From a bacterium (GTDB lineage Bacteria; Auribacterota; UBA3054; JAPLST01): a DNA stretch of 61,122 bases. The position numbers and the translations under genes are program-made. Shown one piece after another: positions 1 through 61,122 of the stretch (within the stretch, counting starts at the first letter, position 1; each line of letters opens with the position of its first letter). The stretch spans positions 1-61,122 of the forward strand of contig JAOACZ010000029.1 in NCBI GenBank assembly GCA_026417575.1. Reading direction: 5' to 3'. The notes beneath the pieces were generated by a model. It worked only from the letters and a program-made list of their open reading frames with translations, did no database searches and was not told the DNA's origin.

Positions 1-672
1 TCAGTCAACCGCCTCTCTAAACACGTTCCCTTGCCATCCTGCCTTTCAACGCGCGCAGAGGACAAGTCTGGATGATTGGGTATTACGCAGGTTTCTTGCG
101 TTGCTTTCGCCGTCACCTCCCATGTCAAGAAAGTCAGTCAGCAGGCAACGGGACTGCAGTTGTATCTCGTGAGACAGTTTTTTCCCGCAACGATTGACAT
201 GACTCGTACTGCTGCTCCACCGTTACGATACTTTAAGTGCGGACAAAACCGGGCCCTGGTTAGCGTGCTAACACGAAAAATTTCTTCCTACGCGAGGTTC
301 CTCTTTGCTATCTGCTTTTCGTTTAGTTATTCTCGAAAACTTCTCCTCGCTACCAGCGGCAGTTTCATCAGAACACTATGACAAACCTTTGCATGTCACA
401 ACCGCCGCCTCGACGCGTGAGCAGCTTGCTACCCGCTGCCCCTTGCCGTGCCAGTGTAGCAAATCCGTAACAGTTGTGCAACCACGTTCGCAATTTCAGC
501 GTCATGACGAACGGCGATGCCACGTCCCACGAGACGAACACCCAAACTTACTCTGGTGTTTGCGCACATGTCCCGTCTTCCAACGCACGCGAGCCATGCT
601 GACGTCAAAGCCTGTCGCGACTATCGCTGGCGCTTTCCGGAGCCTCCCCTTCATTCTAACGTCCTGCAGCGA
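1..672. other. Left-edge region without a recognisable gene
   Basis: Short open frames exist on both strands, but none resembles a known family or has a convincing ribosome binding site followed by protein-like composition. A minus-strand frame ending at the extreme left edge is closed by a stop within about 15 codons, so no neighbouring gene appears to run in from the left. I see no tRNA cloverleaf, terminator or repeat here. Confidence 0.5.
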
Positions 673-701
673 TTGACTTTGTCGGTTCGGCAAGGTAGAC
701 T
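673..701 (+). promoter_or_regulatory. Sigma-70-type promoter of the rlmD-like gene
   Basis: TTGACT at 673-678, a 17-nt spacer and TAGACT at 696-701. The -10 box ends 8 nt before the ATG at 710, so transcription would start at or within a few nt of the start codon. A second, overlapping TAGACT lies at 701-706. There is no Shine-Dalgarno between the box and the ATG. Confidence 0.5.
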
Positions 702-709
702 AGACTCCG

Positions 710-1936
710 ATGTCTTCCACGGCCACGTCATCACCGGAATGCGAATTGGAAATCACCGACGTTGCCTTCGGTGGCGACGGAGTTGGACGTGTCGATGGAC
801 GAGTGGTCTTCGTACCCTTTGTTCTCGCGGGTGAGCGCGTCCGCGCACGCGTCAGTAAACGCAAGCACCGCTTTCTCTTCGCTGAACCTCTCGAAGTGCT
901 CACACCGTCGGTGCACCGCACTTGTCCCTTTTGCCCCTACTTTGGGCAATGCGGAGGCTGCCAGTATCAGCACGTCACATACGAGGAGCAGTTGCGTATC
1001 AAGCACAAACAACTTGTGGACATCCTCACCCGCCTCGGCGGCTTTTCCCCTGAACTGCCAGTTGCACCCATGCTTCCCTCCCCGCGCCAGACCCGCTACC
1101 GCAACCGCATTGACTTACACCCTGCTGCTGATGGCACCTACGGTTTTTGCGTGCGCAAGCGTCCGCGCGATATTTTCACTCTGCATGATTGCCCTTTGTT
1201 CGAATTACAGCAGGACTTTTCGCACTACCCGCTCCGCCGCCCCAACCAACTCCTTGTCGTCCGTACGCATGCAGGTGCCCCATATTGCTACTTCAAAGAC
1301 GATCGCAACAATGTTACCTCAGAGGCGTTCGATCTTGCCACCCAGGCCCCGCTTGGTGTAACGGATGCCGTGTTTGACGTCGCAGGCATGCGTCTAGTCA
1401 CTCACTACGCCAGTTTCTTTCAGGTCAACCGCTGGATTCTCCCTACTTTCCTTGACATCGTTCTGCGCACAGCGGCACCCGAACCAAGCTGGCGCGCCGT
1501 AGATCTCTATTGCGGCGTCGGCATTTTCACCCTCGCCCTCGCCCCCTACGTTGCCCAGATCACAGGTGTCGAACTGCACAGCGAGAGTATTGTGCGGGCC
1601 GACCGCAATGCCCGCGCGGCTGCGCAGACCAACGTCAGCTTTGCTGCCGAGGCGGCGGAAAGTTGGCTCGCCCGCGCCGCCACCGAGCGCCGTTCCCTCG
1701 ACCTCTGCGTCATGGATCCGCCGCGCACCGGCCTCACGAATAAAGTCGTCTCTGCCTTGAAAAAACTCGCCCCGCGTGTCATCGTCTACATCTCGTGTGG
1801 TCCCGATACGTTTGCCCGCGACGCACGCAAATTTGTTGACGCCGGGTATAACCTCACAGCTGTTCAGCCCCTTGATCTTTTTCCCCATACAAAACACTTC
1901 GAACTGGTTGCACGCTTGGAGCGGCCTCGCTCATGA
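710..1936 (+). CDS. rlmD: 23S rRNA (uracil-5-)-methyltransferase, RumA/RlmD family
   Basis: A 408-residue SAM-dependent RNA m5U methyltransferase. A TRAM-like RNA-binding domain spans about residues 11-60. Cysteines at 75, 81, 84 and 161 match the 4Fe-4S pattern of E. coli RumA (C-x5-C-x2-C plus one distant Cys). The methyltransferase fold follows, with SAM motif DLYCGVGIFT (265-274), DPPRTGL (336-342) and the catalytic Cys363 in YISCGPDTFARD. The family also contains RlmC, RlmCD and TrmA; the iron-sulfur cysteines and TRAM domain favour RlmD or a dual-function RlmCD, so the exact target uracil is uncertain. It is first in a three-gene set and overlaps rnhB by 4 nt (ATGA). Confidence 0.9.
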   Translation: MSSTATSSPECELEITDVAFGGDGVGRVDGRVVFVPFVLAGERVRARVSKRKHRFLFAEPLEVLTPSVHRTCPFCPYFGQCGGCQYQHVTYEEQLRIKHKQLVDILTRLGGFSPELPVAPMLPSPRQTRYRNRIDLHPAADGTYGFCVRKRPRDIFTLHDCPLFELQQDFSHYPLRRPNQLLVVRTHAGAPYCYFKDDRNNVTSEAFDLATQAPLGVTDAVFDVAGMRLVTHYASFFQVNRWILPTFLDIVLRTAAPEPSWRAVDLYCGVGIFTLALAPYVAQITGVELHSESIVRADRNARAAAQTNVSFAAEAAESWLARAATERRSLDLCVMDPPRTGLTNKVVSALKKLAPRVIVYISCGPDTFARDARKFVDAGYNLTAVQPLDLFPHTKHFELVARLERPRS

Positions 1937-2655
1937 GCCGGCGCAATCACGATAATTTGGTAGCGCGTCGCGCACAACTCCTCGCTTACGAAACAACCTT
2001 GCGCGCACGTGGGTACACGCGGATCGCAGGCGTAGATGAGGCCGGTCGCGGGCCGCTCGCCGGCCCTGTCGTCGCCGCCGCTGCTTTCTGCCGCGTAGAC
2101 CTCGCCGCCGATGATGGCCGCTACGCCTGGACTGCGCGTATCTTTGATTCCAAGCACCTTTCGCCCATTGAACGGGAAGAACTCTACGCGCTCATCTGCG
2201 CCGATGAGAGCCCCTTTATCGTCGCTGTTGGCAGCGTCGATCATACGATGATTGACGCTCTCAACATTCTCCGTGCCACCCATCACGCCATGCGCATAGC
2301 GGTCGGAAGCTTGATCCTCCCGCCAGACTATCTTCTTGTTGACGGCACACTTATCCCCGGTCTTACAATCCCGCAGGAAAAAGTCATTCACGGTGATCGT
2401 ACGTGTCTATGCATCGCAGCCGCCTCCATCGTCGCCAAAGTGACGCGCGACCGCATCATGGACACGTACGCCCGCCAGTATCCCCAGTACGGCTTCGAAC
2501 GTCATAAAGGCTATGGTACCCCTGAGCATCTTGCTGCGCTACGTCGTGAAGGTCGTTGCCCGATTCATCGCCGGACATTCCACATCGCCGGCCTCGACCC
2601 TGAGGCCGCCCTCCCGCGCTGCCGCAGGCACCCACGGCGAGCTCCTCGCGGCTGA
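1933..2655 (+). CDS. rnhB: Ribonuclease HII
   Basis: A 240-residue RNase HII that removes RNA from RNA-DNA hybrids and single misincorporated ribonucleotides. The N-terminal signature GVDEAGRGPLAGPVVAAA carries Asp35 and Glu36. Asp72 (FDSKHLS), Asp137 (LLVDG) and Asp155 (HGDRTCLCIAAASIVAKV) complete the acidic metal site. The start codon overlaps the stop of the upstream methyltransferase by 4 nt, which suggests translational coupling. The C-terminal 20 or so residues are arginine- and proline-rich and lie where the yraN reading frame overlaps, so the tail may be shaped by the overlap rather than by function. Confidence 0.95.
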   Translation: MSRRNHDNLVARRAQLLAYETTLRARGYTRIAGVDEAGRGPLAGPVVAAAAFCRVDLAADDGRYAWTARIFDSKHLSPIEREELYALICADESPFIVAVGSVDHTMIDALNILRATHHAMRIAVGSLILPPDYLLVDGTLIPGLTIPQEKVIHGDRTCLCIAAASIVAKVTRDRIMDTYARQYPQYGFERHKGYGTPEHLAALRREGRCPIHRRTFHIAGLDPEAALPRCRRHPRRAPRG

Positions 2656-2992
2656 CTTCTTGCGTCACCGCGGCCTGCGCATCCTCCAACGCAACTATCG
2701 CTGCCCCCACGGCGAAATTGACCTCGTCGCTGAAGACGGCCCCACCCTCGTCTTCGTTGAAGTCAAAACGCGCGCCGCCGAAAGTGATGAACTCCCCGAA
2801 GCCGCGCTCACCCCGCGCAAACGCCACCGCCTCTGCCGTGCCGCACGCCACTTCATGCAGACGTTCCACACCGGCGACCGTCTCTTTCGTTTCGACCTCG
2901 TCGGCATAGAACTCTTCCCTGACGGCTCCCATCGCATCCACCATTGGTCCAACATCATCAATTACCAACAGAACCTACGGCGTAGGCATTGA
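2513..2992 (+). CDS. yraN: YraN/UPF0102 family nuclease-like protein
   Basis: A small protein of the YraN (UPF0102) family, a predicted endonuclease-fold protein of uncertain role often encoded beside rnhB. The conserved core starts near GTHGELLAADFL and continues with NYRCPHGEIDLVAEDG and LVFVEVKTR; the E, D and E-x-K residues form the PD-(D/E)xK-like site. The frame overlaps the end of rnhB out of frame. ATG 2513 gives 159 residues; GTG 2546 is an alternative, and the true start is uncertain because the first 40 or so residues are not family-like. The gene ends 233 bp before the convergent cysK. Confidence 0.8.
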   Translation: MVPLSILLRYVVKVVARFIAGHSTSPASTLRPPSRAAAGTHGELLAADFLRHRGLRILQRNYRCPHGEIDLVAEDGPTLVFVEVKTRAAESDELPEAALTPRKRHRLCRAARHFMQTFHTGDRLFRFDLVGIELFPDGSHRIHHWSNIINYQQNLRRRH

Positions 2993-3224
2993 CGCAACAC
3001 ATGAGCTTACCCGGACCTCTATTCTTGCATTGCATCGCCTGGCGCGCCATTTCACCGCGTTCGTGAGAACACGCACGGGGACAGATGATCATCACACCGT
3101 CAGTTCACGCTGAGCAGCGCACCCATCCACACAGCATGGTACCCATGCGACTGGCTTTCTTCCCGCTTCTGCGTACTTAGTCCCGCCGCAAGCGCCTGTT
3201 ACCTCTAACCGCCGCGTCGCGGGC

Positions 3225-4160
3225 TTAGCCGCTCATGAACTGTTGAAACATCCACGTCGATAAATACCGCTCGCCGGTGTCGCAAATAACCGTCACGATC
3301 AGTTTGCCTTTGTTTTCAGGTCGTTTGGCAACTTCCAGGGCCGCCCACACATTCGCTCCTGCGGAAATGCCCGCTAAAATGCCTTCTTCACGCGCAAGTG
3401 CCCGCGAGGTTTCTCCGGCATCTTCATGGCGAGCAAGGATGATCTCATCAATCAAATCCCGTCGTAACACCTCCGGGACGAATCCCGGCCCGATCCCTTG
3501 AATCTTGTGCGGAGCTGGCGAGCCCCCCGACAGTACAGGTGAATCGACCGGCTCAACTGCAATTGCCTTGAACCCAGGCTTGCGCGGCTTAATCACTTCT
3601 GCCACACCTGTGATCGTACCGCCCGTGCCCACCCCCGCCACAAAAATATCAATCGCCCCCTCCGTATCGCGCCAAATCTCTTCCGCCGTCGTCGCGCGAT
3701 GGATTGCCGGATTAGCCGGGTTCTTAAACTGTTGAGGCATGTACGCTCCTGGAGTTTCCGCAAGCAGTTGCTCTGCCCGCTCCACCGCGCCGCGCATGCC
3801 TTTCTCCCCCGGTGTCAAAACAATCTCTGCCCCGAGGATCCTCAGCAACGCCCGGCGCTCCAGGCTCATCGTCTCCGGCATGGTCAGAATCAATTTGTAT
3901 CCCCGCGCCGCAGCTACAAACGCCAAAGCAATCCCTGTGTTTCCACTCGTAGGCTCAATAATTACTCCCCCGGGCTTTAACGCGCCACTTTTTTCGGCAG
4001 CGTTGATCATCGCTACGCCAATCCGGTCCTTAACGCTGCCAAGTGGATTGTGTGATTCCATTTTTACCGCCACGATACCTGGCAAACCCTTCGACAGCCG
4101 GTTAAGCCGTACGAGCGGCGTGTTGCCAACGGCGTGGGTGATGTCAGGAAGCATACTCAT
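3225..4160 (-). CDS. cysK: Cysteine synthase A (O-acetylserine sulfhydrylase)
   Basis: A 311-residue PLP enzyme that makes cysteine from O-acetylserine and sulfide. The PLP lysine is in NPLGSVKDR (Lys44). The substrate loop [13 protein letters not shown] and the phosphate-binding GTGGTITG region are intact. The ATG at 4160 was chosen over a GTG at 4166; AGAGGTG lies just upstream. It sits 20 nt after the Rrf2-type regulator and is almost certainly co-transcribed with it. This arrangement parallels iscR-like and CymR-like control of cysteine synthesis. It ends convergently with yraN; no clear rho-independent terminator is visible between them. Confidence 0.93.
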
Positions 4161-4180
4161 ACACACCTCTTTTGTGTAGG

Positions 4181-4621
4181 TTAAATCTCGTAGGTTAACG
4201 CAGAAGAGATCTGACGTTGATAAGCTTCTGCAAGGCTGGCAAGAGTAATGCCCGCCAAAGTCTGCCTGATGGTCTTTTCCAGAGTGCGCCAGACCTCACG
4301 CTCAATGCACACCGCCCCAGGCGTTGACTGATGCGTACCGCGCTCCGGCCGGACCACTTCTATATCACCTTGTAACACGCGGACGATGTCAAGTACAGTG
4401 ATCTGGGCAGGGGGTTTCGCCAGTCTGTAGCCACCATGCGTGCCGCGCGTCGAGTCAATCAAACCGTGGGCGCGCAGCGGGATGGCAATCAAACTGAGAT
4501 ACTTTTCAGACAGGTTCTCCCGCCGGGCAATGTCATGCAAAAAAGCATAGCCTTGGCCAGTGCGCAAAGCAAGCTGCAACATCAGGCGGACACCGTATTG
4601 AACACGCGTAGGAATTTTCAT
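4181..4621 (-). CDS. Rrf2 family transcriptional regulator (CymR-like)
   Basis: A 146-residue Rrf2-family repressor. The winged helix-turn-helix covers about residues 1-75, with the family signatures [17 protein letters not shown] and [15 protein letters not shown]. Only one cysteine (GAVCIERE) lies in the region where IscR and NsrR carry three cluster ligands, so an iron-sulfur cluster is unlikely. That makes it more like CymR, which senses cysteine supply through cysteine synthase in Bacillus. Linkage to cysK supports a role in sulfur or cysteine homeostasis. The promoter contains a dyad at the start site, suggesting autoregulation. Confidence 0.88.
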
Positions 4622-4640
4622 CGCTCATCAAACTATTGTT

Positions 4641-4657
4641 ACTATCGTTTTGGTAGT
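4641..4657 (-). promoter_or_regulatory. Candidate Rrf2 operator (dyad)
   Basis: ACTATCGTTTTGGTAGT is an imperfect dyad: ACTATC and GGTAGT flank 5 nt, with one mismatch. It begins directly downstream of the -10 box and covers the predicted transcription start of the Rrf2-cysK operon. Position and symmetry suit an autorepressor site; binding is inferred, not shown. Confidence 0.45.
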
Positions 4658-4686
4658 ATTTTAGCACAGAGGAAAAGTTTTGTCAA
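4658..4686 (-). promoter_or_regulatory. Sigma-70 promoter of the Rrf2-cysK operon
   Basis: On the minus strand TTGACA (4686-4681), exactly 17 nt, then TAAAAT (4663-4658). The -35 box is a perfect consensus. The predicted start near 4651 leaves a leader of about 30 nt before the ATG at 4621. Confidence 0.7.
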
Positions 4687-4845
4687 GAGAGGAGCACGCA
4701 GGGCGGCGGTATGTGTTCTGACGTATATCAGCAGCTCCCGCCGCCGATTTTGCGCGCCAACCAGCTCGGGGCTTTCTCTACGGCTCGCGTTCGCTCCAAC
4801 AACCACAGCCCAAACCCCACCGACACCCGCGGTTTTACTTTTCTT

Positions 4846-5240
4846 GGAGGGGCACCGGCCCCGGTGCCCCAAGCTGTCACATGAACCGCGGCGCCGCCCA
4901 ATTGACCAGAACCAGTCTTATGGAGAGGCGCGGGCCTCCGTGCCCACAATGGTGCGTGAAACCAGACAAACGCGCGATTTCCGTTGCTCCCATGTGATGC
5001 AGGGGCACCGGCCCCGGTGCCCGCGGATTTGACACGTGTTCGATCGCGCGGACCCGAGCGTTCAAGCGACATTTTTCGTTGATTGCAGATGGCGGTTTGG
5101 GTCGGTTGGGTTCGCGCTGAGGATGTTCATGTGAGGAGGCGGTCGCCGAGGCCGGCGCCCCTCCATCACGAAGGTGATGCGAATTCCACGCGGAACAGCC
5201 GGACGGGGAGAGTCGGGCACTGGGGCTGGTGCCCCTTCAT
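4846..5240. repeat. Array of imperfect GC-rich palindromes, mostly spaced about 76 bp
   Basis: The core GGGGCACCGGCCCCGGTGCC occurs at 4850-4869 and again at 5002-5021. Each copy can form a 9-10 bp stem with almost no loop. Diverged relatives lie at about 4921-4946, 5134-5162 and 5212-5236. Spacings are close to 76 nt for most neighbours, with one longer interval. Short flanking words resembling CATGTGA and GTGAAA recur near the palindromes. No associated REP-type transposase is seen in the window. Confidence 0.55.
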
Positions 5241-5374
5241 GAAAGAACACGTGAAATTCGGCCACCAGGACAGGTGTGAGTTCAATCAACGATTTTTGTT
5301 GATTGCAGACGGCAGTTTATGGCGATTGAGGTTATGCGAGGTGTATTTGCACGACGACCTGGTCGCCGAGGCCG
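5071..5374. repeat. Decayed 220-bp direct repeat
   Basis: The word GTTGATTGCAGAYGGCRGTT recurs at 5078-5097 and 5298-5317, and GGTCGCCGAGGCCG recurs at 5141-5154 and 5361-5374, both with a 220-nt offset. A worn third copy of the first word lies near 5486-5502. The second copy is preceded by the hairpin AATCAAC-N7-GTTGATT at 5284-5304. The sequence between matching words has largely diverged. Confidence 0.5.
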
Positions 5375-5721
5375 TCAGCCATCTGGCAAAGGTGGGTCCG
5401 TGAACGGCACACGGGCGTTATTTTACGCGCCACGGCGGGTAAGGAGGCCATTGTCTCTCGCGAATGATCTCATACAACACGAAATGTCGTTTGCAGACGA
5501 CAGTACATGTCATTTGATAGCCCACTGTCCCTCGCCGTGAATGCATGCACAATCTGCGGGCACGCGAGCGATCGGCTGTCCCTTCCAGTGATTCTCACGA
5601 AGAACCGCGTTGCCTGCACATAGTTGGCAACGGTGATGGAACAAGGTCTGACGCAAACAGCATGCATTGTGGTTGGTGGGTGTGCCCGAGCTGAGGTCAA
5701 GATCGCGCGAAAGTAGCGATG

Positions 5722-6744
5722 TTAGGCGATGCCCGGTCCGAAAAGGGCCTGCACACATGCTGCAAAGGTTGGAGGCAACGGTGCGACAAAAGTGAGCAAC
5801 TCGCGAGAAGTGGGGTGCTGACAGGAGAATTTCCATGCGTGGAGAAGATGCCCTGTGATTTGCAAGTCGGCGATTACGCACTGGCGTTCGCGGCCGTAGA
5901 GTTTGTCGGCGATGATCGGATGGCCGACAGCGGCAAGGTGGACACGAATTTGGTGAGTACGACCGGTGATAAGGCGCACAGTGACGAGCGACGCGCCGTG
6001 GAGTAGGTCATGGGTAAACGGGGTGCTGGCCTCGACGTAGTACGAGGAGTGGGCAGGCAAGCCACCTTCGCGCACCACGTCTTGTTTCAGACGGATGTGG
6101 GAATAGCGGCTGTCCCCAATAGGCAGGTCGATGTTGCCTTCACGTGGGGCCATGACGCCATGCACGAGAGCGCGATAGGTTTTTACAACGCGGCGCTGTT
6201 CGATTTGTAAGCCGAGGTGGACGCGGGCTGCGTCGGTTTTGGCGAGCACCAGCACACCACTCGTCTCTTTATCCAGGCGGTGAACGGGGCGCGGGAGGTA
6301 CGATGCGTGCGGGTAGCGAGCGTGCACCGCGTTGAGGAGAGTGTCGTAGAGATGCACTCCGGTAGGATGAACAACCACGCCAGGCGGTTTGTTAAGGACA
6401 AGAAGAACGTCATCCTCGAACAGGATGTCGAGTGCGGCAGGATTGGGGGGGACGTAGGCTTGTTGGTGGCGGGCGAGGTGTAATTCGATGACGTCACCGG
6501 GAGAAAGTTGGCGTGAGGGGCGGGCAGGCTTTGCGTTCACGAGCACCTCGCCGCGTTCGATCATGGTCTGAAAGAACACACGGGAGCGCCAGGGCAAGCG
6601 GCGAGCAAGGTAGCGATCGAGGCGATCGGGGAGCTCGTCGGCGGCGACGGTGAAGGTCGCGCGATCAACGGGCTGCGCGAGGTTGGCGCTGGTGCGTGGG
6701 AGACGCGCTGGTCGCGCTGGTAGGAGCGAGGAACGGTTCGGCAT
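5722..6744 (-). CDS. rluD: RluA-family 23S rRNA pseudouridine synthase (RluD-like)
   Basis: A 340-residue pseudouridine synthase. An S4-like RNA-binding domain spans about residues 30-90 (DELPDRLDRYLARRLP). The catalytic domain carries the signature PVHRLDKETSGVLVLAK with nucleophile Asp158 and the later motif LITGRTHQIRVHLA. Length and the S4 domain favour RluD, which modifies helix 69 of 23S rRNA, but RluC-type specificity cannot be excluded. The ATG at 6744 lies 80 nt inside the lemA-like gene; no in-frame start nearer the conserved domain was found, so the overlap seems real. It is last in the pdaD operon. Confidence 0.88.
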   Translation of the reverse strand: MPNRSSLLPARPARLPRTSANLAQPVDRATFTVAADELPDRLDRYLARRLPWRSRVFFQTMIERGEVLVNAKPARPSRQLSPGDVIELHLARHQQAYVPPNPAALDILFEDDVLLVLNKPPGVVVHPTGVHLYDTLLNAVHARYPHASYLPRPVHRLDKETSGVLVLAKTDAARVHLGLQIEQRRVVKTYRALVHGVMAPREGNIDLPIGDSRYSHIRLKQDVVREGGLPAHSSYYVEASTPFTHDLLHGASLVTVRLITGRTHQIRVHLAAVGHPIIADKLYGRERQCVIADLQITGHLLHAWKFSCQHPTSRELLTFVAPLPPTFAACVQALFGPGIA

Positions 6745-7246
6745 TGGTCATGCCCATCATCGAGCGCCAAAACGCCGGCTGCGGCGACGCCAAGAGTTGG
6801 TTGAAGTCAGCCACCGCAGAGTTGTATTGGAGTTGCAAATAGGCAATTCGCTGCGTTGTGTCATTCAAGGCCGTCATCACGTCGCGATATTTGAGATGGG
6901 ATCGGGCACGTGGATGCGCTGAGATTTCGGCCGCCATACTCTGCAAGGCACTTTGCAGGGCAGCATGGGCGCGGGCCATGCCGAGTGGCGAATGTTGCTG
7001 CTCAAGTTGCGTGCGCGCCTGTTCTGCGTAGGTAACAATGTATGGCCCGTTCGTGCCGAAACGATAGTACAGCGCGGCAACGCTCGGCAGGAGCTGAGCC
7101 AGGTTCATTACCTCTTGGACGAGCTGGACGCGCGCGTGGCGCACGCGTGTCTCGGCATCCGCACACGCCATGTACGTGGCCGAGAAGGAGAAGAAGACGG
7201 CTAACATCGCCGCGATGAAAAGGAGCAAAAATAAAACGTACTTCAT
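6665..7246 (-). CDS. LemA family protein
   Basis: A 193-residue protein with an N-terminal membrane anchor ([20 protein letters not shown]) and an extracytoplasmic helical bundle. The C-terminal part, with a YLQLQYNSAVADFNQLL-like helix followed by a conserved FW/GM patch, matches the LemA family, whose function is not established. The start was set at ATG 7246, which overlaps the upstream gene's stop by 4 nt (ATGA); the open frame runs further upstream but only as translated overlap. The C-terminal 26 codons overlap rluD out of frame. Confidence 0.75.
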   Translation of the reverse strand: MKYVLFLLLFIAAMLAVFFSFSATYMACADAETRVRHARVQLVQEVMNLAQLLPSVAALYYRFGTNGPYIVTYAEQARTQLEQQHSPLGMARAHAALQSALQSMAAEISAHPRARSHLKYRDVMTALNDTTQRIAYLQLQYNSAVADFNQLLASPQPAFWRSMMGMTNAEPFLAPTSATSASPTHQRQPRAAR

Positions 7247-8223
7247 CGGGCCACGCTCACCTCGCGTATTCGTACCCCCTCGAGAGCAAAGGCAATACCA
7301 CCGAGAGCACTTCCCATAATGCTCACCACTCGCACGAGCACGATCGCAGCGAGTGTCAGAGCGCGATCGTAACCCATCATGTTCGCCAGCACCAAGACGT
7401 ACAGGCCTTCGCGAACGCCGGTTGTCTCTAACGTGATAGGAATCACGCCGAGCATCGAGGTTACCTGCATCAGGGCGAAGATTAGCAAAAAAGGAGCATG
7501 GAGGCCTGTCGCTTGCATGATCCAATACGTCACGCCGCCCAACACTACTTGATAGAGCAGTGAGACGAGAAACACGTACACGAGCACGCTACGATGGGCA
7601 CGGTAGGCATACACGCTTTGAAAAAAAAGCTGTAGTAATCTGCTGAGCGTGCTCCAGCGCACGCGGGCGATAAGGCGCTCTGCCAGCCGCGCAGCTCGCG
7701 CATTAAAGCAGATCAACGTGATCCCGATGAACACCAACGCTAGCACTAACGTACCAATTACGACCACTGGCAGTGCTGCAAACGTTTTCGCCAAGAGCGC
7801 CATGGAGGAGACCGCCAGTGCTGTCATTGCCAGGAACCCCAGCAACCGCTCCACAAAAACACTGCTGAGCGCACGCTCCCAAGCGCAGCCACTCCGCCGT
7901 ACCAACACGATTCGGACTATGTCACCCCCCACGCTGCTCGGCAAAAAATTGTTGAAGAAGAACCCGATGAGATAATAGCGGAATAAGCGCCAGATGTCAA
8001 CCTGATGTCCCTCTGCCTGCAACAGCATTTGCCAGCGCCACGCGACAATGCCCATGCTAGCCACGTAAGCGGTGAGCGCGCCCAGGAGAGCGGGGAGATG
8101 TGCCCGGCGCATTGCGTGCCACGTCGCCACGGGATCGCACAGCCACGCCATCAGGGCCAGCAGGGCGAGACTACTAGCGAGCCGCAGCACCGTGCGCAGA
8201 TGTCGCCGCGGTCCTCCCGTCAT
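7243..8223 (-). CDS. Lysylphosphatidylglycerol synthase/flippase-like membrane protein (UPF0104)
   Basis: A 326-residue polytopic membrane protein with about seven to eight hydrophobic segments. It matches the UPF0104 / LPG synthase transmembrane family by the block [22 protein letters not shown] and the C-terminal [16 protein letters not shown]. Stand-alone members lack the aminoacyl transferase domain of MprF and are thought to be lipid or isoprenoid-glycan flippases or membrane-modifying proteins; the substrate here is unknown. It overlaps pdaD and lemA by 4 nt at either end, so the three are translationally coupled. Confidence 0.8.
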
Positions 8224-8762
8224 TCAAGGAACACGGCCGCGGCGATCACGGTGGTCCACAGACCGTGTTTGTTGCCACGCGCTGATTGGGTGACATTGGA
8301 AGTGCGAATAAATTGTTTGCTCATCTTGTAGAGCTTTTTGCGCTCGTCCCATGCTGTATCAGGATCCAGGTCAATTCCTAATGTCGTTGCCAACATCGTG
8401 GCCGCCAGATCTTCTGCGTAATCGCCAGCCGCCTCGTCGGTTTGTCCATACCCGTGATGCTCGGAGAGATAGCCATATTGCTCACCCGAGGCTGGCTGCG
8501 CCAGTCCAATCGAAGCAACAACCTGCCGGCCTGGCTCGTTGGTCTCGGCACGAGCCATTACAACAAACGTGATTGCGCCTGGCCGCAACAGTTCGAGACC
8601 TTTTTTCAGTGGTATCACTTTACATTTAGGCGGCAAAATACTTGACACAGTGACTAGGTTACAATGCGCAATTCCAGCACTCCGCAAGGCCGCCTCGAAA
8701 CTTTGCAAGCGTTCTTTGTGCACACCCACACCTTTGGTGAAAAAAACACGCCGTGGAATCAT
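8220..8762 (-). CDS. pdaD: Pyruvoyl-dependent arginine decarboxylase
   Basis: A 180-residue proenzyme of the archaeal/chlamydial PdaD family, converting arginine to agmatine, either the first step to polyamines or an acid-resistance reaction. The self-cleavage site is in [11 protein letters not shown]: cleavage between Ser40 and Ser41 would turn Ser41 into the pyruvoyl cofactor. Other family blocks are [12 protein letters not shown] and [25 protein letters not shown]. It leads a four-gene operon. An AGGA sits about 7 nt before the ATG. No agmatine ureohydrolase or antiporter is nearby, so the downstream pathway is not visible. Confidence 0.93.
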
Positions 8763-8862
8763 CGTTCTATCCTGACATGCGGGTTACACGTCTTTGCACA
8801 CACGTTCGCGGTGCCTACGAGCGACGCGCGGTACTGCTCACACTTCCACGCACAAGCCGCTC

Positions 8863-9531
8863 TCACTTGACCATACCAATGAAGCCCATGAATGCGATCG
8901 CCAGGAGTGCGGCAGTGATGAAGGCAATCGGCATGCCTTGAAGGGGCTTGGGGACGTTACCCAAGGCGAGGCGTTCACGGATTCCCGCCATCAACAACAA
9001 GGCCAGGGCAAATCCGACACCACCACCAAAGCCGTTGGCCAGGGCAAACAACAAGCTACCTGGATAGCCATGCCCGACACGCACGCCGAAAATAGACATG
9101 CCTTCGATATTCAAGATAGCTACTGCCAGAACGGCGCAGTTGGTCGTAATCAAGGGCAAATAAATGCCCAGGGCCGCGTACAACGCGGGGCTCACTTTCT
9201 GGATTACCATTTCAACAAACTGGACCAAGGCCGCGATAACCAAAATAAACGCAAGGGTCATCAAATAGCGCAAATCGTACTGGGCTGGGTCACCGCCAAG
9301 GAGAAGGTACAGCACGTTATCCTTTCCGGGGTAGAGGAAGAAATGGTAAATCGCCCACGACACGGCGCTGGCCATCGTCATAACAAAGATGACTGCCAGG
9401 CCCATTCCCATGGCTGACTGGCTGTCTTTAGACACGCCCAGGTAAGGGCACGTCCCCAAGAATTTTGCGAACACAAAGTTGTTGACAAAAATTGTCGAGA
9501 CGAGAACGAGCAGCAAGACGGAGAAACTCAT
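8863..9531 (-). CDS. rnfA: Rnf complex subunit RnfA
   Basis: A 222-residue inner-membrane subunit of the Rnf ferredoxin:NAD+ oxidoreductase, an ion-pumping respiratory complex. It carries [22 protein letters not shown] near the N-terminus and the half-repeat with [16 protein letters not shown]; the two conserved Cys (FLGTCP and TTNCAV) are those that bind the membrane-embedded 2Fe-2S cluster with RnfE. ATG 9531 was chosen because AGGAGGTG lies 5-10 nt upstream; the open frame extends 12 codons further without support. Last Rnf gene here; rnfB, which usually follows, is absent. Confidence 0.95.
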
Positions 9532-9567
9532 AGGCACACCTCCTGGGAGGGGAACATGGTCATCCAC

Positions 9568-10158
9568 TCACGTCCGCATGCGAAGATTCTTGGCACCGAG
9601 GAGAAAGCCAAGTGTGAGGAACGCGCCCGGCGCCAGCACCATTACTGCAATTGGACGCCAGCCTGGAAACACGGTGAAGCCAAACAATTTGTTGGCACCA
9701 AGCACTTCACGAACCGCTGCGATCAAGACAAGTGCAATCATGAAGCCTATACCCATTCCGATCCCATCCAGAAGGGAACGCCACGCGGTATTTTTGGCAG
9801 CAAACGCTTCCGCCCGGCCGAGAATGATGCAGTTCACGACGATCAACTTAATGAACAGACCGATCGCTTTACTGATGTCGGGGAAGTACGCCGCCAAGAC
9901 AAGGTCTACAATCGTCACGAGTGTGGCAATGACGATGATGTAACAGGGGATGCGGATCTGGCTGGGCACGATCCCTTTGATAAGAGCGATGATCACGTTT
10001 GAAAGTGTTAGCACAAAAATTGTTGAGACGCCCATGCCGAGTGCGTTGCGGACACTTGTCGTGACGGCGAGGGAGGGGCACAGGCCTAGTGCGAGCACCA
10101 ATACGGGATTTTTTTCCCAGAAACCCTTGGTCACTTCTTTCACGGTGGAGACACTCAT
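9568..10158 (-). CDS. rnfE: Rnf complex subunit RnfE
   Basis: A 196-residue membrane subunit homologous to RnfA, with six predicted helices. The motif GLCPSLAVTTSVRNALGMG and the second-half VVNCIILGRAEAFA carry the paired cysteines that share the membrane iron-sulfur cluster with RnfA. The start overlaps the rnfG stop by 4 nt. The gap to rnfA is 36 nt and contains a strong Shine-Dalgarno for rnfA. Confidence 0.95.
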   Translation of the reverse strand: MSVSTVKEVTKGFWEKNPVLVLALGLCPSLAVTTSVRNALGMGVSTIFVLTLSNVIIALIKGIVPSQIRIPCYIIVIATLVTIVDLVLAAYFPDISKAIGLFIKLIVVNCIILGRAEAFAAKNTAWRSLLDGIGMGIGFMIALVLIAAVREVLGANKLFGFTVFPGWRPIAVMVLAPGAFLTLGFLLGAKNLRMRT

Positions 10159-10820
10159 GGTGATTGCTCGGACGTGGGTGGGTGAGCGACGTGAAGGAAA
10201 AAATTGCTGATCGCGTCGCGAACAGCTTTGGTAACCGCTTCGCTAGTAATGGTGGCGCCCGCGATGGCTTCAATGGCATCGCGCGTGGGCTGCTTGACGA
10301 CCCGGAGCTGAGTGAGGGACTTGCCGGCGAACTGAGCCTGGAAGGGTGGTAGCGGAGGTGCCGCTGGGCGCACTTGAGCTGGTACACGGCGAACCAGGCC
10401 GGCCAGCGCTTGCCAAAGCGTGCGCGAAGCTGGGACGGCTTCGACTTCAGCCCCCAGCCCTGGCGTCTCCGCTTGGCTTAGGATTTTGATGCCCGCAATG
10501 ATCCCGCGCCGGTCAATTGCTGTCAACACCGTAATTGGCGACTGATAGCCTTGAACGGTGTGCAAGAGCTCGTACCCGATGCACACACCGTTGGTATCAA
10601 AGGCTTCGAAGTACTGAGCAGTTTTGTTGCCGACAGGGAATGTTTTTTGCTCGCCAAACCGCGCGGCGGCAGGGAAAATTTGGCGTTGGCCTTCGGTAAG
10701 CGCGCGCTGTTGGGCAGCAGCAATGCGCTCGCGCGTCAGGACATTTACACCATGCAGGCTCACCCCTGCCAGCCCTGAGAAGCAGAGCAAGATCAGACCG
10801 TAGCGGAGAATCTGTTTCAT
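10155..10820 (-). CDS. rnfG: Rnf complex subunit RnfG (covalent FMN)
   Basis: A 221-residue periplasmic flavoprotein anchored by an N-terminal helix. The FMN attachment motif reads AIAGATITSEAVT, with Thr190 as the expected phosphodiester-linked threonine; Ala replaces the usual Ser/Thr before GAT. SQAETPGLG is the other family signature. A Pro-rich stretch (about 146-160) just before the attachment domain looks like a lineage-specific insertion. Overlaps rnfD and rnfE by 4 nt each. Confidence 0.94.
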   Translation of the reverse strand: MKQILRYGLILLCFSGLAGVSLHGVNVLTRERIAAAQQRALTEGQRQIFPAAARFGEQKTFPVGNKTAQYFEAFDTNGVCIGYELLHTVQGYQSPITVLTAIDRRGIIAGIKILSQAETPGLGAEVEAVPASRTLWQALAGLVRRVPAQVRPAAPPLPPFQAQFAGKSLTQLRVVKQPTRDAIEAIAGATITSEAVTKAVRDAISNFFLHVAHPPTSEQSP

Positions 10821-11758
10821 CGTGTACCGTAGATGCGATTGGGAAAATAGCGGTCAATCAACGGTGTCGCGGCATTCATGAGGAGAATGGCGTAGGAGGT
10901 ACCTTCGGGATAGCCACTGAACCGGCGAATCAAAAACGTTAAGAGGCCGCAGCCAATGCCAAACACAACTTGGCCGCGCCGCGTGAACGGGCTTGTGACC
11001 AGATCGGTCGCCATAAACCACGCACCCAGCATGACCCCACCCGCCAGGAGAGCTATGATCGGGTCACCCCCGCTGAGGAAAGTGAGGAGAGCGAGCGTAG
11101 CGAGGTAACTGAGGGGAATGTGCCATGTGATGATGCCCCGCAAGAGGAGAAAAACACCTCCGGCGAGAATGAGCAGCGCAGATGTCTCCCCGAGACAGCC
11201 CGGGATGTTGCCAATGAAAAGATGTTTGTAGAGTGACAGTTTCCCGCCGTAGGCACTAAGAAGTTCGCCGGGTCCACGTTCTTTGAGAATACCGAGAGGG
11301 GTTGCACAGGTCGTGGCATCTACAGGGCTTATCCATGTGGTCATGTCCTTCGGGTAGGCGGCGAGAAGGAATGCGCGGGCGATCAACGCGGGATTGAAAA
11401 TGTTGTATCCAAGGCCACCGTAGCAGTGTTTTGCGATGGCCATGCCCACAAACGTGCCGATGATGGGAATCCACCAACTGATTCCTGGGGGCAAATTGCA
11501 GGCGACCAGGATGCCCATGACGACAGCGCTACCGTCGTAGAGGGTTAGTTTTTGTTTACGTAGTTTCTGCATGAGGCCTTCCGTCAGGACCGCGGTTGCG
11601 ACACAGATCGCTATAAGGAGCGCGGCGTACCACCCGAAGAGCCAGACAGCGAAGACGCACAGGGGGAGTAAGGCGATGACCACGGTCCACATGATTTTGG
11701 GTATGGAATCGCTCGTGCGCAGGTGCGGTGATGAAGAGACGTGGAGGAGGCGAGCCAT
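10817..11758 (-). CDS. rnfD: Rnf complex subunit RnfD (covalent FMN)
   Basis: A 313-residue polytopic membrane subunit that carries a second covalent FMN. Family blocks: DGSAVVMGILVACNLPP, GYNIFNPALIARAFLLAAYP and DATTCATPL, where Thr153 is the likely FMN-linked residue. C-terminal MATDLVTSPFTRRGQ and GTSYAILLMNAATPLIDRY are typical. AAGGAAG lies 8 nt upstream of the ATG. The gene follows folK by 13 nt; rnfC, which precedes rnfD in most operons, is missing. Confidence 0.94.
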   Translation of the reverse strand: MARLLHVSSSPHLRTSDSIPKIMWTVVIALLPLCVFAVWLFGWYAALLIAICVATAVLTEGLMQKLRKQKLTLYDGSAVVMGILVACNLPPGISWWIPIIGTFVGMAIAKHCYGGLGYNIFNPALIARAFLLAAYPKDMTTWISPVDATTCATPLGILKERGPGELLSAYGGKLSLYKHLFIGNIPGCLGETSALLILAGGVFLLLRGIITWHIPLSYLATLALLTFLSGGDPIIALLAGGVMLGAWFMATDLVTSPFTRRGQVVFGIGCGLLTFLIRRFSGYPEGTSYAILLMNAATPLIDRYFPNRIYGTR

Positions 11759-11771
11759 GAGAACAGCTTCC

Positions 11772-12311
11772 TTACGGCGTTAAAACAGGTGGTGGCCACA
11801 ATGTGAAGGGCGGCGCAAACAAGCGCACGCATTCACGGCTGGCCGCTCGGCAGGCGTGGTAGAGGGCTTCGATCGTCTGATGGAGCACCGGATGAAGCAG
11901 CTCGGGTACCAGTTCGCGTAGGGGGGCAAGCACAAAAAGGCGCTCATGCAGGCGCGGATGGGGGATGGTAAGCCCCGGCGAGCTACAGACGAATTGCTCA
12001 GCGAGCAAGAGATCAATGTCGAGGGTACGCGCGGCATTGGGTACCGTGCGGGTACGCCCGTGCTCCTGCTCGATTGCCGAGAGTGTTGCGAGTAGTTCGG
12101 GCGGTTCAGCGAAGCTGACGCATTCGATCACCGCGTTCAGATATGGTGGCTGAGCCTCAGGTGCACCGACGGGACTCGTTTCGTACACACTTGACGCGCG
12201 GAGTACGGTCACCTGGCGTGCGCCGAGTGCCGCGACAGCACTTTGTAGGTAGTGCAGGCGATCACCAAGATTACTGCCGAGGCCGAGCAGGTAGCGCACA
12301 AGTTTATCCAT
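11772..12311 (-). CDS. folK: 2-amino-4-hydroxy-6-hydroxymethyldihydropteridine pyrophosphokinase
   Basis: A 179-residue HPPK of the folate pathway, transferring pyrophosphate from ATP to the pterin. Key blocks: LGLGSNLGDR at the N-terminus, VYETSPVG, YLNAVIE, and RTLDIDLLL with the metal-binding Asp pair, followed by IPHPRLHERLFVLAPL. ATG 12311 was chosen since MDKLVRYLLGLGSN begins the family fold; it overlaps the upstream dapL stop by 8 nt. Its place between dapL and rnfD is not functionally obvious and probably reflects shared transcription only. Confidence 0.93.
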   Translation of the reverse strand: MDKLVRYLLGLGSNLGDRLHYLQSAVAALGARQVTVLRASSVYETSPVGAPEAQPPYLNAVIECVSFAEPPELLATLSAIEQEHGRTRTVPNAARTLDIDLLLAEQFVCSSPGLTIPHPRLHERLFVLAPLRELVPELLHPVLHQTIEALYHACRAASRECVRLFAPPFTLWPPPVLTP

Positions 12312-13482
12312 AAAGGTGCAAAGCCGCAATGCGCTTTACGGCCTCCCGCAAACGGTCGGCAGGAGCCGTCAGCGTCATACGAAAGTATCCTTCGCCGCTG
12401 GGGCCGAAGCCGATGCCAGGAGTCGTGACAATGGCGGCGTCCTGAAGCAAACGCAGAGTGGTTTCGGTAGAAGTCATTCCAGGCGGCACAGGGACCCAGA
12501 CATAAAATGCTCCTTGCGGCGGATCCACAGGGCAGCCACACGCGCGCAGGCCGCTGACGAGTAGATCACGACGCTCCTGGTAGGTGGCGAGAATGTGCGC
12601 GTGACAGTCCTGCGGGCCATTCAGTGCGACTATTGCAGCGTCTTGGACCGCGCCAAAAATGCCCGAATCTAAGTTTGATTTCACTTTCGCCAAGCCGGCC
12701 AACATGTCTGGATTGCCGACAGCAAAGGCCACACGCCAGCCCGTCATGTTATAGGTTTTTGACAATGAGTAGTACTCAATTCCCACCTCGATTGCGCCAT
12801 GCGCTTGCAAAAATGACGGTGGTTTCTGGCCGTCGTAGTAGACGTCGCAGTAGGCGGCATCATGGCAGACGAGGATATCGAACGAGCGAGCGAAGGCGAC
12901 GACGTCTTGAAAAAAGCTGAGCGGGGCGGTTACCGCGGTGGGATTGTTGGGATAGCAAATGAACATCATGCGTGCGCGGCGGGCTACGTCGGAGGGAATG
13001 GCCGTGAGGTCGGGCAGGTAGTTGTTCTCCTTTTTCAGCGGCATCCAGTATGTGGAACCGCCGGCGAAAAGAGTACCCGAATGGTACACGGGATAACCGG
13101 GCTCAGGGACGAGCACAATGTCACCTGGATTGACAAACGCCAAATGGATGTGGCCTATTCCTTCCTTCGAGCCGAGCAAGGGAAGTACGTGGGCATCGGG
13201 GTCGAGCGCGACACCAAAGCGGCGCTGATACATAGCTGCGGCGGCGCGGCGCAAAGCTGGTTTGCCTTGATCGAGGGCATATTGATGATTGGCGGGATTA
13301 GTTGCCGCCGCCTGCAGCGCCGCAACGATGTGTGAAGGCGTTGGCATGTCCGGATCGCCCACGCCGAGGTTAATGACGTCGCGCCCCTCCGCCATCACCG
13401 CGCGCTTGATTTTGTCAATTTCTGCGAAGAGGTACGGCGGCAATTGTTGCAAGCGTTGTGCAAACGTGAAGGTCACTGGCAC
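12304..13482 (-). CDS. dapL: LL-diaminopimelate aminotransferase-type class I aminotransferase
   Basis: A 392-residue PLP aminotransferase. The pyridoxal lysine is in YYSLSKTYNMTGWRVAFAVG, and VINLGVGDPDMPTP, LLGSKEGIGH and YPNNPTAV are as in LL-DAP aminotransferases of the DapL type, which make diaminopimelate for lysine and peptidoglycan in one step. The open frame extends 73 codons upstream, but the conserved protein begins at GTG 13482, preceded by CTGGAG; the -10 box of a promoter lies inside the rejected extension. Specificity is inferred from motifs, and other aspartate-family transaminases are possible. Confidence 0.85.
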   Translation of the reverse strand: MPVTFTFAQRLQQLPPYLFAEIDKIKRAVMAEGRDVINLGVGDPDMPTPSHIVAALQAAATNPANHQYALDQGKPALRRAAAAMYQRRFGVALDPDAHVLPLLGSKEGIGHIHLAFVNPGDIVLVPEPGYPVYHSGTLFAGGSTYWMPLKKENNYLPDLTAIPSDVARRARMMFICYPNNPTAVTAPLSFFQDVVAFARSFDILVCHDAAYCDVYYDGQKPPSFLQAHGAIEVGIEYYSLSKTYNMTGWRVAFAVGNPDMLAGLAKVKSNLDSGIFGAVQDAAIVALNGPQDCHAHILATYQERRDLLVSGLRACGCPVDPPQGAFYVWVPVPPGMTSTETTLRLLQDAAIVTTPGIGFGPSGEGYFRMTLTAPADRLREAVKRIAALHLYG

Positions 13483-13513
13483 GAAAACTCCAGCGTAACG
13501 ATTAACGGCGCAG

Positions 13514-13542
13514 AGTATACCAAATTCGAGCCAAAAACGCAA
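13514..13542 (-). promoter_or_regulatory. Probable promoter of the dapL-folK-rnfDGEA operon
   Basis: On the minus strand TATACT (13519-13514) is a good -10 box. TTGCGT lies 17 nt upstream (13542-13537) as a weak -35. Predicted start near 13507 gives a short leader of about 25 nt containing the Shine-Dalgarno CTGGAG before GTG 13482. Confidence 0.45.
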
Positions 13543-14848
13543 AGGTACGAGAGGCAAGGCATACTGGAGACGACACAGTGAAGAGGGAAACGAGTGGCAA
13601 ATAGGACATAGCCAAGAGGCGACGAATGGAGCGAGATACGATACTGCCGGGTGTTTGCACACGACAGCGCCTAGCGAATGACCGATGCAGCGAGTTGACA
13701 CCTATACAAGCTCGGGGCGTGACGTCGGGCGGTTTCACGACCAGACATTTGTGAGGCCACCTGCCATACGAGCTACGAAGATGACGTTAATTTGAGAGGG
13801 AAGCCACAACTGGAGCCGATAATGGGTGCAGATCGTTTCCGTGAGATTGGTCAGATTGCTCGTGCAGCCGTAGCAGTACAAAGAGAGCCAATGCGCGACG
13901 TACACCTGAGACACCGAACATCCTGCAGAGGGTGTGAGCCGCGGTGCGGCGGGCGATCAGACGGCACTACTCGCGTATGCCGCCACGTCTGTGCTCACCA
14001 GTGGCTGCGCATCATTGGGCTGATGAGGACACGATGAACACGCGTATCATCGTTGACTCAGAGGGCCAAGTACGTGTCGCTGGGCGATACTGCGCCGCGG
14101 GAGCGGTTGCCAGTGAAGTTGGTTGTGGCGGGAAGCCCGTAGCTATATGGCATTCGTGGCACTGCGGAAGATGTGTAAGTATGCACTAGCGAAGATGAGA
14201 CAGACACTGATCCCGACCTGAGCGAATGAGCGTAGGCCGATCCTTTATCTGTCGAAATTGTGGCAAAAACCATGCACTCGGATTCCCTTGCAGTTGATGG
14301 ACCGGGCTTGCTGCGTCGCCGCCCTCCAATAAGCCAGCAGTGGGCGCAGTGAATAAGGCAAAGCACGCCGGAGCTACGCGAACGTGGCGTTTGCCTTATC
14401 TGTGCTGTTTACACATGCTAACATATGGCCGATCAAGACATAAAAAAGATTACGCAGGCAGGGCGGGTGGGATTGCTGATGACGATTTCCGCATGGTGAG
14501 ACGCGCGCCAAACAGGCCTGGTGACCAGGCGGGTATGAAACTGGCGCGTGTGGGCTGCATGAGCCTAGTGGCAAGATGTTCATTCAGCAGGGCGTCACTC
14601 TTGTCAGAGATGCGTGAGCTCATGAGCAGGATGAGGCTGCTTGAGCAACGAGGGCCATGACAAAGAGCGCAGCAGACAAGAGGAGCACACATATGCTTTT
14701 CCATTCGTGGAGACCAAGGATGAGTTCATGGGCTGGAGCTTAGCGTATGCGGGATTGTCAAGTGAGACGGTGCCACGCACCCCCCTGTACAACTTTTTGA
14801 ACATCCGAAGGCCTAGACAAGGTGGGGTCGTAATCTGAGCGAGAGTGG
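13543..14848. other. 1.3-kb gene-poor gap between dapL and topA
   Basis: All six frames are broken into short pieces with no family resemblance. The most protein-like fragment is a 51-codon plus-strand frame from ATG 14035, with four cysteines and a weak GAGG upstream, but I would not call it a gene. No tRNA, tmRNA tag sequence or RNase P signature is seen. A strong hairpin lies at 14353-14399. The region could hold a non-coding RNA, decayed genes, or control elements. Confidence 0.4.
14353..14399. repeat. Strong hairpin (10-bp perfect arms plus inner 4-bp stem)
   Basis: ATAAGGCAAA (14353-14362) pairs perfectly with TTTGCCTTAT (14390-14399). After an internal loop, CACG (14364-14367) pairs with CGTG (14383-14386). 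No T-run follows on either strand, so it is not a canonical rho-independent terminator. It may be part of a structured RNA or a recombination or protein-binding site. Confidence 0.5.
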
Positions 14849-17221
14849 TTATCGCGCACGGGCTGGCACGCGCGTGGGCACGGTGCGTTGTGACACGCGT
14901 GTCTTGCGTGTCGAGGCGGAACCGGGAGCTTTTGCTTTCGTTGGTGTTGCTTCCTTCGTAGGTTGTTTTGCGCGCTGCTGAGTTTTAGGTGTAAGAGAGG
15001 CTTTGCGGCCGTAGACATTTTCGGCAGCCCAGCGGTTTTTAAGGGTGAGGACACAGTCAGTTAAGCGGACAATTTGGCTGCGTGGGATCCACTTTGTTTG
15101 CCAGGGGCTGAGGCGCAAGCCAATGGCCTTTTTATCCGGCACGTCAATGATGTCCAGTACTCGAATAGTGTCGTATTCTGTTTCGCTGTGATCATCGGCG
15201 AGGTAGTGAATAGTCAGTTGGCGGCTGTTGGCGGCCAGTTGGCGGTCACGAATTTTACGGGCTTGATCAATGAACTGAGAGATTTTCGTCGCGTCCGCGC
15301 GCAGTTCCTCGGTTAGTTGCATGCCTGTTTCTGCGGCCAGGCTTTCGGCGTATTTGAGTTGTTTAGGGGAGGGTGGGAGGCTGGGCAAGTCGACTTTGGC
15401 TTTGACATGGTCAATCCAGTCGGACAAGAGCTTGCTGTCGCGCAACGCCTCATCAGGGATGGAAAGATGAGCTGCCGCTGCTAAACGGTGAGCGAGCTGG
15501 AGCTGCTTGGCCGTCGGCTTATGGGCCATGGCGAAGCCGCCGCTTTTTTTGTACAGCTCGTAGGCATCCTTGACCCGTTCGAACTCCTCGCGCACGACGT
15601 GAAGGTAGGACTTTTCGCCTTCTTCCACGGCATCCAGCTCACTTTCTATGTGCGCGGTGAAGTCGTAGTCAACCACGATAGGGCGGTACTGCTTCAAGTA
15701 GTCGTACAGTTTCTCGCCTTTGGGGGTGGGGACTAGTTCTCTTTTTTTAGCCGTTTCGATGACATACTCACGCTGGAGGATAAGTTCGACGATGGCGGCG
15801 TAGGTTGATGGCCGGCCAATACCGAGTTTTTCGAGTTTTTCGATTAAGGTGCCGTTGTTATAACGGGGTGGAGGTTGGGTTGTCTTCTGTTCGTGAGCAG
15901 CATCCACCAATGCGAGGTGTTCACCTTCTTCTAGGGGGGGGAGGCGAGAGCCCTCATCTTCGTCACGGTCTTGCTCGTCGAGCTCGCGGCCGTAGGCGCG
16001 CAAGAAGCCTTCAAAGAGGAGCACCTGCCCAACTGCCTCGAGTTCGACGTCACCTGCCTGGATGGTAACGGTGGTTCTTCTAACGATGGCGGGCTTCATT
16101 TGCGAAGCGAGCCACCGGCGATAGATCAGCTCGTAGACCTGGTGATGCGGCTTATCTAAATAGGGCTTCGCCATTTCTGGCGTAATCTCAGGATGAGCTG
16201 GGCGAATGGCTTCGTGGGCGTCTTGTGCACCGGCTCTACCGCGGAAGACGCGGCGTTGGTAGTACGCTGCACCGAACTGGAGGGTTACTTGTTCTTTGGC
16301 GGCTTCGAGGCCTTCTGGTGCGATGCGCGGTGAGTCCGTGCGCATATAGGTGATCAAAGCGACGTGCTTGCCGGCGACATCGACGCCCTCGTAGAGGTCT
16401 TGCGCGACGCGCATGGCGCGCTTGGAGTTCATGCGCAGGGCTTTAAAGGCTGCGCGTTGAAAAGTGGAGGTAATGAAGGGTGGGGGTGGGTTTTTGGTCA
16501 CTTCAGTGGCGCGGACCGCGGTGACAGTGTGAGTTGGTGCGGCCTTGATGGCGCGGACGAGGCGGTCGGCTTCAGCTTCGCTTGCGACGCGCCCGGCTTT
16601 GAGCACGGCAGGGAAGGTGACGTCGCCCTTGCGGTAGGTTACGCGGAGCAGCCAATAAGGTTCGGGCTTGAAGGCACGAATTTCGCGTTCGCGTTCGACG
16701 ATCAGCCCCAGAGCGGGGCTTTGCACGCGGCCGACGGAAAAATTCTCGCCGAGGTGGCGTGTGGCCTCAGGGGAGAGAAGGTAGCCAATGAGCCGATCGA
16801 TAATACGCCGCGCGAACTGCGCTTCGACCAAGCGCTGATCAATCTGACCAGGGTGTTGGAGGGCACGTTCCACTTCACTGCGCGTGATGGCGTTAAAGGT
16901 AATGCGGTAGACGTGGGGCGTGCTGGGAATGATTTGGCGCACATGCCATGCGATGGCTTCGCCTTCGCGATCCGGGTCGGTGGCAAGGTAGACTGCATCA
17001 GCGGCGCGCGCAGCGGCCTTAATCTCGTTGATAGCCTTGCCTTTGCCTTTGATCGTGACGAACGTCATGGCGAAGTTGCGCTCGACGTCGACGCCAAGCT
17101 CATTTTCGGGGATGTCACGAATGTGGCCGATCGAAGCCTTGATCTCAAAGCGTCGACCGACGATCTCGCGTAAGGTGCGAATCTTGGCTGGAGATTCTAC
17201 AATCAACAAGCTTTTCGGCAC
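14849..17221 (-). CDS. topA: DNA topoisomerase I (type IA) with unusual C-terminus
   Basis: A 790-residue type IA topoisomerase relaxing negative supercoils. Toprim motif SLLIVESPAK at the N-terminus, TDPDREGEAIAWH (81-93), FSVGRVQSP (161-169) and catalytic Tyr292 in ITYMRTDSPR are intact. After about residue 565 the zinc ribbons of classical TopA are absent. Instead there are two repeats of a roughly 40-residue 'KQL..A..LA...D..FID' module (568-608 and 617-657), a small domain ending in WIPRSQIV (about 669-735), and a Lys/Thr/Ala-rich tail. GTG start at 17221 with AGGAG upstream. Downstream of rfaE2 by 105 nt. Confidence 0.95.
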   Translation of the reverse strand: MPKSLLIVESPAKIRTLREIVGRRFEIKASIGHIRDIPENELGVDVERNFAMTFVTIKGKGKAINEIKAAARAADAVYLATDPDREGEAIAWHVRQIIPSTPHVYRITFNAITRSEVERALQHPGQIDQRLVEAQFARRIIDRLIGYLLSPEATRHLGENFSVGRVQSPALGLIVEREREIRAFKPEPYWLLRVTYRKGDVTFPAVLKAGRVASEAEADRLVRAIKAAPTHTVTAVRATEVTKNPPPPFITSTFQRAAFKALRMNSKRAMRVAQDLYEGVDVAGKHVALITYMRTDSPRIAPEGLEAAKEQVTLQFGAAYYQRRVFRGRAGAQDAHEAIRPAHPEITPEMAKPYLDKPHHQVYELIYRRWLASQMKPAIVRRTTVTIQAGDVELEAVGQVLLFEGFLRAYGRELDEQDRDEDEGSRLPPLEEGEHLALVDAAHEQKTTQPPPRYNNGTLIEKLEKLGIGRPSTYAAIVELILQREYVIETAKKRELVPTPKGEKLYDYLKQYRPIVVDYDFTAHIESELDAVEEGEKSYLHVVREEFERVKDAYELYKKSGGFAMAHKPTAKQLQLAHRLAAAAHLSIPDEALRDSKLLSDWIDHVKAKVDLPSLPPSPKQLKYAESLAAETGMQLTEELRADATKISQFIDQARKIRDRQLAANSRQLTIHYLADDHSETEYDTIRVLDIIDVPDKKAIGLRLSPWQTKWIPRSQIVRLTDCVLTLKNRWAAENVYGRKASLTPKTQQRAKQPTKEATPTKAKAPGSASTRKTRVSQRTVPTRVPARAR

Positions 17222-17326
17222 AGAGACTCCTGTCCGCGGTTAGCGATACACGCCGCGCGGCACGGCATCACAATCGGCGTTCATTATAAGCAGTTCAGGT
17301 ACGGATGTCAAAACGCCGCGCAAGCG

Positions 17327-17827
17327 TCACAAGGCTTTAATGCGCGCAATGAGCGCTGTTGTGGACAGACCTGCGACCTTCGGTACAAGGACAATCTTGC
17401 CGCCGCCTGCTCGCACTGTCGGTGCTTCAATGCAATTCTCGCCGTATTCTTCGCCATTGACGTGGACGTGCGGACGGACGATTTCGAGAAACGGCATCGG
17501 CACGGTTTCGTCAAAAATATGTACGTAATCAACTATTTCAAGTGCGGCGAGAATTTGCCACCGCTGTTCCTGGGGAACAACCGGCCGGCGTGGGTCTTTG
17601 TACTGCTTGATTGAACTGTCGGAATTGAGGCCGACGATGAGCACGTCGCCCTGGGCGCGCGCTGTCTGGAGGAAATAGAGATGACCGTAATGAAATAAAT
17701 CAAAGCTGCCGTTGCACGTCACTATGGTTTTGCCCGTGGCGTGCAAGCGGCAGCTGAGCTCGGCGAGTGCCTCCCGCGACACGAGCTTAGTGCGCGGGTC
17801 ACGAGGCTGCCAGGTTAGGCTTTCCAC
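17327..17827 (-). CDS. rfaE2: RfaE2/HldE-type nucleotidyltransferase
   Basis: A 166-residue cytidylyltransferase-fold enzyme. [19 protein letters not shown] (39 onward) holds the HxGH nucleotide-binding site; [37 protein letters not shown] and [15 protein letters not shown] are hallmarks of the adenylyltransferase half of HldE, which makes ADP-heptose for lipopolysaccharide. The kinase half is not fused and not in the window, as in organisms with split HldA/HldC. GTG 17827 lies 13 nt inside the desulfoferrodoxin gene and lacks a Shine-Dalgarno, so translation probably depends on coupling. Substrate (heptose versus another sugar phosphate) is inferred. Confidence 0.85.
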
Positions 17828-18189
17828 AAGCCGTGGAGATTGCAGTATTCACGGGCGGTGACGCTACTTGCTTTCACAGAAAACACAGCTTCAGGTGCGT
17901 CACCTGGCTTGAGATGCTTGCGGTAGACGGCGCCGTCGGCAACCAGCTCAATCCACTGAATGTAGTGCTTCTCCTCCATCGGATGCGGCACGCTGCCCAC
18001 GCTGACTTTGTACCCGCCTTCGACCACGCTGATCACCGGCACATGTTTCTCTTTGGACGCATCTACCGTGTTTTCCTTGAGCAGGACCATCGGCTGTCCG
18101 CAACAGACGAGCTCGCCGGCCCCTGCTTGGAGCACTTCGACAATGTTACCACACAGTTCACACTTGTACACCTGTAAGCGTTCGGTCAT
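17815..18189 (-). CDS. dfx: Desulfoferrodoxin (class II superoxide reductase)
   Basis: A 124-residue non-haem iron protein reducing superoxide to peroxide without making oxygen, typical of anaerobes. The N-terminal desulforedoxin domain has Cys10, Cys13, Cys29 and Cys30 for the FeCys4 centre. The catalytic centre ligands His49 (EKHVP), His69, His75, Cys116 and His119 (CNLHG) are all present. ATG 18189 was chosen because of AAGGAG 5-6 nt upstream and a consensus promoter behind it; the open frame extends 21 codons further without support. Confidence 0.95.
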
Positions 18190-18228
18190 ATTGATCTCCT
18201 TCTTGTAATAGTGATCCCCTCGTGTGTC

Positions 18229-18257
18229 ATTATATAGTTCTCTCCCGTGCATGTCAA
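18229..18257 (-). promoter_or_regulatory. Consensus sigma-70 promoter of the dfx operon
   Basis: On the minus strand TTGACA (18257-18252), 17 nt, TATAAT (18234-18229): a perfect match to the textbook promoter in both hexamers and spacing. The leader to ATG 18189 is about 35 nt and carries a strong Shine-Dalgarno. High constitutive expression is likely unless a repressor acts; no clear dyad was seen. Confidence 0.8.
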
Positions 18258-18672
18258 ATGAGGTTAGCGTGGGGGGTGAGAGCAGACGCGTTCACGTGGG
18301 TTTCTTGTGGTACAGACGGCAAAAAGGGTCGTTTCCACATGACGAAAGATGTCATTTGCGCCATCGCCAGACTTGGTGATGGTGGGCGCTGCGCGTGTGG
18401 TCATGCGTCTTGGTAAGCGACAACATGAGGAGAGACAAACGGTGTCTTCGGTCGGCGGGAGAAAAAACACTTGTGCAACTGGAGAACGGTGGTTTGTTCG
18501 TTAGTCGCTCCCTTGCACTAGAGTGACAAAAGGGAGGTGACAGCGCACAGTGCGGACGTTTTTTTCAGCATGGAACAAGGGAGTCGTCTGGGGAATTGGG
18601 TATGGTGAAAGTGCAAAGAGCCGGGGTGGCCGGTGCGGCGCATTCGCGCGCTGGCGCGCGGTTGTCGGGCTG
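18258..18672. other. Intergenic region between dfx and glnA
   Basis: About 415 bp with only short frames and no recognisable protein. It includes G-rich and A-rich stretches but no clear hairpin apart from the glnA terminator at its right border. I see no promoter directed rightward with confidence. Confidence 0.4.
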
Positions 18673-18708
18673 AAAAAAACAGCTGCCGCCCGGGCCGGGC
18701 GGCAGCTG
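18673..18708 (-). terminator. Rho-independent terminator of glnA
   Basis: A perfect 13-bp stem, CAGCTGCCGCCCG (18680-18692) with CGGGCGGCAGCTG (18696-18708) and a 3-nt loop, is followed on the minus strand by seven T residues (18679-18673). It begins 26 nt after the glnA stop codon. It is the only textbook terminator I found in the window. Confidence 0.92.
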
Positions 18709-18734
18709 CGATGCACCACACACAGACTCTCGGC

Positions 18735-20159
18735 TTAGATGTCGTAGTAGAGTGCGAATTCCCACGGATGTGGACGCAAATCAAGGGCGATGACCTCGTT
18801 GGTCATTTTGTAGTTGATCCAGGTGTCGATCACGTCTTGGGTGAAGACATCGCCCTTGAGGAGGAACTCATGATCAGCGCGGAGGGCGTTGAGGGCCTCG
18901 CGCAAGCTTCCGGGGGTTTGCGGGACGAGCTTGGCTTCCTCCGGAGGCAGATCGTAGATGTCCTTGTCCAGCGGCTCGCCTGGGTGCATTTTCTTTTGGA
19001 TGCCATCGAGAGCGGCCATCAACATGGCAGAGAAGGCGAGGTAGGGGTTGCAGCTGGGATCCGGGCAGCGGAACTCGAGGCGCTTGGCCTTCGGCGCAGT
19101 CGAGTACATGGGGATGCGCACGGCGGCACTGCGGTTGCGCTGAGAGTAGGCGAGGTTGACGGGTGCCTCGAAGCCTGGGACCAAGCGTTTATAACTGTTG
19201 GTCGTTGGGCAAGTGAAGGCGAGGAGGGCGGGGGCATGCTTCAAGAGGCCGCCGATGGCGTAGAGGGCGGTTTCTGAGAGACCGGCATAGCCATCGCCAG
19301 CGAAGAGGTTTTTGTTCCCCTTCCAGAGGGAGAAGTGAACGTGCATGCCGCTGCCGTTGTCGCCGAAGAGGGGCTTAGGCATGAAGGTGACGGTTTTGTT
19401 GTGTTTGCGGGCGACGTTTTTGACGACGTATTTGTATTTGAGGAGGTTATCGGCCATTTCCACGAGGGGTGCGAAGCGCATATCAATTTCGGCTTGGCCG
19501 CCGGTGGCGACTTCGTGGTGCTGGCACTCCAAGTCCATCCCGATCTGAATCATGGTGAGCATCATTTCGCTGCGGATGTCCTGGAGACTGTCGGTGGGTG
19601 GGACTGGGAAGTAGCCTTCCTTATAACGGGGCTTGTACCCCAAGTTGGGGTTTTCAACGCGGCCGCTATTCCAGCGCCCCTCGATGGAATCGATGTGGTA
19701 GTAGCCTTCGTGGACATTTTGGTCGAAGCGGATATCATCGAAGATAAAGAATTCCGCTTCTGGGCCGAAGTAGGCGACATCAGCGATTCCGGTGCTTTTG
19801 AGGTAATTGACGGCCTTGCGGGCGATGTTGCGGGGATCACGCGTGTAATCTTCGCCGGTGACTGGGTCGCAGATGTTGCAGATCATCACCAGCGTTTTGT
19901 GCACGGTGAAGGGGTCAATGAAGGCCGATTCGGGCACAGGCTTGACGATCATGTCAGACTCGTTGATTGCCTGCCAGCCGCGGATACTGGAGCCGTCGAA
20001 GCCGAGGCCTTGTTCGAATGTTGCTTCCTCGATTTCATGGGCGGGCACGGAGAAGTGCTGCCACAAGCCGGGGAAGTCCATGAAGCGCAGATCGACGACC
20101 TGCACCTTTTCGCTGGCGATGAGGGCCAGCACGTCCTTAGGGGTCTTACATGTTGCCAT
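18735..20159 (-). CDS. glnA: Glutamine synthetase, type I (GSI-beta)
   Basis: A 474-residue glutamine synthetase, forming glutamine from glutamate, ammonia and [15 protein letters not shown], the metal-site FFGPEAEFF-like block, [12 protein letters not shown], and the substrate loop [17 protein letters not shown] are intact. [11 protein letters not shown] matches the adenylylation loop of GSI-beta, with the modifiable Tyr conserved, so control by GlnE is likely. ATG 20159 was chosen by homology and by AAGGAGCG 5 nt upstream; the open frame runs 71 codons further through the promoter. Followed by a strong terminator; monocistronic. Confidence 0.97.
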
Positions 20160-20275
20160 AAGCGCTCCTTGCGCGTCAGAGTTAGCTGATTGGTCGGTTC
20201 CGAGCTGCAGCCCCGCGGGCCCTGTGCCCGGACGGTGCGCTAACGAAACCTCCCGCTGATATTGACAGTGGTTAA

Positions 20276-20290
20276 GCAGCCGATGTGCCA
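20276..20290 (-). promoter_or_regulatory. Sigma-54 (-24/-12) promoter of glnA
   Basis: On the minus strand TGGCACATCGGCTGC: the GG and GC pairs are correctly spaced (12 nt between the -24 G and the -12 C), and the -24 box TGGCAC is perfect. Predicted start near 20264 gives a leader of about 105 nt. A TGCCA-N5-TGGCA dyad (20286-20300) overlaps the -24 end. This fits nitrogen control by an NtrC-type activator, known for glnA in other bacteria. Confidence 0.65.
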
Positions 20291-20537
20291 ATTGGTGGCA
20301 TAAGTTGTAAGATGTTTGTAATGAGGATGTTAATAAGTTAAGCAGCTCCGTGTGGGGCGAAAATCCTACCAAATGGTGCTTTTTTCAGGCGGACTCCCAC
20401 GCGTGCGTGCCTCGCCGTAGTGCGGGGATGATTGAGGCGCGGGTGGAGCGGCTGCGTGGGGTGGGATGGGTGAGGTGGTGAGGGAGGCAGGCGAGTGGGC
20501 CAGTCTGGGAATTTGCCGGTGATTGGAGTGCGGCGGT
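20291..20537. other. Upstream region of glnA / downstream of the K+ channel gene
   Basis: No gene. A near-match to an NtrC enhancer (AGCACCATTTGGTAGG on the minus strand, about 20372-20387) lies about 110 nt upstream of the predicted glnA start, but it is one base short of the usual spacing and I treat it as weak. The rest (20400-20537) is G-rich with no identifiable feature. Confidence 0.3.
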
Positions 20538-21572
20538 TCATGGGGCGTGCTGGAGGGAGCGGCAGACTGCGGCGGCGGCTGCTGTGCTGCCAAAGACGAT
20601 CAGGACGTCGTCGGCGGCGATCTGGCAATCGGGGCCGGGGTTGATGGTCATGCGACCATCGGCGTGGCGGATGGCCATGACGGTTAAGCCAGTGGTGGCG
20701 CGGATGTTTTGTTGAGCGAGGGTGGTGCCGACCCAGGAACAGCGTGGGGGGACGCGTACTTCGCGGAGGCCGATGTCTGGTTGTTCAATACCCATGAGCT
20801 GATCGAGGAAGCCAATGGCGTTGGGGAAGAGCATGATGTTGGCCATGTGGTGGCCGGCGACTTCATTGACGGGGACGATGCGATTGGCACCGGCGCGGCG
20901 GAGTTTGCTGGCATTGTGCTGGTGAGTGGCACGTGCGACGATGGTGAGAGCGGGTTGAAGCTCGCGGGCAACAAGGGCAACGAAGACGTTATCAGCGTCG
21001 TCGGGGAGTGTTGTGATCAAGCCCTTGGCGTGGCGGACGCGTGCCTGTTCGAGGACCGCTTCCAGGGTTGCATCGCCGCACAGGGCGGGGACGCCGTGAC
21101 GTGAGAGCTCATCACAGATGTTTTCGTCTTTTTCAACGACGACAACTTTTTGGCGGCTGGCCTGCAACTCGCGCAAGGCGCAAGAACCGGTTTGGCCGCA
21201 GCCACAGAGGATGATGTGATCAGTCATAGATCCGAGTTCGTGAGCCATCTGATGTCCTCGCACCAAACGTGATAATTCGCCACTGGCGAGCATAGCCGCC
21301 AGGGATGACAAAGCATAGGCCGCCGCGCCCACGCCACACAAGACGACCGCAATTGTGTAGAGTTGGCCGGCGGGACTGAGCGTACGCGCTTCACGGAAAC
21401 CGACAGTAGTGACGGTGATGACTGTCATGTAGAGGGCGTCGGTAAACGGCCAGCCTTCGATGAGGATGTAACCGGTGGTCCCGGCGGCGATGACGGCGGC
21501 CAATATGGCCAAGGACCCGAGGAAACGCCGTGCGACGTGGCGGTGGCTGGGCAGGGCGTGGGCCCACGCCAT
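20538..21572 (-). CDS. Potassium channel with RCK (TrkA-N/TrkA-C) domains
   Basis: A 344-residue two-helix potassium channel fused to a regulator-of-K+-conductance module. Two membrane helices (about 17-38 and 70-95) flank a pore loop with filter TTVGF (55-59), followed by Arg rather than the common Gly. The RCK N-domain starts with HIILCGCGQTG (Gly124, 126, 129) and the acidic VVVVEKDE; a C-terminal TrkA-C-like subdomain (about 250-335) probably binds a ligand. It lies 7 nt after the M24 peptidase gene, last of a four-gene set. Confidence 0.88.
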   Translation of the reverse strand: MAWAHALPSHRHVARRFLGSLAILAAVIAAGTTGYILIEGWPFTDALYMTVITVTTVGFREARTLSPAGQLYTIAVVLCGVGAAAYALSSLAAMLASGELSRLVRGHQMAHELGSMTDHIILCGCGQTGSCALRELQASRQKVVVVEKDENICDELSRHGVPALCGDATLEAVLEQARVRHAKGLITTLPDDADNVFVALVARELQPALTIVARATHQHNASKLRRAGANRIVPVNEVAGHHMANIMLFPNAIGFLDQLMGIEQPDIGLREVRVPPRCSWVGTTLAQQNIRATTGLTVMAIRHADGRMTINPGPDCQIAADDVLIVFGSTAAAAAVCRSLQHAP

Positions 21573-21579
21573 AGTGACC

Positions 21580-22689
21580 TCACTTTGGGAGTGCGGTCAA
21601 AACTTCGTGACCGCGAGGCGTGACGAGCACCATGTCTTCGATGCGCACGCCGCCCCAGCCGGGGAGGTAGATACCCGGTTCGATGGTGGTGATCATGCCG
21701 GCGCGGGCGCGTTCGGGGTTGTTTTTTGCGAGTTTAAGGCCCTCATGGACTTCGAGACCGATGCGATGACCGGTGGCATGGCCGAAGTGCGCGGCATGGC
21801 CAGCTGCAGCGATAATAGAGCGCGCTGCCGCATCGACGTGTTTAAGGGTCACACCGGGCTTCAGTGTGCGGATTGCTGCGAGCTGCGCTTTGAGCACAAT
21901 ACTATACACTTTTTTAAACTGGGCATCGGGTGTACCAAGAAAGAGGGTGCGGGTCATGTCGGAGCAGTAGCCAGTGACGCGTGCGCCCCAATCAACCAAG
22001 AGAATTTGGCCTTCACGGATGAGGGTAGCACCCGGGCGATGGTGAGGAATGGCAGCGTTTGGGCCGGTGGCAACGATGAAGGGGAAGGCTGGCTCGGCAT
22101 GGGCACCCCACTTCCGGGCGGCGGCGCGGAGGCGTTCTTCGAGCAAATCGGCGGCTTCGCGTTCGGTCAGCCCGATCCATTCGTGGTCGCGAATTGTGGC
22201 GAAGGCTTGTTCAGCGATGCGGACGGCAAGGCGCATGGTTGCCAGCTCGCCCTCGTCTTTGACGAGGCGGGCGGCCATGATCCAGGGGCGGGCGGGGCGC
22301 CAGCGCACGTTGGGGACATGCCGGCGCAAGGTTTCATAGCGTGCGACGGTGAGATGGTCATCTTCAAACGCGAGGGTGCGGATATGGTGTTGGCGGCAGA
22401 AGGTGGCGACAGCGCGGCCGAGGCCGTCTTTGGCAATGAGCAATTCGAGCTGCTGGTCAGCTGCCAGGGTACGTGCTGCCGTTTCGTAACGAAAGTCGGT
22501 AATCAGCGCAGCAGCAGTGGGGGTACAGAGGAGGAAGGCATTGCTACTTTCGAAGCCCGTGAGGTAGGTGACGTTAGCGGGGTTACTGACGAGCAACGCG
22601 GGGACGCGGGCAGTGCGCAATGCAGCGACCAGCCGGCGGCGGCGTGCGGCGTAGGGAGGAGCTGGAACGTTAGGTTCTGATCGAGCCAT
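21580..22689 (-). CDS. M24 family Xaa-Pro aminopeptidase-like protein
   Basis: A 369-residue pita-bread metallopeptidase. After a creatinase N-like domain (about 1-135) come the five dinuclear metal ligands in VDWGARVTGYCSDMTRTLF (two Asp), FGHATGHRIGLEVHE (His), TIEPGIYLPG (Glu) and GGVRIEDMVLV (Glu). This pattern fits Xaa-Pro aminopeptidase or Xaa-Pro dipeptidase. A GTG at 22692 precedes the chosen ATG at 22689. It overlaps the 3' end of proA by 20 nt, so the two are coupled; a link to proline metabolism (proline release and synthesis) is plausible. Confidence 0.9.
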   Translation of the reverse strand: MARSEPNVPAPPYAARRRRLVAALRTARVPALLVSNPANVTYLTGFESSNAFLLCTPTAAALITDFRYETAARTLAADQQLELLIAKDGLGRAVATFCRQHHIRTLAFEDDHLTVARYETLRRHVPNVRWRPARPWIMAARLVKDEGELATMRLAVRIAEQAFATIRDHEWIGLTEREAADLLEERLRAAARKWGAHAEPAFPFIVATGPNAAIPHHRPGATLIREGQILLVDWGARVTGYCSDMTRTLFLGTPDAQFKKVYSIVLKAQLAAIRTLKPGVTLKHVDAAARSIIAAAGHAAHFGHATGHRIGLEVHEGLKLAKNNPERARAGMITTIEPGIYLPGWGGVRIEDMVLVTPRGHEVLTALPK

Positions 22690-23932
22690 CACCGCGAATC
22701 ATGTATTTGTAGGTAGTCAGTTCCTCCAAGCCGACTGGACCGCGCGCGTGGAGTTTGTCGGTGCTGATGCCCATTTCGCAGCCCATGCCGAACTCGCCGC
22801 CGTCGGTGAAGCGGGTGCTAGCGTTGACGTAGACGGTGGCGGAGTCCACGTGCTGGAGGAAGTGAGCACCGATGTGGGGGCTTTCAGTAATGATGGCGTC
22901 GGAGTGATGAGAACCGTATTCGTTAATAAATGCGATAGCTTCATCGACGCCGTCGACGATTTTGACAGAGAGGATCAGGTCAAGGTATTCGGTGCGCCAG
23001 TCTTCTTCCGTGGCGTCACGAACGTTGGGGTCAATGGCTTTGACGCGCGGGCAACCACGCAGCTCGACATGAGCGGCACGGAAAGCGGCAAACAAGGGGG
23101 GAATGATACGCGGGGCAATTGCGGAATCGATGAGTAATGTTTCCATGGCGTTACAGACGCCTGGGCGCTGGACTTTGGCATTGAGACAGACTTTAATGGC
23201 TTTGTCAATGTCAGCATCTTTGGCGATGTAGGTGTGGCAGATGCCTTCGTAATGTTTAAGAACCGGGATGCGACTGGTTTCGGCCACTTTGCGAATGAGG
23301 CTTTTCCCGCCGCGGGGGATGACCAAGTCGACGTACTGCTCCATGCGCAGGAGGGCATCGACGGCGGTGCGGTCGGGGGTATCGACGAACTGGACGGCGG
23401 CGGCGGGGAGCTTGTTCTGGACGAGGGCTTGCTGAAAGAGGCGAGCGAGGGCGGCATTGGAGTGGAGAGCTTCGCTACCGCCGCGCAGGATGACAGCATT
23501 CCCGGATTTGAGGCAGAGGCTTGCGGCGTCAATAGTGACGTTTGGGCGGGCTTCATAGATAATGGCGATGACACCGATCGGGACGCGCACTTTGGTGATC
23601 GTAATGCCGGAGGGACGGGTACGTTGGTCGAGCACGCGGCCGACGGGGTCGGGCAAGGTAGCAACGGTGCGGACGCCGGCGGCGGTGGCGCGGATGCGCT
23701 CGGGGGTGAGAGTGAGGCGGTCGATAAGGGCTGGGGAGAGGCCGGCGGCGCGCGCGGCAGCGAGGTCACGGGTATTTTCTGCTGTGAGGTAGTCTATTTC
23801 TCGTTCCAAGGCGTCTGCAGTGGCGTTGAGAACAGCATTTTTCGCGTCGGCGCAGAGGTTTGCGAGGACACGCGAGGCCGCGCGCGCGGCGCGGCCGAGT
23901 TCCGTGACATAGCTGAGAATGTCGTTATTCAC
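22670..23932 (-). CDS. proA: Glutamate-5-semialdehyde dehydrogenase (gamma-glutamyl phosphate reductase)
   Basis: A 420-residue NADPH-dependent reductase, second step of proline synthesis. Family blocks IAIIYEARPNVTIDAASLCLKSGNA, LVIPRGGKSLI, HYEGICHTYI and the active-site Cys in VQRPGVCNAMETLL are intact, with RFTDGGEFGMGCEMGIST near the C-terminus. GTG 23932 overlaps the upstream gene's TGA by 4 nt; the open frame extends 26 codons further inside that gene and was rejected. No proB is in the window. Confidence 0.95.
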   Translation of the reverse strand: MNNDILSYVTELGRAARAASRVLANLCADAKNAVLNATADALEREIDYLTAENTRDLAAARAAGLSPALIDRLTLTPERIRATAAGVRTVATLPDPVGRVLDQRTRPSGITITKVRVPIGVIAIIYEARPNVTIDAASLCLKSGNAVILRGGSEALHSNAALARLFQQALVQNKLPAAAVQFVDTPDRTAVDALLRMEQYVDLVIPRGGKSLIRKVAETSRIPVLKHYEGICHTYIAKDADIDKAIKVCLNAKVQRPGVCNAMETLLIDSAIAPRIIPPLFAAFRAAHVELRGCPRVKAIDPNVRDATEEDWRTEYLDLILSVKIVDGVDEAIAFINEYGSHHSDAIITESPHIGAHFLQHVDSATVYVNASTRFTDGGEFGMGCEMGISTDKLHARGPVGLEELTTYKYMIRGDGSIRT

Positions 23933-25215
23933 GGCAGGTAGGCGCCCCAGGCCTTTTTCTGACTGGGCTTGCTGTACTTCACGGCGAAACCGCGGGCGAT
24001 GATGAAACACATCCCGCCCTTGGTGTCGTTTGGATTAGTACCGGTTAACACCATGCAGAAGGGGATTTGCAGGTCTGCGTTTCTGGCTTCTGGGGAGGTG
24101 GCATAGAGGCCGGTTGCGGATGACAAATTACTTTTCGCGATTTTGAGTGTGAAGCGAAGGACGTACTTCTTGTACTTCATGGTCAGGACGTGGACGCCGG
24201 TGGCGGGATCAGCTTTTTTGTTAGCAAGCTTCCGGCCCTTGCCACCGATAACCGCACTGCCCGCGTCACTGGTTTGCAAGGAGAAAAAGTCACCGAGGTA
24301 GATAGAAATGTCCAAGTCATTTAAGGTGGTAAAGATCGTCGCGTAGGGGGCGAGATTGACCTGTGCTTTGAGGACGAGGAAGTCTTTGTTTGGTTTGGTG
24401 AATACTTGCGAGAATTTGAGTTTGAGAGGGGTGATTTGCGTGGGGACTTTGACGCGGCGACCGGTTTCGTCAGGGATGTTGGCGAGAGACTCGGCCGTGC
24501 TCTTGTTTGGCGCGGCGAGGAGACGGTTGTAGATCACGTAGGGAGATTGACCGAGGGTCACTACGTCCCACCAGGCAGCGCCGCCAGCGTCGAGCAAGTC
24601 ATTTGAGACGATGCCGGAGACCATTGTGCCCAGAGTGTCCAGGACATAGGTGGGCGGACCGATGACGTATTTAAAGGTTTCTTGATTGAGGACACTCCGT
24701 GAGACAGTGCCGATCCAGCAGTTTTCATTACCCTCGCGGAAGAGGAGTAGTTTATTACCGAAGGAAAATTCGCCTATGTCGTTGGTGGCGGTCTGCAAGA
24801 CTTCTGGGTTAATGAACTGCCCGAACGAGGCTTGGACGTTGGCGAAGCGAGGGATGCAGACAAGGGTTTGATCAAGGTAGGAGCTACTCGGGTCCATGTA
24901 GGTGGCTGAGTAAACGTACATGTTGGAACGATAATCGCGCCCATAGCCGGTGAACAAGCGCATGGCGGGGTAATTGTTTTCCGAGCTGGTGTATTCAACA
25001 GTTTCTTGCAATTCATTGGCGTAGCGCACGCGCACACTGTAATCGTTGACATGCTTCAGCACGGTGTGATAAGGCTTGTACACCAGCGAGCCGATGACGC
25101 CGTCGCCGCTAATTTCAATGCGCAGGGCGCCGTTCTCCAAGACATTCCAGGCTGCGAAGGCAGCATGGGCGGTGATACCAGCTAGAGCGAAGAGAGAGAC
25201 AATGTTGTTTTTCAT
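23929..25215 (-). CDS. Secreted protein of unknown function
   Basis: A 428-residue protein with a typical signal peptide (MKNNIVSLFALAGITAHAAFA). I do not recognise the N-terminal two thirds. The part from about residue 270, with KLKFSQVFTKPNKDFLVLKA and a IGGKGRKLANKKAD-like loop, resembles a beta-rich repeat seen in secreted proteins of Planctomycetes and Lentisphaerae-type bacteria, where a 'KFNFxKPxKD' start and 'GKGK' turn recur; this is from memory. ATG 25215 was chosen by the signal peptide. It is coupled to proA by a 4-nt GTGA overlap, an odd partner for a secreted protein. Confidence 0.7.
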   Translation of the reverse strand: MKNNIVSLFALAGITAHAAFAAWNVLENGALRIEISGDGVIGSLVYKPYHTVLKHVNDYSVRVRYANELQETVEYTSSENNYPAMRLFTGYGRDYRSNMYVYSATYMDPSSSYLDQTLVCIPRFANVQASFGQFINPEVLQTATNDIGEFSFGNKLLLFREGNENCWIGTVSRSVLNQETFKYVIGPPTYVLDTLGTMVSGIVSNDLLDAGGAAWWDVVTLGQSPYVIYNRLLAAPNKSTAESLANIPDETGRRVKVPTQITPLKLKFSQVFTKPNKDFLVLKAQVNLAPYATIFTTLNDLDISIYLGDFFSLQTSDAGSAVIGGKGRKLANKKADPATGVHVLTMKYKKYVLRFTLKIAKSNLSSATGLYATSPEARNADLQIPFCMVLTGTNPNDTKGGMCFIIARGFAVKYSKPSQKKAWGAYLP

Positions 25216-25281
25216 ACCGTTTGTTTCACGCGTCGTTAGCCCCCACCACCAAAACCAAGATATAGTACAAACCACCGCGCT

Positions 25282-25310
25282 AGTGTACCAGATTTGACGC
25301 AGGAAGTCAA
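25282..25310 (-). promoter_or_regulatory. Sigma-70 promoter of the secreted-protein/proA operon
   Basis: On the minus strand TTGACT (25310-25305), 17 nt, TACACT (25287-25282). The leader to ATG 25215 is about 60 nt. A dyad TTGAC-N7-GTCAA (25294-25310) overlaps the -35 box and could be an operator. Confidence 0.55.
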
Positions 25311-25835
25311 AAATGTGGACGATGGATTGGGCAACTGGCAGACTCTGCCGACGGTTGAGTGGTGCGGTGATAGGCAAAGGCGTGAGTGAGAGTGGGTCGA
25401 GGTGTCTTGTTGCGCGGGTAGAGCCAGTGACGCGGCGTTGGGAGGTGCATCGCTGCACTGCATGCCACGTGTGGTGCTTACGGAGACTGTAGCCACGGCG
25501 GATGCGCTGTTTTTACGTTAAAACGGTAGCTGCGCTGTCACTGTGTAAGCTTAGGCACGAGTCTTGGAAAGACGAGGACTTGGAATTATGGCATGGATTT
25601 CGTATAATGAGCGCATGTTTGCGCGCGTAAATAGAGGGGATAGTGAAGCGGCGGTGAGTAAGCGTGCCGGTGATAGCGAACCGATGTGGGTGGATTATGG
25701 TGCACGGATAAGCGAGCCGGTGAGCGCGAGCGATAGTGAGTTATCGCCGGTGGCAAGGAAAGGGAGCGCTGGGTGTGGGAAGTGCGTTGCAGGAATACCT
25801 AGAGGGCATATCAGCAGGCGTATGAGCGGGAGAAG
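25311..25835. other. Intergenic region upstream of the sugar cluster
   Basis: A good promoter TTGGAA-N17-TATAAT (25580-25608, plus strand) precedes ATG 25615 by 6 nt; that frame gives 78 residues of low-complexity sequence with repeated DSE motifs and no recognised family. Short frames in the other two phases between 25724 and 25825 look protein-like too, which may mean a decayed gene or just purine-rich sequence. No terminator seen. Confidence 0.35.
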
Positions 25836-26000
25836 ATGTTCCGGCGCGTGAAACTGGCAGTGGGGCGAGAGCGAGGAGGCGAATGGTGGGAAAGTGTTGT
25901 TGTGGGAGCGGCGACGTTCCGCAGTGAAGTGCTTGGTAACGTGGCTGAGTTTGTTGACGTGGGGCGTTGGGTATACTTTTTGACCGACCAAGGAGTCTAA
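25836..26000 (+). CDS. Possible small protein upstream of the ChbG-like gene
   Basis: A 54-codon frame from ATG 25836 to TAA 25998-26000, ending 1 nt before the ATG of the next gene. The product begins MFRRVKLAVG and has a plausible beta-strand-rich composition (WWESVVVGAATF, FVDVGRWVYFLTD). GGGAG lies 3 nt before the ATG, which is closer than ideal. No family recognised. It could be a genuine leader gene coupled to the deacetylase, the end of a broken gene, or chance. Confidence 0.35.
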   Translation: MFRRVKLAVGRERGGEWWESVVVGAATFRSEVLGNVAEFVDVGRWVYFLTDQGV

Positions 26001-26001
26001 T

Positions 26002-26775
26002 ATGGTGGCCGAGGAAGGCGTGATTCGGCTAGTGACGCGGGGTGATGATGCGGGGAGTTGTCGTACAGCAAACGTAGCGATACGGGACTGCGCGGTGCGT
26101 GGCATTTTGCGAAATGTCTCGGTGTTGGCGGTGGGTCCAGCGGTGGATCATGCAGCGCGAATTTTGCGAAGTTGTGATGGGCTTTGTATCGGACTACATG
26201 CGTGCATTACCGCGGAGTGGGAGGAGGTGAAGTGGGGGCCGGTCTTACCGACGAAAGTGGTGCGCTCGCTCGTAGACCGGCGGGGATACTTTCGACGGAC
26301 GGTCCAAGAGTTACATGAGCGCGGGGTAGAGTGTGAAGAGCTCATGGCGGAAGTAGCGGCCCAGCTAGCAGTGTTGCGCGGGTTGAAGTTGCCTGTGGCG
26401 TATGTTGACACGCACATGGGGTTTGAGTGGCTACCGGGGGTGCGGGAGCGCATGGTGGCGTTTGCGGCGCGGGAGGGGTTACTTTATGCGCCGGAAGCAG
26501 TGCGTCCGTTGCCTCGAGTAGAGGGCCATTATTCTTCATCGGTGGCCGGCGTGTGTGCGAGCTTGGCGGCGGCGAAGCCAGGTACGTATGCACTGATTGG
26601 CCATCCGGGATACGTACGAGCGGACATGCGGCGGTTCGGACACAAAGGGTATCGCGACGTAGCGCGGGATCGGGACGAGCAACGGCGATGGTTCATGGAT
26701 CCGGCGGTGCTTGCGTGCTGTGAAGCTCATCGGGTGAAGCCAATTCGATACACAGATGTGGGGGAGAAAGAATAA
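26002..26775 (+). CDS. ChbG/HpnK (YdjC-like) carbohydrate deacetylase
   Basis: A 257-residue YdjC-fold protein. Metal-binding residues are in RGDDAGSC (Asp16), GLHACITAEWEEVKWGPVLP (His66) and YVDTHMGFEW (His138). The family removes N-acetyl groups from sugars such as chitobiose or hopanoid-linked glucosamine. No signal peptide, so it acts in the cytoplasm. AAGGAG is 7 nt before the ATG. A TATACT box lies at 25972-25977 but without a good -35. First recognisable gene of the plus-strand sugar cluster; substrate unknown. Confidence 0.85.
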   Translation: MVAEEGVIRLVTRGDDAGSCRTANVAIRDCAVRGILRNVSVLAVGPAVDHAARILRSCDGLCIGLHACITAEWEEVKWGPVLPTKVVRSLVDRRGYFRRTVQELHERGVECEELMAEVAAQLAVLRGLKLPVAYVDTHMGFEWLPGVRERMVAFAAREGLLYAPEAVRPLPRVEGHYSSSVAGVCASLAAAKPGTYALIGHPGYVRADMRRFGHKGYRDVARDRDEQRRWFMDPAVLACCEAHRVKPIRYTDVGEKE

Positions 26776-26798
26776 GTGGCGCGGGCGAAGGGGTAGGT

Positions 26799-27869
26799 AT
26801 GGGAAGTATTGGCGAGTGGAATAGTCCGATTCAGCGCGCGCCGGATTTCAGTGAGCTATTGGCGGTCTTGCGACGCGAGCGGCCGAGGCGGCCCGTGTTG
26901 TTTGAACTTTTCCTGAACACGCCGCTTTACCGTATGTTGGCGGGTGAGGAGGTGGCACGAGCGTATGATGCTGGGGAGCTGACATGGGAAGAAGTGCAAA
27001 TGTGGGCTATGCGAAACGCAGGATATGATTATGTTACCGTGCGAGCAAGCACGTTCGAATTTCCGCGACGGGAACAGCATTGTGAAAAGACGCTTTCACT
27101 GAACGAAGGTGCGGTGATTACTGATCGAGCCTCATTTGAGGCGTTGTCGTGGACGGAGCCCGATGGAAGTGACTGGAGCATGCTCGACAAACTTGGAAGT
27201 GTGCTACCAGAAGGGATGAAGTTAATAGTGTATGGCCCTGGCGGAGTGTTGGAGAACGTTGTGCGCATGGTAGGGTACGAAAATTTATGTTTGTTGCTGG
27301 CTGACGACCCAGAGTTTGTTGCCGAGATATTCGATGCCGTTGGTTCACGTTTGCTGCGCTATTACGAACTGTGTGTACGGCATCCGGCGGTGGGAGCGAT
27401 CGTCAGCAACGACGATTGGGGGTTTAAGTCACAAACGATGGTATCGCCGGCTGACTTACGGCGATATGTTTTTCCATGGCATGCGCGGATTGTTGCAGTG
27501 GCGCATGCGGCAGGGAAGCCGGCGATTCTTCACTCGTGTGGTAACCTGTCGGCGGTGATGGATGACGTGATCGAGGTGATGAGATTTGACGCCAAACATT
27601 CGTATGAGGACACGATTCAACCAGTGGAAGAGGCATACGAACAGTACTGCGGGCGCATAGCGATCTTGGGAGGGATCGACGTGAATTTTGTGTGCCGGGC
27701 GACGGCGCAGGAGGTGTACGAGCGAAGTCGAGGGATGGTGGAACGGGGGTCGCGGTGTGGAGGTTATGCGTTAGGGACGGGCAATAGTGTGCCAGAGTAT
27801 GTGCCGCAGAAGAACTATTTCGCGATGATTCAGGCGGCGTGGGAGGAGGGGGAAACAGGGAAGCGATGA
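26799..27869 (+). CDS. Uroporphyrinogen decarboxylase-fold protein, MtaA-like methyltransferase candidate
   Basis: A 356-residue URO-D superfamily protein. True URO-D makes coproporphyrinogen, but this copy carries the zinc signature of methylcobalamin-dependent methyltransferases: His245-x-Cys247 in ILHSCGNLSAV and Cys320 in SRCGGYALGTGNSVP. It therefore more likely moves methyl groups between a corrinoid protein and a thiol or tetrahydrofolate. GGTAGGT precedes the ATG at 26799, 23 nt after the deacetylase gene. No corrinoid protein or activase is adjacent. Association with glycosidases suggests handling of O-methylated or otherwise modified sugars, which is inference. Confidence 0.8.
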   Translation: MGSIGEWNSPIQRAPDFSELLAVLRRERPRRPVLFELFLNTPLYRMLAGEEVARAYDAGELTWEEVQMWAMRNAGYDYVTVRASTFEFPRREQHCEKTLSLNEGAVITDRASFEALSWTEPDGSDWSMLDKLGSVLPEGMKLIVYGPGGVLENVVRMVGYENLCLLLADDPEFVAEIFDAVGSRLLRYYELCVRHPAVGAIVSNDDWGFKSQTMVSPADLRRYVFPWHARIVAVAHAAGKPAILHSCGNLSAVMDDVIEVMRFDAKHSYEDTIQPVEEAYEQYCGRIAILGGIDVNFVCRATAQEVYERSRGMVERGSRCGGYALGTGNSVPEYVPQKNYFAMIQAAWEEGETGKR

Positions 27870-28039
27870 GCAGGAGGGGCAAGAGCAGAAGGTTTTTGGG
27901 GGTAACACCGATGACAGATTTGAGAAAAGGGTCGGTTGCTGCGAGGAGACGGGAGAGTTTGTGGACGAAGAGGGGCAGGTGGGGTACTTTGAGCATGACA
28001 CTGTACGTGCGCGGGTAACAGGGGAATGAGGAGAAGTTT

Positions 28040-30829
28040 ATGGAAGGGCGTTCAGCACAGTTTATCTGGTACGACAGAGAAGGGCGCGGTCGCAACTTGT
28101 ACGCGTGTTTTCGCTACGTGTTTAATGTTGACAGTGGGGTACGACGCGCAGTGCTTCATCTTTTTGCCGACACGACGTATCAACTGTTTGTGAATGGGGC
28201 ATTTGTGGAGTTTGGGCCTGTCCGATTCGATCCGCGGTTTCCGCAGTATGACAGCGTCGATTTGGCGCCGTGGTTGCAGCAGGGCAAGAACGTTGTGGCT
28301 GTCCTTGTGAACAGTATTCAACACAAGACGTTCAAGGGTATTCCGAACCAAGGTGGGTTTATCGCCTGGGGCTCTGTGGAACTTGAGGATGGCAGCATAG
28401 TCAAGCTGGACACGACGCCGGGGCGTTGGCGGGCGGTCCCAGACATGGCGCGCAGTCGGTACGTAGGAAAATTCAGCTTTGCTCTGAGTGCGGCGGAATA
28501 CTATGATCAACGTGGAGAGCAGCCTGGTTGGACGCATGTGGGATTCGACGATCGTGGGTGGCCGCCGGCAGTGATACTACGCAACCAAGAGGCATGGGGA
28601 CGACTGACACCGCGGCGGATTCCATTTATGCGTCGAGATATGGTACCTGTGCGTGCAGTGCGGCATGTGTTGCCGTTATTAGCAAGCGAGGTACGGTACT
28701 CGTGGTGGGCACCATTTCCACCGCATTATGAAGATGATCGCGCAGCCTACAGTCCCTTTTTTGCGTTTCGGACGTGGGTGTATTCGCCGTGCGAGCAAGT
28801 AGTGAATGTGGGGACATTTTGGGGCGACAACTGGCTCAACGGGGAGAAGGTTGCTCGAGGAACAGATTGTTATTTGCGTCCGATGCGGATCAATCAAAAA
28901 TGGGCGCTGCGCCAGGGGTGGAATTATCTGTTTGGATGCGTGGACGCGTATCAAGATATTGTGGAGCAGTACTTTGCGGTGCCGCGCGATAGCGGAATAA
29001 TCTTCGATGCAAAGAGGGGAGTGGGCGACGGGGTGTATACGTTCGAACGAACGCGAATGCTCACGGTAGAAGAGTATGAAAGAGTTTTCGCGAAGAAAGA
29101 CATGCCGTATGCACCAACAGACGCGCTAAAAGAGATTGGGGGCTGGGTGGCGGTGCACAGAGATGACGCGGCAGAGAGTCCGGCTCGCGAGACGAGCTGG
29201 GACTTATATGGAGATGCGGTAGAAGAGGTCACGGCTGACGGGTTGGTGGGGCACACGTTTCGGCTTCAGGATTATCCACACGGTTTCTCGTTGTTGTTGG
29301 ATTTGGGGAAAATACATCTAGTATGGCCGCGGTTGCAATTTACTGGAGTGCGCGGGGCAAGGATTGACGTAACGTCGAATGAGCATTTATGCGGCGACGG
29401 GCAGCATCTGCGCTTGATGCATCATTATCCTGCGGCGGACCGAATTGTGTGCGTGCGCGATGAGGTGGAGTGGATGCCAGCGCAGGCGCGTGGTGTACGT
29501 TATCTGATGATTACAGTGCGGAATGCTTCGCAGGATGTAACACTGAAGGGCTTGTCGCTGCGTAGTGCCTCGTATCCTGTGAAACAGGTGGGATCATTTC
29601 ACTGTTCGGACCGGCTGCTGACAGAGATATGGGAAATGTGCGCGCGCACGCTGGCGACGAATATGGAGGATGCATACGACGATTGTGTGGGGCGGGAGCG
29701 TGGGATGTATGGGCGGGATACAATCATTCAGTACTTTGTCAATTTGGCGACGTTTGGTGATCAGGCGTTAATGGGGCGCTGTTTGCAGTTGTTTGGCCAA
29801 TCGCCGGATGGGACAGGGAAATTTCGTGCGGTGTACCCGAACACCGGCGATTACACGATTGCCGATTTTGCGCTGAACATGGTGGAGGGCTACTGGGCGT
29901 ACTACCGGTACAGTGGCGATCTGGCGCGAATCCGAGAAGATTGGGGGGCGATCAAACAGAATCTCGCATGGTTCCATGAGTTAGCGGATGAGCGGAGCGA
30001 CTTATTGTTGGATGCGGACTGGCATGTGAAGCGCGGCGTACACGCACACTACGGAGGTTTTCACGGAGATCTGGCAGCACAGGGGTACATGAGCGTGTCA
30101 GGAGTGCACTGCGTGTTTTCGTGTATGTATCTGAGTGCGTTGCGGAGCGCGGTGGAGCTGGCGCGAGTGGTGGGCGACGCACGTGAAGCTCGAGAATTAG
30201 AAAAGCGGGCACGGCGGGTGGCCCAGTCTATTCGAAGCACGTTCTGGAATAGGCGTTTGGGATGTTACAGTGACAATTTAGCGCGCGACACGCATTCAGC
30301 GCACGCAAGCTTGCTGGCGGTGCGCAGCGGGGCGGCAGCGCGGGCGCAGTGGCCTGCGCTGCGGCGGTACATCGCGCGTGAGTTGCGCTCAGTGTTTGTG
30401 AACGGATATGACCCGTCGGAAGGGTGCAAGTTCAGTCCGAGTTTCGCATTTTATTTGTTTGAGGCCTTGTACCAGCTTGGGATGGCGGCGACAGCAGAGG
30501 AGTTGATGCGACAGGGGTGGGGGTGGATGTTAGCGCAGGGGTTGCGCACATGTGGCGAGCATTTTGATACGAGGCAGAGCTTGTGCCACGCCTGGTCGGC
30601 GTCGCCGGCATATTTTTTGTCGCGGCATGTACTTGGTGTTCAGTATCCTGCGGCGCCGGACTACTCGCGCGTGGAAATTCGGGTAGAAACGGCGGGAGTG
30701 ACCGAAGCAGAGGGGGCGTATCCACACCCGCGTGGAGTAGTGAAAGTGAAGTGGCATATGGAGCGCGGGCGACGTGTGTTTGATTATGTGAAAGCACCGC
30801 GAGGGGTGCGTGTAATTATTCATCAGTAA
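28040..30829 (+). CDS. GH78-type alpha-L-rhamnosidase
   Basis: A 929-residue glycosidase. N-terminal beta-sandwich domains (LHLFADTTYQLFVNGAFV, then a second jelly roll with DNWLNGEKV) precede an (alpha/alpha)6 barrel. The catalytic region EDAYDDCVGRERGMYGRD (Glu543-Asp560) matches the ED-x-DC-x-RER pattern of inverting rhamnosidases, and the C-terminal sandwich begins near YSRVEIRVET. There is no signal peptide, so it would act on imported oligosaccharides. GGAG sits 7-8 nt upstream of the ATG. 170 nt separate it from the methyltransferase gene; 18 nt from the next gene. Confidence 0.85.
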   Translation: MEGRSAQFIWYDREGRGRNLYACFRYVFNVDSGVRRAVLHLFADTTYQLFVNGAFVEFGPVRFDPRFPQYDSVDLAPWLQQGKNVVAVLVNSIQHKTFKGIPNQGGFIAWGSVELEDGSIVKLDTTPGRWRAVPDMARSRYVGKFSFALSAAEYYDQRGEQPGWTHVGFDDRGWPPAVILRNQEAWGRLTPRRIPFMRRDMVPVRAVRHVLPLLASEVRYSWWAPFPPHYEDDRAAYSPFFAFRTWVYSPCEQVVNVGTFWGDNWLNGEKVARGTDCYLRPMRINQKWALRQGWNYLFGCVDAYQDIVEQYFAVPRDSGIIFDAKRGVGDGVYTFERTRMLTVEEYERVFAKKDMPYAPTDALKEIGGWVAVHRDDAAESPARETSWDLYGDAVEEVTADGLVGHTFRLQDYPHGFSLLLDLGKIHLVWPRLQFTGVRGARIDVTSNEHLCGDGQHLRLMHHYPAADRIVCVRDEVEWMPAQARGVRYLMITVRNASQDVTLKGLSLRSASYPVKQVGSFHCSDRLLTEIWEMCARTLATNMEDAYDDCVGRERGMYGRDTIIQYFVNLATFGDQALMGRCLQLFGQSPDGTGKFRAVYPNTGDYTIADFALNMVEGYWAYYRYSGDLARIREDWGAIKQNLAWFHELADERSDLLLDADWHVKRGVHAHYGGFHGDLAAQGYMSVSGVHCVFSCMYLSALRSAVELARVVGDAREARELEKRARRVAQSIRSTFWNRRLGCYSDNLARDTHSAHASLLAVRSGAAARAQWPALRRYIARELRSVFVNGYDPSEGCKFSPSFAFYLFEALYQLGMAATAEELMRQGWGWMLAQGLRTCGEHFDTRQSLCHAWSASPAYFLSRHVLGVQYPAAPDYSRVEIRVETAGVTEAEGAYPHPRGVVKVKWHMERGRRVFDYVKAPRGVRVIIHQ

Positions 30830-30847
30830 CTACAGTGGAGAGAAGAG

Positions 30848-33385
30848 ATGGCGTTTAGTGCACGGATGGAACGGGGTCATCGGCCACGGAGCGGAGTGAC
30901 GTTGGGTGGGGTTGGTACGGGAGGCATGGAACTGCGTCACGACGGTGTGTTTTACAACTGGTCGATCTTTAACAACTACCCACTTGGTCTTGGGGCGCCT
31001 TTTACGATGGCGCATGACTCGGTACTATTTTTTGTCGTGCGGTTTCGGGAAGCGGGCGGAGAACCGAAGATGCGCTTATTGCAAATTGAGCCTGAGTATG
31101 GTGCCGCAGGTTTGATCGATCATCCGCACTACTATGTGTTTCCGTGGCTGTCGGGCGTGGACGAGACGACGTATGAAGGGGTGTTTCCCCGAGTGCGAAT
31201 GAGATTTCGCGATCGCGCAATGCCATGTGACGTGGAATTGGAGGCGTGGTCGGCGTTTATCCCGCATGACGTGAAGAATTCGTGCTTGCCGGCGGTGTTC
31301 TTCGAGTTTACAGTGATACCGAGGACGCGTCGGCGCTTAGAGGTGATGCTAATGGCGAGTATGCGGAATGCGGTGGCGTACGACATACCTGAGCGCACGT
31401 ACGTCAGTCGTGTGGTACGAGGGAAGGGATATCTGGGTTTTGAGATGACGTGCGACGGGGTAGACCCTGCGCACGCGTCAATGGGGACGATGGGTGTGAT
31501 TTCTTTCGCGCCCGAATCGACGTATTACTTAGGTTGGGAGCATCGTCACCCGTATTACGAGATTGCACTGCGGCAGGCACGGCTGCCAAACATAGATGAC
31601 ACGGAGGGGCGGAACGTAATGGACGAGGAGCGGGGGCGGCGCGTAGCTATGGAGCGGTGCTTTTCGACTGTGGCATATTCGCGCACGTTGCGTGGGGAGC
31701 GTGACCGATTACAGCACAGTTTTGCTGCGGTGTGGCATTTCCCCAACCGGTACGCAGAGTCGGTGAACAGGGGAAGGCATCACGCGCGGCCTGAGCCGGC
31801 TGAGCACATTGAAGGACATTACTACAGTAATTTTTTTGCGTCGGCGGCGGAGGTGGCGGCATACGTGGCAGCGCAGCGGTGCATGTTGCGTCGGCGGACG
31901 ATGGCGTTTGTAGACGCGTTTTACCGGAGTAGCGTTGATCGGGTGGTGCTCGATCAAATCAATTCGCACCTTAACACATTTGTGACGAGTAGCTGGGTAA
32001 CGAAGAGTGGAGATTTTGGTGTGTTGGAGGGGATTGATCCGCATCATTCGTACGCCGGCTTGGCAACTATGGACGTAGCGATGTATGGAGGTGTGAGCGC
32101 AGCTACGTTATTTCCCGAACTTGATCGGGCGATGCTGCGGGCGCACCGGCGGTTTCAGAGTGAGCGGGGGACGGTAGCGCATTCGATTACGCGGAATTTC
32201 AAAGAGATTCAAGCACGGGAATTGGAAGGGAAACGCATTGACATGCCGGCGCAGTACGCCTATATGGTAGTGCGGGCAGGATTATGGGCCGAGGATTTGG
32301 CGTTTCTGCGGGAGATGTGGCCATCGGTGAAGAGTGCCCTTGATTACGTTTTGCGTGAACGCGATGGAGACGGAGATTGTCTGCCGGACATGGAGGGGAT
32401 CATGTGTTCGTATGACAATTTTCCGATGTACGGGGCATCGTCGTATGTTGGGGGACAATTTCTTGCCGCGGTGGCGGCGGCGGTGGAAGCGGCACGATTG
32501 TTGGGGGACGAGGAGGCGGCGACACGTTACGGAAGCGTATTAGCGCGCGGTGCGCGCGCGTTTGAGGAGAAGCTGTGGAACGGGCAGTATTATCGTTTGT
32601 ACAATGACGAAGCTGGGACGCATGGGAAGGATGAGGGGTGCCTTGCGGACCAGCTGCTCGGGCAGTGGGCGGCGCACCTGTGCGGCTTGTCATTGCCGCT
32701 GGATCCCCGGCGTGTGAAGCGGGCACTGCGGTATATCATGAAGCAGAACTATCATCCGGAGTACGGTCTGCGGAACTGTCGGTGGCCGGGGGATAGTTTT
32801 CTTCACGAGGTAGACAAAGACACATGGGTGGATCAGGCGAACACGGTGTGGTCAGGGGTTGAATTGGCGTTTGCGTCGTTGTTATTGTACGAGGGGATGT
32901 GGCGGGATGCGCTCCGCGTGATTAAGCAAGTGGATACGCGTTATCGCCATTGGGGGATGTACTTTGACCACCAGGAATTTGGCGGGCACTATTATCGCGC
33001 GATGTCGGCGTGGGGAATTATGAATGGGTTGCTGGGACTGGCAATGAAGAACGGGCGATACACGTTTGCCCCGCGGGTACCTGGGGACGAGGTGCGATTG
33101 TTCTTCTCGCACGCCCGTGGGACAGGGCTTTATTCGCGGCAGAAGGAGAGAGGAAAGGAAGTGATCAGGCTGGAGGTGGTGAGTGGGGAATTTTGTGCGC
33201 GCGAGGTGGAGCTTGGGAGCAGGGTGGCAAAAGTGGTACAGGTGGAGCTGATAGCAGAACAGCGGGCACGAATACCGAGGCGGTGGCGGTGGGAGGCTAG
33301 TGCCGGAATGGTGCGGTTATTTTTTTCGGGCGGGCTGCAAGTCAGGGAAGGAGGGGCAGTACAAATAAAAGTAGGGCGGGCGTGA
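30848..33385 (+). CDS. GH116 family glycoside hydrolase (GBA2-like)
   Basis: An 845-residue protein related to non-lysosomal glucosylceramidase and bacterial GH116 beta-glucosidase/xylosidase enzymes. The N-terminal domain begins with GGVGTGGMELRHDGVFYNWSIFNN. The catalytic domain has Glu394 in VLEGID (nucleophile position) and Asp523 in CSYDNFPMYGASSYVGGQ (acid/base position), matching the TxGH116 arrangement. No signal peptide. Coupled closely to the GH78 gene (18-nt gap, GGAGAG Shine-Dalgarno). Substrate could be beta-glucoside, xyloside or another beta-linked sugar. Confidence 0.85.
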   Translation: MAFSARMERGHRPRSGVTLGGVGTGGMELRHDGVFYNWSIFNNYPLGLGAPFTMAHDSVLFFVVRFREAGGEPKMRLLQIEPEYGAAGLIDHPHYYVFPWLSGVDETTYEGVFPRVRMRFRDRAMPCDVELEAWSAFIPHDVKNSCLPAVFFEFTVIPRTRRRLEVMLMASMRNAVAYDIPERTYVSRVVRGKGYLGFEMTCDGVDPAHASMGTMGVISFAPESTYYLGWEHRHPYYEIALRQARLPNIDDTEGRNVMDEERGRRVAMERCFSTVAYSRTLRGERDRLQHSFAAVWHFPNRYAESVNRGRHHARPEPAEHIEGHYYSNFFASAAEVAAYVAAQRCMLRRRTMAFVDAFYRSSVDRVVLDQINSHLNTFVTSSWVTKSGDFGVLEGIDPHHSYAGLATMDVAMYGGVSAATLFPELDRAMLRAHRRFQSERGTVAHSITRNFKEIQARELEGKRIDMPAQYAYMVVRAGLWAEDLAFLREMWPSVKSALDYVLRERDGDGDCLPDMEGIMCSYDNFPMYGASSYVGGQFLAAVAAAVEAARLLGDEEAATRYGSVLARGARAFEEKLWNGQYYRLYNDEAGTHGKDEGCLADQLLGQWAAHLCGLSLPLDPRRVKRALRYIMKQNYHPEYGLRNCRWPGDSFLHEVDKDTWVDQANTVWSGVELAFASLLLYEGMWRDALRVIKQVDTRYRHWGMYFDHQEFGGHYYRAMSAWGIMNGLLGLAMKNGRYTFAPRVPGDEVRLFFSHARGTGLYSRQKERGKEVIRLEVVSGEFCAREVELGSRVAKVVQVELIAEQRARIPRRWRWEASAGMVRLFFSGGLQVREGGAVQIKVGRA

Positions 33386-33442
33386 CGTGGCTGGCTGTGC
33401 GGGATAGACGGGCAGGAGGTTGCGAACTGAGGGGGCGCGTAG

Positions 33443-34999
33443 CTATGGGACGTGGGTAAGAGACGGGTTGGAAGACGAGGGGGTCGGTTGGGGCTCTGAG
33501 GTGGAAGTCGAGATGCGGCCGTAAAGTTCTGTGAGTTCGCGCAGGCGGGAGGCCACGGAGCTGGTGAGCTGCTCAGGTACGTAGCGCCACTGCCAGTTGC
33601 CTTCTGGGCGGCCGGGGAAATTCATGCGAGCAGTGCTATCGAGGCTCAGCACATCCTGGAGCGGAATGATGGCGAGTTCCGCGACAGACGCGAGCGCGGC
33701 GCGAATCATGACCCAGCTAATGTCAGAGCCGTCGCACATGAAGTAACGCCGCACGTGATCGCGTGTTTTCTCATCCGCAGAGCGATACCAGCCGAGGGAG
33801 GTGTCATTATCATGGCTACCCGTGTAGACGACACAGTGGCGCGGGTAGTTGTGGGGGAGGAATTCATTCTGTGCATCGCCGCCGAAGCCGAACTGGAGGA
33901 TTTTCATTCCTGGGAAGCCATATTTGTCGCGTAAGGCTTCCACTTCGGGGGTGATGACACCGAGGTCTTCTGCGATGAGAGGAACGGGACCGAGGGTGGT
34001 GCGCAGGGTAGCGAACAATTCGTCCCCGGGTGTTTTCAGCCATTCACCGATTTCTGCGGTGGGGTTGCCAGCTGGGACAGCCCAGCAGCTTTCGAAGCCA
34101 CGGAAGTGATCTATGCGCACGATGTCAACCATGGTGAGGGCGTGGCGGAAGCGTTCGATCCACCAGCGAAACTTTTCTTGGCGGCAAGCGTCCCAACGAT
34201 AAAGTGGGTTGCCCCAGAGCTGGCCGGTGGCGCTAAAGTAGTCGGGGGGGACGCCTGCAACGACTGTCATCCGCCCGGCCTCGTCCAGGTAAAAGAGTTG
34301 GGGATGTGCCCAGACATCTGCGCTGTCATAAGCGACGAAGATGGGCATATCGCCAATGATGCGGATGTTATGAGTGTGGGCGTAGCGACGTAGTGCGTCC
34401 CATTGCCGGAAGAATTCGTACTGGAGGAAGCGATGGAAGTTGAGATCGTCTGTTGAGACTTGGAAGGGAGGCTGAGTGATGTGGTTCTTGCCGGTGCTCC
34501 ATTCGCTCCAGAGGCGCCCATCATGTGCGTCTTTGCAAGCCATGAAGAGGGCGTAGTCGTCGAGCCAGGAACGGTGGGCGCGGGCGAAAGCCTCGAGTTC
34601 GGCACGTTGTGCGGGCGTGGCGTCGGCGGAGAAGCGCTGGTAGGCTTTGCGCAACATGGCGAGATGGAAAGTAATAACGGGTCCGTAGTCGACGCGCTCA
34701 CGGGGGAAGGGTGGACACTGAGCGAGCTCTGCGCGAGTGAGTAATCCCTGGGCTTCGAGCTCGTCGAGGCTAATTAGATAATGATTGCCGGCGAACGCAG
34801 AGAAGCATTGATAAGGCGAATCGCCGAACCCGGTTGGGCCGAGGGGCATGACTTGCCACAGCTGCTGGCCTGCTTCGGCAAGAAAATCGATAAACGAGCG
34901 TGCGCAAGGACCTAGGTCGCCGATACCATAAGGACCGGGCAATGAAGTGGGATGAAGCAGGATACCACTGCGGCGAGGTGCGGACTTTTGTGTTGTCAT
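33443..34999 (-). CDS. malQ: 4-alpha-glucanotransferase
   Basis: A 518-residue GH77 amylomaltase (disproportionating enzyme) moving alpha-1,4-glucan segments, used in maltodextrin and glycogen metabolism. RRSGILLHPTSLPGPYGIGDLG, VDIVRIDHFRGFESCWAVP (catalytic Asp), LIAEDLGVITPEV (catalytic Glu) and YTGSHDNDTSLGW (stabilising Asp) are all present. The last 20 residues are a Ser/Pro-rich tail. ATG 34999 lies 34 nt after smpB with no Shine-Dalgarno; a TATACT sits 5 nt upstream but lacks a matching -35. Convergent with the GH116 gene, 57 nt apart. Confidence 0.96.
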   Translation of the reverse strand: MTTQKSAPRRSGILLHPTSLPGPYGIGDLGPCARSFIDFLAEAGQQLWQVMPLGPTGFGDSPYQCFSAFAGNHYLISLDELEAQGLLTRAELAQCPPFPRERVDYGPVITFHLAMLRKAYQRFSADATPAQRAELEAFARAHRSWLDDYALFMACKDAHDGRLWSEWSTGKNHITQPPFQVSTDDLNFHRFLQYEFFRQWDALRRYAHTHNIRIIGDMPIFVAYDSADVWAHPQLFYLDEAGRMTVVAGVPPDYFSATGQLWGNPLYRWDACRQEKFRWWIERFRHALTMVDIVRIDHFRGFESCWAVPAGNPTAEIGEWLKTPGDELFATLRTTLGPVPLIAEDLGVITPEVEALRDKYGFPGMKILQFGFGGDAQNEFLPHNYPRHCVVYTGSHDNDTSLGWYRSADEKTRDHVRRYFMCDGSDISWVMIRAALASVAELAIIPLQDVLSLDSTARMNFPGRPEGNWQWRYVPEQLTSSVASRLRELTELYGRISTSTSEPQPTPSSSNPSLTHVP

Positions 35000-35033
35000 G
35001 GAGAGTATACGCGGTGTGGGATCAAGGGCAGTT

Positions 35034-35510
35034 TCAGCGTATGTTGATGCGCGCGATGGCGCGTGTGATTTCGCGGGTGTGTTCGCGTTTCTTGATATCT
35101 TCGCGTTTATCGTGCTGGACCTTCCCCTGCGCGAGGGCGAGCTCGACCTTAGCCCTGGGGCCTTTGAAATAGAGCTTGAGTGGGATGAGGGCCATGCCTT
35201 TGCGCTCAGTCCGACCTGCTAAGCGCGCGATTTCGTTCTTATGCAGGAGCAGCCGACGCGGGCGGAGAGGGTCGTGATTGAAACGATTAGCTTGCTCGTA
35301 GGGGCTGATATGAAAGTTGTACAAGATGGCTTCACCATGCTCGATCTTGGCGAAAGCGTCGTTGAGGGAACACTGGTGAGCGCGTAAGGATTTTACTTCA
35401 GTGCCGCGTAGTTCAATACCAGCTTCAAAAGTTTCGACGATGTGGTAGTCATGTCGTGCACGGCGATTGGTTACGATGGTCGAGATAGGTTGATGGCGTG
35501 CAGTATTCAT
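35034..35510 (-). CDS. smpB: SsrA-binding protein SmpB
   Basis: A 158-residue tmRNA partner for ribosome rescue. NRRARHDYHIVETFEAGIELRGTEVKSLR, LYNFHISPYEQANRFNHDPLRPRRLLLHKNEI and the basic C-terminal tail (KREHTREITRAIARINIR) are the full family pattern. ATG 35510 was chosen because it begins the family fold and overlaps the tgt stop by 4 nt; the open frame continues 111 codons upstream inside tgt and is spurious. The tmRNA gene is not in the window. Confidence 0.96.
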   Translation of the reverse strand: MNTARHQPISTIVTNRRARHDYHIVETFEAGIELRGTEVKSLRAHQCSLNDAFAKIEHGEAILYNFHISPYEQANRFNHDPLRPRRLLLHKNEIARLAGRTERKGMALIPLKLYFKGPRAKVELALAQGKVQHDKREDIKKREHTREITRAIARINIR

Positions 35511-36655
35511 GGGGCAGGTTCTGGCACTGAGGCAACTGCGCGGCGTTCTCGCAGCTGGGTAGCGTAGTGAGACAATGTGCCGGACGAGATCGCGGCACGG
35601 ATGTCGGCCATAAGCTGGAGGTAAAAGTGCACGTTGTGAATGGTCAACAACATGCCACCCAACGATTCGCCCACGTTGAACAAGTGGCGTAAGTAAGCGC
35701 GGGAGAAGGTGCGGCAGGTGTAACACGTGCAGCCAGGTTGGACAGGATTGGGATCGTCTTTGAAGCGGCCGGCTTTGATAGGCAGGTCGCCATCGGCCGT
35801 GATGGCTTCGCCGTTGCGGGCGTTGCGCGTAGGCAAGACGCAATCGAACAAGTCTATGCCGGATTGAACTGCGCCGAGGATGTCCTCTGGGCGGCCGACG
35901 CCCATCAAGTAGCGGGGCCGATCTTGGGGTAGGAGTTCAGCACACAGGGCGGTGATACGCTCGATTTCTTCCTGAGGCTCGCCGACTGCGACGCCACCAA
36001 TGGCGTACCCTGGAAAGTCAAGTGCGAGAAGTTCGTCAACGCACCTGCGGCGGAGGTCATCAAAAGTGCCGCCTTGTACAATAGCGAAGAGAGCTTGTTG
36101 ATTCTCTTCGGCGTAGGCGTGCTGATGCTCCTCCAAGCAAATCCGTGCCCAGCGGGTCGTTCGCGCGACGGCGTCAGCGACTACGCTGCGTGGCGCCGTC
36201 GCAGGTGGGCACTCATCAAAGGTCATAATGATGTCGGCGCCTAGTTGATGTTGAATCTGGATAGCTTCGCGGGGGCCAATGAAAAGACGAGTGCCGTCAA
36301 TATGACTTTGAAAAGTGACTCCCTCGTCGGTGACATTACGAAGGTCGGCCAGGCTAAAGACCTGAAATCCGCCACTGTCGGTAAGGATCGGGCGTGGCCA
36401 AGCCATGAATCGGTGTAAACCGCCGAGCGAGGCAATAAGGCTGGCGCCCGGGCGGACGTGCAAGTGATAAGTGTTGCCGAGGATGATCTCCGCGCCTAGA
36501 TCGGTGAGGAGGTTGGGGGTAAGCGTTTTAACGGCAGCACGTGTTCCGACGGGCATGAAAGCGGGTGTGTGAACAATGCCGTGTGGGGTGCGCAACCGAC
36601 CGATTCGAGCTGCGCTGTGCGCGTCTTGGGCAAGTATTTGGAAGGAGAAACCCAT
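35507..36655 (-). CDS. tgt: tRNA-guanine(34) transglycosylase
   Basis: A 382-residue bacterial TGT exchanging guanine for preQ1 in tRNA wobble position, the key queuosine step. ILTDSGGFQVFSL holds the first catalytic Asp; FDCVLPTRNARNG holds the nucleophile Asp; zinc ligands are in GCTCYTCRTFSRAYLRHL (three Cys) and the following His (TIHNVHFY). Start ATG 36655 begins the conserved MGFSFQ segment. No Shine-Dalgarno; a promoter's -10 box ends 9 nt upstream. First of tgt-smpB-malQ. Confidence 0.97.
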   Translation of the reverse strand: MGFSFQILAQDAHSAARIGRLRTPHGIVHTPAFMPVGTRAAVKTLTPNLLTDLGAEIILGNTYHLHVRPGASLIASLGGLHRFMAWPRPILTDSGGFQVFSLADLRNVTDEGVTFQSHIDGTRLFIGPREAIQIQHQLGADIIMTFDECPPATAPRSVVADAVARTTRWARICLEEHQHAYAEENQQALFAIVQGGTFDDLRRRCVDELLALDFPGYAIGGVAVGEPQEEIERITALCAELLPQDRPRYLMGVGRPEDILGAVQSGIDLFDCVLPTRNARNGEAITADGDLPIKAGRFKDDPNPVQPGCTCYTCRTFSRAYLRHLFNVGESLGGMLLTIHNVHFYLQLMADIRAAISSGTLSHYATQLRERRAVASVPEPAP

Positions 36656-36664
36656 AGCGTGTTC

Positions 36665-36693
36665 ATTGTAACAATTGAGGCTGCAAACCGCAA
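36665..36693 (-). promoter_or_regulatory. Promoter of tgt-smpB-malQ, leaderless layout
   Basis: On the minus strand TTGCGG (36693-36688), 17 nt, TACAAT (36670-36665). The -10 ends 9 nt before ATG 36655, leaving room for a leader of only a few nt and no ribosome binding site. Confidence 0.5.
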
Positions 36694-37176
36694 CGTACGG
36701 AGGTGCACAGGTTCAATATCGATCAGCACTACTCGTCGTCAGCTGTATCGTGCAAAGGTGCGTGCGAGGCGTTCGCGCATTGCCTTACGTGCGGTTTTCA
36801 GGAAAAGGTCATGAATGCTGGAATGGGTCATAGATTGTTGTCACACACTAAGAGGATCGGGCTAAATTACGTTACTAAAAAGCCACAAACCGGAATGGAA
36901 CACATGAGCTACAGCGATCCAAAGAAAAGCAGTTCATGCGCGCGCACCCAGCGGTTGTACGCAGGCGAGGTCACTTTAATGCCTGCCTGCACTTACTGGA
37001 GCAGATGTGTGAGCTGTTCCGCGGTAGTTGTCCCTACGCTTCAGCGCGGTTTCCCCTGCACATCGCCTACGCAAGCAGCGTGCGCAAGACTATTGTAGTC
37101 GGCTTCTCAAGCACCACGCGAGCAGGTGCAGGAGTAGCAAAAGTCACAAGTGCAGTTGTCTTGCAACAAAGAAGTA
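36694..37176. other. Intergenic region between tgt and rppH
   Basis: About 480 bp without a recognised gene. Short frames occur on the plus strand, none family-like. No convincing terminator for the rppH operon is visible; a weak GTTG-N5-CAAC hairpin near 37158-37170 lacks a T-run. I see no tRNA or riboswitch. Confidence 0.4.
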
Positions 37177-37647
37177 CTACAGGGGGTCTTCGGGCTGTGT
37201 GGGAGCAGCCGACAGAAGCCCAAACTCTTCGAACGCCTTGCGGTAGATCGGGCGCTTGACATCCCAAGCGTGGGTAAGGACTTCAGCCGGAGTGAGCCAT
37301 GTGATGCGTGCAAACTCACGATGTTTGGCCAAATCAATGTCATCGTCGGTGCCATCGAACTGTACCAAGAAATAGCGTTGGCATTGGCCGCGGTATTGTT
37401 GGCGCTTGGGCGGTGGTGGGGCGGGCCACTCATAGCAGTACCACTGAGTTGATTCGCGCAGAATGTGAAATTTTGTCGTGCCGATTTCTTCCGCCAGTTC
37501 TCGGAGCAAAGCTTGGGCCGGTGTTTCACCTTCCTCTACACCTCCCTGGGGTAGTTGCCAGGCGTTATGCTTCCAGCCAACGAGGACGCGCCCCTGGGCA
37601 TTGAGGAGTATCGCTGCCACGTTTTTCCGGTAAGGTTTCTCGGTCAT
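37177..37647 (-). CDS. rppH: RppH-type Nudix hydrolase
   Basis: A 156-residue Nudix protein. The Nudix box reads GGVEEGETPAQALLRELAEEIG, preceded by WQLPQ, and YRGQCQRYFLVQF and the C-terminal KRPIYRKAFEEFG match RppH, which removes pyrophosphate from mRNA 5' ends (or hydrolyses dinucleoside polyphosphates). Start ATG 37647 overlaps the upstream DUF62 gene by 4 nt. Confidence 0.9.
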   Translation of the reverse strand: MTEKPYRKNVAAILLNAQGRVLVGWKHNAWQLPQGGVEEGETPAQALLRELAEEIGTTKFHILRESTQWYCYEWPAPPPPKRQQYRGQCQRYFLVQFDGTDDDIDLAKHREFARITWLTPAEVLTHAWDVKRPIYRKAFEEFGLLSAAPTQPEDPL

Positions 37648-38450
37648 TGCGGCCGCAGGGGATGGGCGAGCGAAAATGTAAGTGGAGCACCAATTTCGAC
37701 ACCAAGCGCGTCTTTGGCTGATCCTTCGCGGAGGGCGATTTCCCAGCGCCCCGCGCTTCCGGGGAGAAAACAGAGCGTTGCGGGGGGCGCATCAGCATAC
37801 GCACGGACTGACCGAGCGATCAGACGTCGGCCGTACCGAAAGCGCTGCACCGAGTAAGAGAGAGGCACGTCGGTGATCAGGTTGCCGTAGTAATCGGCGT
37901 AGAGGACGCGTGCCGGGTGCCAGGTACGCTGAGGATTGGGTGGCGCACAGACTGGAGGTATTGCGCGTTCTGCCAGTGGACAAGGTGTACCGAGGTGATG
38001 CAGTGGTGCACCTTGTGCCAGCGCTGCGGCTGCCGGTGCGAGGATGTCCCGTCCGTGAAAGGTCTGGCTCGGGTTTTTGACGCCAAGACGCGTAGGTTGG
38101 ATGCACACCCCTTGTGCCTCGGGGATGTCCGAGAGTACGTAGGCAAGGAGACCATTGTCAGGCGCAACAAAGGCCGGGCCATGCGGCACACGGACGGCAA
38201 GGAGAGAGCGAGCGGTGCCCACACCCGGGTCTACCACGCACAAAAAAACAGTTTGAGGCGGAAAAAAGCGATACGAGACCCAGAGCACGTACGCAGCTGC
38301 AGCAATATTGTGCCGAGGAATACTGTGCGCAAGGTCAGTAATACGCACCGAGGGGCAGCGGCAGGCAAGCACACCGTGCAAGACACCTGCATAACCGGCT
38401 GCCGTGCCGAAATCGGTCAACAGTGCGATGTGCGGCGCAGCGCGGGGCAT
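37644..38450 (-). CDS. SAM hydroxide adenosyltransferase (DUF62)
   Basis: A 268-residue protein of the DUF62 family, which converts S-adenosylmethionine and water to adenosine and methionine and is related to fluorinase/chlorinase. ALLTDFGTAAGYAGVLHGV (active-site Asp), VVDPGVGTARSLLAV, FVAPDNGLL and DYYGNLITDVP are the conserved blocks. Physiological role of the family is uncertain. ATG 38450 lies 3 nt after the lyase stop, without a Shine-Dalgarno, and the 3' end overlaps rppH. Confidence 0.9.
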   Translation of the reverse strand: MPRAAPHIALLTDFGTAAGYAGVLHGVLACRCPSVRITDLAHSIPRHNIAAAAYVLWVSYRFFPPQTVFLCVVDPGVGTARSLLAVRVPHGPAFVAPDNGLLAYVLSDIPEAQGVCIQPTRLGVKNPSQTFHGRDILAPAAAALAQGAPLHHLGTPCPLAERAIPPVCAPPNPQRTWHPARVLYADYYGNLITDVPLSYSVQRFRYGRRLIARSVRAYADAPPATLCFLPGSAGRWEIALREGSAKDALGVEIGAPLTFSLAHPLRPQ

Positions 38451-38453
38451 CGG

Positions 38454-40640
38454 TTAGTCGAGTCTTTTTACCGTGACATTCAGTTGCTCAACGATATTGC
38501 TGCTGTCGCGACTAAGGCGGGCAAACCCGAAACGGCGTGGATCCGTAGTGAGTTGGTGGTGCTCGTCAATCAGCATCTCCTGTTTTGCGCGGCGCGGTTG
38601 AATCACAATGATGTCCTTCCACTCGCGGGTCATGATCTCGAGTACCAGCGCGTCGGTCCCGGTATCCAGACGCACGAACGACTCGACGGCAGGATCCCCG
38701 CTGACAATCTCATGTAAGGCAGCGAAGCGAGTTTCCACCACGTTGGCACGTCGGGCGATCAACGTGGATTCTGTATACTCGCGATCTTTGACGAGCTCGC
38801 CGACCACACGCCCTGTGCCGCCACTACGGCCGATCAGGATTTGCGTACCTGGGTGGCCCATCATGATCGTGCGCAACCCAGTGTCCCATTCCGCGAGCCA
38901 CTGTTCATGCGCCGTATAGGTGGTCACGTCATCAATCCACTGATAGCCATCGCTGGCGCTGCCAAGCAAGCTGGTATCAAGCATCTCATTGTTGAGAGAG
39001 CGTTCACCGCGCGTAGCGCGTTGAATACGTACGCGCGGGGAGCTGCCGTGCCAGACCCAGTCGGCGGTGAGGGGACGCGTAGCTTTAACAGTGAACACAT
39101 CAACGCAGTAACGGTCAGCCAGAACAACACAACGGCGGTAGGCGGCGAGCGGTAGGTGGGGGTACGCGTTGCGCGCATCCGCTTCGATAACACTTACGGA
39201 CGGGGTGCGGTCGAACAGAAGAAGCGTGCCCGGGGTGGCCGCGGCCGAGCTGGGGCGAATGCCCGCTTGAGAGCGATAATTCAAGACCACCGTGTTGTGC
39301 GCGATTGTATGGGGCAGCCAGCCGAGGCGTAACGGCGATGAAGAGGCTACTGGGATATCTCCTCCACTAACGCGCCGGCCCGTCGCACTCAGATACAACG
39401 CCAGCTTGTTAGCTGGTGCTCCTTTTCCAACCACGGGGCCGAAGAAGAGGCGTGCGTAGAGTTCCTGACCGGTATTTGGGTTCGCGGCCCGGAGTACGCC
39501 GAGGCCCGCCGATGGGCTGACGGCACTGTACGCCGGGCGTGGCTCGCAGCGCGCCGCGGGAGCACACATTCCTGCAAACCACACGACTGCCTCGTCTGGC
39601 ACTCGCACCATATTCCGTTGCGCATAAGCAGCGTACAAGCTGTCGTTATATCGGGCTGCAGCCACCAGGTAGATATCACCCGGCGGCGGTTCGCTTGCCG
39701 TCCGGCCATCACCTGGGATCAAGCCTTGCGGGTCGACCAGCATTAGGGGAGCATCGCACAGCAAGCGCAGGTAATACTCCCCGCGCAAGTTGCGCCACGT
39801 GTAGGCATTGTCACGGCGTTGTAGCGTGCATTCTGCGTAGGCAAGATAGGCTCGCAGTGCAGCAAAGTGAGATTTGAGGGAAGCGCCTTTCCACATGCCG
39901 TCACGGCCGCACTGCTGGTCGAGCTGCCAGCGGATGCGTTGCTCGGCCAGGTTGAGCAATTGTGGATCTTGAATAGCTGCACCTACGATACCAATAGCAG
40001 CCGCGTGCCACGCCCCATGAGACGTCGTGCGGGTACGCTGCCACATGCTCGGCCAGGTGAGCATTTGCACCATGCCTCGCAGCCACTGAGCTAGGGCGAG
40101 CTGATCGGCGGGAGTAAGCGTATCATGCAAAAGATCATACGTGTAGGCCCAGTATGGCAACCAATCGCGTGCATAGAGCACGTGATACTTATTCGTAAGC
40201 TCAATACCGGTGGTGGTGGGCTCGGGAGGGAAGAACTCGCGTGCAGCGCGGAAGTAAGCAAGCGCCTGCGTGCGGTAGCGCCCGTCCTGCGTAAGGCAGA
40301 ACGCTATCGTTAGGTAATAGGCCGCCCGACTGGTTTCCGCATTGACACGGTTGTTCTTGCGAGCTGTGCCCAACGGAACAGCAAGATGAGCGAAGCGAGG
40401 CGGTGCTTGCAACGCGCCGTCTGCTACATGCTGAATGCGGGCGAGCGCAGCTTTCGCTGCGGGGGATTCTTCGGCACGCTTTTGAAGCACTGCCTGAAGT
40501 GCTGCGCGCGTGGTGGCACGATAGGCACCTACGGAATAAAGTGTTTGCAACTCTCGCGATGGGGTCGCATGTGCTACACACAGGCAGACAACAGGACTGC
40601 ATAGGAAGATTGGCCACCAGCGACGAGTATGCATGTTCAT
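38454..40640 (-). CDS. Secreted heparinase II/III- or alginate lyase-like polysaccharide lyase
   Basis: A 728-residue exported protein with a signal peptide (WWPIFLCSPVVCLCVAHA). Residues about 60-330 form an (alpha/alpha) toroid typical of alginate-lyase and heparinase II/III folds, with NNRVNAETSRAAYYLT and SHGAWHAAAIG as likely active-site Asn/His/Tyr regions. A beta-sandwich half follows with the family-like AHNTVVLNYRSQ. The product class (uronic-acid polysaccharide lyase) is inferred from fold and motifs; the substrate is open. First of three coupled minus-strand genes; the divergent neighbour is the giant secreted protein. Confidence 0.75.
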   Translation of the reverse strand: MNMHTRRWWPIFLCSPVVCLCVAHATPSRELQTLYSVGAYRATTRAALQAVLQKRAEESPAAKAALARIQHVADGALQAPPRFAHLAVPLGTARKNNRVNAETSRAAYYLTIAFCLTQDGRYRTQALAYFRAAREFFPPEPTTTGIELTNKYHVLYARDWLPYWAYTYDLLHDTLTPADQLALAQWLRGMVQMLTWPSMWQRTRTTSHGAWHAAAIGIVGAAIQDPQLLNLAEQRIRWQLDQQCGRDGMWKGASLKSHFAALRAYLAYAECTLQRRDNAYTWRNLRGEYYLRLLCDAPLMLVDPQGLIPGDGRTASEPPPGDIYLVAAARYNDSLYAAYAQRNMVRVPDEAVVWFAGMCAPAARCEPRPAYSAVSPSAGLGVLRAANPNTGQELYARLFFGPVVGKGAPANKLALYLSATGRRVSGGDIPVASSSPLRLGWLPHTIAHNTVVLNYRSQAGIRPSSAAATPGTLLLFDRTPSVSVIEADARNAYPHLPLAAYRRCVVLADRYCVDVFTVKATRPLTADWVWHGSSPRVRIQRATRGERSLNNEMLDTSLLGSASDGYQWIDDVTTYTAHEQWLAEWDTGLRTIMMGHPGTQILIGRSGGTGRVVGELVKDREYTESTLIARRANVVETRFAALHEIVSGDPAVESFVRLDTGTDALVLEIMTREWKDIIVIQPRRAKQEMLIDEHHQLTTDPRRFGFARLSRDSSNIVEQLNVTVKRLD

Positions 40641-40646
40641 GGACGT

Positions 40647-40675
40647 ATTGTATCATTTTCACCTTGAAGAGTGAA
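40647..40675 (-). promoter_or_regulatory. Promoter of the lyase operon, leaderless layout
   Basis: On the minus strand TTCACT (40675-40670), 17 nt, TACAAT (40652-40647). The -10 ends 6 nt before ATG 40640, so the transcript would begin at or next to the start codon. No Shine-Dalgarno fits. Confidence 0.5.
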
Positions 40676-40888
40676 TAGGCGCACTACACCACAAGGGTCG
40701 TTTCATGTACAGAATGCCGCTCGCCAGGCACCGATATTCGCAAGAAGTAACTTGCGCTGTTTGTTGTTTGCAGGTAGTTCTAATGCAGGAAGCCAAGGGC
40801 ACTGACGTACGTTGGTATCCACGGTTTTTTCCTAAGCTCACAGAGAACTCAGAGCTAGTCGCTACATGGAGTGACGTACGGCGTGTGG
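40676..40888. other. Divergent intergenic region
   Basis: Gene-free stretch between two divergent promoters. A sequence near 40759-40780 (TTGTTGTTTGCAGGTAGTT) vaguely resembles the repeat word at 5298-5317, but the match is weak. No operator dyad stands out. Confidence 0.3.
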
Positions 40889-40917
40889 TTGCACAAATGA
40901 TTTATCTATGATATAGT
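40889..40917 (+). promoter_or_regulatory. Promoter of the giant secreted protein gene
   Basis: TTGCAC (40889-40894), 17 nt, TATAGT (40912-40917). The predicted start near 40924 leaves a leader of about 40 nt to ATG 40965. The leader lacks a clear Shine-Dalgarno. Confidence 0.55.
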
Positions 40918-40964
40918 ATATGGTGAACGCGGTTTAAATCTTTAACGCACCGACCAACCACCTT

Positions 40965-43900
40965 ATGCACCGCTGGTTTACCGCCCTCGCGCTTTACATA
41001 GGAACTGATTTGGCAGTCTTGCCAGCCTTTGCTGCGCCAGCCTACTACGGGTTCGGCTATCCTCATCTCGTCGTTGCGGAGTATCACCCTGCGCTGTATA
41101 CGGCCAAGTACGCTTTGGTTGGGTACGACACCCCTATTCGCGCCAAAACGAACGGCGAGTTTCTCTCGCGCTTCGTATGGCAAGAGCATGGGCTGGCCAA
41201 CCTGCTGACCGGCGGGCTAGCGATTGGAAACTTTTGGCCAGGTAACGACACCTGTGAATTCCTCGTCATGTTCCGCCGCTACGGTTTAGTCATTTCCGGT
41301 GAGGTGTACCGCGCGCCCGGCGTGTATTCCACGCGGCCTTGGGATTGGCAGTCAAGCTGGTTCTTCGCCAGTGCGAGTGCTGGCGGCTCGAACGACATTG
41401 TTTGCGTAGCAGCGGGCGACGTGCTGCCTGCCTACCCTGGCGATGAGCTCCTCATTGTACAGAGTTTAAGCGATCATTATCGTATTGCACCGCGACATCA
41501 CCTTTTGATTTACTCGCGCCCAAGCTCCACCAATCAATCAAATTGGATTTTGCGTGGCACTTCTCCTCTGTTGCCGGAGGCAGGTATGGAAGTGGTTGGT
41601 ATGACTGCCGGCGACTTCGCCTGGGCTGGACGTACGTGGTTGGCAGTTATGTACCGCACGAGCACCGCGCAGTTTGTGCGCTACTACGATGTCAGCGCGT
41701 TTCCATCGTTCGTGACGAAAGGAGAAGATGCAACATCATTTGGAGAGGCCGCGCCGTTCACCCTAACTTCCGCCGATTACACCAAAGAGTACGGCCGAGA
41801 GGGGCAGAAGTATCTTACAACAATTATTTGGGATGGCACTGTTTATCGACCGGTCGTGTTTTCCAATGCATTCGGCGTACCACCACGAGCACTTCCCATG
41901 ATTGATGGGTGGTTTAACTACCGCATGGTTGCCTACACGAATGCACCAATTGCAGCAGCGGCCGGGCGCGTGTTCGGTTATCTCACTGACCGCTATGACT
42001 ACTCCACACAATATCGTGACCCATTACAAGGCCCAGGTCGCCGCGATGTAGGGGTCGCCTGGATTGCTCGTCGCCCGATTTATAGCAAGCAGCGTGATCC
42101 CTTCCACCCTACCTGGTCTACTCACTTTGGTTGGCCCTTACCGGGCGAGCCTATTACCAATACCGTAGTTCTCGAAAACAGCGGCACCGCGCCAACATTA
42201 CCCGGTACGCTGCGTCTCAAAGCGTGGTTCAACACATCCTATCGCAACGCTGATACCGCGCCAGCTACGATGTATTCTCCCGACACGCAGCTTGTTATTA
42301 ACTCCTCCATTCCTACGTTTGTCACGCCGGTTGCCACGCAATACGCGCTGTTTACTGCGTTGGTCTATGGCACGAATTGGCCATATCAGTTCGATAATTT
42401 CATGCCTACTCGTCGCTTGATTCTGAGTACCGAGTACTGGAACGTGATAAGCATTGAAAACCTGAGCGACGCCGATGCCGACGCCTGTGAGCGCAATAAT
42501 CGCCATGAAATGGCAGTACATGCGTGGACATTGCATCCAGTTTTCTTCCCCAAAACGGCGCTTACGAATGATTATCGACCCAATGTGAAGAACGATCCTC
42601 ACTCGATTCTGTACATCCTGCACAAGCTGAACAACGCCATTCAATCCATGTGGGAACGGTCGGGCACATCAGACAACGACGACATTAAGATTCGCGTCAC
42701 TCTTGATGGATTTGAGCTTGACGATGTGGACAATGCCCACCGTAGCTGGATCTTCAACGGCACGAACGTATGGCACTACTACGAGGGCTGTCGTGGGTTG
42801 GATTACAATCCCGCGTTAGATCCCTACGGTCAGCCATATGGTGTTTGGCCTGGGCATGGTGTCTGGCAGCGTTTCAATCGCGATGCGGAAGGCGATGAGG
42901 GGCATGAAACCACTCATCTGTTCCATCAGCTAGGTGATTTATATCAGTACCATGTCTTCCCCAAAGACAGCGCGGGTGCCATTCTGGGAAACGCCAGGCC
43001 ACTCCAAATCCGCACTTGGTGCGCGAATCCCGATGTCTTTTCTACCGACGCGCGCATGCAGTTTTGCAAAGGGACCGCAGACCTGCACCGGTATACCCCC
43101 GGCATGCGCAATATGGGGCACGAGAACTGGGGCTTGGCCGCACCGGCCACCAACTTTGCCCGCGTTCGTGCGCGCAACGGTGCTCCCCTGGCAGGTGCTG
43201 TGGTCAAGTCTTACGTGCTCGAAAACGGCCAACTCTTCCTCAAAAACACTGTCACAACCGCGGCTGACGGTCTGGCAGATATTAACTGGCCACCACGGCC
43301 TCTGACATGGTCTGGGACGGACAGTGTGTATGGCTATCGCAAATACAATGGTCCCGCGCTTGGTCGGTACATTTTCATCACTATAACTCTGCCAGGTTAC
43401 AGTGATGGATGGGTCTGGCGGCAGGACGATCCAGAATATATGCACTCTTCCAACCTAGCCCTGCCAGCGCGCGCCTTTGTCAACAGCAATTGGGACATCT
43501 GGGACGTCCCCACGCTGTATGAACCCAACGCATCCCCCTATCCTCATGCTACAGAAATCGTGGTGGAGGGCACGTCTGTCCGCATTAGCACTGTAGCCAT
43601 TCCCGGCAACACCTATCGTGTCTACCGCCGTTCCCCACCTACCTACACTTTTCATTTGGTTACGAGTGCTGTGGCCGTGAGTTCCACGCTCCAACTGTCA
43701 CCGCCATTGGGGAGTGGTCAGCAGCGCGCTATTTTTTATCTCACCGAAGTGACCGGGACGAATGAATCGAACCCGCGCGCTTTTCAAGTAGTCGCGACCA
43801 GCAACGCCCGGGCAATCACTGCGCGTGATAGTCGCACCTTATTCCTTACCTTGAACGCGGGTACAGCAGATCCCATCATGACCATCTGCGAGGGTTCTGA

Positions 43901-46900
43901 GCCTTTTGCTGAGGTGGCCACTCACTGGTTTTTTGGTCACCAACCGATCAAGGCCCAGCCAGCTAGCCACGGTGCGCATGTGCTAATGACTATTTCTTCC
44001 TATAGCGAGTGGGGCATCCCACCTGTCTACGTGACGTGGGTGCCTCGTCTGAGCGAGTTCAACTATGGCATCTATGATGTCAACGGTAACTTCGCCGGCG
44101 GGTGGCATGGCACGTTCGACACTGCCCCGCAGCAACTTCTTACTGACCCTGGTAACAACTTCATTGCGAAAAATGTACAGGTGGGCGACGAAGTGGGGGT
44201 AGGGAATGTGCGCACCAGCATTGTGGAAGTGGTCAGCGCGACCCAGCTGCGCCTGGCAGCCCAGGTGCTCCCTGGCGGCGGTACGGCACAGTACAGTGTC
44301 TATCGGACCATGGGACGCGAGGGAAGTGGCACGACCAATCGCATGGTTTCTCGCTACGTGCGTGGCATTGGTCGTGTGCATGACACTGCCGGTGGGCCCT
44401 ATGTCGGTATCGCTGACATGGGCAACAATCGCGTGCTAGTGTGGGAAGAAACTACCAAATATCGCGCCCATTACGCTGCGAGCGGCTTTGCCCCCACTGA
44501 CGTGGACCCCGATCCTGTTCACACTGGCCGTTTCTTCGTCATCTCGCGTGGAACCGACAAAAAATTGTACTGCTTCCAGTTCGATGGAGTCACAATCACG
44601 CTCCAGACAAATTGGTCCCTGAGTACTCTAGCGACGGATAGCGTCAGCAGTAGCGCGCGCCAATGTGGACTTGCCGTGCTGCCCCGGCCTAACGCTGCCC
44701 GTCTTGTTGCCGTAAGCGATGCCGGTTTCAATCGCGTGCTCGTCTACGAATTATTCAGCAATGACGTGCTCACGTTACGTCAGACGATCACCGCACCGTT
44801 GCCGCCCTTCATCGCTGCCACGCTTGCTCAACCACTCGATGTAGAATTCTTGCACGACCCGACACGTGGTCTTGCCCGATTGTTTGCCGTCGCAAATGGT
44901 AATCGCGTCGTCAAGCTTCTCGACGACATTGTCACAGCTGTCGTCCCACCATTCGTGGATATCACGAACCAGCCCATCTGGGTCACGTATGGCGTGACGC
45001 ACATCACGCTCGGCGGGACTAATGGAGGCCAAGTGCTCGGCACGATGCACTGGTCGAATGCCTTGAATGGCGCCTCGGGGACGCTACCTGCGGCGCCAGC
45101 GTGGCAGATCAGCTCTGTTCCGCTTGCTCTAGGTGCCAATCTTATCTCCGTGAGCGGCACAAACGCTGCCGGCACTGTTGCTGTCGACACCACTATGGTC
45201 ACTCGTTTGGACCCGAGTGCAGAACTTCCGTTTGTGGATGTTCTCTCCACTAATATCACGGTCCCGTACGATGTCTTTTACGTCTCCGTCCAAGGAACCA
45301 ACAACGTGCATGTGGTCGGTGGAATGACGCTCACGACCTCGGCTGGTGACGTTCGTTCGTTTCCGGCCCTCAGCCCCTGGACTGTGTCGAATGTGTTTGT
45401 TGCAGTGGGCGAGACCGTGATTCAAGTAACAGGTACGAATGCATATGGCATGCCAGCAGCCGACACGATCCAGGTGATGCGCACTACCTACGCGGTTCCG
45501 ACTGCCAGTGTGAACGTGCAATGGACAACTCTCTCTGTCCCACAACCGAGCGGGGCCGGATGCAAGCTTGGTACTGATGGCCGCTTCCTCTACTATTTAC
45601 CCGGCAATAATTCCTCCGTCGCTTTCTATCGCTATGATCCGCAAAGTAATACATGGCTGAGCCTCGCTTCACACCCTGGACGGGCTGACCAGCACCGTGA
45701 TGTCAATAACAACGGCTTGGAATATCGGGATGGTTTCTTTTTTTGCGCCCTGACAGCTCCGTGGACGAATCGGTGGAATGACTTTGCGACTCTGGTGGCA
45801 CGGTATCAGGTTGCCAACGATCAATGGGTTGTTGTCTGCAGCGACATTGTGGTGGCCACCCTCTACGCTCCGACCAGTACGAATGTTCTCTACGGCAACG
45901 CACCCGCGTGGAATTTGTGTCTCGTCACACTTGGTTTGATTGACACTGTGTGCACGTCTACGCCTTCCTGGGACCCGAATATTCCTACCGGCAACACGCA
46001 CACTCGTTTTGATTGTCAAGGTGCCGGTACGCAGGGTAACTGGACTAAGCGTTTCGATGCACACTGCGCTGCTTTTGATGACTTCGTCTACGGAGTGAAA
46101 CAGGATTGGAACCCGCCTCCCTACGACAGCACCAATGCTTCGATAGGTGACGTCGTCTGGCGCGTGCCGAAAACTAACATAGTAACCGGTGCAGCTGTGG
46201 CCGTGACGAACCTGCCCTGGAACCCAGGTGCGGGGCTTTGTGCCATTTCTACACCCGCGGCACGGGCCCTCACGCGCCAGAACGAAATCGTGGTCGTTCG
46301 CGGCGCGGGCGTTGGCGCAAACCAAGATGGCTGGGGTACGCCAACACGCGACATCGCTGTGCTCTCCCTCCCCGATTGCTTGTGGCGGACCGTTACGCCG
46401 CTGCCCGCTGCTACGGGCTTAGGCACCGATATCACTGAAATTGGTGGCGAGTTATTTGTCAAGCCCTCAAACAATGCGCTCCTGTACCGAGGGACTCCGC
46501 TTTTCCCCGGCGACACTAACCCGCCGGATATTGACGTACACGCGCTTGTTTTCCCCCGTCATTCCACACTCCTTTTTCCAGATGTGATCACCAACATTAC
46601 TTGGAATCCTCGCCGCATCAGCGACAATTATGATGGCACAAATGTTTTTATTACGCGTGTGCGCGTATTACGAAGCAACGACCTCGCCCAAGTTGCCCTA
46701 GTCACGACGGAAGTGGCAAACGCGTGTGCGACGGTCACGTGGCTGCCAACAGTAGCACTTACAAACGCCACACCGCTTGTTATCGAGCTCACCGCACGAG
46801 ACATGGCTCAGAATGCCAGCGCACGCATTTTCGTCGGCGACGCCTTTTACGTGATCCCAGAGAGCTTGGGTATGCGCAGCATCACCTTGATGTTACTCGC

Positions 46901-46934
46901 GTGGCGCCGCAGGTCTGACCAGAGTCACGGTTGA
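40965..46934 (+). CDS. Giant secreted zincin-like multidomain protein
   Basis: A 1989-residue exported protein (signal peptide to about residue 24). Residues 25-600 are of unknown fold. A metalloprotease-type motif HETTHLFHQLGDLY lies at 647-660; its HExxH-x6-D spacing is like M64-type HExxH...GDEY enzymes. An Ig/Cna-like segment (about 725-760) follows, then a probable beta-propeller (about 1090-1325, with GIADMGNNRVLVWE and VSDAGFNRVLVYE), two tandem Ig-like repeats of about 90 residues starting near 1328 and 1422, and Kelch-like blades (about 1515-1840). The end reads IPESLGMRSITLMLLAWRRR, resembling a PEP-CTERM anchor with Ser in place of the second Pro. No recognised single family covers the protein. 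Overlaps xseA convergently by 42 nt. Confidence 0.85.
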   Translation: MHRWFTALALYIGTDLAVLPAFAAPAYYGFGYPHLVVAEYHPALYTAKYALVGYDTPIRAKTNGEFLSRFVWQEHGLANLLTGGLAIGNFWPGNDTCEFLVMFRRYGLVISGEVYRAPGVYSTRPWDWQSSWFFASASAGGSNDIVCVAAGDVLPAYPGDELLIVQSLSDHYRIAPRHHLLIYSRPSSTNQSNWILRGTSPLLPEAGMEVVGMTAGDFAWAGRTWLAVMYRTSTAQFVRYYDVSAFPSFVTKGEDATSFGEAAPFTLTSADYTKEYGREGQKYLTTIIWDGTVYRPVVFSNAFGVPPRALPMIDGWFNYRMVAYTNAPIAAAAGRVFGYLTDRYDYSTQYRDPLQGPGRRDVGVAWIARRPIYSKQRDPFHPTWSTHFGWPLPGEPITNTVVLENSGTAPTLPGTLRLKAWFNTSYRNADTAPATMYSPDTQLVINSSIPTFVTPVATQYALFTALVYGTNWPYQFDNFMPTRRLILSTEYWNVISIENLSDADADACERNNRHEMAVHAWTLHPVFFPKTALTNDYRPNVKNDPHSILYILHKLNNAIQSMWERSGTSDNDDIKIRVTLDGFELDDVDNAHRSWIFNGTNVWHYYEGCRGLDYNPALDPYGQPYGVWPGHGVWQRFNRDAEGDEGHETTHLFHQLGDLYQYHVFPKDSAGAILGNARPLQIRTWCANPDVFSTDARMQFCKGTADLHRYTPGMRNMGHENWGLAAPATNFARVRARNGAPLAGAVVKSYVLENGQLFLKNTVTTAADGLADINWPPRPLTWSGTDSVYGYRKYNGPALGRYIFITITLPGYSDGWVWRQDDPEYMHSSNLALPARAFVNSNWDIWDVPTLYEPNASPYPHATEIVVEGTSVRISTVAIPGNTYRVYRRSPPTYTFHLVTSAVAVSSTLQLSPPLGSGQQRAIFYLTEVTGTNESNPRAFQVVATSNARAITARDSRTLFLTLNAGTADPIMTICEGSEPFAEVATHWFFGHQPIKAQPASHGAHVLMTISSYSEWGIPPVYVTWVPRLSEFNYGIYDVNGNFAGGWHGTFDTAPQQLLTDPGNNFIAKNVQVGDEVGVGNVRTSIVEVVSATQLRLAAQVLPGGGTAQYSVYRTMGREGSGTTNRMVSRYVRGIGRVHDTAGGPYVGIADMGNNRVLVWEETTKYRAHYAASGFAPTDVDPDPVHTGRFFVISRGTDKKLYCFQFDGVTITLQTNWSLSTLATDSVSSSARQCGLAVLPRPNAARLVAVSDAGFNRVLVYELFSNDVLTLRQTITAPLPPFIAATLAQPLDVEFLHDPTRGLARLFAVANGNRVVKLLDDIVTAVVPPFVDITNQPIWVTYGVTHITLGGTNGGQVLGTMHWSNALNGASGTLPAAPAWQISSVPLALGANLISVSGTNAAGTVAVDTTMVTRLDPSAELPFVDVLSTNITVPYDVFYVSVQGTNNVHVVGGMTLTTSAGDVRSFPALSPWTVSNVFVAVGETVIQVTGTNAYGMPAADTIQVMRTTYAVPTASVNVQWTTLSVPQPSGAGCKLGTDGRFLYYLPGNNSSVAFYRYDPQSNTWLSLASHPGRADQHRDVNNNGLEYRDGFFFCALTAPWTNRWNDFATLVARYQVANDQWVVVCSDIVVATLYAPTSTNVLYGNAPAWNLCLVTLGLIDTVCTSTPSWDPNIPTGNTHTRFDCQGAGTQGNWTKRFDAHCAAFDDFVYGVKQDWNPPPYDSTNASIGDVVWRVPKTNIVTGAAVAVTNLPWNPGAGLCAISTPAARALTRQNEIVVVRGAGVGANQDGWGTPTRDIAVLSLPDCLWRTVTPLPAATGLGTDITEIGGELFVKPSNNALLYRGTPLFPGDTNPPDIDVHALVFPRHSTLLFPDVITNITWNPRRISDNYDGTNVFITRVRVLRSNDLAQVALVTTEVANACATVTWLPTVALTNATPLVIELTARDMAQNASARIFVGDAFYVIPESLGMRSITLMLLAWRRRSDQSHG

Positions 46935-48344
46935 GTCGGCAACGCCATCCGCGAATTGCGTACGGAGTGCTTGCCCGGGTGCCACCCTAGCCACGCTCGT
47001 AATGGGCAGCCCAGTTTCGGCTGCACGTGTGATCGTATAGCCGCGACGCAAAACGGCAACAGGCCCAAGAGCCTCCATCTGCGCCATCAGCCGCAGCAGC
47101 GCATCGCGTTTGCGCGCTAGGGAGTGCTCCATCGCCGTTTCCAAGGCTACACGCTGAAGACGCAGTACGTGTGATTGATGCTCAAGCTGGCGCCCAAATA
47201 ACGTGCGCGCCGAGCGAACAACTTGCAGCGCGGCCGCTACCCGCGCCTCTGTGGCACGCATGCGCTCGCTCATCAGAGCACGCGCGGCGTTCTGCAACTC
47301 GTCCACACGCTGGCTGTAGTGCAAAATAATCCGCTCCGGCTCACGCAACGCGTAATGCGTCATGATGCGATCCAGCCGACGCTGCACGCTTTGCACCTGC
47401 CGCTCAAGTGCCGCCTGCGCACGCCGCCGCGTTTCGTTCACTCGCCCCACCAGCACCTCGCGCGGCTGCACGACCAGCTCAGCCGCTGCACTTGGCGTGG
47501 GTGCACGCAAATCGGCAACAAAATCCGCTATCGTGTAATCTGTCTCATGCCCCACCGCCGAGATGATCGGTATGGCCGACCGCGCAATCGCCCGTGCCAC
47601 CACTTCCTCGTTAAACGCCCACAAATCCTCTATACTCCCTCCCCCACGGCCGACAATTAAGACATCAAAACAAAGTGGATAGCGAGTGGGATCTTGTGCG
47701 TGCTTGCGCGTTATTTCGTTGCACCAGTCAATTGCCGCGGCAATTTGTTGCGCAGCTCCCTCGCCTTGGACTTGAACCGGCACGAGCACAATGTGCATCG
47801 TTGGAAAGCGCCTCAGAATGATATTCACAATGTCGCGAATCGCTGCGCCACTCGGGGACGTCACCACGCCGATTGTGTGAGGTAACAATGGCAAGCGCTT
47901 TTTGCGCGCAGAATCAAACAAGCCCTCAGCTGCCAGCTTCCGCTTTAACTGCTCAAAAGCCAACTGGAGTGCGCCAATACCTCCCGGCTCCATCGTTTCA
48001 CAAACAATTTGATACTTCCCCTGCGGCTCGTATACCTGTACACTCCCAGTCACAATCACTTTCAGCCCATCTGCAGGCTTGAACTGCACACGCTGGTTCG
48101 CATTGCGAAACATCGCCGCAGCAATCTGCGCACCCTCGTCCTTGAGCGTAAAGTACCAATGCCCCGAAGGATGTGCGCGGAAATTGCTGATTTCTCCTTC
48201 CACCCACACTGACGCGAACGAGCCCTCAATTAGCAGGCGTAAGCGCCGCGTTAGTTGTGTGACCGTCTCCGGCTCGCGTGGTCGAACAGCACAACTAGGT
48301 TCTGTACTGCTCCCGAACAAATCGCTCAACTCGCTTTGTTTCAT
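46893..48344 (-). CDS. xseA: Exodeoxyribonuclease VII large subunit
   Basis: A 483-residue nuclease subunit. An OB-fold (about 30-120: VWVEGEISNFRAHPSGHWYFTLKDEGAQI) is followed by the catalytic domain with GVVTSPSGAAIRDI, VGRGGGSIEDLWAFN and SAVGHETDYTIADFVADLRAPTPSAAAE, then a long coiled coil. ATG 48344 was chosen because it overlaps the upstream stop by 4 nt; nine upstream codons were rejected. No xseB lies downstream. The last codons overlap the convergent giant-protein gene. Confidence 0.96.
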   Translation of the reverse strand: MKQSELSDLFGSSTEPSCAVRPREPETVTQLTRRLRLLIEGSFASVWVEGEISNFRAHPSGHWYFTLKDEGAQIAAAMFRNANQRVQFKPADGLKVIVTGSVQVYEPQGKYQIVCETMEPGGIGALQLAFEQLKRKLAAEGLFDSARKKRLPLLPHTIGVVTSPSGAAIRDIVNIILRRFPTMHIVLVPVQVQGEGAAQQIAAAIDWCNEITRKHAQDPTRYPLCFDVLIVGRGGGSIEDLWAFNEEVVARAIARSAIPIISAVGHETDYTIADFVADLRAPTPSAAAELVVQPREVLVGRVNETRRRAQAALERQVQSVQRRLDRIMTHYALREPERIILHYSQRVDELQNAARALMSERMRATEARVAAALQVVRSARTLFGRQLEHQSHVLRLQRVALETAMEHSLARKRDALLRLMAQMEALGPVAVLRRGYTITRAAETGLPITSVARVAPGQALRTQFADGVADSTVTLVRPAAPRE

Positions 48345-49528
48345 CGCTGGCCAATATGCTGCCCCACCCACGCGCGCAGCCGCTTCACGGCTTCCTTCAA
48401 CTGCTCGAGGCTCGTGGCAAAGGAAATGCGGATGTGCCCATCTGCTCCAAAAGACGCGCCCGGTACCGGCGCGATGTGTGCTTCTTCAAGCAGCCGTAAG
48501 CATAGCCGCGTTGACGGAATGCCCCAGGCACTTATGTTAGGAAACACGTAAAATGCTCCTTGGGGATCCAAGCACGACACGCCAGGTATCTTCCGCAATG
48601 CTTCGACCAACCATGCTCGCCGTTCGTCAAAGGCAGCACGCATACGCGCCACGCATTCCACGCTGCCCTGAAGCGCTGCCAGCGCTCCATATTGTGCAAA
48701 GCTGGTCGTGCCTGTGGTGGATTGTTCCTGTAAACACTGGATCGCTTCCGCCGACGCACGATCGGGGCAAGCGACGTACCCCAGCCGCCACCCGGTCATG
48801 CTGAACGTTTTCGAGAATCCGTTGACGGTGAACGTGCGCTCGTACAAGTCAGGGGCCGCCGCCGCAAAGCTTACATGCCGGAACCCACGGTAAGTCAGTA
48901 GCTCGTAGATTTCATCGGAAACTATCGCGATCCGCGGATGCTCGCGCAATACCTCCGCCAAGCTTTGTTGCTGGTTACAATCGTATCCCATTCCTGTCGG
49001 ATTGGAGGGGCTATTCAGGATAAACGCACGCGTTCGTGGCGTAATTGCCGCCGCTAACTGCTCTGGCCTCAAGCGAAACTCATTCTCCTGTTCTGTCGGT
49101 ACAATCACCGGCCTCCCGCCCGCCAATGTGACAAGCTCAGGATAGCTCACCCAGTACGGGCTGGGGATGATCACCTCATCACCAGGCTCCAACACAACCT
49201 GGAAAATGTTGTACAACGAGTGCTTTGCTCCACACCCGACCACAATCTGCTGCGGCGAATACTGCAGGCCGTTCTCGCGTTGCAATTTTGCCGCAATTGC
49301 TTCACGGAGCTCCGGAATTCCCGCCGACGGCATGTACTTTGTCTTGCCCTCGCGCAACGCCCGAATGGCTGCCTCCTTGATGTGCTCGGGTGTGTCAAAA
49401 TCTGGCTCGCCAGCCGCAAGCGAAACTACCTTGATCCCCCTCGCATTCAACTCCCGTGCCCGCATGGTGATACCAATCGTGGCAGACGGTTTCACAGCTT
49501 GCATGCGTTGATTGACAAGGAATCCCAT
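48341..49528 (-). CDS. Class I aspartate aminotransferase family protein
   Basis: A 395-residue PLP aminotransferase of the AspC/AatA type-I-beta subgroup. SLAAGEPDFDTPEHIKEAA, ILNSPSNPTG, SDEIYELLTY and GFSKTFSMTGWRLGY (PLP lysine) are characteristic, as are GAFYVFPNI and the terminal Arg-containing RISFATSLEQLKEAVKRL. Aspartate:2-oxoglutarate or prephenate activity are both possible. ATG 49528 begins the family fold and sits 8 nt after tsaD; a TTG at 49543 was rejected. Confidence 0.9.
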   Translation of the reverse strand: MGFLVNQRMQAVKPSATIGITMRARELNARGIKVVSLAAGEPDFDTPEHIKEAAIRALREGKTKYMPSAGIPELREAIAAKLQRENGLQYSPQQIVVGCGAKHSLYNIFQVVLEPGDEVIIPSPYWVSYPELVTLAGGRPVIVPTEQENEFRLRPEQLAAAITPRTRAFILNSPSNPTGMGYDCNQQQSLAEVLREHPRIAIVSDEIYELLTYRGFRHVSFAAAAPDLYERTFTVNGFSKTFSMTGWRLGYVACPDRASAEAIQCLQEQSTTGTTSFAQYGALAALQGSVECVARMRAAFDERRAWLVEALRKIPGVSCLDPQGAFYVFPNISAWGIPSTRLCLRLLEEAHIAPVPGASFGADGHIRISFATSLEQLKEAVKRLRAWVGQHIGQR

Positions 49529-49536
49529 GTCAGCAC

Positions 49537-50532
49537 TCAACAAGTTACACGAAACGTTGGGAAAATGTCCGCGGTGAGCGCATCCGCGCCACGCGCCTCA
49601 AGCAATGTTGCCCCACGATACGCGATCATGCGTGCGTTGTCCGTACACAATGGCAGCGATGGGAGGACTACATAGAGACCATAGCGCTTCGCGTCGGCTT
49701 GCAAACGTGTCCGCAGCGCCGCATTGGCACTCACCCCCCCGCCAAGCACCACATAGCGCCGCGCCAGCATGCGCGCCGCCGCAATCGTTTTCCGCGCCAG
49801 GACATCCACGATCGCCTCCTGGTACGATGCTGCAACGTCTTCCTGTGCGCGATCCGGATGCTCTTCCAGGTAGTACAGGAGGGCCGTCTTCAGCCCTGAA
49901 AAACTAAAATCAAACACGCCCCGACGCATCAGCGCACGTGGAAAGTGAATCGCCCGCGGGTTGCCACGCTCTGCTAGTCGCGCCAGCGCCAACCCACCTG
50001 GATACCCTAACCCCAGCAGCTTCGCGCCTTTGTCAAATGCTTCCCCCGCCGCGTCATCTCGTGTTCGCCCTATGATGCGGTAGCGACACACTTCCTCTAC
50101 ATCAGCCAATAGTGTATGCCCCCCGGAAACAACCAGAGCGACAAAAGGAAAGGGAACCTCCTGCTCCGCACACGCTGACACCATGTGCGCTTCAATGTGA
50201 TTCACTGCCACAAATGGCTTGCCAAGCGCCGCTGCTAGCGCCTTCCCGTACGACAACCCCACAATCAGTGCCCCAGCTAGGCCTGGCCCGGCTGTCGCAG
50301 CAACTGCATCAATCTCTCCCAATGTGATCCCAGCTTGGCGACACACCGCCTGCACTAACGGCGCTACCGTCTCCAAATGACAGCGACTGGCAAGCTCCGG
50401 CACGACACCACCATACGGCGCGTGCGTCGCCAGCTGCCGTGCGATTACTTCAAAAAAACGACGCGTCGGAACGTGCCACAGCGCCGCTGCTGTCTCGTCG
50501 CATGAACTTTCGATGCCGAGCACCCACTTCAT
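49537..50532 (-). CDS. tsaD: tRNA threonylcarbamoyladenosine biosynthesis protein TsaD
   Basis: A 331-residue ASKHA-fold enzyme that transfers the threonylcarbamoyl group to A37 of ANN-decoding tRNAs. GIESSCDETAAAL at the N-terminus, metal ligands His112 and His116 (NHIEAHM), FDFSFSGLKTA, and the C-terminal CTDNARMIA are all present. It lies 6 nt after the lipoprotein gene. Partner genes tsaB, tsaC and tsaE are not in the window. Confidence 0.97.
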   Translation of the reverse strand: MKWVLGIESSCDETAAALWHVPTRRFFEVIARQLATHAPYGGVVPELASRCHLETVAPLVQAVCRQAGITLGEIDAVAATAGPGLAGALIVGLSYGKALAAALGKPFVAVNHIEAHMVSACAEQEVPFPFVALVVSGGHTLLADVEEVCRYRIIGRTRDDAAGEAFDKGAKLLGLGYPGGLALARLAERGNPRAIHFPRALMRRGVFDFSFSGLKTALLYYLEEHPDRAQEDVAASYQEAIVDVLARKTIAAARMLARRYVVLGGGVSANAALRTRLQADAKRYGLYVVLPSLPLCTDNARMIAYRGATLLEARGADALTADIFPTFRVTC

Positions 50533-50538
50533 CGGGAG

Positions 50539-51039
50539 CTAGGGCACCGTCGTGGATTCCGTTTGTGGCACGCGTTGCAACACCGGTTGCGCCGCCGCAG
50601 GCTCGTTCACCATCCCTGCCAACCGCGAGCGCATGAACTCGACGCGATACACGCAAAACACCTGGTCAATTTTGAATTCAAACCAGCGTATCTTCTCCAC
50701 GTCGCTCTCACTCTCACCCACTGTCAAATAATACTCGAAATCATACGCAGGATTGCGCCGGAAAAATTGATGCAGCTCCTGCCATGAGCGATCCATTTTA
50801 TCACGAAACCGCACCGTGCGTTCTACCCAGCGCCGACCTTTCATTTCACGCGGTGTCGTCCGGAACATGACGGCATCACGCGGTGTGTAGCCCAGCGTCT
50901 GAAATGATTCCTCAATCTTCGTTTGGGCATGTTTCACCCGCGCGTCAAAACTGGCGCACCCATTCACCAGCACAGTGCTTATCGCCCCGATCACCCCGAC
51001 TGTCAACGCCCGTGTGCACATCATATGCTCCCATGCCAT
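50539..51039 (-). CDS. Putative lipoprotein of unknown function
   Basis: A 166-residue protein with a lipoprotein-type signal ending VLVNGC (Cys28). The mature part is charged and helical, with paired Arg/Lys and aromatic residues (SWQELHQFFRRNPAYDFEYYLTVGE); no family recognised. The start is well supported: AGGAGGAG lies just upstream of ATG 51039. It lies 10 nt after ctpA and 6 nt before tsaD in a five-gene set; a role in the envelope with the protease is possible but unsupported. Confidence 0.7.
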   Translation of the reverse strand: MAWEHMMCTRALTVGVIGAISTVLVNGCASFDARVKHAQTKIEESFQTLGYTPRDAVMFRTTPREMKGRRWVERTVRFRDKMDRSWQELHQFFRRNPAYDFEYYLTVGESESDVEKIRWFEFKIDQVFCVYRVEFMRSRLAGMVNEPAAAQPVLQRVPQTESTTVP

Positions 51040-51049
51040 ACACTCCTCC

Positions 51050-52435
51050 TTACCGTGCTGCGGGATTATTTGTACTCACCGCGGGCAGGGATTCCTCAAG
51101 TGGCACCGCAGCTGCCCTGCTCGCGCTAGCCGCGCCCACTCCATTTGTCGCCACCGGCGGATGCAAAAACGCTAACGCGCGCAGTACGTCAATCGCACGC
51201 TCCAGTTGCATGTCACGTACGTTCTTTAACTCTTCGTAGCGAGCCCGCTCGCGTTCCGACAATTTCTCTGGATCGACCCGGTCATACCCGCGCATACGCC
51301 GCTCCAGTAACGCTAACTCATCCTCCGGGCTCATCATCACTTCCACGGTCGGAAAAATCCCCGTCCCATGGATACATTCCCCTGATGGCGTGTAGTATTT
51401 CGCTGTCGTCAGCCGCAATGCGCAATTATTGTTCCCCACAGGAATTACTGTTTGCACCGATCCCTTCCCAAACGTACGACTGCCCAGTACAATCGCCCGT
51501 CGATGGTCTTTGAGTGCCCCCGCCACGATTTCTGATGCGCTGGCCGACGCCCCGTTCACTAACACCACAAGTGGCCCACGATACACTGCACCATCCTCTC
51601 CCACGCGCGCGACAGTGTTTTGTGACGGCATACGCCCACGCGTCGCTACCACCACTTGACCAGGCTCTAAAAATAACGACGCCACCGCGATTGCTTCATT
51701 TAATAACCCGCCCCCATTGTTGCGCAAGTCTAAAATCAAAGAGGCCATCTCCTGCGTGGCCAAGCTCGCCAGCGCCACTTTCAATTCGCTACTCGTCGTC
51801 TTGTCAAAATTTGTCACCCGCACATAGCCAATGTGATTTGTCGGATCAAGGATCTTCACGTCACGCACACTGTGCACCTTGATGATTGCGCGCGTAAGGA
51901 CGTGTTCCATGATCTCTCGGCGCGGGCCGAGAACCCGTTGGATTGCAACCGTCACGACCGTGCCTGGTGCGCCACGCAGCCGCTTCACTGCTTCGCTAAG
52001 GGACATGTCGCGCGTGCTCTCATGATTAATCCGAATGATCCGATCATTTGGTGCGACACCTGCCTTCGCCGCCGGCGTATCGTCCAACGGCGCGATGACC
52101 GTCAGATATTCATCCCGAATTCCTATCTCGATCCCAATGCCGCCAAACTGCCCTTCCGTCGTCACTTTAAGCTCTTCCGTCGCTTCCGGCTCCATAAATT
52201 CACTGTGCGGATCAAGCGACCGCATCATCCCGCGCAAAGCACCATAAATGAGGTTCGTCACGTTCACCTCGTCGGCATAGTCGCTCTGCACTATTGCTGC
52301 GCACGACCCAAACAAATCTAACAGGGGAAAAATCTCGTCCAGCCGTTGCGACCGTGCTACAGCCAGCGTGCAGCTCAGCGCAACACCGCACACCACTAGC
52401 TTCATCCGCGTCTGTTTATCCCTCTCCTGTCTCAT
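51050..52435 (-). CDS. S41 family C-terminal processing protease (CtpA-like)
   Basis: A 461-residue exported serine protease. After a signal segment (KLVVCGVALSCTLAVA) come a helical N-domain, a PDZ domain (about 95-180: GGIGIEIGIRDEYLTVIAPLDDTPAAKAG) and the catalytic core with GYVRVTNF, LILDLRNNGGG, NGASASASEIVAGAL (catalytic Ser) and RTFGKGSVQTV (catalytic Lys). Start is ambiguous: ATG 52435 is 9 nt from the -10 box (leaderless), while ATG 52405 (MKLVV) would leave a leader with GGAGAGG, though far upstream. First gene of ctpA-lipoprotein-tsaD-aminotransferase-xseA. Confidence 0.92.
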   Translation of the reverse strand: MRQERDKQTRMKLVVCGVALSCTLAVARSQRLDEIFPLLDLFGSCAAIVQSDYADEVNVTNLIYGALRGMMRSLDPHSEFMEPEATEELKVTTEGQFGGIGIEIGIRDEYLTVIAPLDDTPAAKAGVAPNDRIIRINHESTRDMSLSEAVKRLRGAPGTVVTVAIQRVLGPRREIMEHVLTRAIIKVHSVRDVKILDPTNHIGYVRVTNFDKTTSSELKVALASLATQEMASLILDLRNNGGGLLNEAIAVASLFLEPGQVVVATRGRMPSQNTVARVGEDGAVYRGPLVVLVNGASASASEIVAGALKDHRRAIVLGSRTFGKGSVQTVIPVGNNNCALRLTTAKYYTPSGECIHGTGIFPTVEVMMSPEDELALLERRMRGYDRVDPEKLSERERARYEELKNVRDMQLERAIDVLRALAFLHPPVATNGVGAASASRAAAVPLEESLPAVSTNNPAAR

Positions 52436-52444
52436 AGCGCCAAA

Positions 52445-52473
52445 ATTATAACACGCACGCTCGATCACGTCAA
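52445..52473 (-). promoter_or_regulatory. Promoter of the ctpA-to-xseA operon
   Basis: On the minus strand TTGACG (52473-52468), 17 nt, TATAAT (52450-52445): five of six and six of six consensus matches. The -10 ends 9 nt before ATG 52435. Confidence 0.7.
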
Positions 52474-52932
52474 CTTGTCTGTGTCTTAACTCACCTCGAG
52501 AGCTCGCTTCCACACCCCAGGGCACTTGCGCGCCACACCGCTCGCTTATTTCATCATGTCACCCAAAAGTCACAAGATCGCCAGCGTTCCTTCGCCATCT
52601 TTTCTCGCCTGTAAATGACATTTGGGGTCGTGTGAAGTCTGCTCCGCAAGCCCATCTTGCTCACGTCGTACTCCCGAGCAACCACCGCGGTGCTACCCGA
52701 CGAAAAAATTGCGCACTCCACAACCACGCCCGCGCATAACGTACTGTTGATCATACTGTTTCCTGAGCCAAGACACGACTCAGTGCTGCCCTCTTGTAGC
52801 GGTTACTCTGTCGTCGCAGCAGTCACCCTCTGCACACATACTCACCTCGATCTGATGAGCAGTTTCGATGCCTCGCCGAAATCTACTGCCATCAAAACTC
52901 AGCGCATCCTACCAAGACTTTTCCATCGCTCA
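52474..52932. other. Intergenic region between ctpA and the GH-A glycosidase
   Basis: About 460 bp. Apart from the doubtful small frame annotated separately, nothing is recognisable. No terminator for the glycosidase gene could be identified at its right side. Confidence 0.35.
52554..52754 (-). CDS. Possible small protein
   Basis: A 66-codon frame with AGGA 7 nt before ATG 52754 and a mixed, basic product (REYDVSKMGLRSRLH, REKMAKERWRSCDFW). It matches no family I know. It lies alone between ctpA's promoter and the glycosidase gene. The ribosome binding site and unbiased codons are the only support, so it may be chance. Confidence 0.3.
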   Translation of the reverse strand: MINSTLCAGVVVECAIFSSGSTAVVAREYDVSKMGLRSRLHTTPNVIYRREKMAKERWRSCDFWVT

Positions 52933-54867
52933 TTATTCAATGGAGCGGGAGGCGCGGCGCAACGCTGTAAAGAGAACGCGTTCAATGATAAGCTCAGTTC
53001 GCGGCTGACTCCCCGGCAACATGATAGCCACCGACGCAAGAGCTTGGGTGTCAAGAATTGCATTCCCACGCTGATTGCCATAGGAAGTGTTTAACTCGCA
53101 TTCGCGTAAGTCAACCACATAGGTATACCACTGGCCACGGCCGTGGAGCGGTAGAGAGAGAAACACCTCGCCATCCGCACCGCGTTCGCCCGCATACGTC
53201 TGCGCCCCGATCGGCCCCGCACCACTTTCGTTGAGTACCAGGCAAACAACTGTGTTCAAAGGAACGAGCGCGCGCATTACAAGGTACTGTGCCCCACGCA
53301 CGTTGACGCTTCCATCACGATTGCGCGGCAAACCTATGAGCGGCAAGTTACACCCACACCCCCACCCGGCCGGCTCTGCCGTGATTCGCACGGTATTTGT
53401 CGTGACCTGCGCCGCGATGCGCGCACCGCCACCTTCGTCTCCCCACGTCTCTAATGATAATGTGGGCAGTCGTTGCCATAACAAAACAGCGTTAAATTTC
53501 ACTCCCGAGGGCACTGCAGGTACATGCACGCTACGCTGCTCTGGCCATGCCTTCTCGTCAAATCTGCGCGGCAAGGCGTGAACCGAATTTGCATGGAGCG
53601 CCACGGCACTCGCGTGGACACGCTGCAACGCTCTTACCAACTTACGATAGGGCTGATCGTGAATCGACACTAAACCGTAGTTTGAGTTTTCACCATCGAA
53701 GCGTCCGCCAGGAGGCTGATCGAAATATTGAAACCAGTCCCAGCCTATGACATATGGCAGTGCCGCCAAGGCCCTACAGAATTGCTCCGCGTTTCGCGCC
53801 CGGTCGGCTTGCGTCGACACTGTAACGTCAGCTCCTCGCGTGTTCGGGTTACCAGACGCATTCTCCATAGCACGCCACGAAAATTCGCTAATCAGCAGAG
53901 GCTTGCGCGTCAGTGCGTATACATTGTCGAGAAATGACACGTCCACCGTCCCCTCTTTCCGGTACAGATTGATACTAATCACATCCGCATAGCGACCACA
54001 GGCCTCAATCACTGCGCGCGGGGCTGTCCCAGCGAAACGTGCGCCAAGAAACAGCTTCCCTGGCGCATGTTGGCGTAGCGCCGCTCGTGCCATGCTAAAA
54101 TACCGGTCCGCTACGACACCCGCCCATTCGAAAATCATTTGCTTTGCATGACGCGTCCGCGCCTGTAGCTGTGTACGCGTGAGGAGCTCATCAAACGAAC
54201 CGAGCGCCGGTGCCCAATGCTGGTTAAATGTCGCCACGTCGTTACTCGTGTGTACTCGCAGAAATTCCACCACCATCTGTTTGCCCGGCGCGTTACTCGG
54301 CAGCGCGCAGTATTGATACAACAGCGCTCGTGAGGGGTCTGTCGGCCAACCGTACTCACCGTACCACGCCATCTCGTTATTGCAATAAAAGCCCACCAAC
54401 CCGGGCTCATTCGCATACGGAATAACGTCACGTTGCACTGTTTTCGCAAACCGTTGTTCATATTCGTCACTAAACACATCAACCAGTGCCGCTGCGCCCC
54501 AGCCGCCCAGCCACGCACAACGTGTGTGTGGCACACCCAGTGCGTAAATCTCATCCGCCGACCATGCCCCTACCCCGTTAAAGCCCCACGCAGTTATGCG
54601 CTCCCACGCCGCCGTCGCCCAGCGCGCCAGTTCATACCCGTAACGCGCGCGCACATCGTACCTTGGGCCCTCTGATCCGTCAGCCGGCAGGACGCAGTTC
54701 ACACCATGCCAGAGTAGCCGCCGATACCCTTGTGCTAACCAATACCGGCCGTCCTCGCAAATGATGTGCCAGGTTGACGATGCCGTTGCAGGTATTTCAG
54801 CACAGCAAGCCAGCACAGGAACGATCCAGCTGATGCTGCAAACAAGAACTGAGAGCTGTGCAACCAT
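52933..54867 (-). CDS. Exported clan GH-A glycoside hydrolase (agarase/beta-galactosidase-like)
   Basis: A 644-residue protein with a signal that may be a lipobox (VPVLAC, Cys21). A TIM-barrel glycosidase follows: Glu165 in GFYCNNEMAWYG is the likely acid/base and Glu328 in KPLLISEFSWRAM the nucleophile. Downstream, GWDWFQYFDQPPGGRFDGENSNYGLV closes the barrel. A C-terminal beta-sandwich (about 500-640, YGNQRGNAILDTQAL) resembles a carbohydrate-binding domain. Similar to GH50/GH42-type enzymes; family not certain. ATG 54867 is supported by GGAGGT 7 nt upstream; the frame runs 89 codons further without support. Confidence 0.8.
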   Translation of the reverse strand: MVAQLSVLVCSISWIVPVLACCAEIPATASSTWHIICEDGRYWLAQGYRRLLWHGVNCVLPADGSEGPRYDVRARYGYELARWATAAWERITAWGFNGVGAWSADEIYALGVPHTRCAWLGGWGAAALVDVFSDEYEQRFAKTVQRDVIPYANEPGLVGFYCNNEMAWYGEYGWPTDPSRALLYQYCALPSNAPGKQMVVEFLRVHTSNDVATFNQHWAPALGSFDELLTRTQLQARTRHAKQMIFEWAGVVADRYFSMARAALRQHAPGKLFLGARFAGTAPRAVIEACGRYADVISINLYRKEGTVDVSFLDNVYALTRKPLLISEFSWRAMENASGNPNTRGADVTVSTQADRARNAEQFCRALAALPYVIGWDWFQYFDQPPGGRFDGENSNYGLVSIHDQPYRKLVRALQRVHASAVALHANSVHALPRRFDEKAWPEQRSVHVPAVPSGVKFNAVLLWQRLPTLSLETWGDEGGGARIAAQVTTNTVRITAEPAGWGCGCNLPLIGLPRNRDGSVNVRGAQYLVMRALVPLNTVVCLVLNESGAGPIGAQTYAGERGADGEVFLSLPLHGRGQWYTYVVDLRECELNTSYGNQRGNAILDTQALASVAIMLPGSQPRTELIIERVLFTALRRASRSIE

Positions 54868-55234
54868 AAGCTTTACCTCCCGCAAGTGATAACGTTTGCA
54901 CCCACCCACACCGCCTTCACGCCGGCTTGCGATGGGCGCTGTGCTCATAAATGTTTCCCCGCGAGCTATTATAACACCCCCAAGGTAGGATATGTTCTCC
55001 ACCCAGCCACCCCCGCGCATATACCGATAATCAGCGACGACAAAGCCCATCCCGCGCTCTCCCCATCTGCCGCCTCTGCAAGCCTGGCCGATGTCACTCC
55101 ACGCCACAAACTGACGTGTGCACGCATGATGCATTCCAACAACTCAGGCGAGAGCCGCCATATCGAAGCAGCTCCTCTTCCTGACATTGTTTAGACTCCC
55201 AACCTGGACCGAGTGACGATGCATTCTGTGATAC
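54868..55234. other. Intergenic region upstream of the GH-A gene
   Basis: A TATAAT on the minus strand (54973-54968) could serve the glycosidase, with no good -35 at 17 nt. A 72-codon minus-strand frame from ATG 55187, with GGGAG 8 nt upstream and one hydrophobic segment, might be a small membrane protein, but evidence is thin and I do not annotate it. Nothing else is recognised. Confidence 0.35.
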
Positions 55235-57439
55235 TCAACGAAGCTCTTCTAATGTGATGTTGGTGAACTCGCCCGTCGTGGCAACGTTGCCGTACCCTAA
55301 ATGAACGTAGACGACTGCTGTCCCACTCACCTCGTTTGTGAAAATGAGATACTTCTGCCACCAGTCATTGTACTCACTCATCCAGATGAGCTCCCGCTCG
55401 GGCTGAGGTGGCAACCAAACAGCAATGCGCCCTCCAAAAAGTACATTTGAGTCGGTGGTTGCTACGCTCCGCGCAGCTCCGCCGAGGCGGTACACCGTGT
55501 TTGACACCAGCACAACACGCTGCTCTACACCCACAAGTAAACGCTGAGGATTTTCAATCCGCAGCGCATAGCGCATGCCCATGCTTGTTCGCGCCGGCAC
55601 AATACGCAGGCAATTTGAGACAGAGCGGGCGGCATTCCAAAATTGCCAGCTGCTCAAGTCTTCATCAAAGCCGCCATTGCGCAAGAGACCGCCGTCGTGT
55701 TCCAAATGAACTTGCGGCGATGTATCATCGGCACGACGTGGATCCAACCACGTAGGAACCCGCGCGGCAATGATGAGCTCACGTACGGGCACGGTGCCGC
55801 TATTAGAGATGCGCAGGTGCATACGCCCGCGCAATACTTTCACCCGCGCCTCCGGCGGCTCAACCTGCACGCTCTCGCCAAAAAAGCCCGGAAGTACCTG
55901 CGCGTACACTTCCGCATTCGGGCCTAAATTGCGTACGATCACGCGGCGATGCGTGAGGGCTACCTCCGTAGTCCCCGTGAGCTTGAATACCGCGCACGTA
56001 TGTGCTGCAGCACCGAGCAGCTCACGTGCAAACGTGACGTTCCAATCGTTCCCCGGTTGAGGCATTTTGCGCAACGCCATATTGCCACTGAAAATCACGC
56101 GCCCGTCTTCGCTGGGAAGAGCACACGTCGCCATCCCCGCACGCGCCTCGCACGCCGGTTCGTCCCGGTACGCCAGCATGGCAGCCTTTAACGTGCCTGC
56201 GCGTTGCGCCGCGACCTGCCACCACCATGCCTGCGCTATCACACCCACTGTCACACAGCCGATGAGCAACGGCCGCATCCACCGCGGGAGCCACATTTCC
56301 ACTCGACGCACCCCACACGCCGCAAGCACGACTAGCCCACACGCTCCGAGCATTAAGAACCGGTCTGGAACGCGAAACCGCCCTTCACACAAGTCAAATA
56401 GCCAGCGATACAGCGCTACATGCGCGGCCAGCAGAAACCCCAGCCCAAGCAGAATAACTGCATAACACCACAACTGCGCAAATCGACGCAGCCCTACAAT
56501 AAGCCCCACGACCCCACACACTGTTGTAATCCACGCAGGCGCAACCGCAGTTTCCCACACACCCCACGGCCACGAGCCCACACGCGGTAGCCACGTCACT
56601 GCAACATACCGTGCGTCTACCAGACTTCGCAGTGCAACCTCCCAGCGCGGTGTCCCGTCAAAGCGAATCTCGCGCCCCATCGGCATTTGCACCCACATCA
56701 TCAACCGTGGCCAACTTATAATCGCGATCGCGACCACAGCCAAACTACTCCACGCGTGTGCACGCACACATCTGCGCATCCCCCCCCTTCTCCATACCTC
56801 CGCCACAAGTCGTACACCCCACCACACTACTGCCCCCGGGCCAAGCACGTACAGCACGGCGTGAAACACAGGGCCATAGGCGATCACACTGCCTAGCGCC
56901 GCGCAAAGCGCCGCACTCCCCCAACCCGGCCGCTCCCATATCTCGTCAATCGCCCAGAGCACCAGCGGAAGCAGTCCCTGCCACATAAACATGTCGTTCC
57001 CTACCGCCACACGCCAAAAAAAGCCCAAGCTCAGCATCCAGCTCACCCCCGCACATAACCCAGCCCCGTGACCTACATACCGCCGCAGCCATAGCCACAT
57101 ACCTAGCACACCAAGACATGCATACATTCCCACCGCCCAGCGTAGCCCCGCCCGAGGGCCACACGCCACCACCCACAGTAATGTCGGTGATGTTGTCATC
57201 CCCTGCGGATTCTGCACCAGGTACTCGCCGCCGTTTACTAAATACGAGAATAACGGCAGTTCATAGTAATGTCGCACTGCCGAGTACGCTACCCTCGCTT
57301 GAAATTCCGACAGTGGCCAATCCCATCCCTCGCTGTAAAATGCCAGGCGCACGAACAATGCCCCTGCTACCCCGACTGCCACTAGCAGAGCGAGAAATTT
57401 ACTCCATTCCAATATCTCCTCACGCCTGAGCTCACTCAT
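55235..57439 (-). CDS. YfhO/GT-C-like membrane protein with C-terminal jelly-roll domain
   Basis: A 734-residue protein with roughly ten membrane helices in the first 410 residues, resembling YfhO-type or GT-C glycosyltransferase-fold membrane proteins (early acidic loop with YYELPLFSYLVNGGEY, later EGRFRVPDRFLML). The remaining 320 residues are extracytoplasmic; the last 150 or so form a CBM4/9-like sandwich (LLRNGGFDEDLSSW ... YVHLGYGNVATTGEF). That domain is closely similar to the end of the neighbouring gene. ATG 57439 overlaps the upstream stop by 8 nt; a GTG at 57445 is an alternative. Possibly transfers or handles lipid-linked sugars; substrate unknown. Confidence 0.75.
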   Translation of the reverse strand: MSELRREEILEWSKFLALLVAVGVAGALFVRLAFYSEGWDWPLSEFQARVAYSAVRHYYELPLFSYLVNGGEYLVQNPQGMTTSPTLLWVVACGPRAGLRWAVGMYACLGVLGMWLWLRRYVGHGAGLCAGVSWMLSLGFFWRVAVGNDMFMWQGLLPLVLWAIDEIWERPGWGSAALCAALGSVIAYGPVFHAVLYVLGPGAVVWWGVRLVAEVWRRGGMRRCVRAHAWSSLAVVAIAIISWPRLMMWVQMPMGREIRFDGTPRWEVALRSLVDARYVAVTWLPRVGSWPWGVWETAVAPAWITTVCGVVGLIVGLRRFAQLWCYAVILLGLGFLLAAHVALYRWLFDLCEGRFRVPDRFLMLGACGLVVLAACGVRRVEMWLPRWMRPLLIGCVTVGVIAQAWWWQVAAQRAGTLKAAMLAYRDEPACEARAGMATCALPSEDGRVIFSGNMALRKMPQPGNDWNVTFARELLGAAAHTCAVFKLTGTTEVALTHRRVIVRNLGPNAEVYAQVLPGFFGESVQVEPPEARVKVLRGRMHLRISNSGTVPVRELIIAARVPTWLDPRRADDTSPQVHLEHDGGLLRNGGFDEDLSSWQFWNAARSVSNCLRIVPARTSMGMRYALRIENPQRLLVGVEQRVVLVSNTVYRLGGAARSVATTDSNVLFGGRIAVWLPPQPERELIWMSEYNDWWQKYLIFTNEVSGTAVVYVHLGYGNVATTGEFTNITLEELR

Positions 57440-60400
57440 CGCCACATTCCTCTAATCTCACGTGACTGAACTCCCCTGTGGTTGCCACATTCCCGTACCC
57501 GAGGTGGACATACACGCACGCTACGCCACTTACCCGACTCGTAAACATTGTGACTTGCTCGCGCCATGAGCCATCTGAGTACAGCCACACAAGCTGTGGC
57601 TCGGGCTGCGGCGGCAACCATACAGCTACGCGCCCTCCAAACAGCTGCTCCGCAGAGTCCGTCACAGACCGTGCCCGCGCACGTAAGCGGTACACTGTCC
57701 CCGAGTGAACACGCACAAGTTGTTGCACACCCGCTAGCGTGCCCCGTGGATTGGCCATGCGCAGCGCCGAGCCATCCTCGCCCCCGATTACCCATAATGT
57801 ATTTGTAATGCTCTCGTCACGCCACGGCCGCCAATGCAGTAATCCTTCGCCGAATGTGCCATTCACCACAAGGTTCCGCTCGCTGCCTGTCACAGCCTGC
57901 GACGCCTGCGTAGCCTCCACGTGCTTCCCTAATCCGACCCCATCGCCACGCCTCTCACGCACTGTAATTTCGCTCACTGCCACGCAGCGTGGCTTGTCAT
58001 CTCCACCGCCCTGTGTCACACATGGCACATACGTGCGCGGATACGTGAACGAAAGCCAGTTGATCTCACGCCACGCCCCGTCTGGTACCGTGAACGTGTA
58101 CGTCTCCCACGAGTTACTCACACGCACAGTGCCAAGCACAATGTCATTCAGCACAATGCCCACATCCACGCCTTCTTTCACAAACGGCACCGCCGAGCGT
58201 AGCGTTACGACCAGCGCACGTGCGTCGTACCCTGGCCCGGGCAAGCACACCACGGATTGCCGCCCAATGGATCGTTGAAACGGTCGGTCATCGCGCTCCA
58301 TCGTGTCGAACCCGCCCGCTTGATAAGCGTACGATACCGGCAGGCCAAACTGGTACGGCCAGCGGGGCGGAAGTGCGACAATTGGCACGCACAGCGCGGC
58401 CCGTCCCCCGCCGGCCCGCTCTACGCTAATGTCAAGCCATCGTGCCGCTCTCATGGCTTCGTCAGAAAAACGCGCCCGCGCCTCAGGTGCCTTCGCGATG
58501 CGCCACACCCCCGGTCGCAACAGCCGGCCTGTCAGGCGCCCCCGCGCGCGCTCGTAGCACAGCTCGAGTCCCACTTCAAACTTCGGCCCCTTCAACACGA
58601 ACGGCAGCTCCTCACGCACTCGCAGCTGTGCCAGCCTGCGCCGTGCCTCATCCAACACCCGCACCGTCGCCGTAAACCGCCGCGCCCCCTCTGGCACAAA
58701 ACAAAACAACGCAGTCGTACAAAAGTCTACCGACACGGTGTAGATTACGTGCGGCAAACTCACCTCGTACCGCTGCGTCACAACTACACTCACAGGTGCC
58801 GTCTTCCCTGGAGCCGGATTACGAAACACCATCGTCCCGCCAAAATTCGTTACATAGCGCAGATCACTGCACACCTCCACCACCTGGCGCTCAACCTCGC
58901 CTGCGCCCTCCTGCACCCACAAGTGATACGGTGAAGCTGACACAAACGCCGCCCGCGCCGTGAGCGCTAAACCACTCACCTCCTCCAAAAAAAACGGCAG
59001 GGGAATCACGTAGCGTGAGCGACCTTTCGCCGTCGGCTGATCGGCCAACGCACCTAAAGCACCTTTAATGTTGAAATCAAAAAAGGTCGGACGATACGGA
59101 AACTCAATCATCGGGCTTGGATATGACTGCTCGCTTAGCCACTGGTACACCGGGGGCGGGTTACGCAGCTCATCGTAGCGCGTCAAAGACCGCAACCTAA
59201 CCGTGTTCTCTAAGCTGAAAAGTACGCTGAGCACAGCTACCCCAACCGATGCCACCACGCTGACCACCCGCCACCGCCCTGCTGCACGAAGAAGGTCCCC
59301 AAGCGCCACCCCCGCCAGCACCGTCACACACAAATGCAGCGAGAAGAGAAACGCCCGTGGCGCACGTACCACAGCCAGCACAGGCGGATCGACGTACAAG
59401 CGCGACAGCCGTCCAAATGAGCCCAGCCCGATCTGTGGCGTAAACGCTAGACAAAGTGCAACAGCCCCAGCAAGTAGCAGCGCCCACCGCAGCCACCCCC
59501 GCCGCCCATACACAAACGGCGCCAGCAACGCCCGCACCACCCCTGCCGTGCCGCACAGTTGCCACACTGCTCCCGGCCATACAAAAAACGACGGGTCTGG
59601 TGACGACTGCGTCCGTACGTGCGTGATGTGATGCCAGAAATCACGCCACACGCTCCACCACGCCTCCCACGTCATCATGCTCACATTCACAAACATGATC
59701 CCTCGCCACCCGTGTCCCGGATAGCGCCTCAACACCCGCACATACGGGTACACAAACGGGAGCATCAGAAGAATAAACACAACGCTTGCCACCACAAATC
59801 GTTGCCACTCTCGCTGCCAGCGCTCAGGATACGCGATGAAGCCCAAGGGGACTGCCACGCCCAGTAACACTACTAAAAATACCGCTTGATAATCCGGCGT
59901 GGTCGTCTTCAATGCCGCCGCCCCAAAAAACAATCCAAGTCGCAGCACACCACCGCGCTCGAGCCAGCTCAGCCACGCTAACAGGGTAAGCGCGCTAATG
60001 TACATCACTTGAATGTCAAGCTCCATACAGAAAAAGCTGTAGCCGTAAAACGCACCCATCACACCGCCAAACACACCAGCCAGCCACTGCCCGCTCCAAC
60101 GTCGTACCAACGCGTAAACGCACCAGGCGTTCGCAACGTACAGCATCATTGCGATCACGTTAAAAATCAGCAGGGGATTGCCCAGGATCTGATACAGTGC
60201 ATAATAGGTCAGCGCGTACGGATAATCCACCTGGTGCAGCGTGCACGCGAAAGGCTCAGGATACGGCCGATCCCCGCGCCAAAAACGCCACGGAGTGCGC
60301 AAAAGCGCCCGGGCCACCGTCAGCGGCGCCGCGGTAAAGTTGTAAAAGTCAAACGTTCCTCCCGTCGGTGCGTGCGTCGTCAACACTGGTAATACAGGCA

Positions 60401-60533
60401 GAAAATGCCAGAGAGTCAGCAGCAAGAAAACCGCCAGAGCAACAACGTGCGCTACCCAACCCCGCCACGCCTGGCCGCAGCGCCTTTCCAGCGTGGCTGA
60501 AGCAGTGTGATCTACCTTTTCCCCTGCAACCAT
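57432..60533 (-). CDS. Large YfhO/GT-C-like membrane protein with C-terminal jelly-roll domain
   Basis: A 1033-residue paralogue of the downstream gene. About eleven hydrophobic segments occupy residues 25-440; a long extracytoplasmic part follows, with MIEFPYRPTFFDFNIKGALGALADQPTAKG as in YfhO-like proteins, a central beta-rich region, and a final domain (about 890-1030) starting NLVVNGTFGEGLLHW and ending VYVHLGYGNVATTGEF. The N-terminal loop TGGTFDFYNFTAAPLTVARALL carries the acidic residue expected of GT-C enzymes. No ribosome binding site stands out before ATG 60533. Function inferred only at fold level: membrane glycosyltransferase or glycan-handling protein. Confidence 0.75.
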   Translation of the reverse strand: MVAGEKVDHTASATLERRCGQAWRGWVAHVVALAVFLLLTLWHFLPVLPVLTTHAPTGGTFDFYNFTAAPLTVARALLRTPWRFWRGDRPYPEPFACTLHQVDYPYALTYYALYQILGNPLLIFNVIAMMLYVANAWCVYALVRRWSGQWLAGVFGGVMGAFYGYSFFCMELDIQVMYISALTLLAWLSWLERGGVLRLGLFFGAAALKTTTPDYQAVFLVVLLGVAVPLGFIAYPERWQREWQRFVVASVVFILLMLPFVYPYVRVLRRYPGHGWRGIMFVNVSMMTWEAWWSVWRDFWHHITHVRTQSSPDPSFFVWPGAVWQLCGTAGVVRALLAPFVYGRRGWLRWALLLAGAVALCLAFTPQIGLGSFGRLSRLYVDPPVLAVVRAPRAFLFSLHLCVTVLAGVALGDLLRAAGRWRVVSVVASVGVAVLSVLFSLENTVRLRSLTRYDELRNPPPVYQWLSEQSYPSPMIEFPYRPTFFDFNIKGALGALADQPTAKGRSRYVIPLPFFLEEVSGLALTARAAFVSASPYHLWVQEGAGEVERQVVEVCSDLRYVTNFGGTMVFRNPAPGKTAPVSVVVTQRYEVSLPHVIYTVSVDFCTTALFCFVPEGARRFTATVRVLDEARRRLAQLRVREELPFVLKGPKFEVGLELCYERARGRLTGRLLRPGVWRIAKAPEARARFSDEAMRAARWLDISVERAGGGRAALCVPIVALPPRWPYQFGLPVSYAYQAGGFDTMERDDRPFQRSIGRQSVVCLPGPGYDARALVVTLRSAVPFVKEGVDVGIVLNDIVLGTVRVSNSWETYTFTVPDGAWREINWLSFTYPRTYVPCVTQGGGDDKPRCVAVSEITVRERRGDGVGLGKHVEATQASQAVTGSERNLVVNGTFGEGLLHWRPWRDESITNTLWVIGGEDGSALRMANPRGTLAGVQQLVRVHSGTVYRLRARARSVTDSAEQLFGGRVAVWLPPQPEPQLVWLYSDGSWREQVTMFTSRVSGVACVYVHLGYGNVATTGEFSHVRLEECGDE

Positions 60534-60945
60534 CCTCGGTGACCCACTCTACCGCGCTCTAGCTACATTATCGCGTCCTCCTTCCTACCGCCCCGGACGC
60601 TTCCACACAATCAGCGCGACTCATTATGCTGTCCATTACAACTCGGCTCGCCCTGCACTCGTGAACGGGAAAGCAATCCGCGCTATCGTTGCTCCAGTAC
60701 ACTCGACCATCACACGTACCTCTCAGCAAGCAACAAGAATCGTTCCCAACCATGCGTGCGCAACCATTCCCACCAAAGCTCGGCGCTCTTTGCGTTTTTT
60801 TCAACACGCGCGCGTTATCCGGCAAGCTCCTCAGCGCATTACTCCCGCTCGTCGTGTCCGTGACAATTCTCAGATGATGCGGACCAAAGTACACCAGGCA
60901 TAGTGCACGCGACGTGTGTTCTCACAATAGCCTCGTTAATCTCAC
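60534..60945. other. Intergenic region right of the membrane-protein operon
   Basis: About 410 bp without a recognisable gene, tRNA or terminator. GATAAT occurs on the minus strand near 60572-60567 but without a matching -35. I see nothing else. Confidence 0.4.
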
Positions 60946-61122
60946 TCACAAGATCAGCCTAATCACACCGCCAATCTGCAACACCTGCCAACGACGTATC
61001 CCTGCCGAGACGCTCAGCACACCGATAACTCGGTACTTCAGTGTTTCTGTCCCACGTTCATCCACGCGCAAGAAGCCCACAGTGCTCGCCCGTCCCTCTG
61101 CAGCCATAGCAGACACATCACC
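60946..61122 (-). CDS. 3' end of a gene cut by the window edge
   Basis: A minus-strand frame is open from the window edge to TGA at 60946-60948, giving 58 residues. The product (ending RWQVLQIGGVIRLIL, with STVGFLRVDERG and YRVIGVLSVSAG) reads like the beta-rich C-terminus of an exported or pilin-type protein, for instance a GspK-like end, but I cannot assign it. It runs in the same direction as its neighbours. Without the upstream part the call rests on open frame and composition only. Confidence 0.5.
   Translation of the reverse strand, partial: GDVSAMAAEGRASTVGFLRVDERGTETLKYRVIGVLSVSAGIRRWQVLQIGGVIRLIL

Follow-up and report, generated by a model that had tools for sequence, protein, structure and literature searches.

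O-methylated sugars are common in rhamnogalacturonan II, in the glucuronic acid of xylan and in algal and bacterial polysaccharides. The window (the whole stretch of 61,122 nucleotides that was analysed) contains a gene for a protein of the URO-D superfamily, designated P0001, amid genes of carbohydrate breakdown, which raises the question of what such a protein does in this setting. The initial annotation proposed anaerobic removal of O-methyl groups from methylated sugars and knew of no described system of that kind; in agreement with this, the literature searched describes neither a corrinoid demethylation of sugars nor a corrinoid enzyme that attacks a sugar ether. Enzymatic demethylation of sugars is documented there only in an oxidative form: in marine Bacteroidota, 6-O-methyl-galactose is demethylated by a cytochrome P450 monooxygenase with release of formaldehyde (PMC8360166). 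If P0001 strips O-methyl groups from sugars without oxygen, it would catalyze a reaction without published enzyme in that literature and represent the oxygen-free counterpart of the P450 reaction. Such an anaerobic corrinoid route would explain the use of O-methyl sugars by gut, sediment and termite-gut bacteria, provide anaerobic C1 metabolism with an additional methyl source from plant and algal sugars, and give a function to a large protein group mostly annotated only as 'uroporphyrinogen decarboxylase family'.

Gene arrangement in the window

The intact open reading frame of P0001 is the second of four genes on the same strand, in the order YdjC, URO-D, GH78 and GH116, separated by 23, 170 and 18 nt (Table 1). 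Pfam searches thereby bear out the initially described position between a deacetylase, which ends 23 nt upstream, and a rhamnosidase-like protein downstream. The single promoter-like site in this region corresponds to a number not above chance. No corrinoid protein is encoded near P0001 within the window. Upstream of the cluster, the minus strand carries a long open reading frame without Pfam family (23929-25458); secreted look-alikes of its product are encoded elsewhere in the same genome (contig C205, 10858-14971).

Table 1. Features of the P0001 gene cluster (positions refer to the window)
Feature	Position	Strand	Basis or remark
Promoter-like site upstream of the four-gene run	25580..25608	+	sole one on the + strand in 25400-33600
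YdjC-type carbohydrate deacetylase	26002..26775	+	PF04794 5.7e-36
P0001, URO-D-superfamily methyltransferase-like protein	26799..27869	+	356 aa; ORF, Pfam, AF2/Foldseek, tree
HxC motif His245-Ser-Cys247-Gly	27531..27542	+	C-terminal end of barrel strand E242-245; alignment and AF2
Cys320 codon, earlier proposed third zinc ligand	27756..27758	+	not conserved
Asn329 codon	27783..27785	+	at the position of the third MtaA Cys in the profile alignment; invariant
GH78-type alpha-L-rhamnosidase-like protein, no evident signal peptide	28040..30829	+	PF17389 9.8e-32, PF08531 8e-10
GH116-family glycosidase (beta-glucosidase 2 type), no evident signal peptide	30848..33385	+	PF04685 6.8e-53, PF12215 1.8e-36

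Overall fold and family assignment

P0001 is a member of the URO-D superfamily, since its match to the Pfam profile PF01208 (4.5e-18, 65.8 bits) lies above the gathering score of 23.9 and its AF2 model (pLDDT 94, pTM 0.92) displays the URO-D barrel fold. In a Foldseek comparison, the model is matched best by MtaA (4ay7, 8e-14), closely followed by HemE (1.4e-13); weak matches to xylose-isomerase-like epimerases were also obtained, and a phmmer search of the PDB with the P0001 sequence gave no matches. The top NCBIfam models are those of methylcobalamin:CoM methyltransferase (1e-13) and MtaA/CmuA (1.1e-11), with scores of 51 and 44.6 bits that are far below the curated cut-offs of 244 and 235.4 bits, respectively, whereas the HemE model gave no match at E <= 0.01. 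Within the superfamily, P0001 is nearer to MtaA than to haem URO-D. By its sequence, it nevertheless falls outside the MtaA/MtbA/CmuA group, as judged from the curated cut-offs and the third Cys of MtaA (see below).

With HemE, P0001 shares fold and Pfam family. However, the residues that we take to be typical of HemE, an N-terminal Arg motif and the active-site His in LGHG, are replaced or missing: P0001 has no RQAGR-type motif at its N-terminus, and the His position is occupied by Thr or Ser throughout the family (LG[TS]GN, LGTG in place of LGHG). These motifs, in combination with the model searches, rule out P0001 as a haem URO-D. Conserved haem-URO-D residues instead of the zinc site, an observation that the initial annotation had named as speaking against its proposal, are consequently not seen; what distinguishes P0001 from HemE is the HxC site and the sugar context.

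Active site

His245 and Cys247 are present in all 81 aligned family members, as are Glu36, Asp205 and His267, and Asp206 is found in 80 of them. In the AF2 model, the conserved residues come after the barrel strands 198-204, 242-245, 265-267, 288-290 and 323-325, a predicted placement at strand ends as should be expected of an active site. A profile alignment with MtaA places the HSCG motif of the family opposite HICG.

The initial annotation had described a zinc signature composed of His245, Cys247 and Cys320. While the HxC part is strictly conserved, Cys320 is ruled out as a zinc ligand by its poor conservation: a Cys is found at this position in 2 of the 81 sequences, most of which have Arg or Lys instead. 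Moreover, the third Cys of MtaA (in GCG) is aligned not with Cys320 but with Asn329 in a G-N-S motif, and Asn329 is invariant in a broader set of 54 sequences. Since this third Cys ligand is absent, the zinc site of P0001 is not assured, and if the protein binds a metal, the third ligand must be a residue other than Cys320. Some MT-I members of the URO-D superfamily, O-demethylases and haloalkane enzymes, work without zinc, among them CdmB and the Moorella O-demethylase (PMC13222342).

Relatives of P0001

A single scan yielded at least 313 stretches related to P0001. The best 80 of these matches are distributed over Lentisphaerae, Kiritimatiellae, Bacillota, Armatimonadota, Planctomycetota and Treponema. 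When placed in a tree together with further URO-Ds, P0001 groups with its relatives in a single clade, separate from the URO-Ds of corrinoid loci (SH-aLRT 98 and 98); the tree was built rapidly, contains several long branches, and its Mlp-like side consists of corrinoid-locus URO-Ds and not of reference Mlp sequences. A second URO-D of the window's own genome, encoded on contig C198, falls among the corrinoid-locus proteins.

This topology bears on the direction of the presumed reaction. P0001 might run in reverse, in the manner of MtaA, and methylate a thiol with the corrinoid-bound methyl group, or it might serve methyl-sulfur or methyl-selenium metabolism like Mlp, the sugar setting being incidental. 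MtaA, the top match by structure and by family, is a thiol methylase, related Mlp clusters are tied to sulfur and selenium metabolism (PMC10418091), and PALP/cysteine-synthase-like proteins are neighbours of the family gene in some loci. However, P0001 groups apart from the Mlp-resembling corrinoid-locus URO-Ds, it is devoid of the third Cys that completes the thiol-activating zinc site of MtaA, and sulfur genes are outnumbered among the neighbours by AraC regulators and sugar genes. We therefore regard a thiol- or sulfur-directed role as quite improbable.

Link to corrinoid machinery

The initial annotation had suggested a search for corrinoid proteins near relatives of P0001. Such proteins were found as direct neighbours in two Treponema loci (L108 and L091), in which an MtaC-like corrinoid protein (phmmer e-71) follows 19-27 nt after the family gene; these are the only 2 of the 80 loci with this adjacency, and both belong to Emb289P3 termite-gut bins. 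In L108, another URO-D comes after the corrinoid protein, the corrinoid-protein activase RACE is encoded 2.5 kb away, and there are two more URO-Ds besides the family protein. Two URO-Ds of L108 other than the family protein group in the tree with those of a Lentisphaerae RACE-corrinoid locus.

At the level of whole genomes, RACE is present in 48 of the 50 carrier genomes sampled, which span several phyla, and a stand-alone short corrinoid protein of MtaC-like size likewise in 48 of 50. In about 17 of these genomes, as read from the tables, no more than a few kb separate the two. The usual layout in carriers is one corrinoid-RACE locus, often with extra URO-Ds, in addition to scattered URO-Ds. 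Because a phylum-only sample (44 genomes) was too small, co-occurrence was evaluated in 289 genomes chosen by kinship, and RACE was found in 21 of 23 carriers versus 71 of 266 non-carriers (odds ratio 29, p = 9e-10, a value to be read as a guide only because the genomes are not independent). This co-occurrence may in part track an anaerobic, URO-D-rich lifestyle.

The genome of the window, a MAG that is 81% complete, holds further parts of such a system. It encodes ten URO-Ds, none of which looks like HemE, and a corrinoid protein on contig C9. On contig C205 (8807-10507), a MeTr-type pterin methyltransferase gene is located 18 nt before folD, and methyl groups likely enter folate C1 metabolism through this pair. 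A Pfam search of this genome for the C-terminal domain of RACE was negative because the RACE gene, of which the 5' part follows proC, runs off the end of contig C147 (proC and RACE part, 2989-4181). This 5' part overturned the notion that RACE is absent, and the same proC-RACE order is repeated in a related genome (G004). The URO-D on contig C198 (6176-8778) is MtaA/Mlp-like, has an SPGC motif and a C-terminal extension and is encoded beside a CobW-type GTPase; its orthologues sit at two corrinoid loci (L126 and L136). Another paralogue, on contig C22 (5364-10240), is accompanied by deoC-like, hydroxyacid-dehydrogenase-like and Gfo/Idh-like genes, a setting that likewise looks sugar-related.

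P0001 is thus likely, on these genomic comparisons, to be a corrinoid methyltransferase, a role that appears well supported. Alternatively, the URO-D barrel could have been repurposed for a lyase, decarboxylase or isomerase acting on sugars or sugar acids, in which case P0001 would not be a methyltransferase and the corrinoid link would be a correlate of lifestyle. This would be in line with the incomplete MtaA zinc site, the weak similarity to xylose-isomerase-like epimerases and the fact that most copies are not located beside corrinoid genes. On the other hand, the HxC motif is invariant, the co-occurrence with RACE and corrinoid proteins is strong and extends over multiple phyla, and in Treponema a corrinoid protein is encoded immediately after the family gene, in a locus whose other URO-Ds group with those of a Lentisphaerae corrinoid locus. 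A non-methyltransferase function is therefore considered unlikely.

Sugar-related neighbourhoods

Next to the nearest orthologue of P0001 (63% identical, in G004), a YdjC gene is found directly upstream, and a weakly GH5-like protein and a GH36-type protein are encoded downstream. A locus from a termite-gut member of the Defluviitaleaceae (Bacillota; L109, 805-17989) comprises cobW, an aldolase, a ketohexokinase, two GH30-like proteins, a URO-D and RhaA, followed by an Fe-alcohol dehydrogenase, YdjC, a xylose-isomerase-like protein and another URO-D. As annotated from their sequences, genes of rhamnose metabolism and YdjC hence surround the family gene in a second phylum. In a planctomycete (L073), the URO-D is flanked by GH141 and GH65, with GH95-like and GH2 proteins beyond, and in four related Treponema the family gene has a co-directional GH127 neighbour, which is confined to this one Treponema lineage. 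Other co-directional neighbours include FGGY kinases, ROK and SIS proteins and a pectate lyase.

A divergent AraC regulator, present in 17 of the 80 loci, is the individual neighbour seen most often. Victivallis vadensis DSM 14823 (L110) has such a divergent AraC gene with its family gene, and its genome also encodes a corrinoid protein and RACE. Among 117 near proteins, HTH_AraC occurs in 13, whereas it does not reach the top 25 families of 117 far proteins. Many copies are solitary, with an AraC-type regulator next to them, operonic partners are mixed, and many neighbours are unrelated (e.g. FliG, TrmO and GGDEF proteins). A strong and specific pairing of URO-D and glycosidase was not found, the family counts giving AraC regulators, mixed enzymes and some glycoside hydrolases. 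The pairs that the initial annotation had proposed to search for do recur in other genomes, albeit diffusely: the link to glycosidases and sugar genes is recurrent but loose and not exclusive.

Given corrinoid methyl transfer by P0001, these neighbourhoods make a sugar the reasonably probable substrate. The methyl donor could instead be a methoxylated aromatic aglycone, set free once a plant glycoside, for instance a flavonoid rutinoside, has lost its rhamnose and glucose to the GH78 and GH116 enzymes. A small glycoside taken up by the cell would suit the combination of a rhamnosidase and a beta-glucosidase-family enzyme that both lack signal peptides, and the known URO-D-superfamily O-demethylases MtvB, OdmB, VdmB and MtoB use methoxylated aromatics (PMC13222342). 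However, YdjC acts on sugars, and sugars are also indicated by RhaA, aldolase, ketohexokinase and YdjC in the Defluviitaleaceae locus and by pectate lyase, GH141, GH65 and GH127 elsewhere. We hold an aromatic donor to be rather unlikely.

Proposed mechanism

Tentatively, and at somewhat short of even chances, we interpret P0001 as the substrate-specific MT-I of a dispersed corrinoid demethylation system, for which an O-methylated sugar is the most likely substrate at this locus. Fold, conserved residues, gene order, the presence of the parts and their genome-level co-occurrence form the basis of the following scheme, in which activity, metal, substrate, direction and order of steps are inferred. 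The neighbouring deacetylase and glycosidases would release an O-methyl sugar, e.g. an O-methyl-6-deoxyhexose such as O-methyl-rhamnose. At the barrel end, Glu36, Asp205/206, His245, Cys247, His267 and Asn329 would bind the methyl ether and activate it, possibly with zinc on His245 and Cys247 and an oxygen ligand replacing the third Cys of MtaA. The methyl group would then be transferred to Co(I) of a shared corrinoid protein, whose gene lies at another place in the genome, and handed to tetrahydrofolate by the MeTr-type enzyme encoded beside folD, and RACE would repair corrinoid that has become oxidised to Co(II). The weakest chemical step is cleavage of the alkyl ether, since alkyl ethers resist cleavage more strongly than phenyl ethers do, although the zinc enzyme MtaB is able to use methanol.

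Of the anaerobic O-methyl removal suggested at the outset, the corrinoid methyl transfer has gained substance from the Treponema neighbours, the carrier genomes and the parts in the window's own genome. The O-methyl sugar, in contrast, still has to be inferred because the sugar link is diffuse, with many solitary copies and mixed operonic partners.

Comparison with known systems

Like the soluble methylcobamide:CoM methyltransferases MtaA and MtbA, vitamin-B12-dependent enzymes of methanogens (4ay7; TIGR01463/NF040654), P0001 combines a URO-D barrel and an HxCG motif with a corrinoid partner in the genome. In contrast to these enzymes, it is only about 14% identical in the fold comparison, has the invariant Asn329 in place of the third Cys, reaches 33-51 bits against cut-offs of 235-600 and occurs in bacterial fermenters in a sugar context.

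By analogy, the P0001 family may work like the MT-I component of O-demethylase systems. The role expected of it is that of MtvB, OdmB, VdmB, MtoB, CdmB and CmuA, i.e. a substrate-specific methyl donor to a corrinoid protein, acting together with RACE and an H4folate-methylating MT-II. Those enzymes, whose substrates are aromatics or haloalkanes, are usually encoded in a cluster with their corrinoid protein, whereas members of the P0001 family are scattered away from the corrinoid locus and located by sugar genes, a distinction drawn from gene order and substrates. With the P450 route, the proposed reaction has in common that an O-methyl group is removed from a sugar during polysaccharide breakdown; unlike it, the reaction would be anaerobic and keep the methyl group on a C1 carrier.

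The type 1 mlp clusters (PMC10418091) resemble the present case in that anaerobes with a RACE-corrinoid locus possess several URO-D paralogues per genome. Mlps, however, are tied to methyl-sulfur and methyl-selenium metabolism, and P0001 lies outside the clade of corrinoid-locus URO-Ds in a tree in which these proteins represent the Mlp-like side. More broadly, and with less confidence than for P0001 itself, it is conceivable that anaerobes of at least five phyla demethylate O-methylated glycans by means of a shared corrinoid protein, its activase and an H4folate methylase, served by URO-Ds in sugar-catabolic loci.

In the corrinoid-RACE loci (L126-L142), RACE and the URO-D often have between them the gene of a conserved, presumably DUF1638-like protein, which is small (about 240-260 aa, MKFKLISCEIF...).
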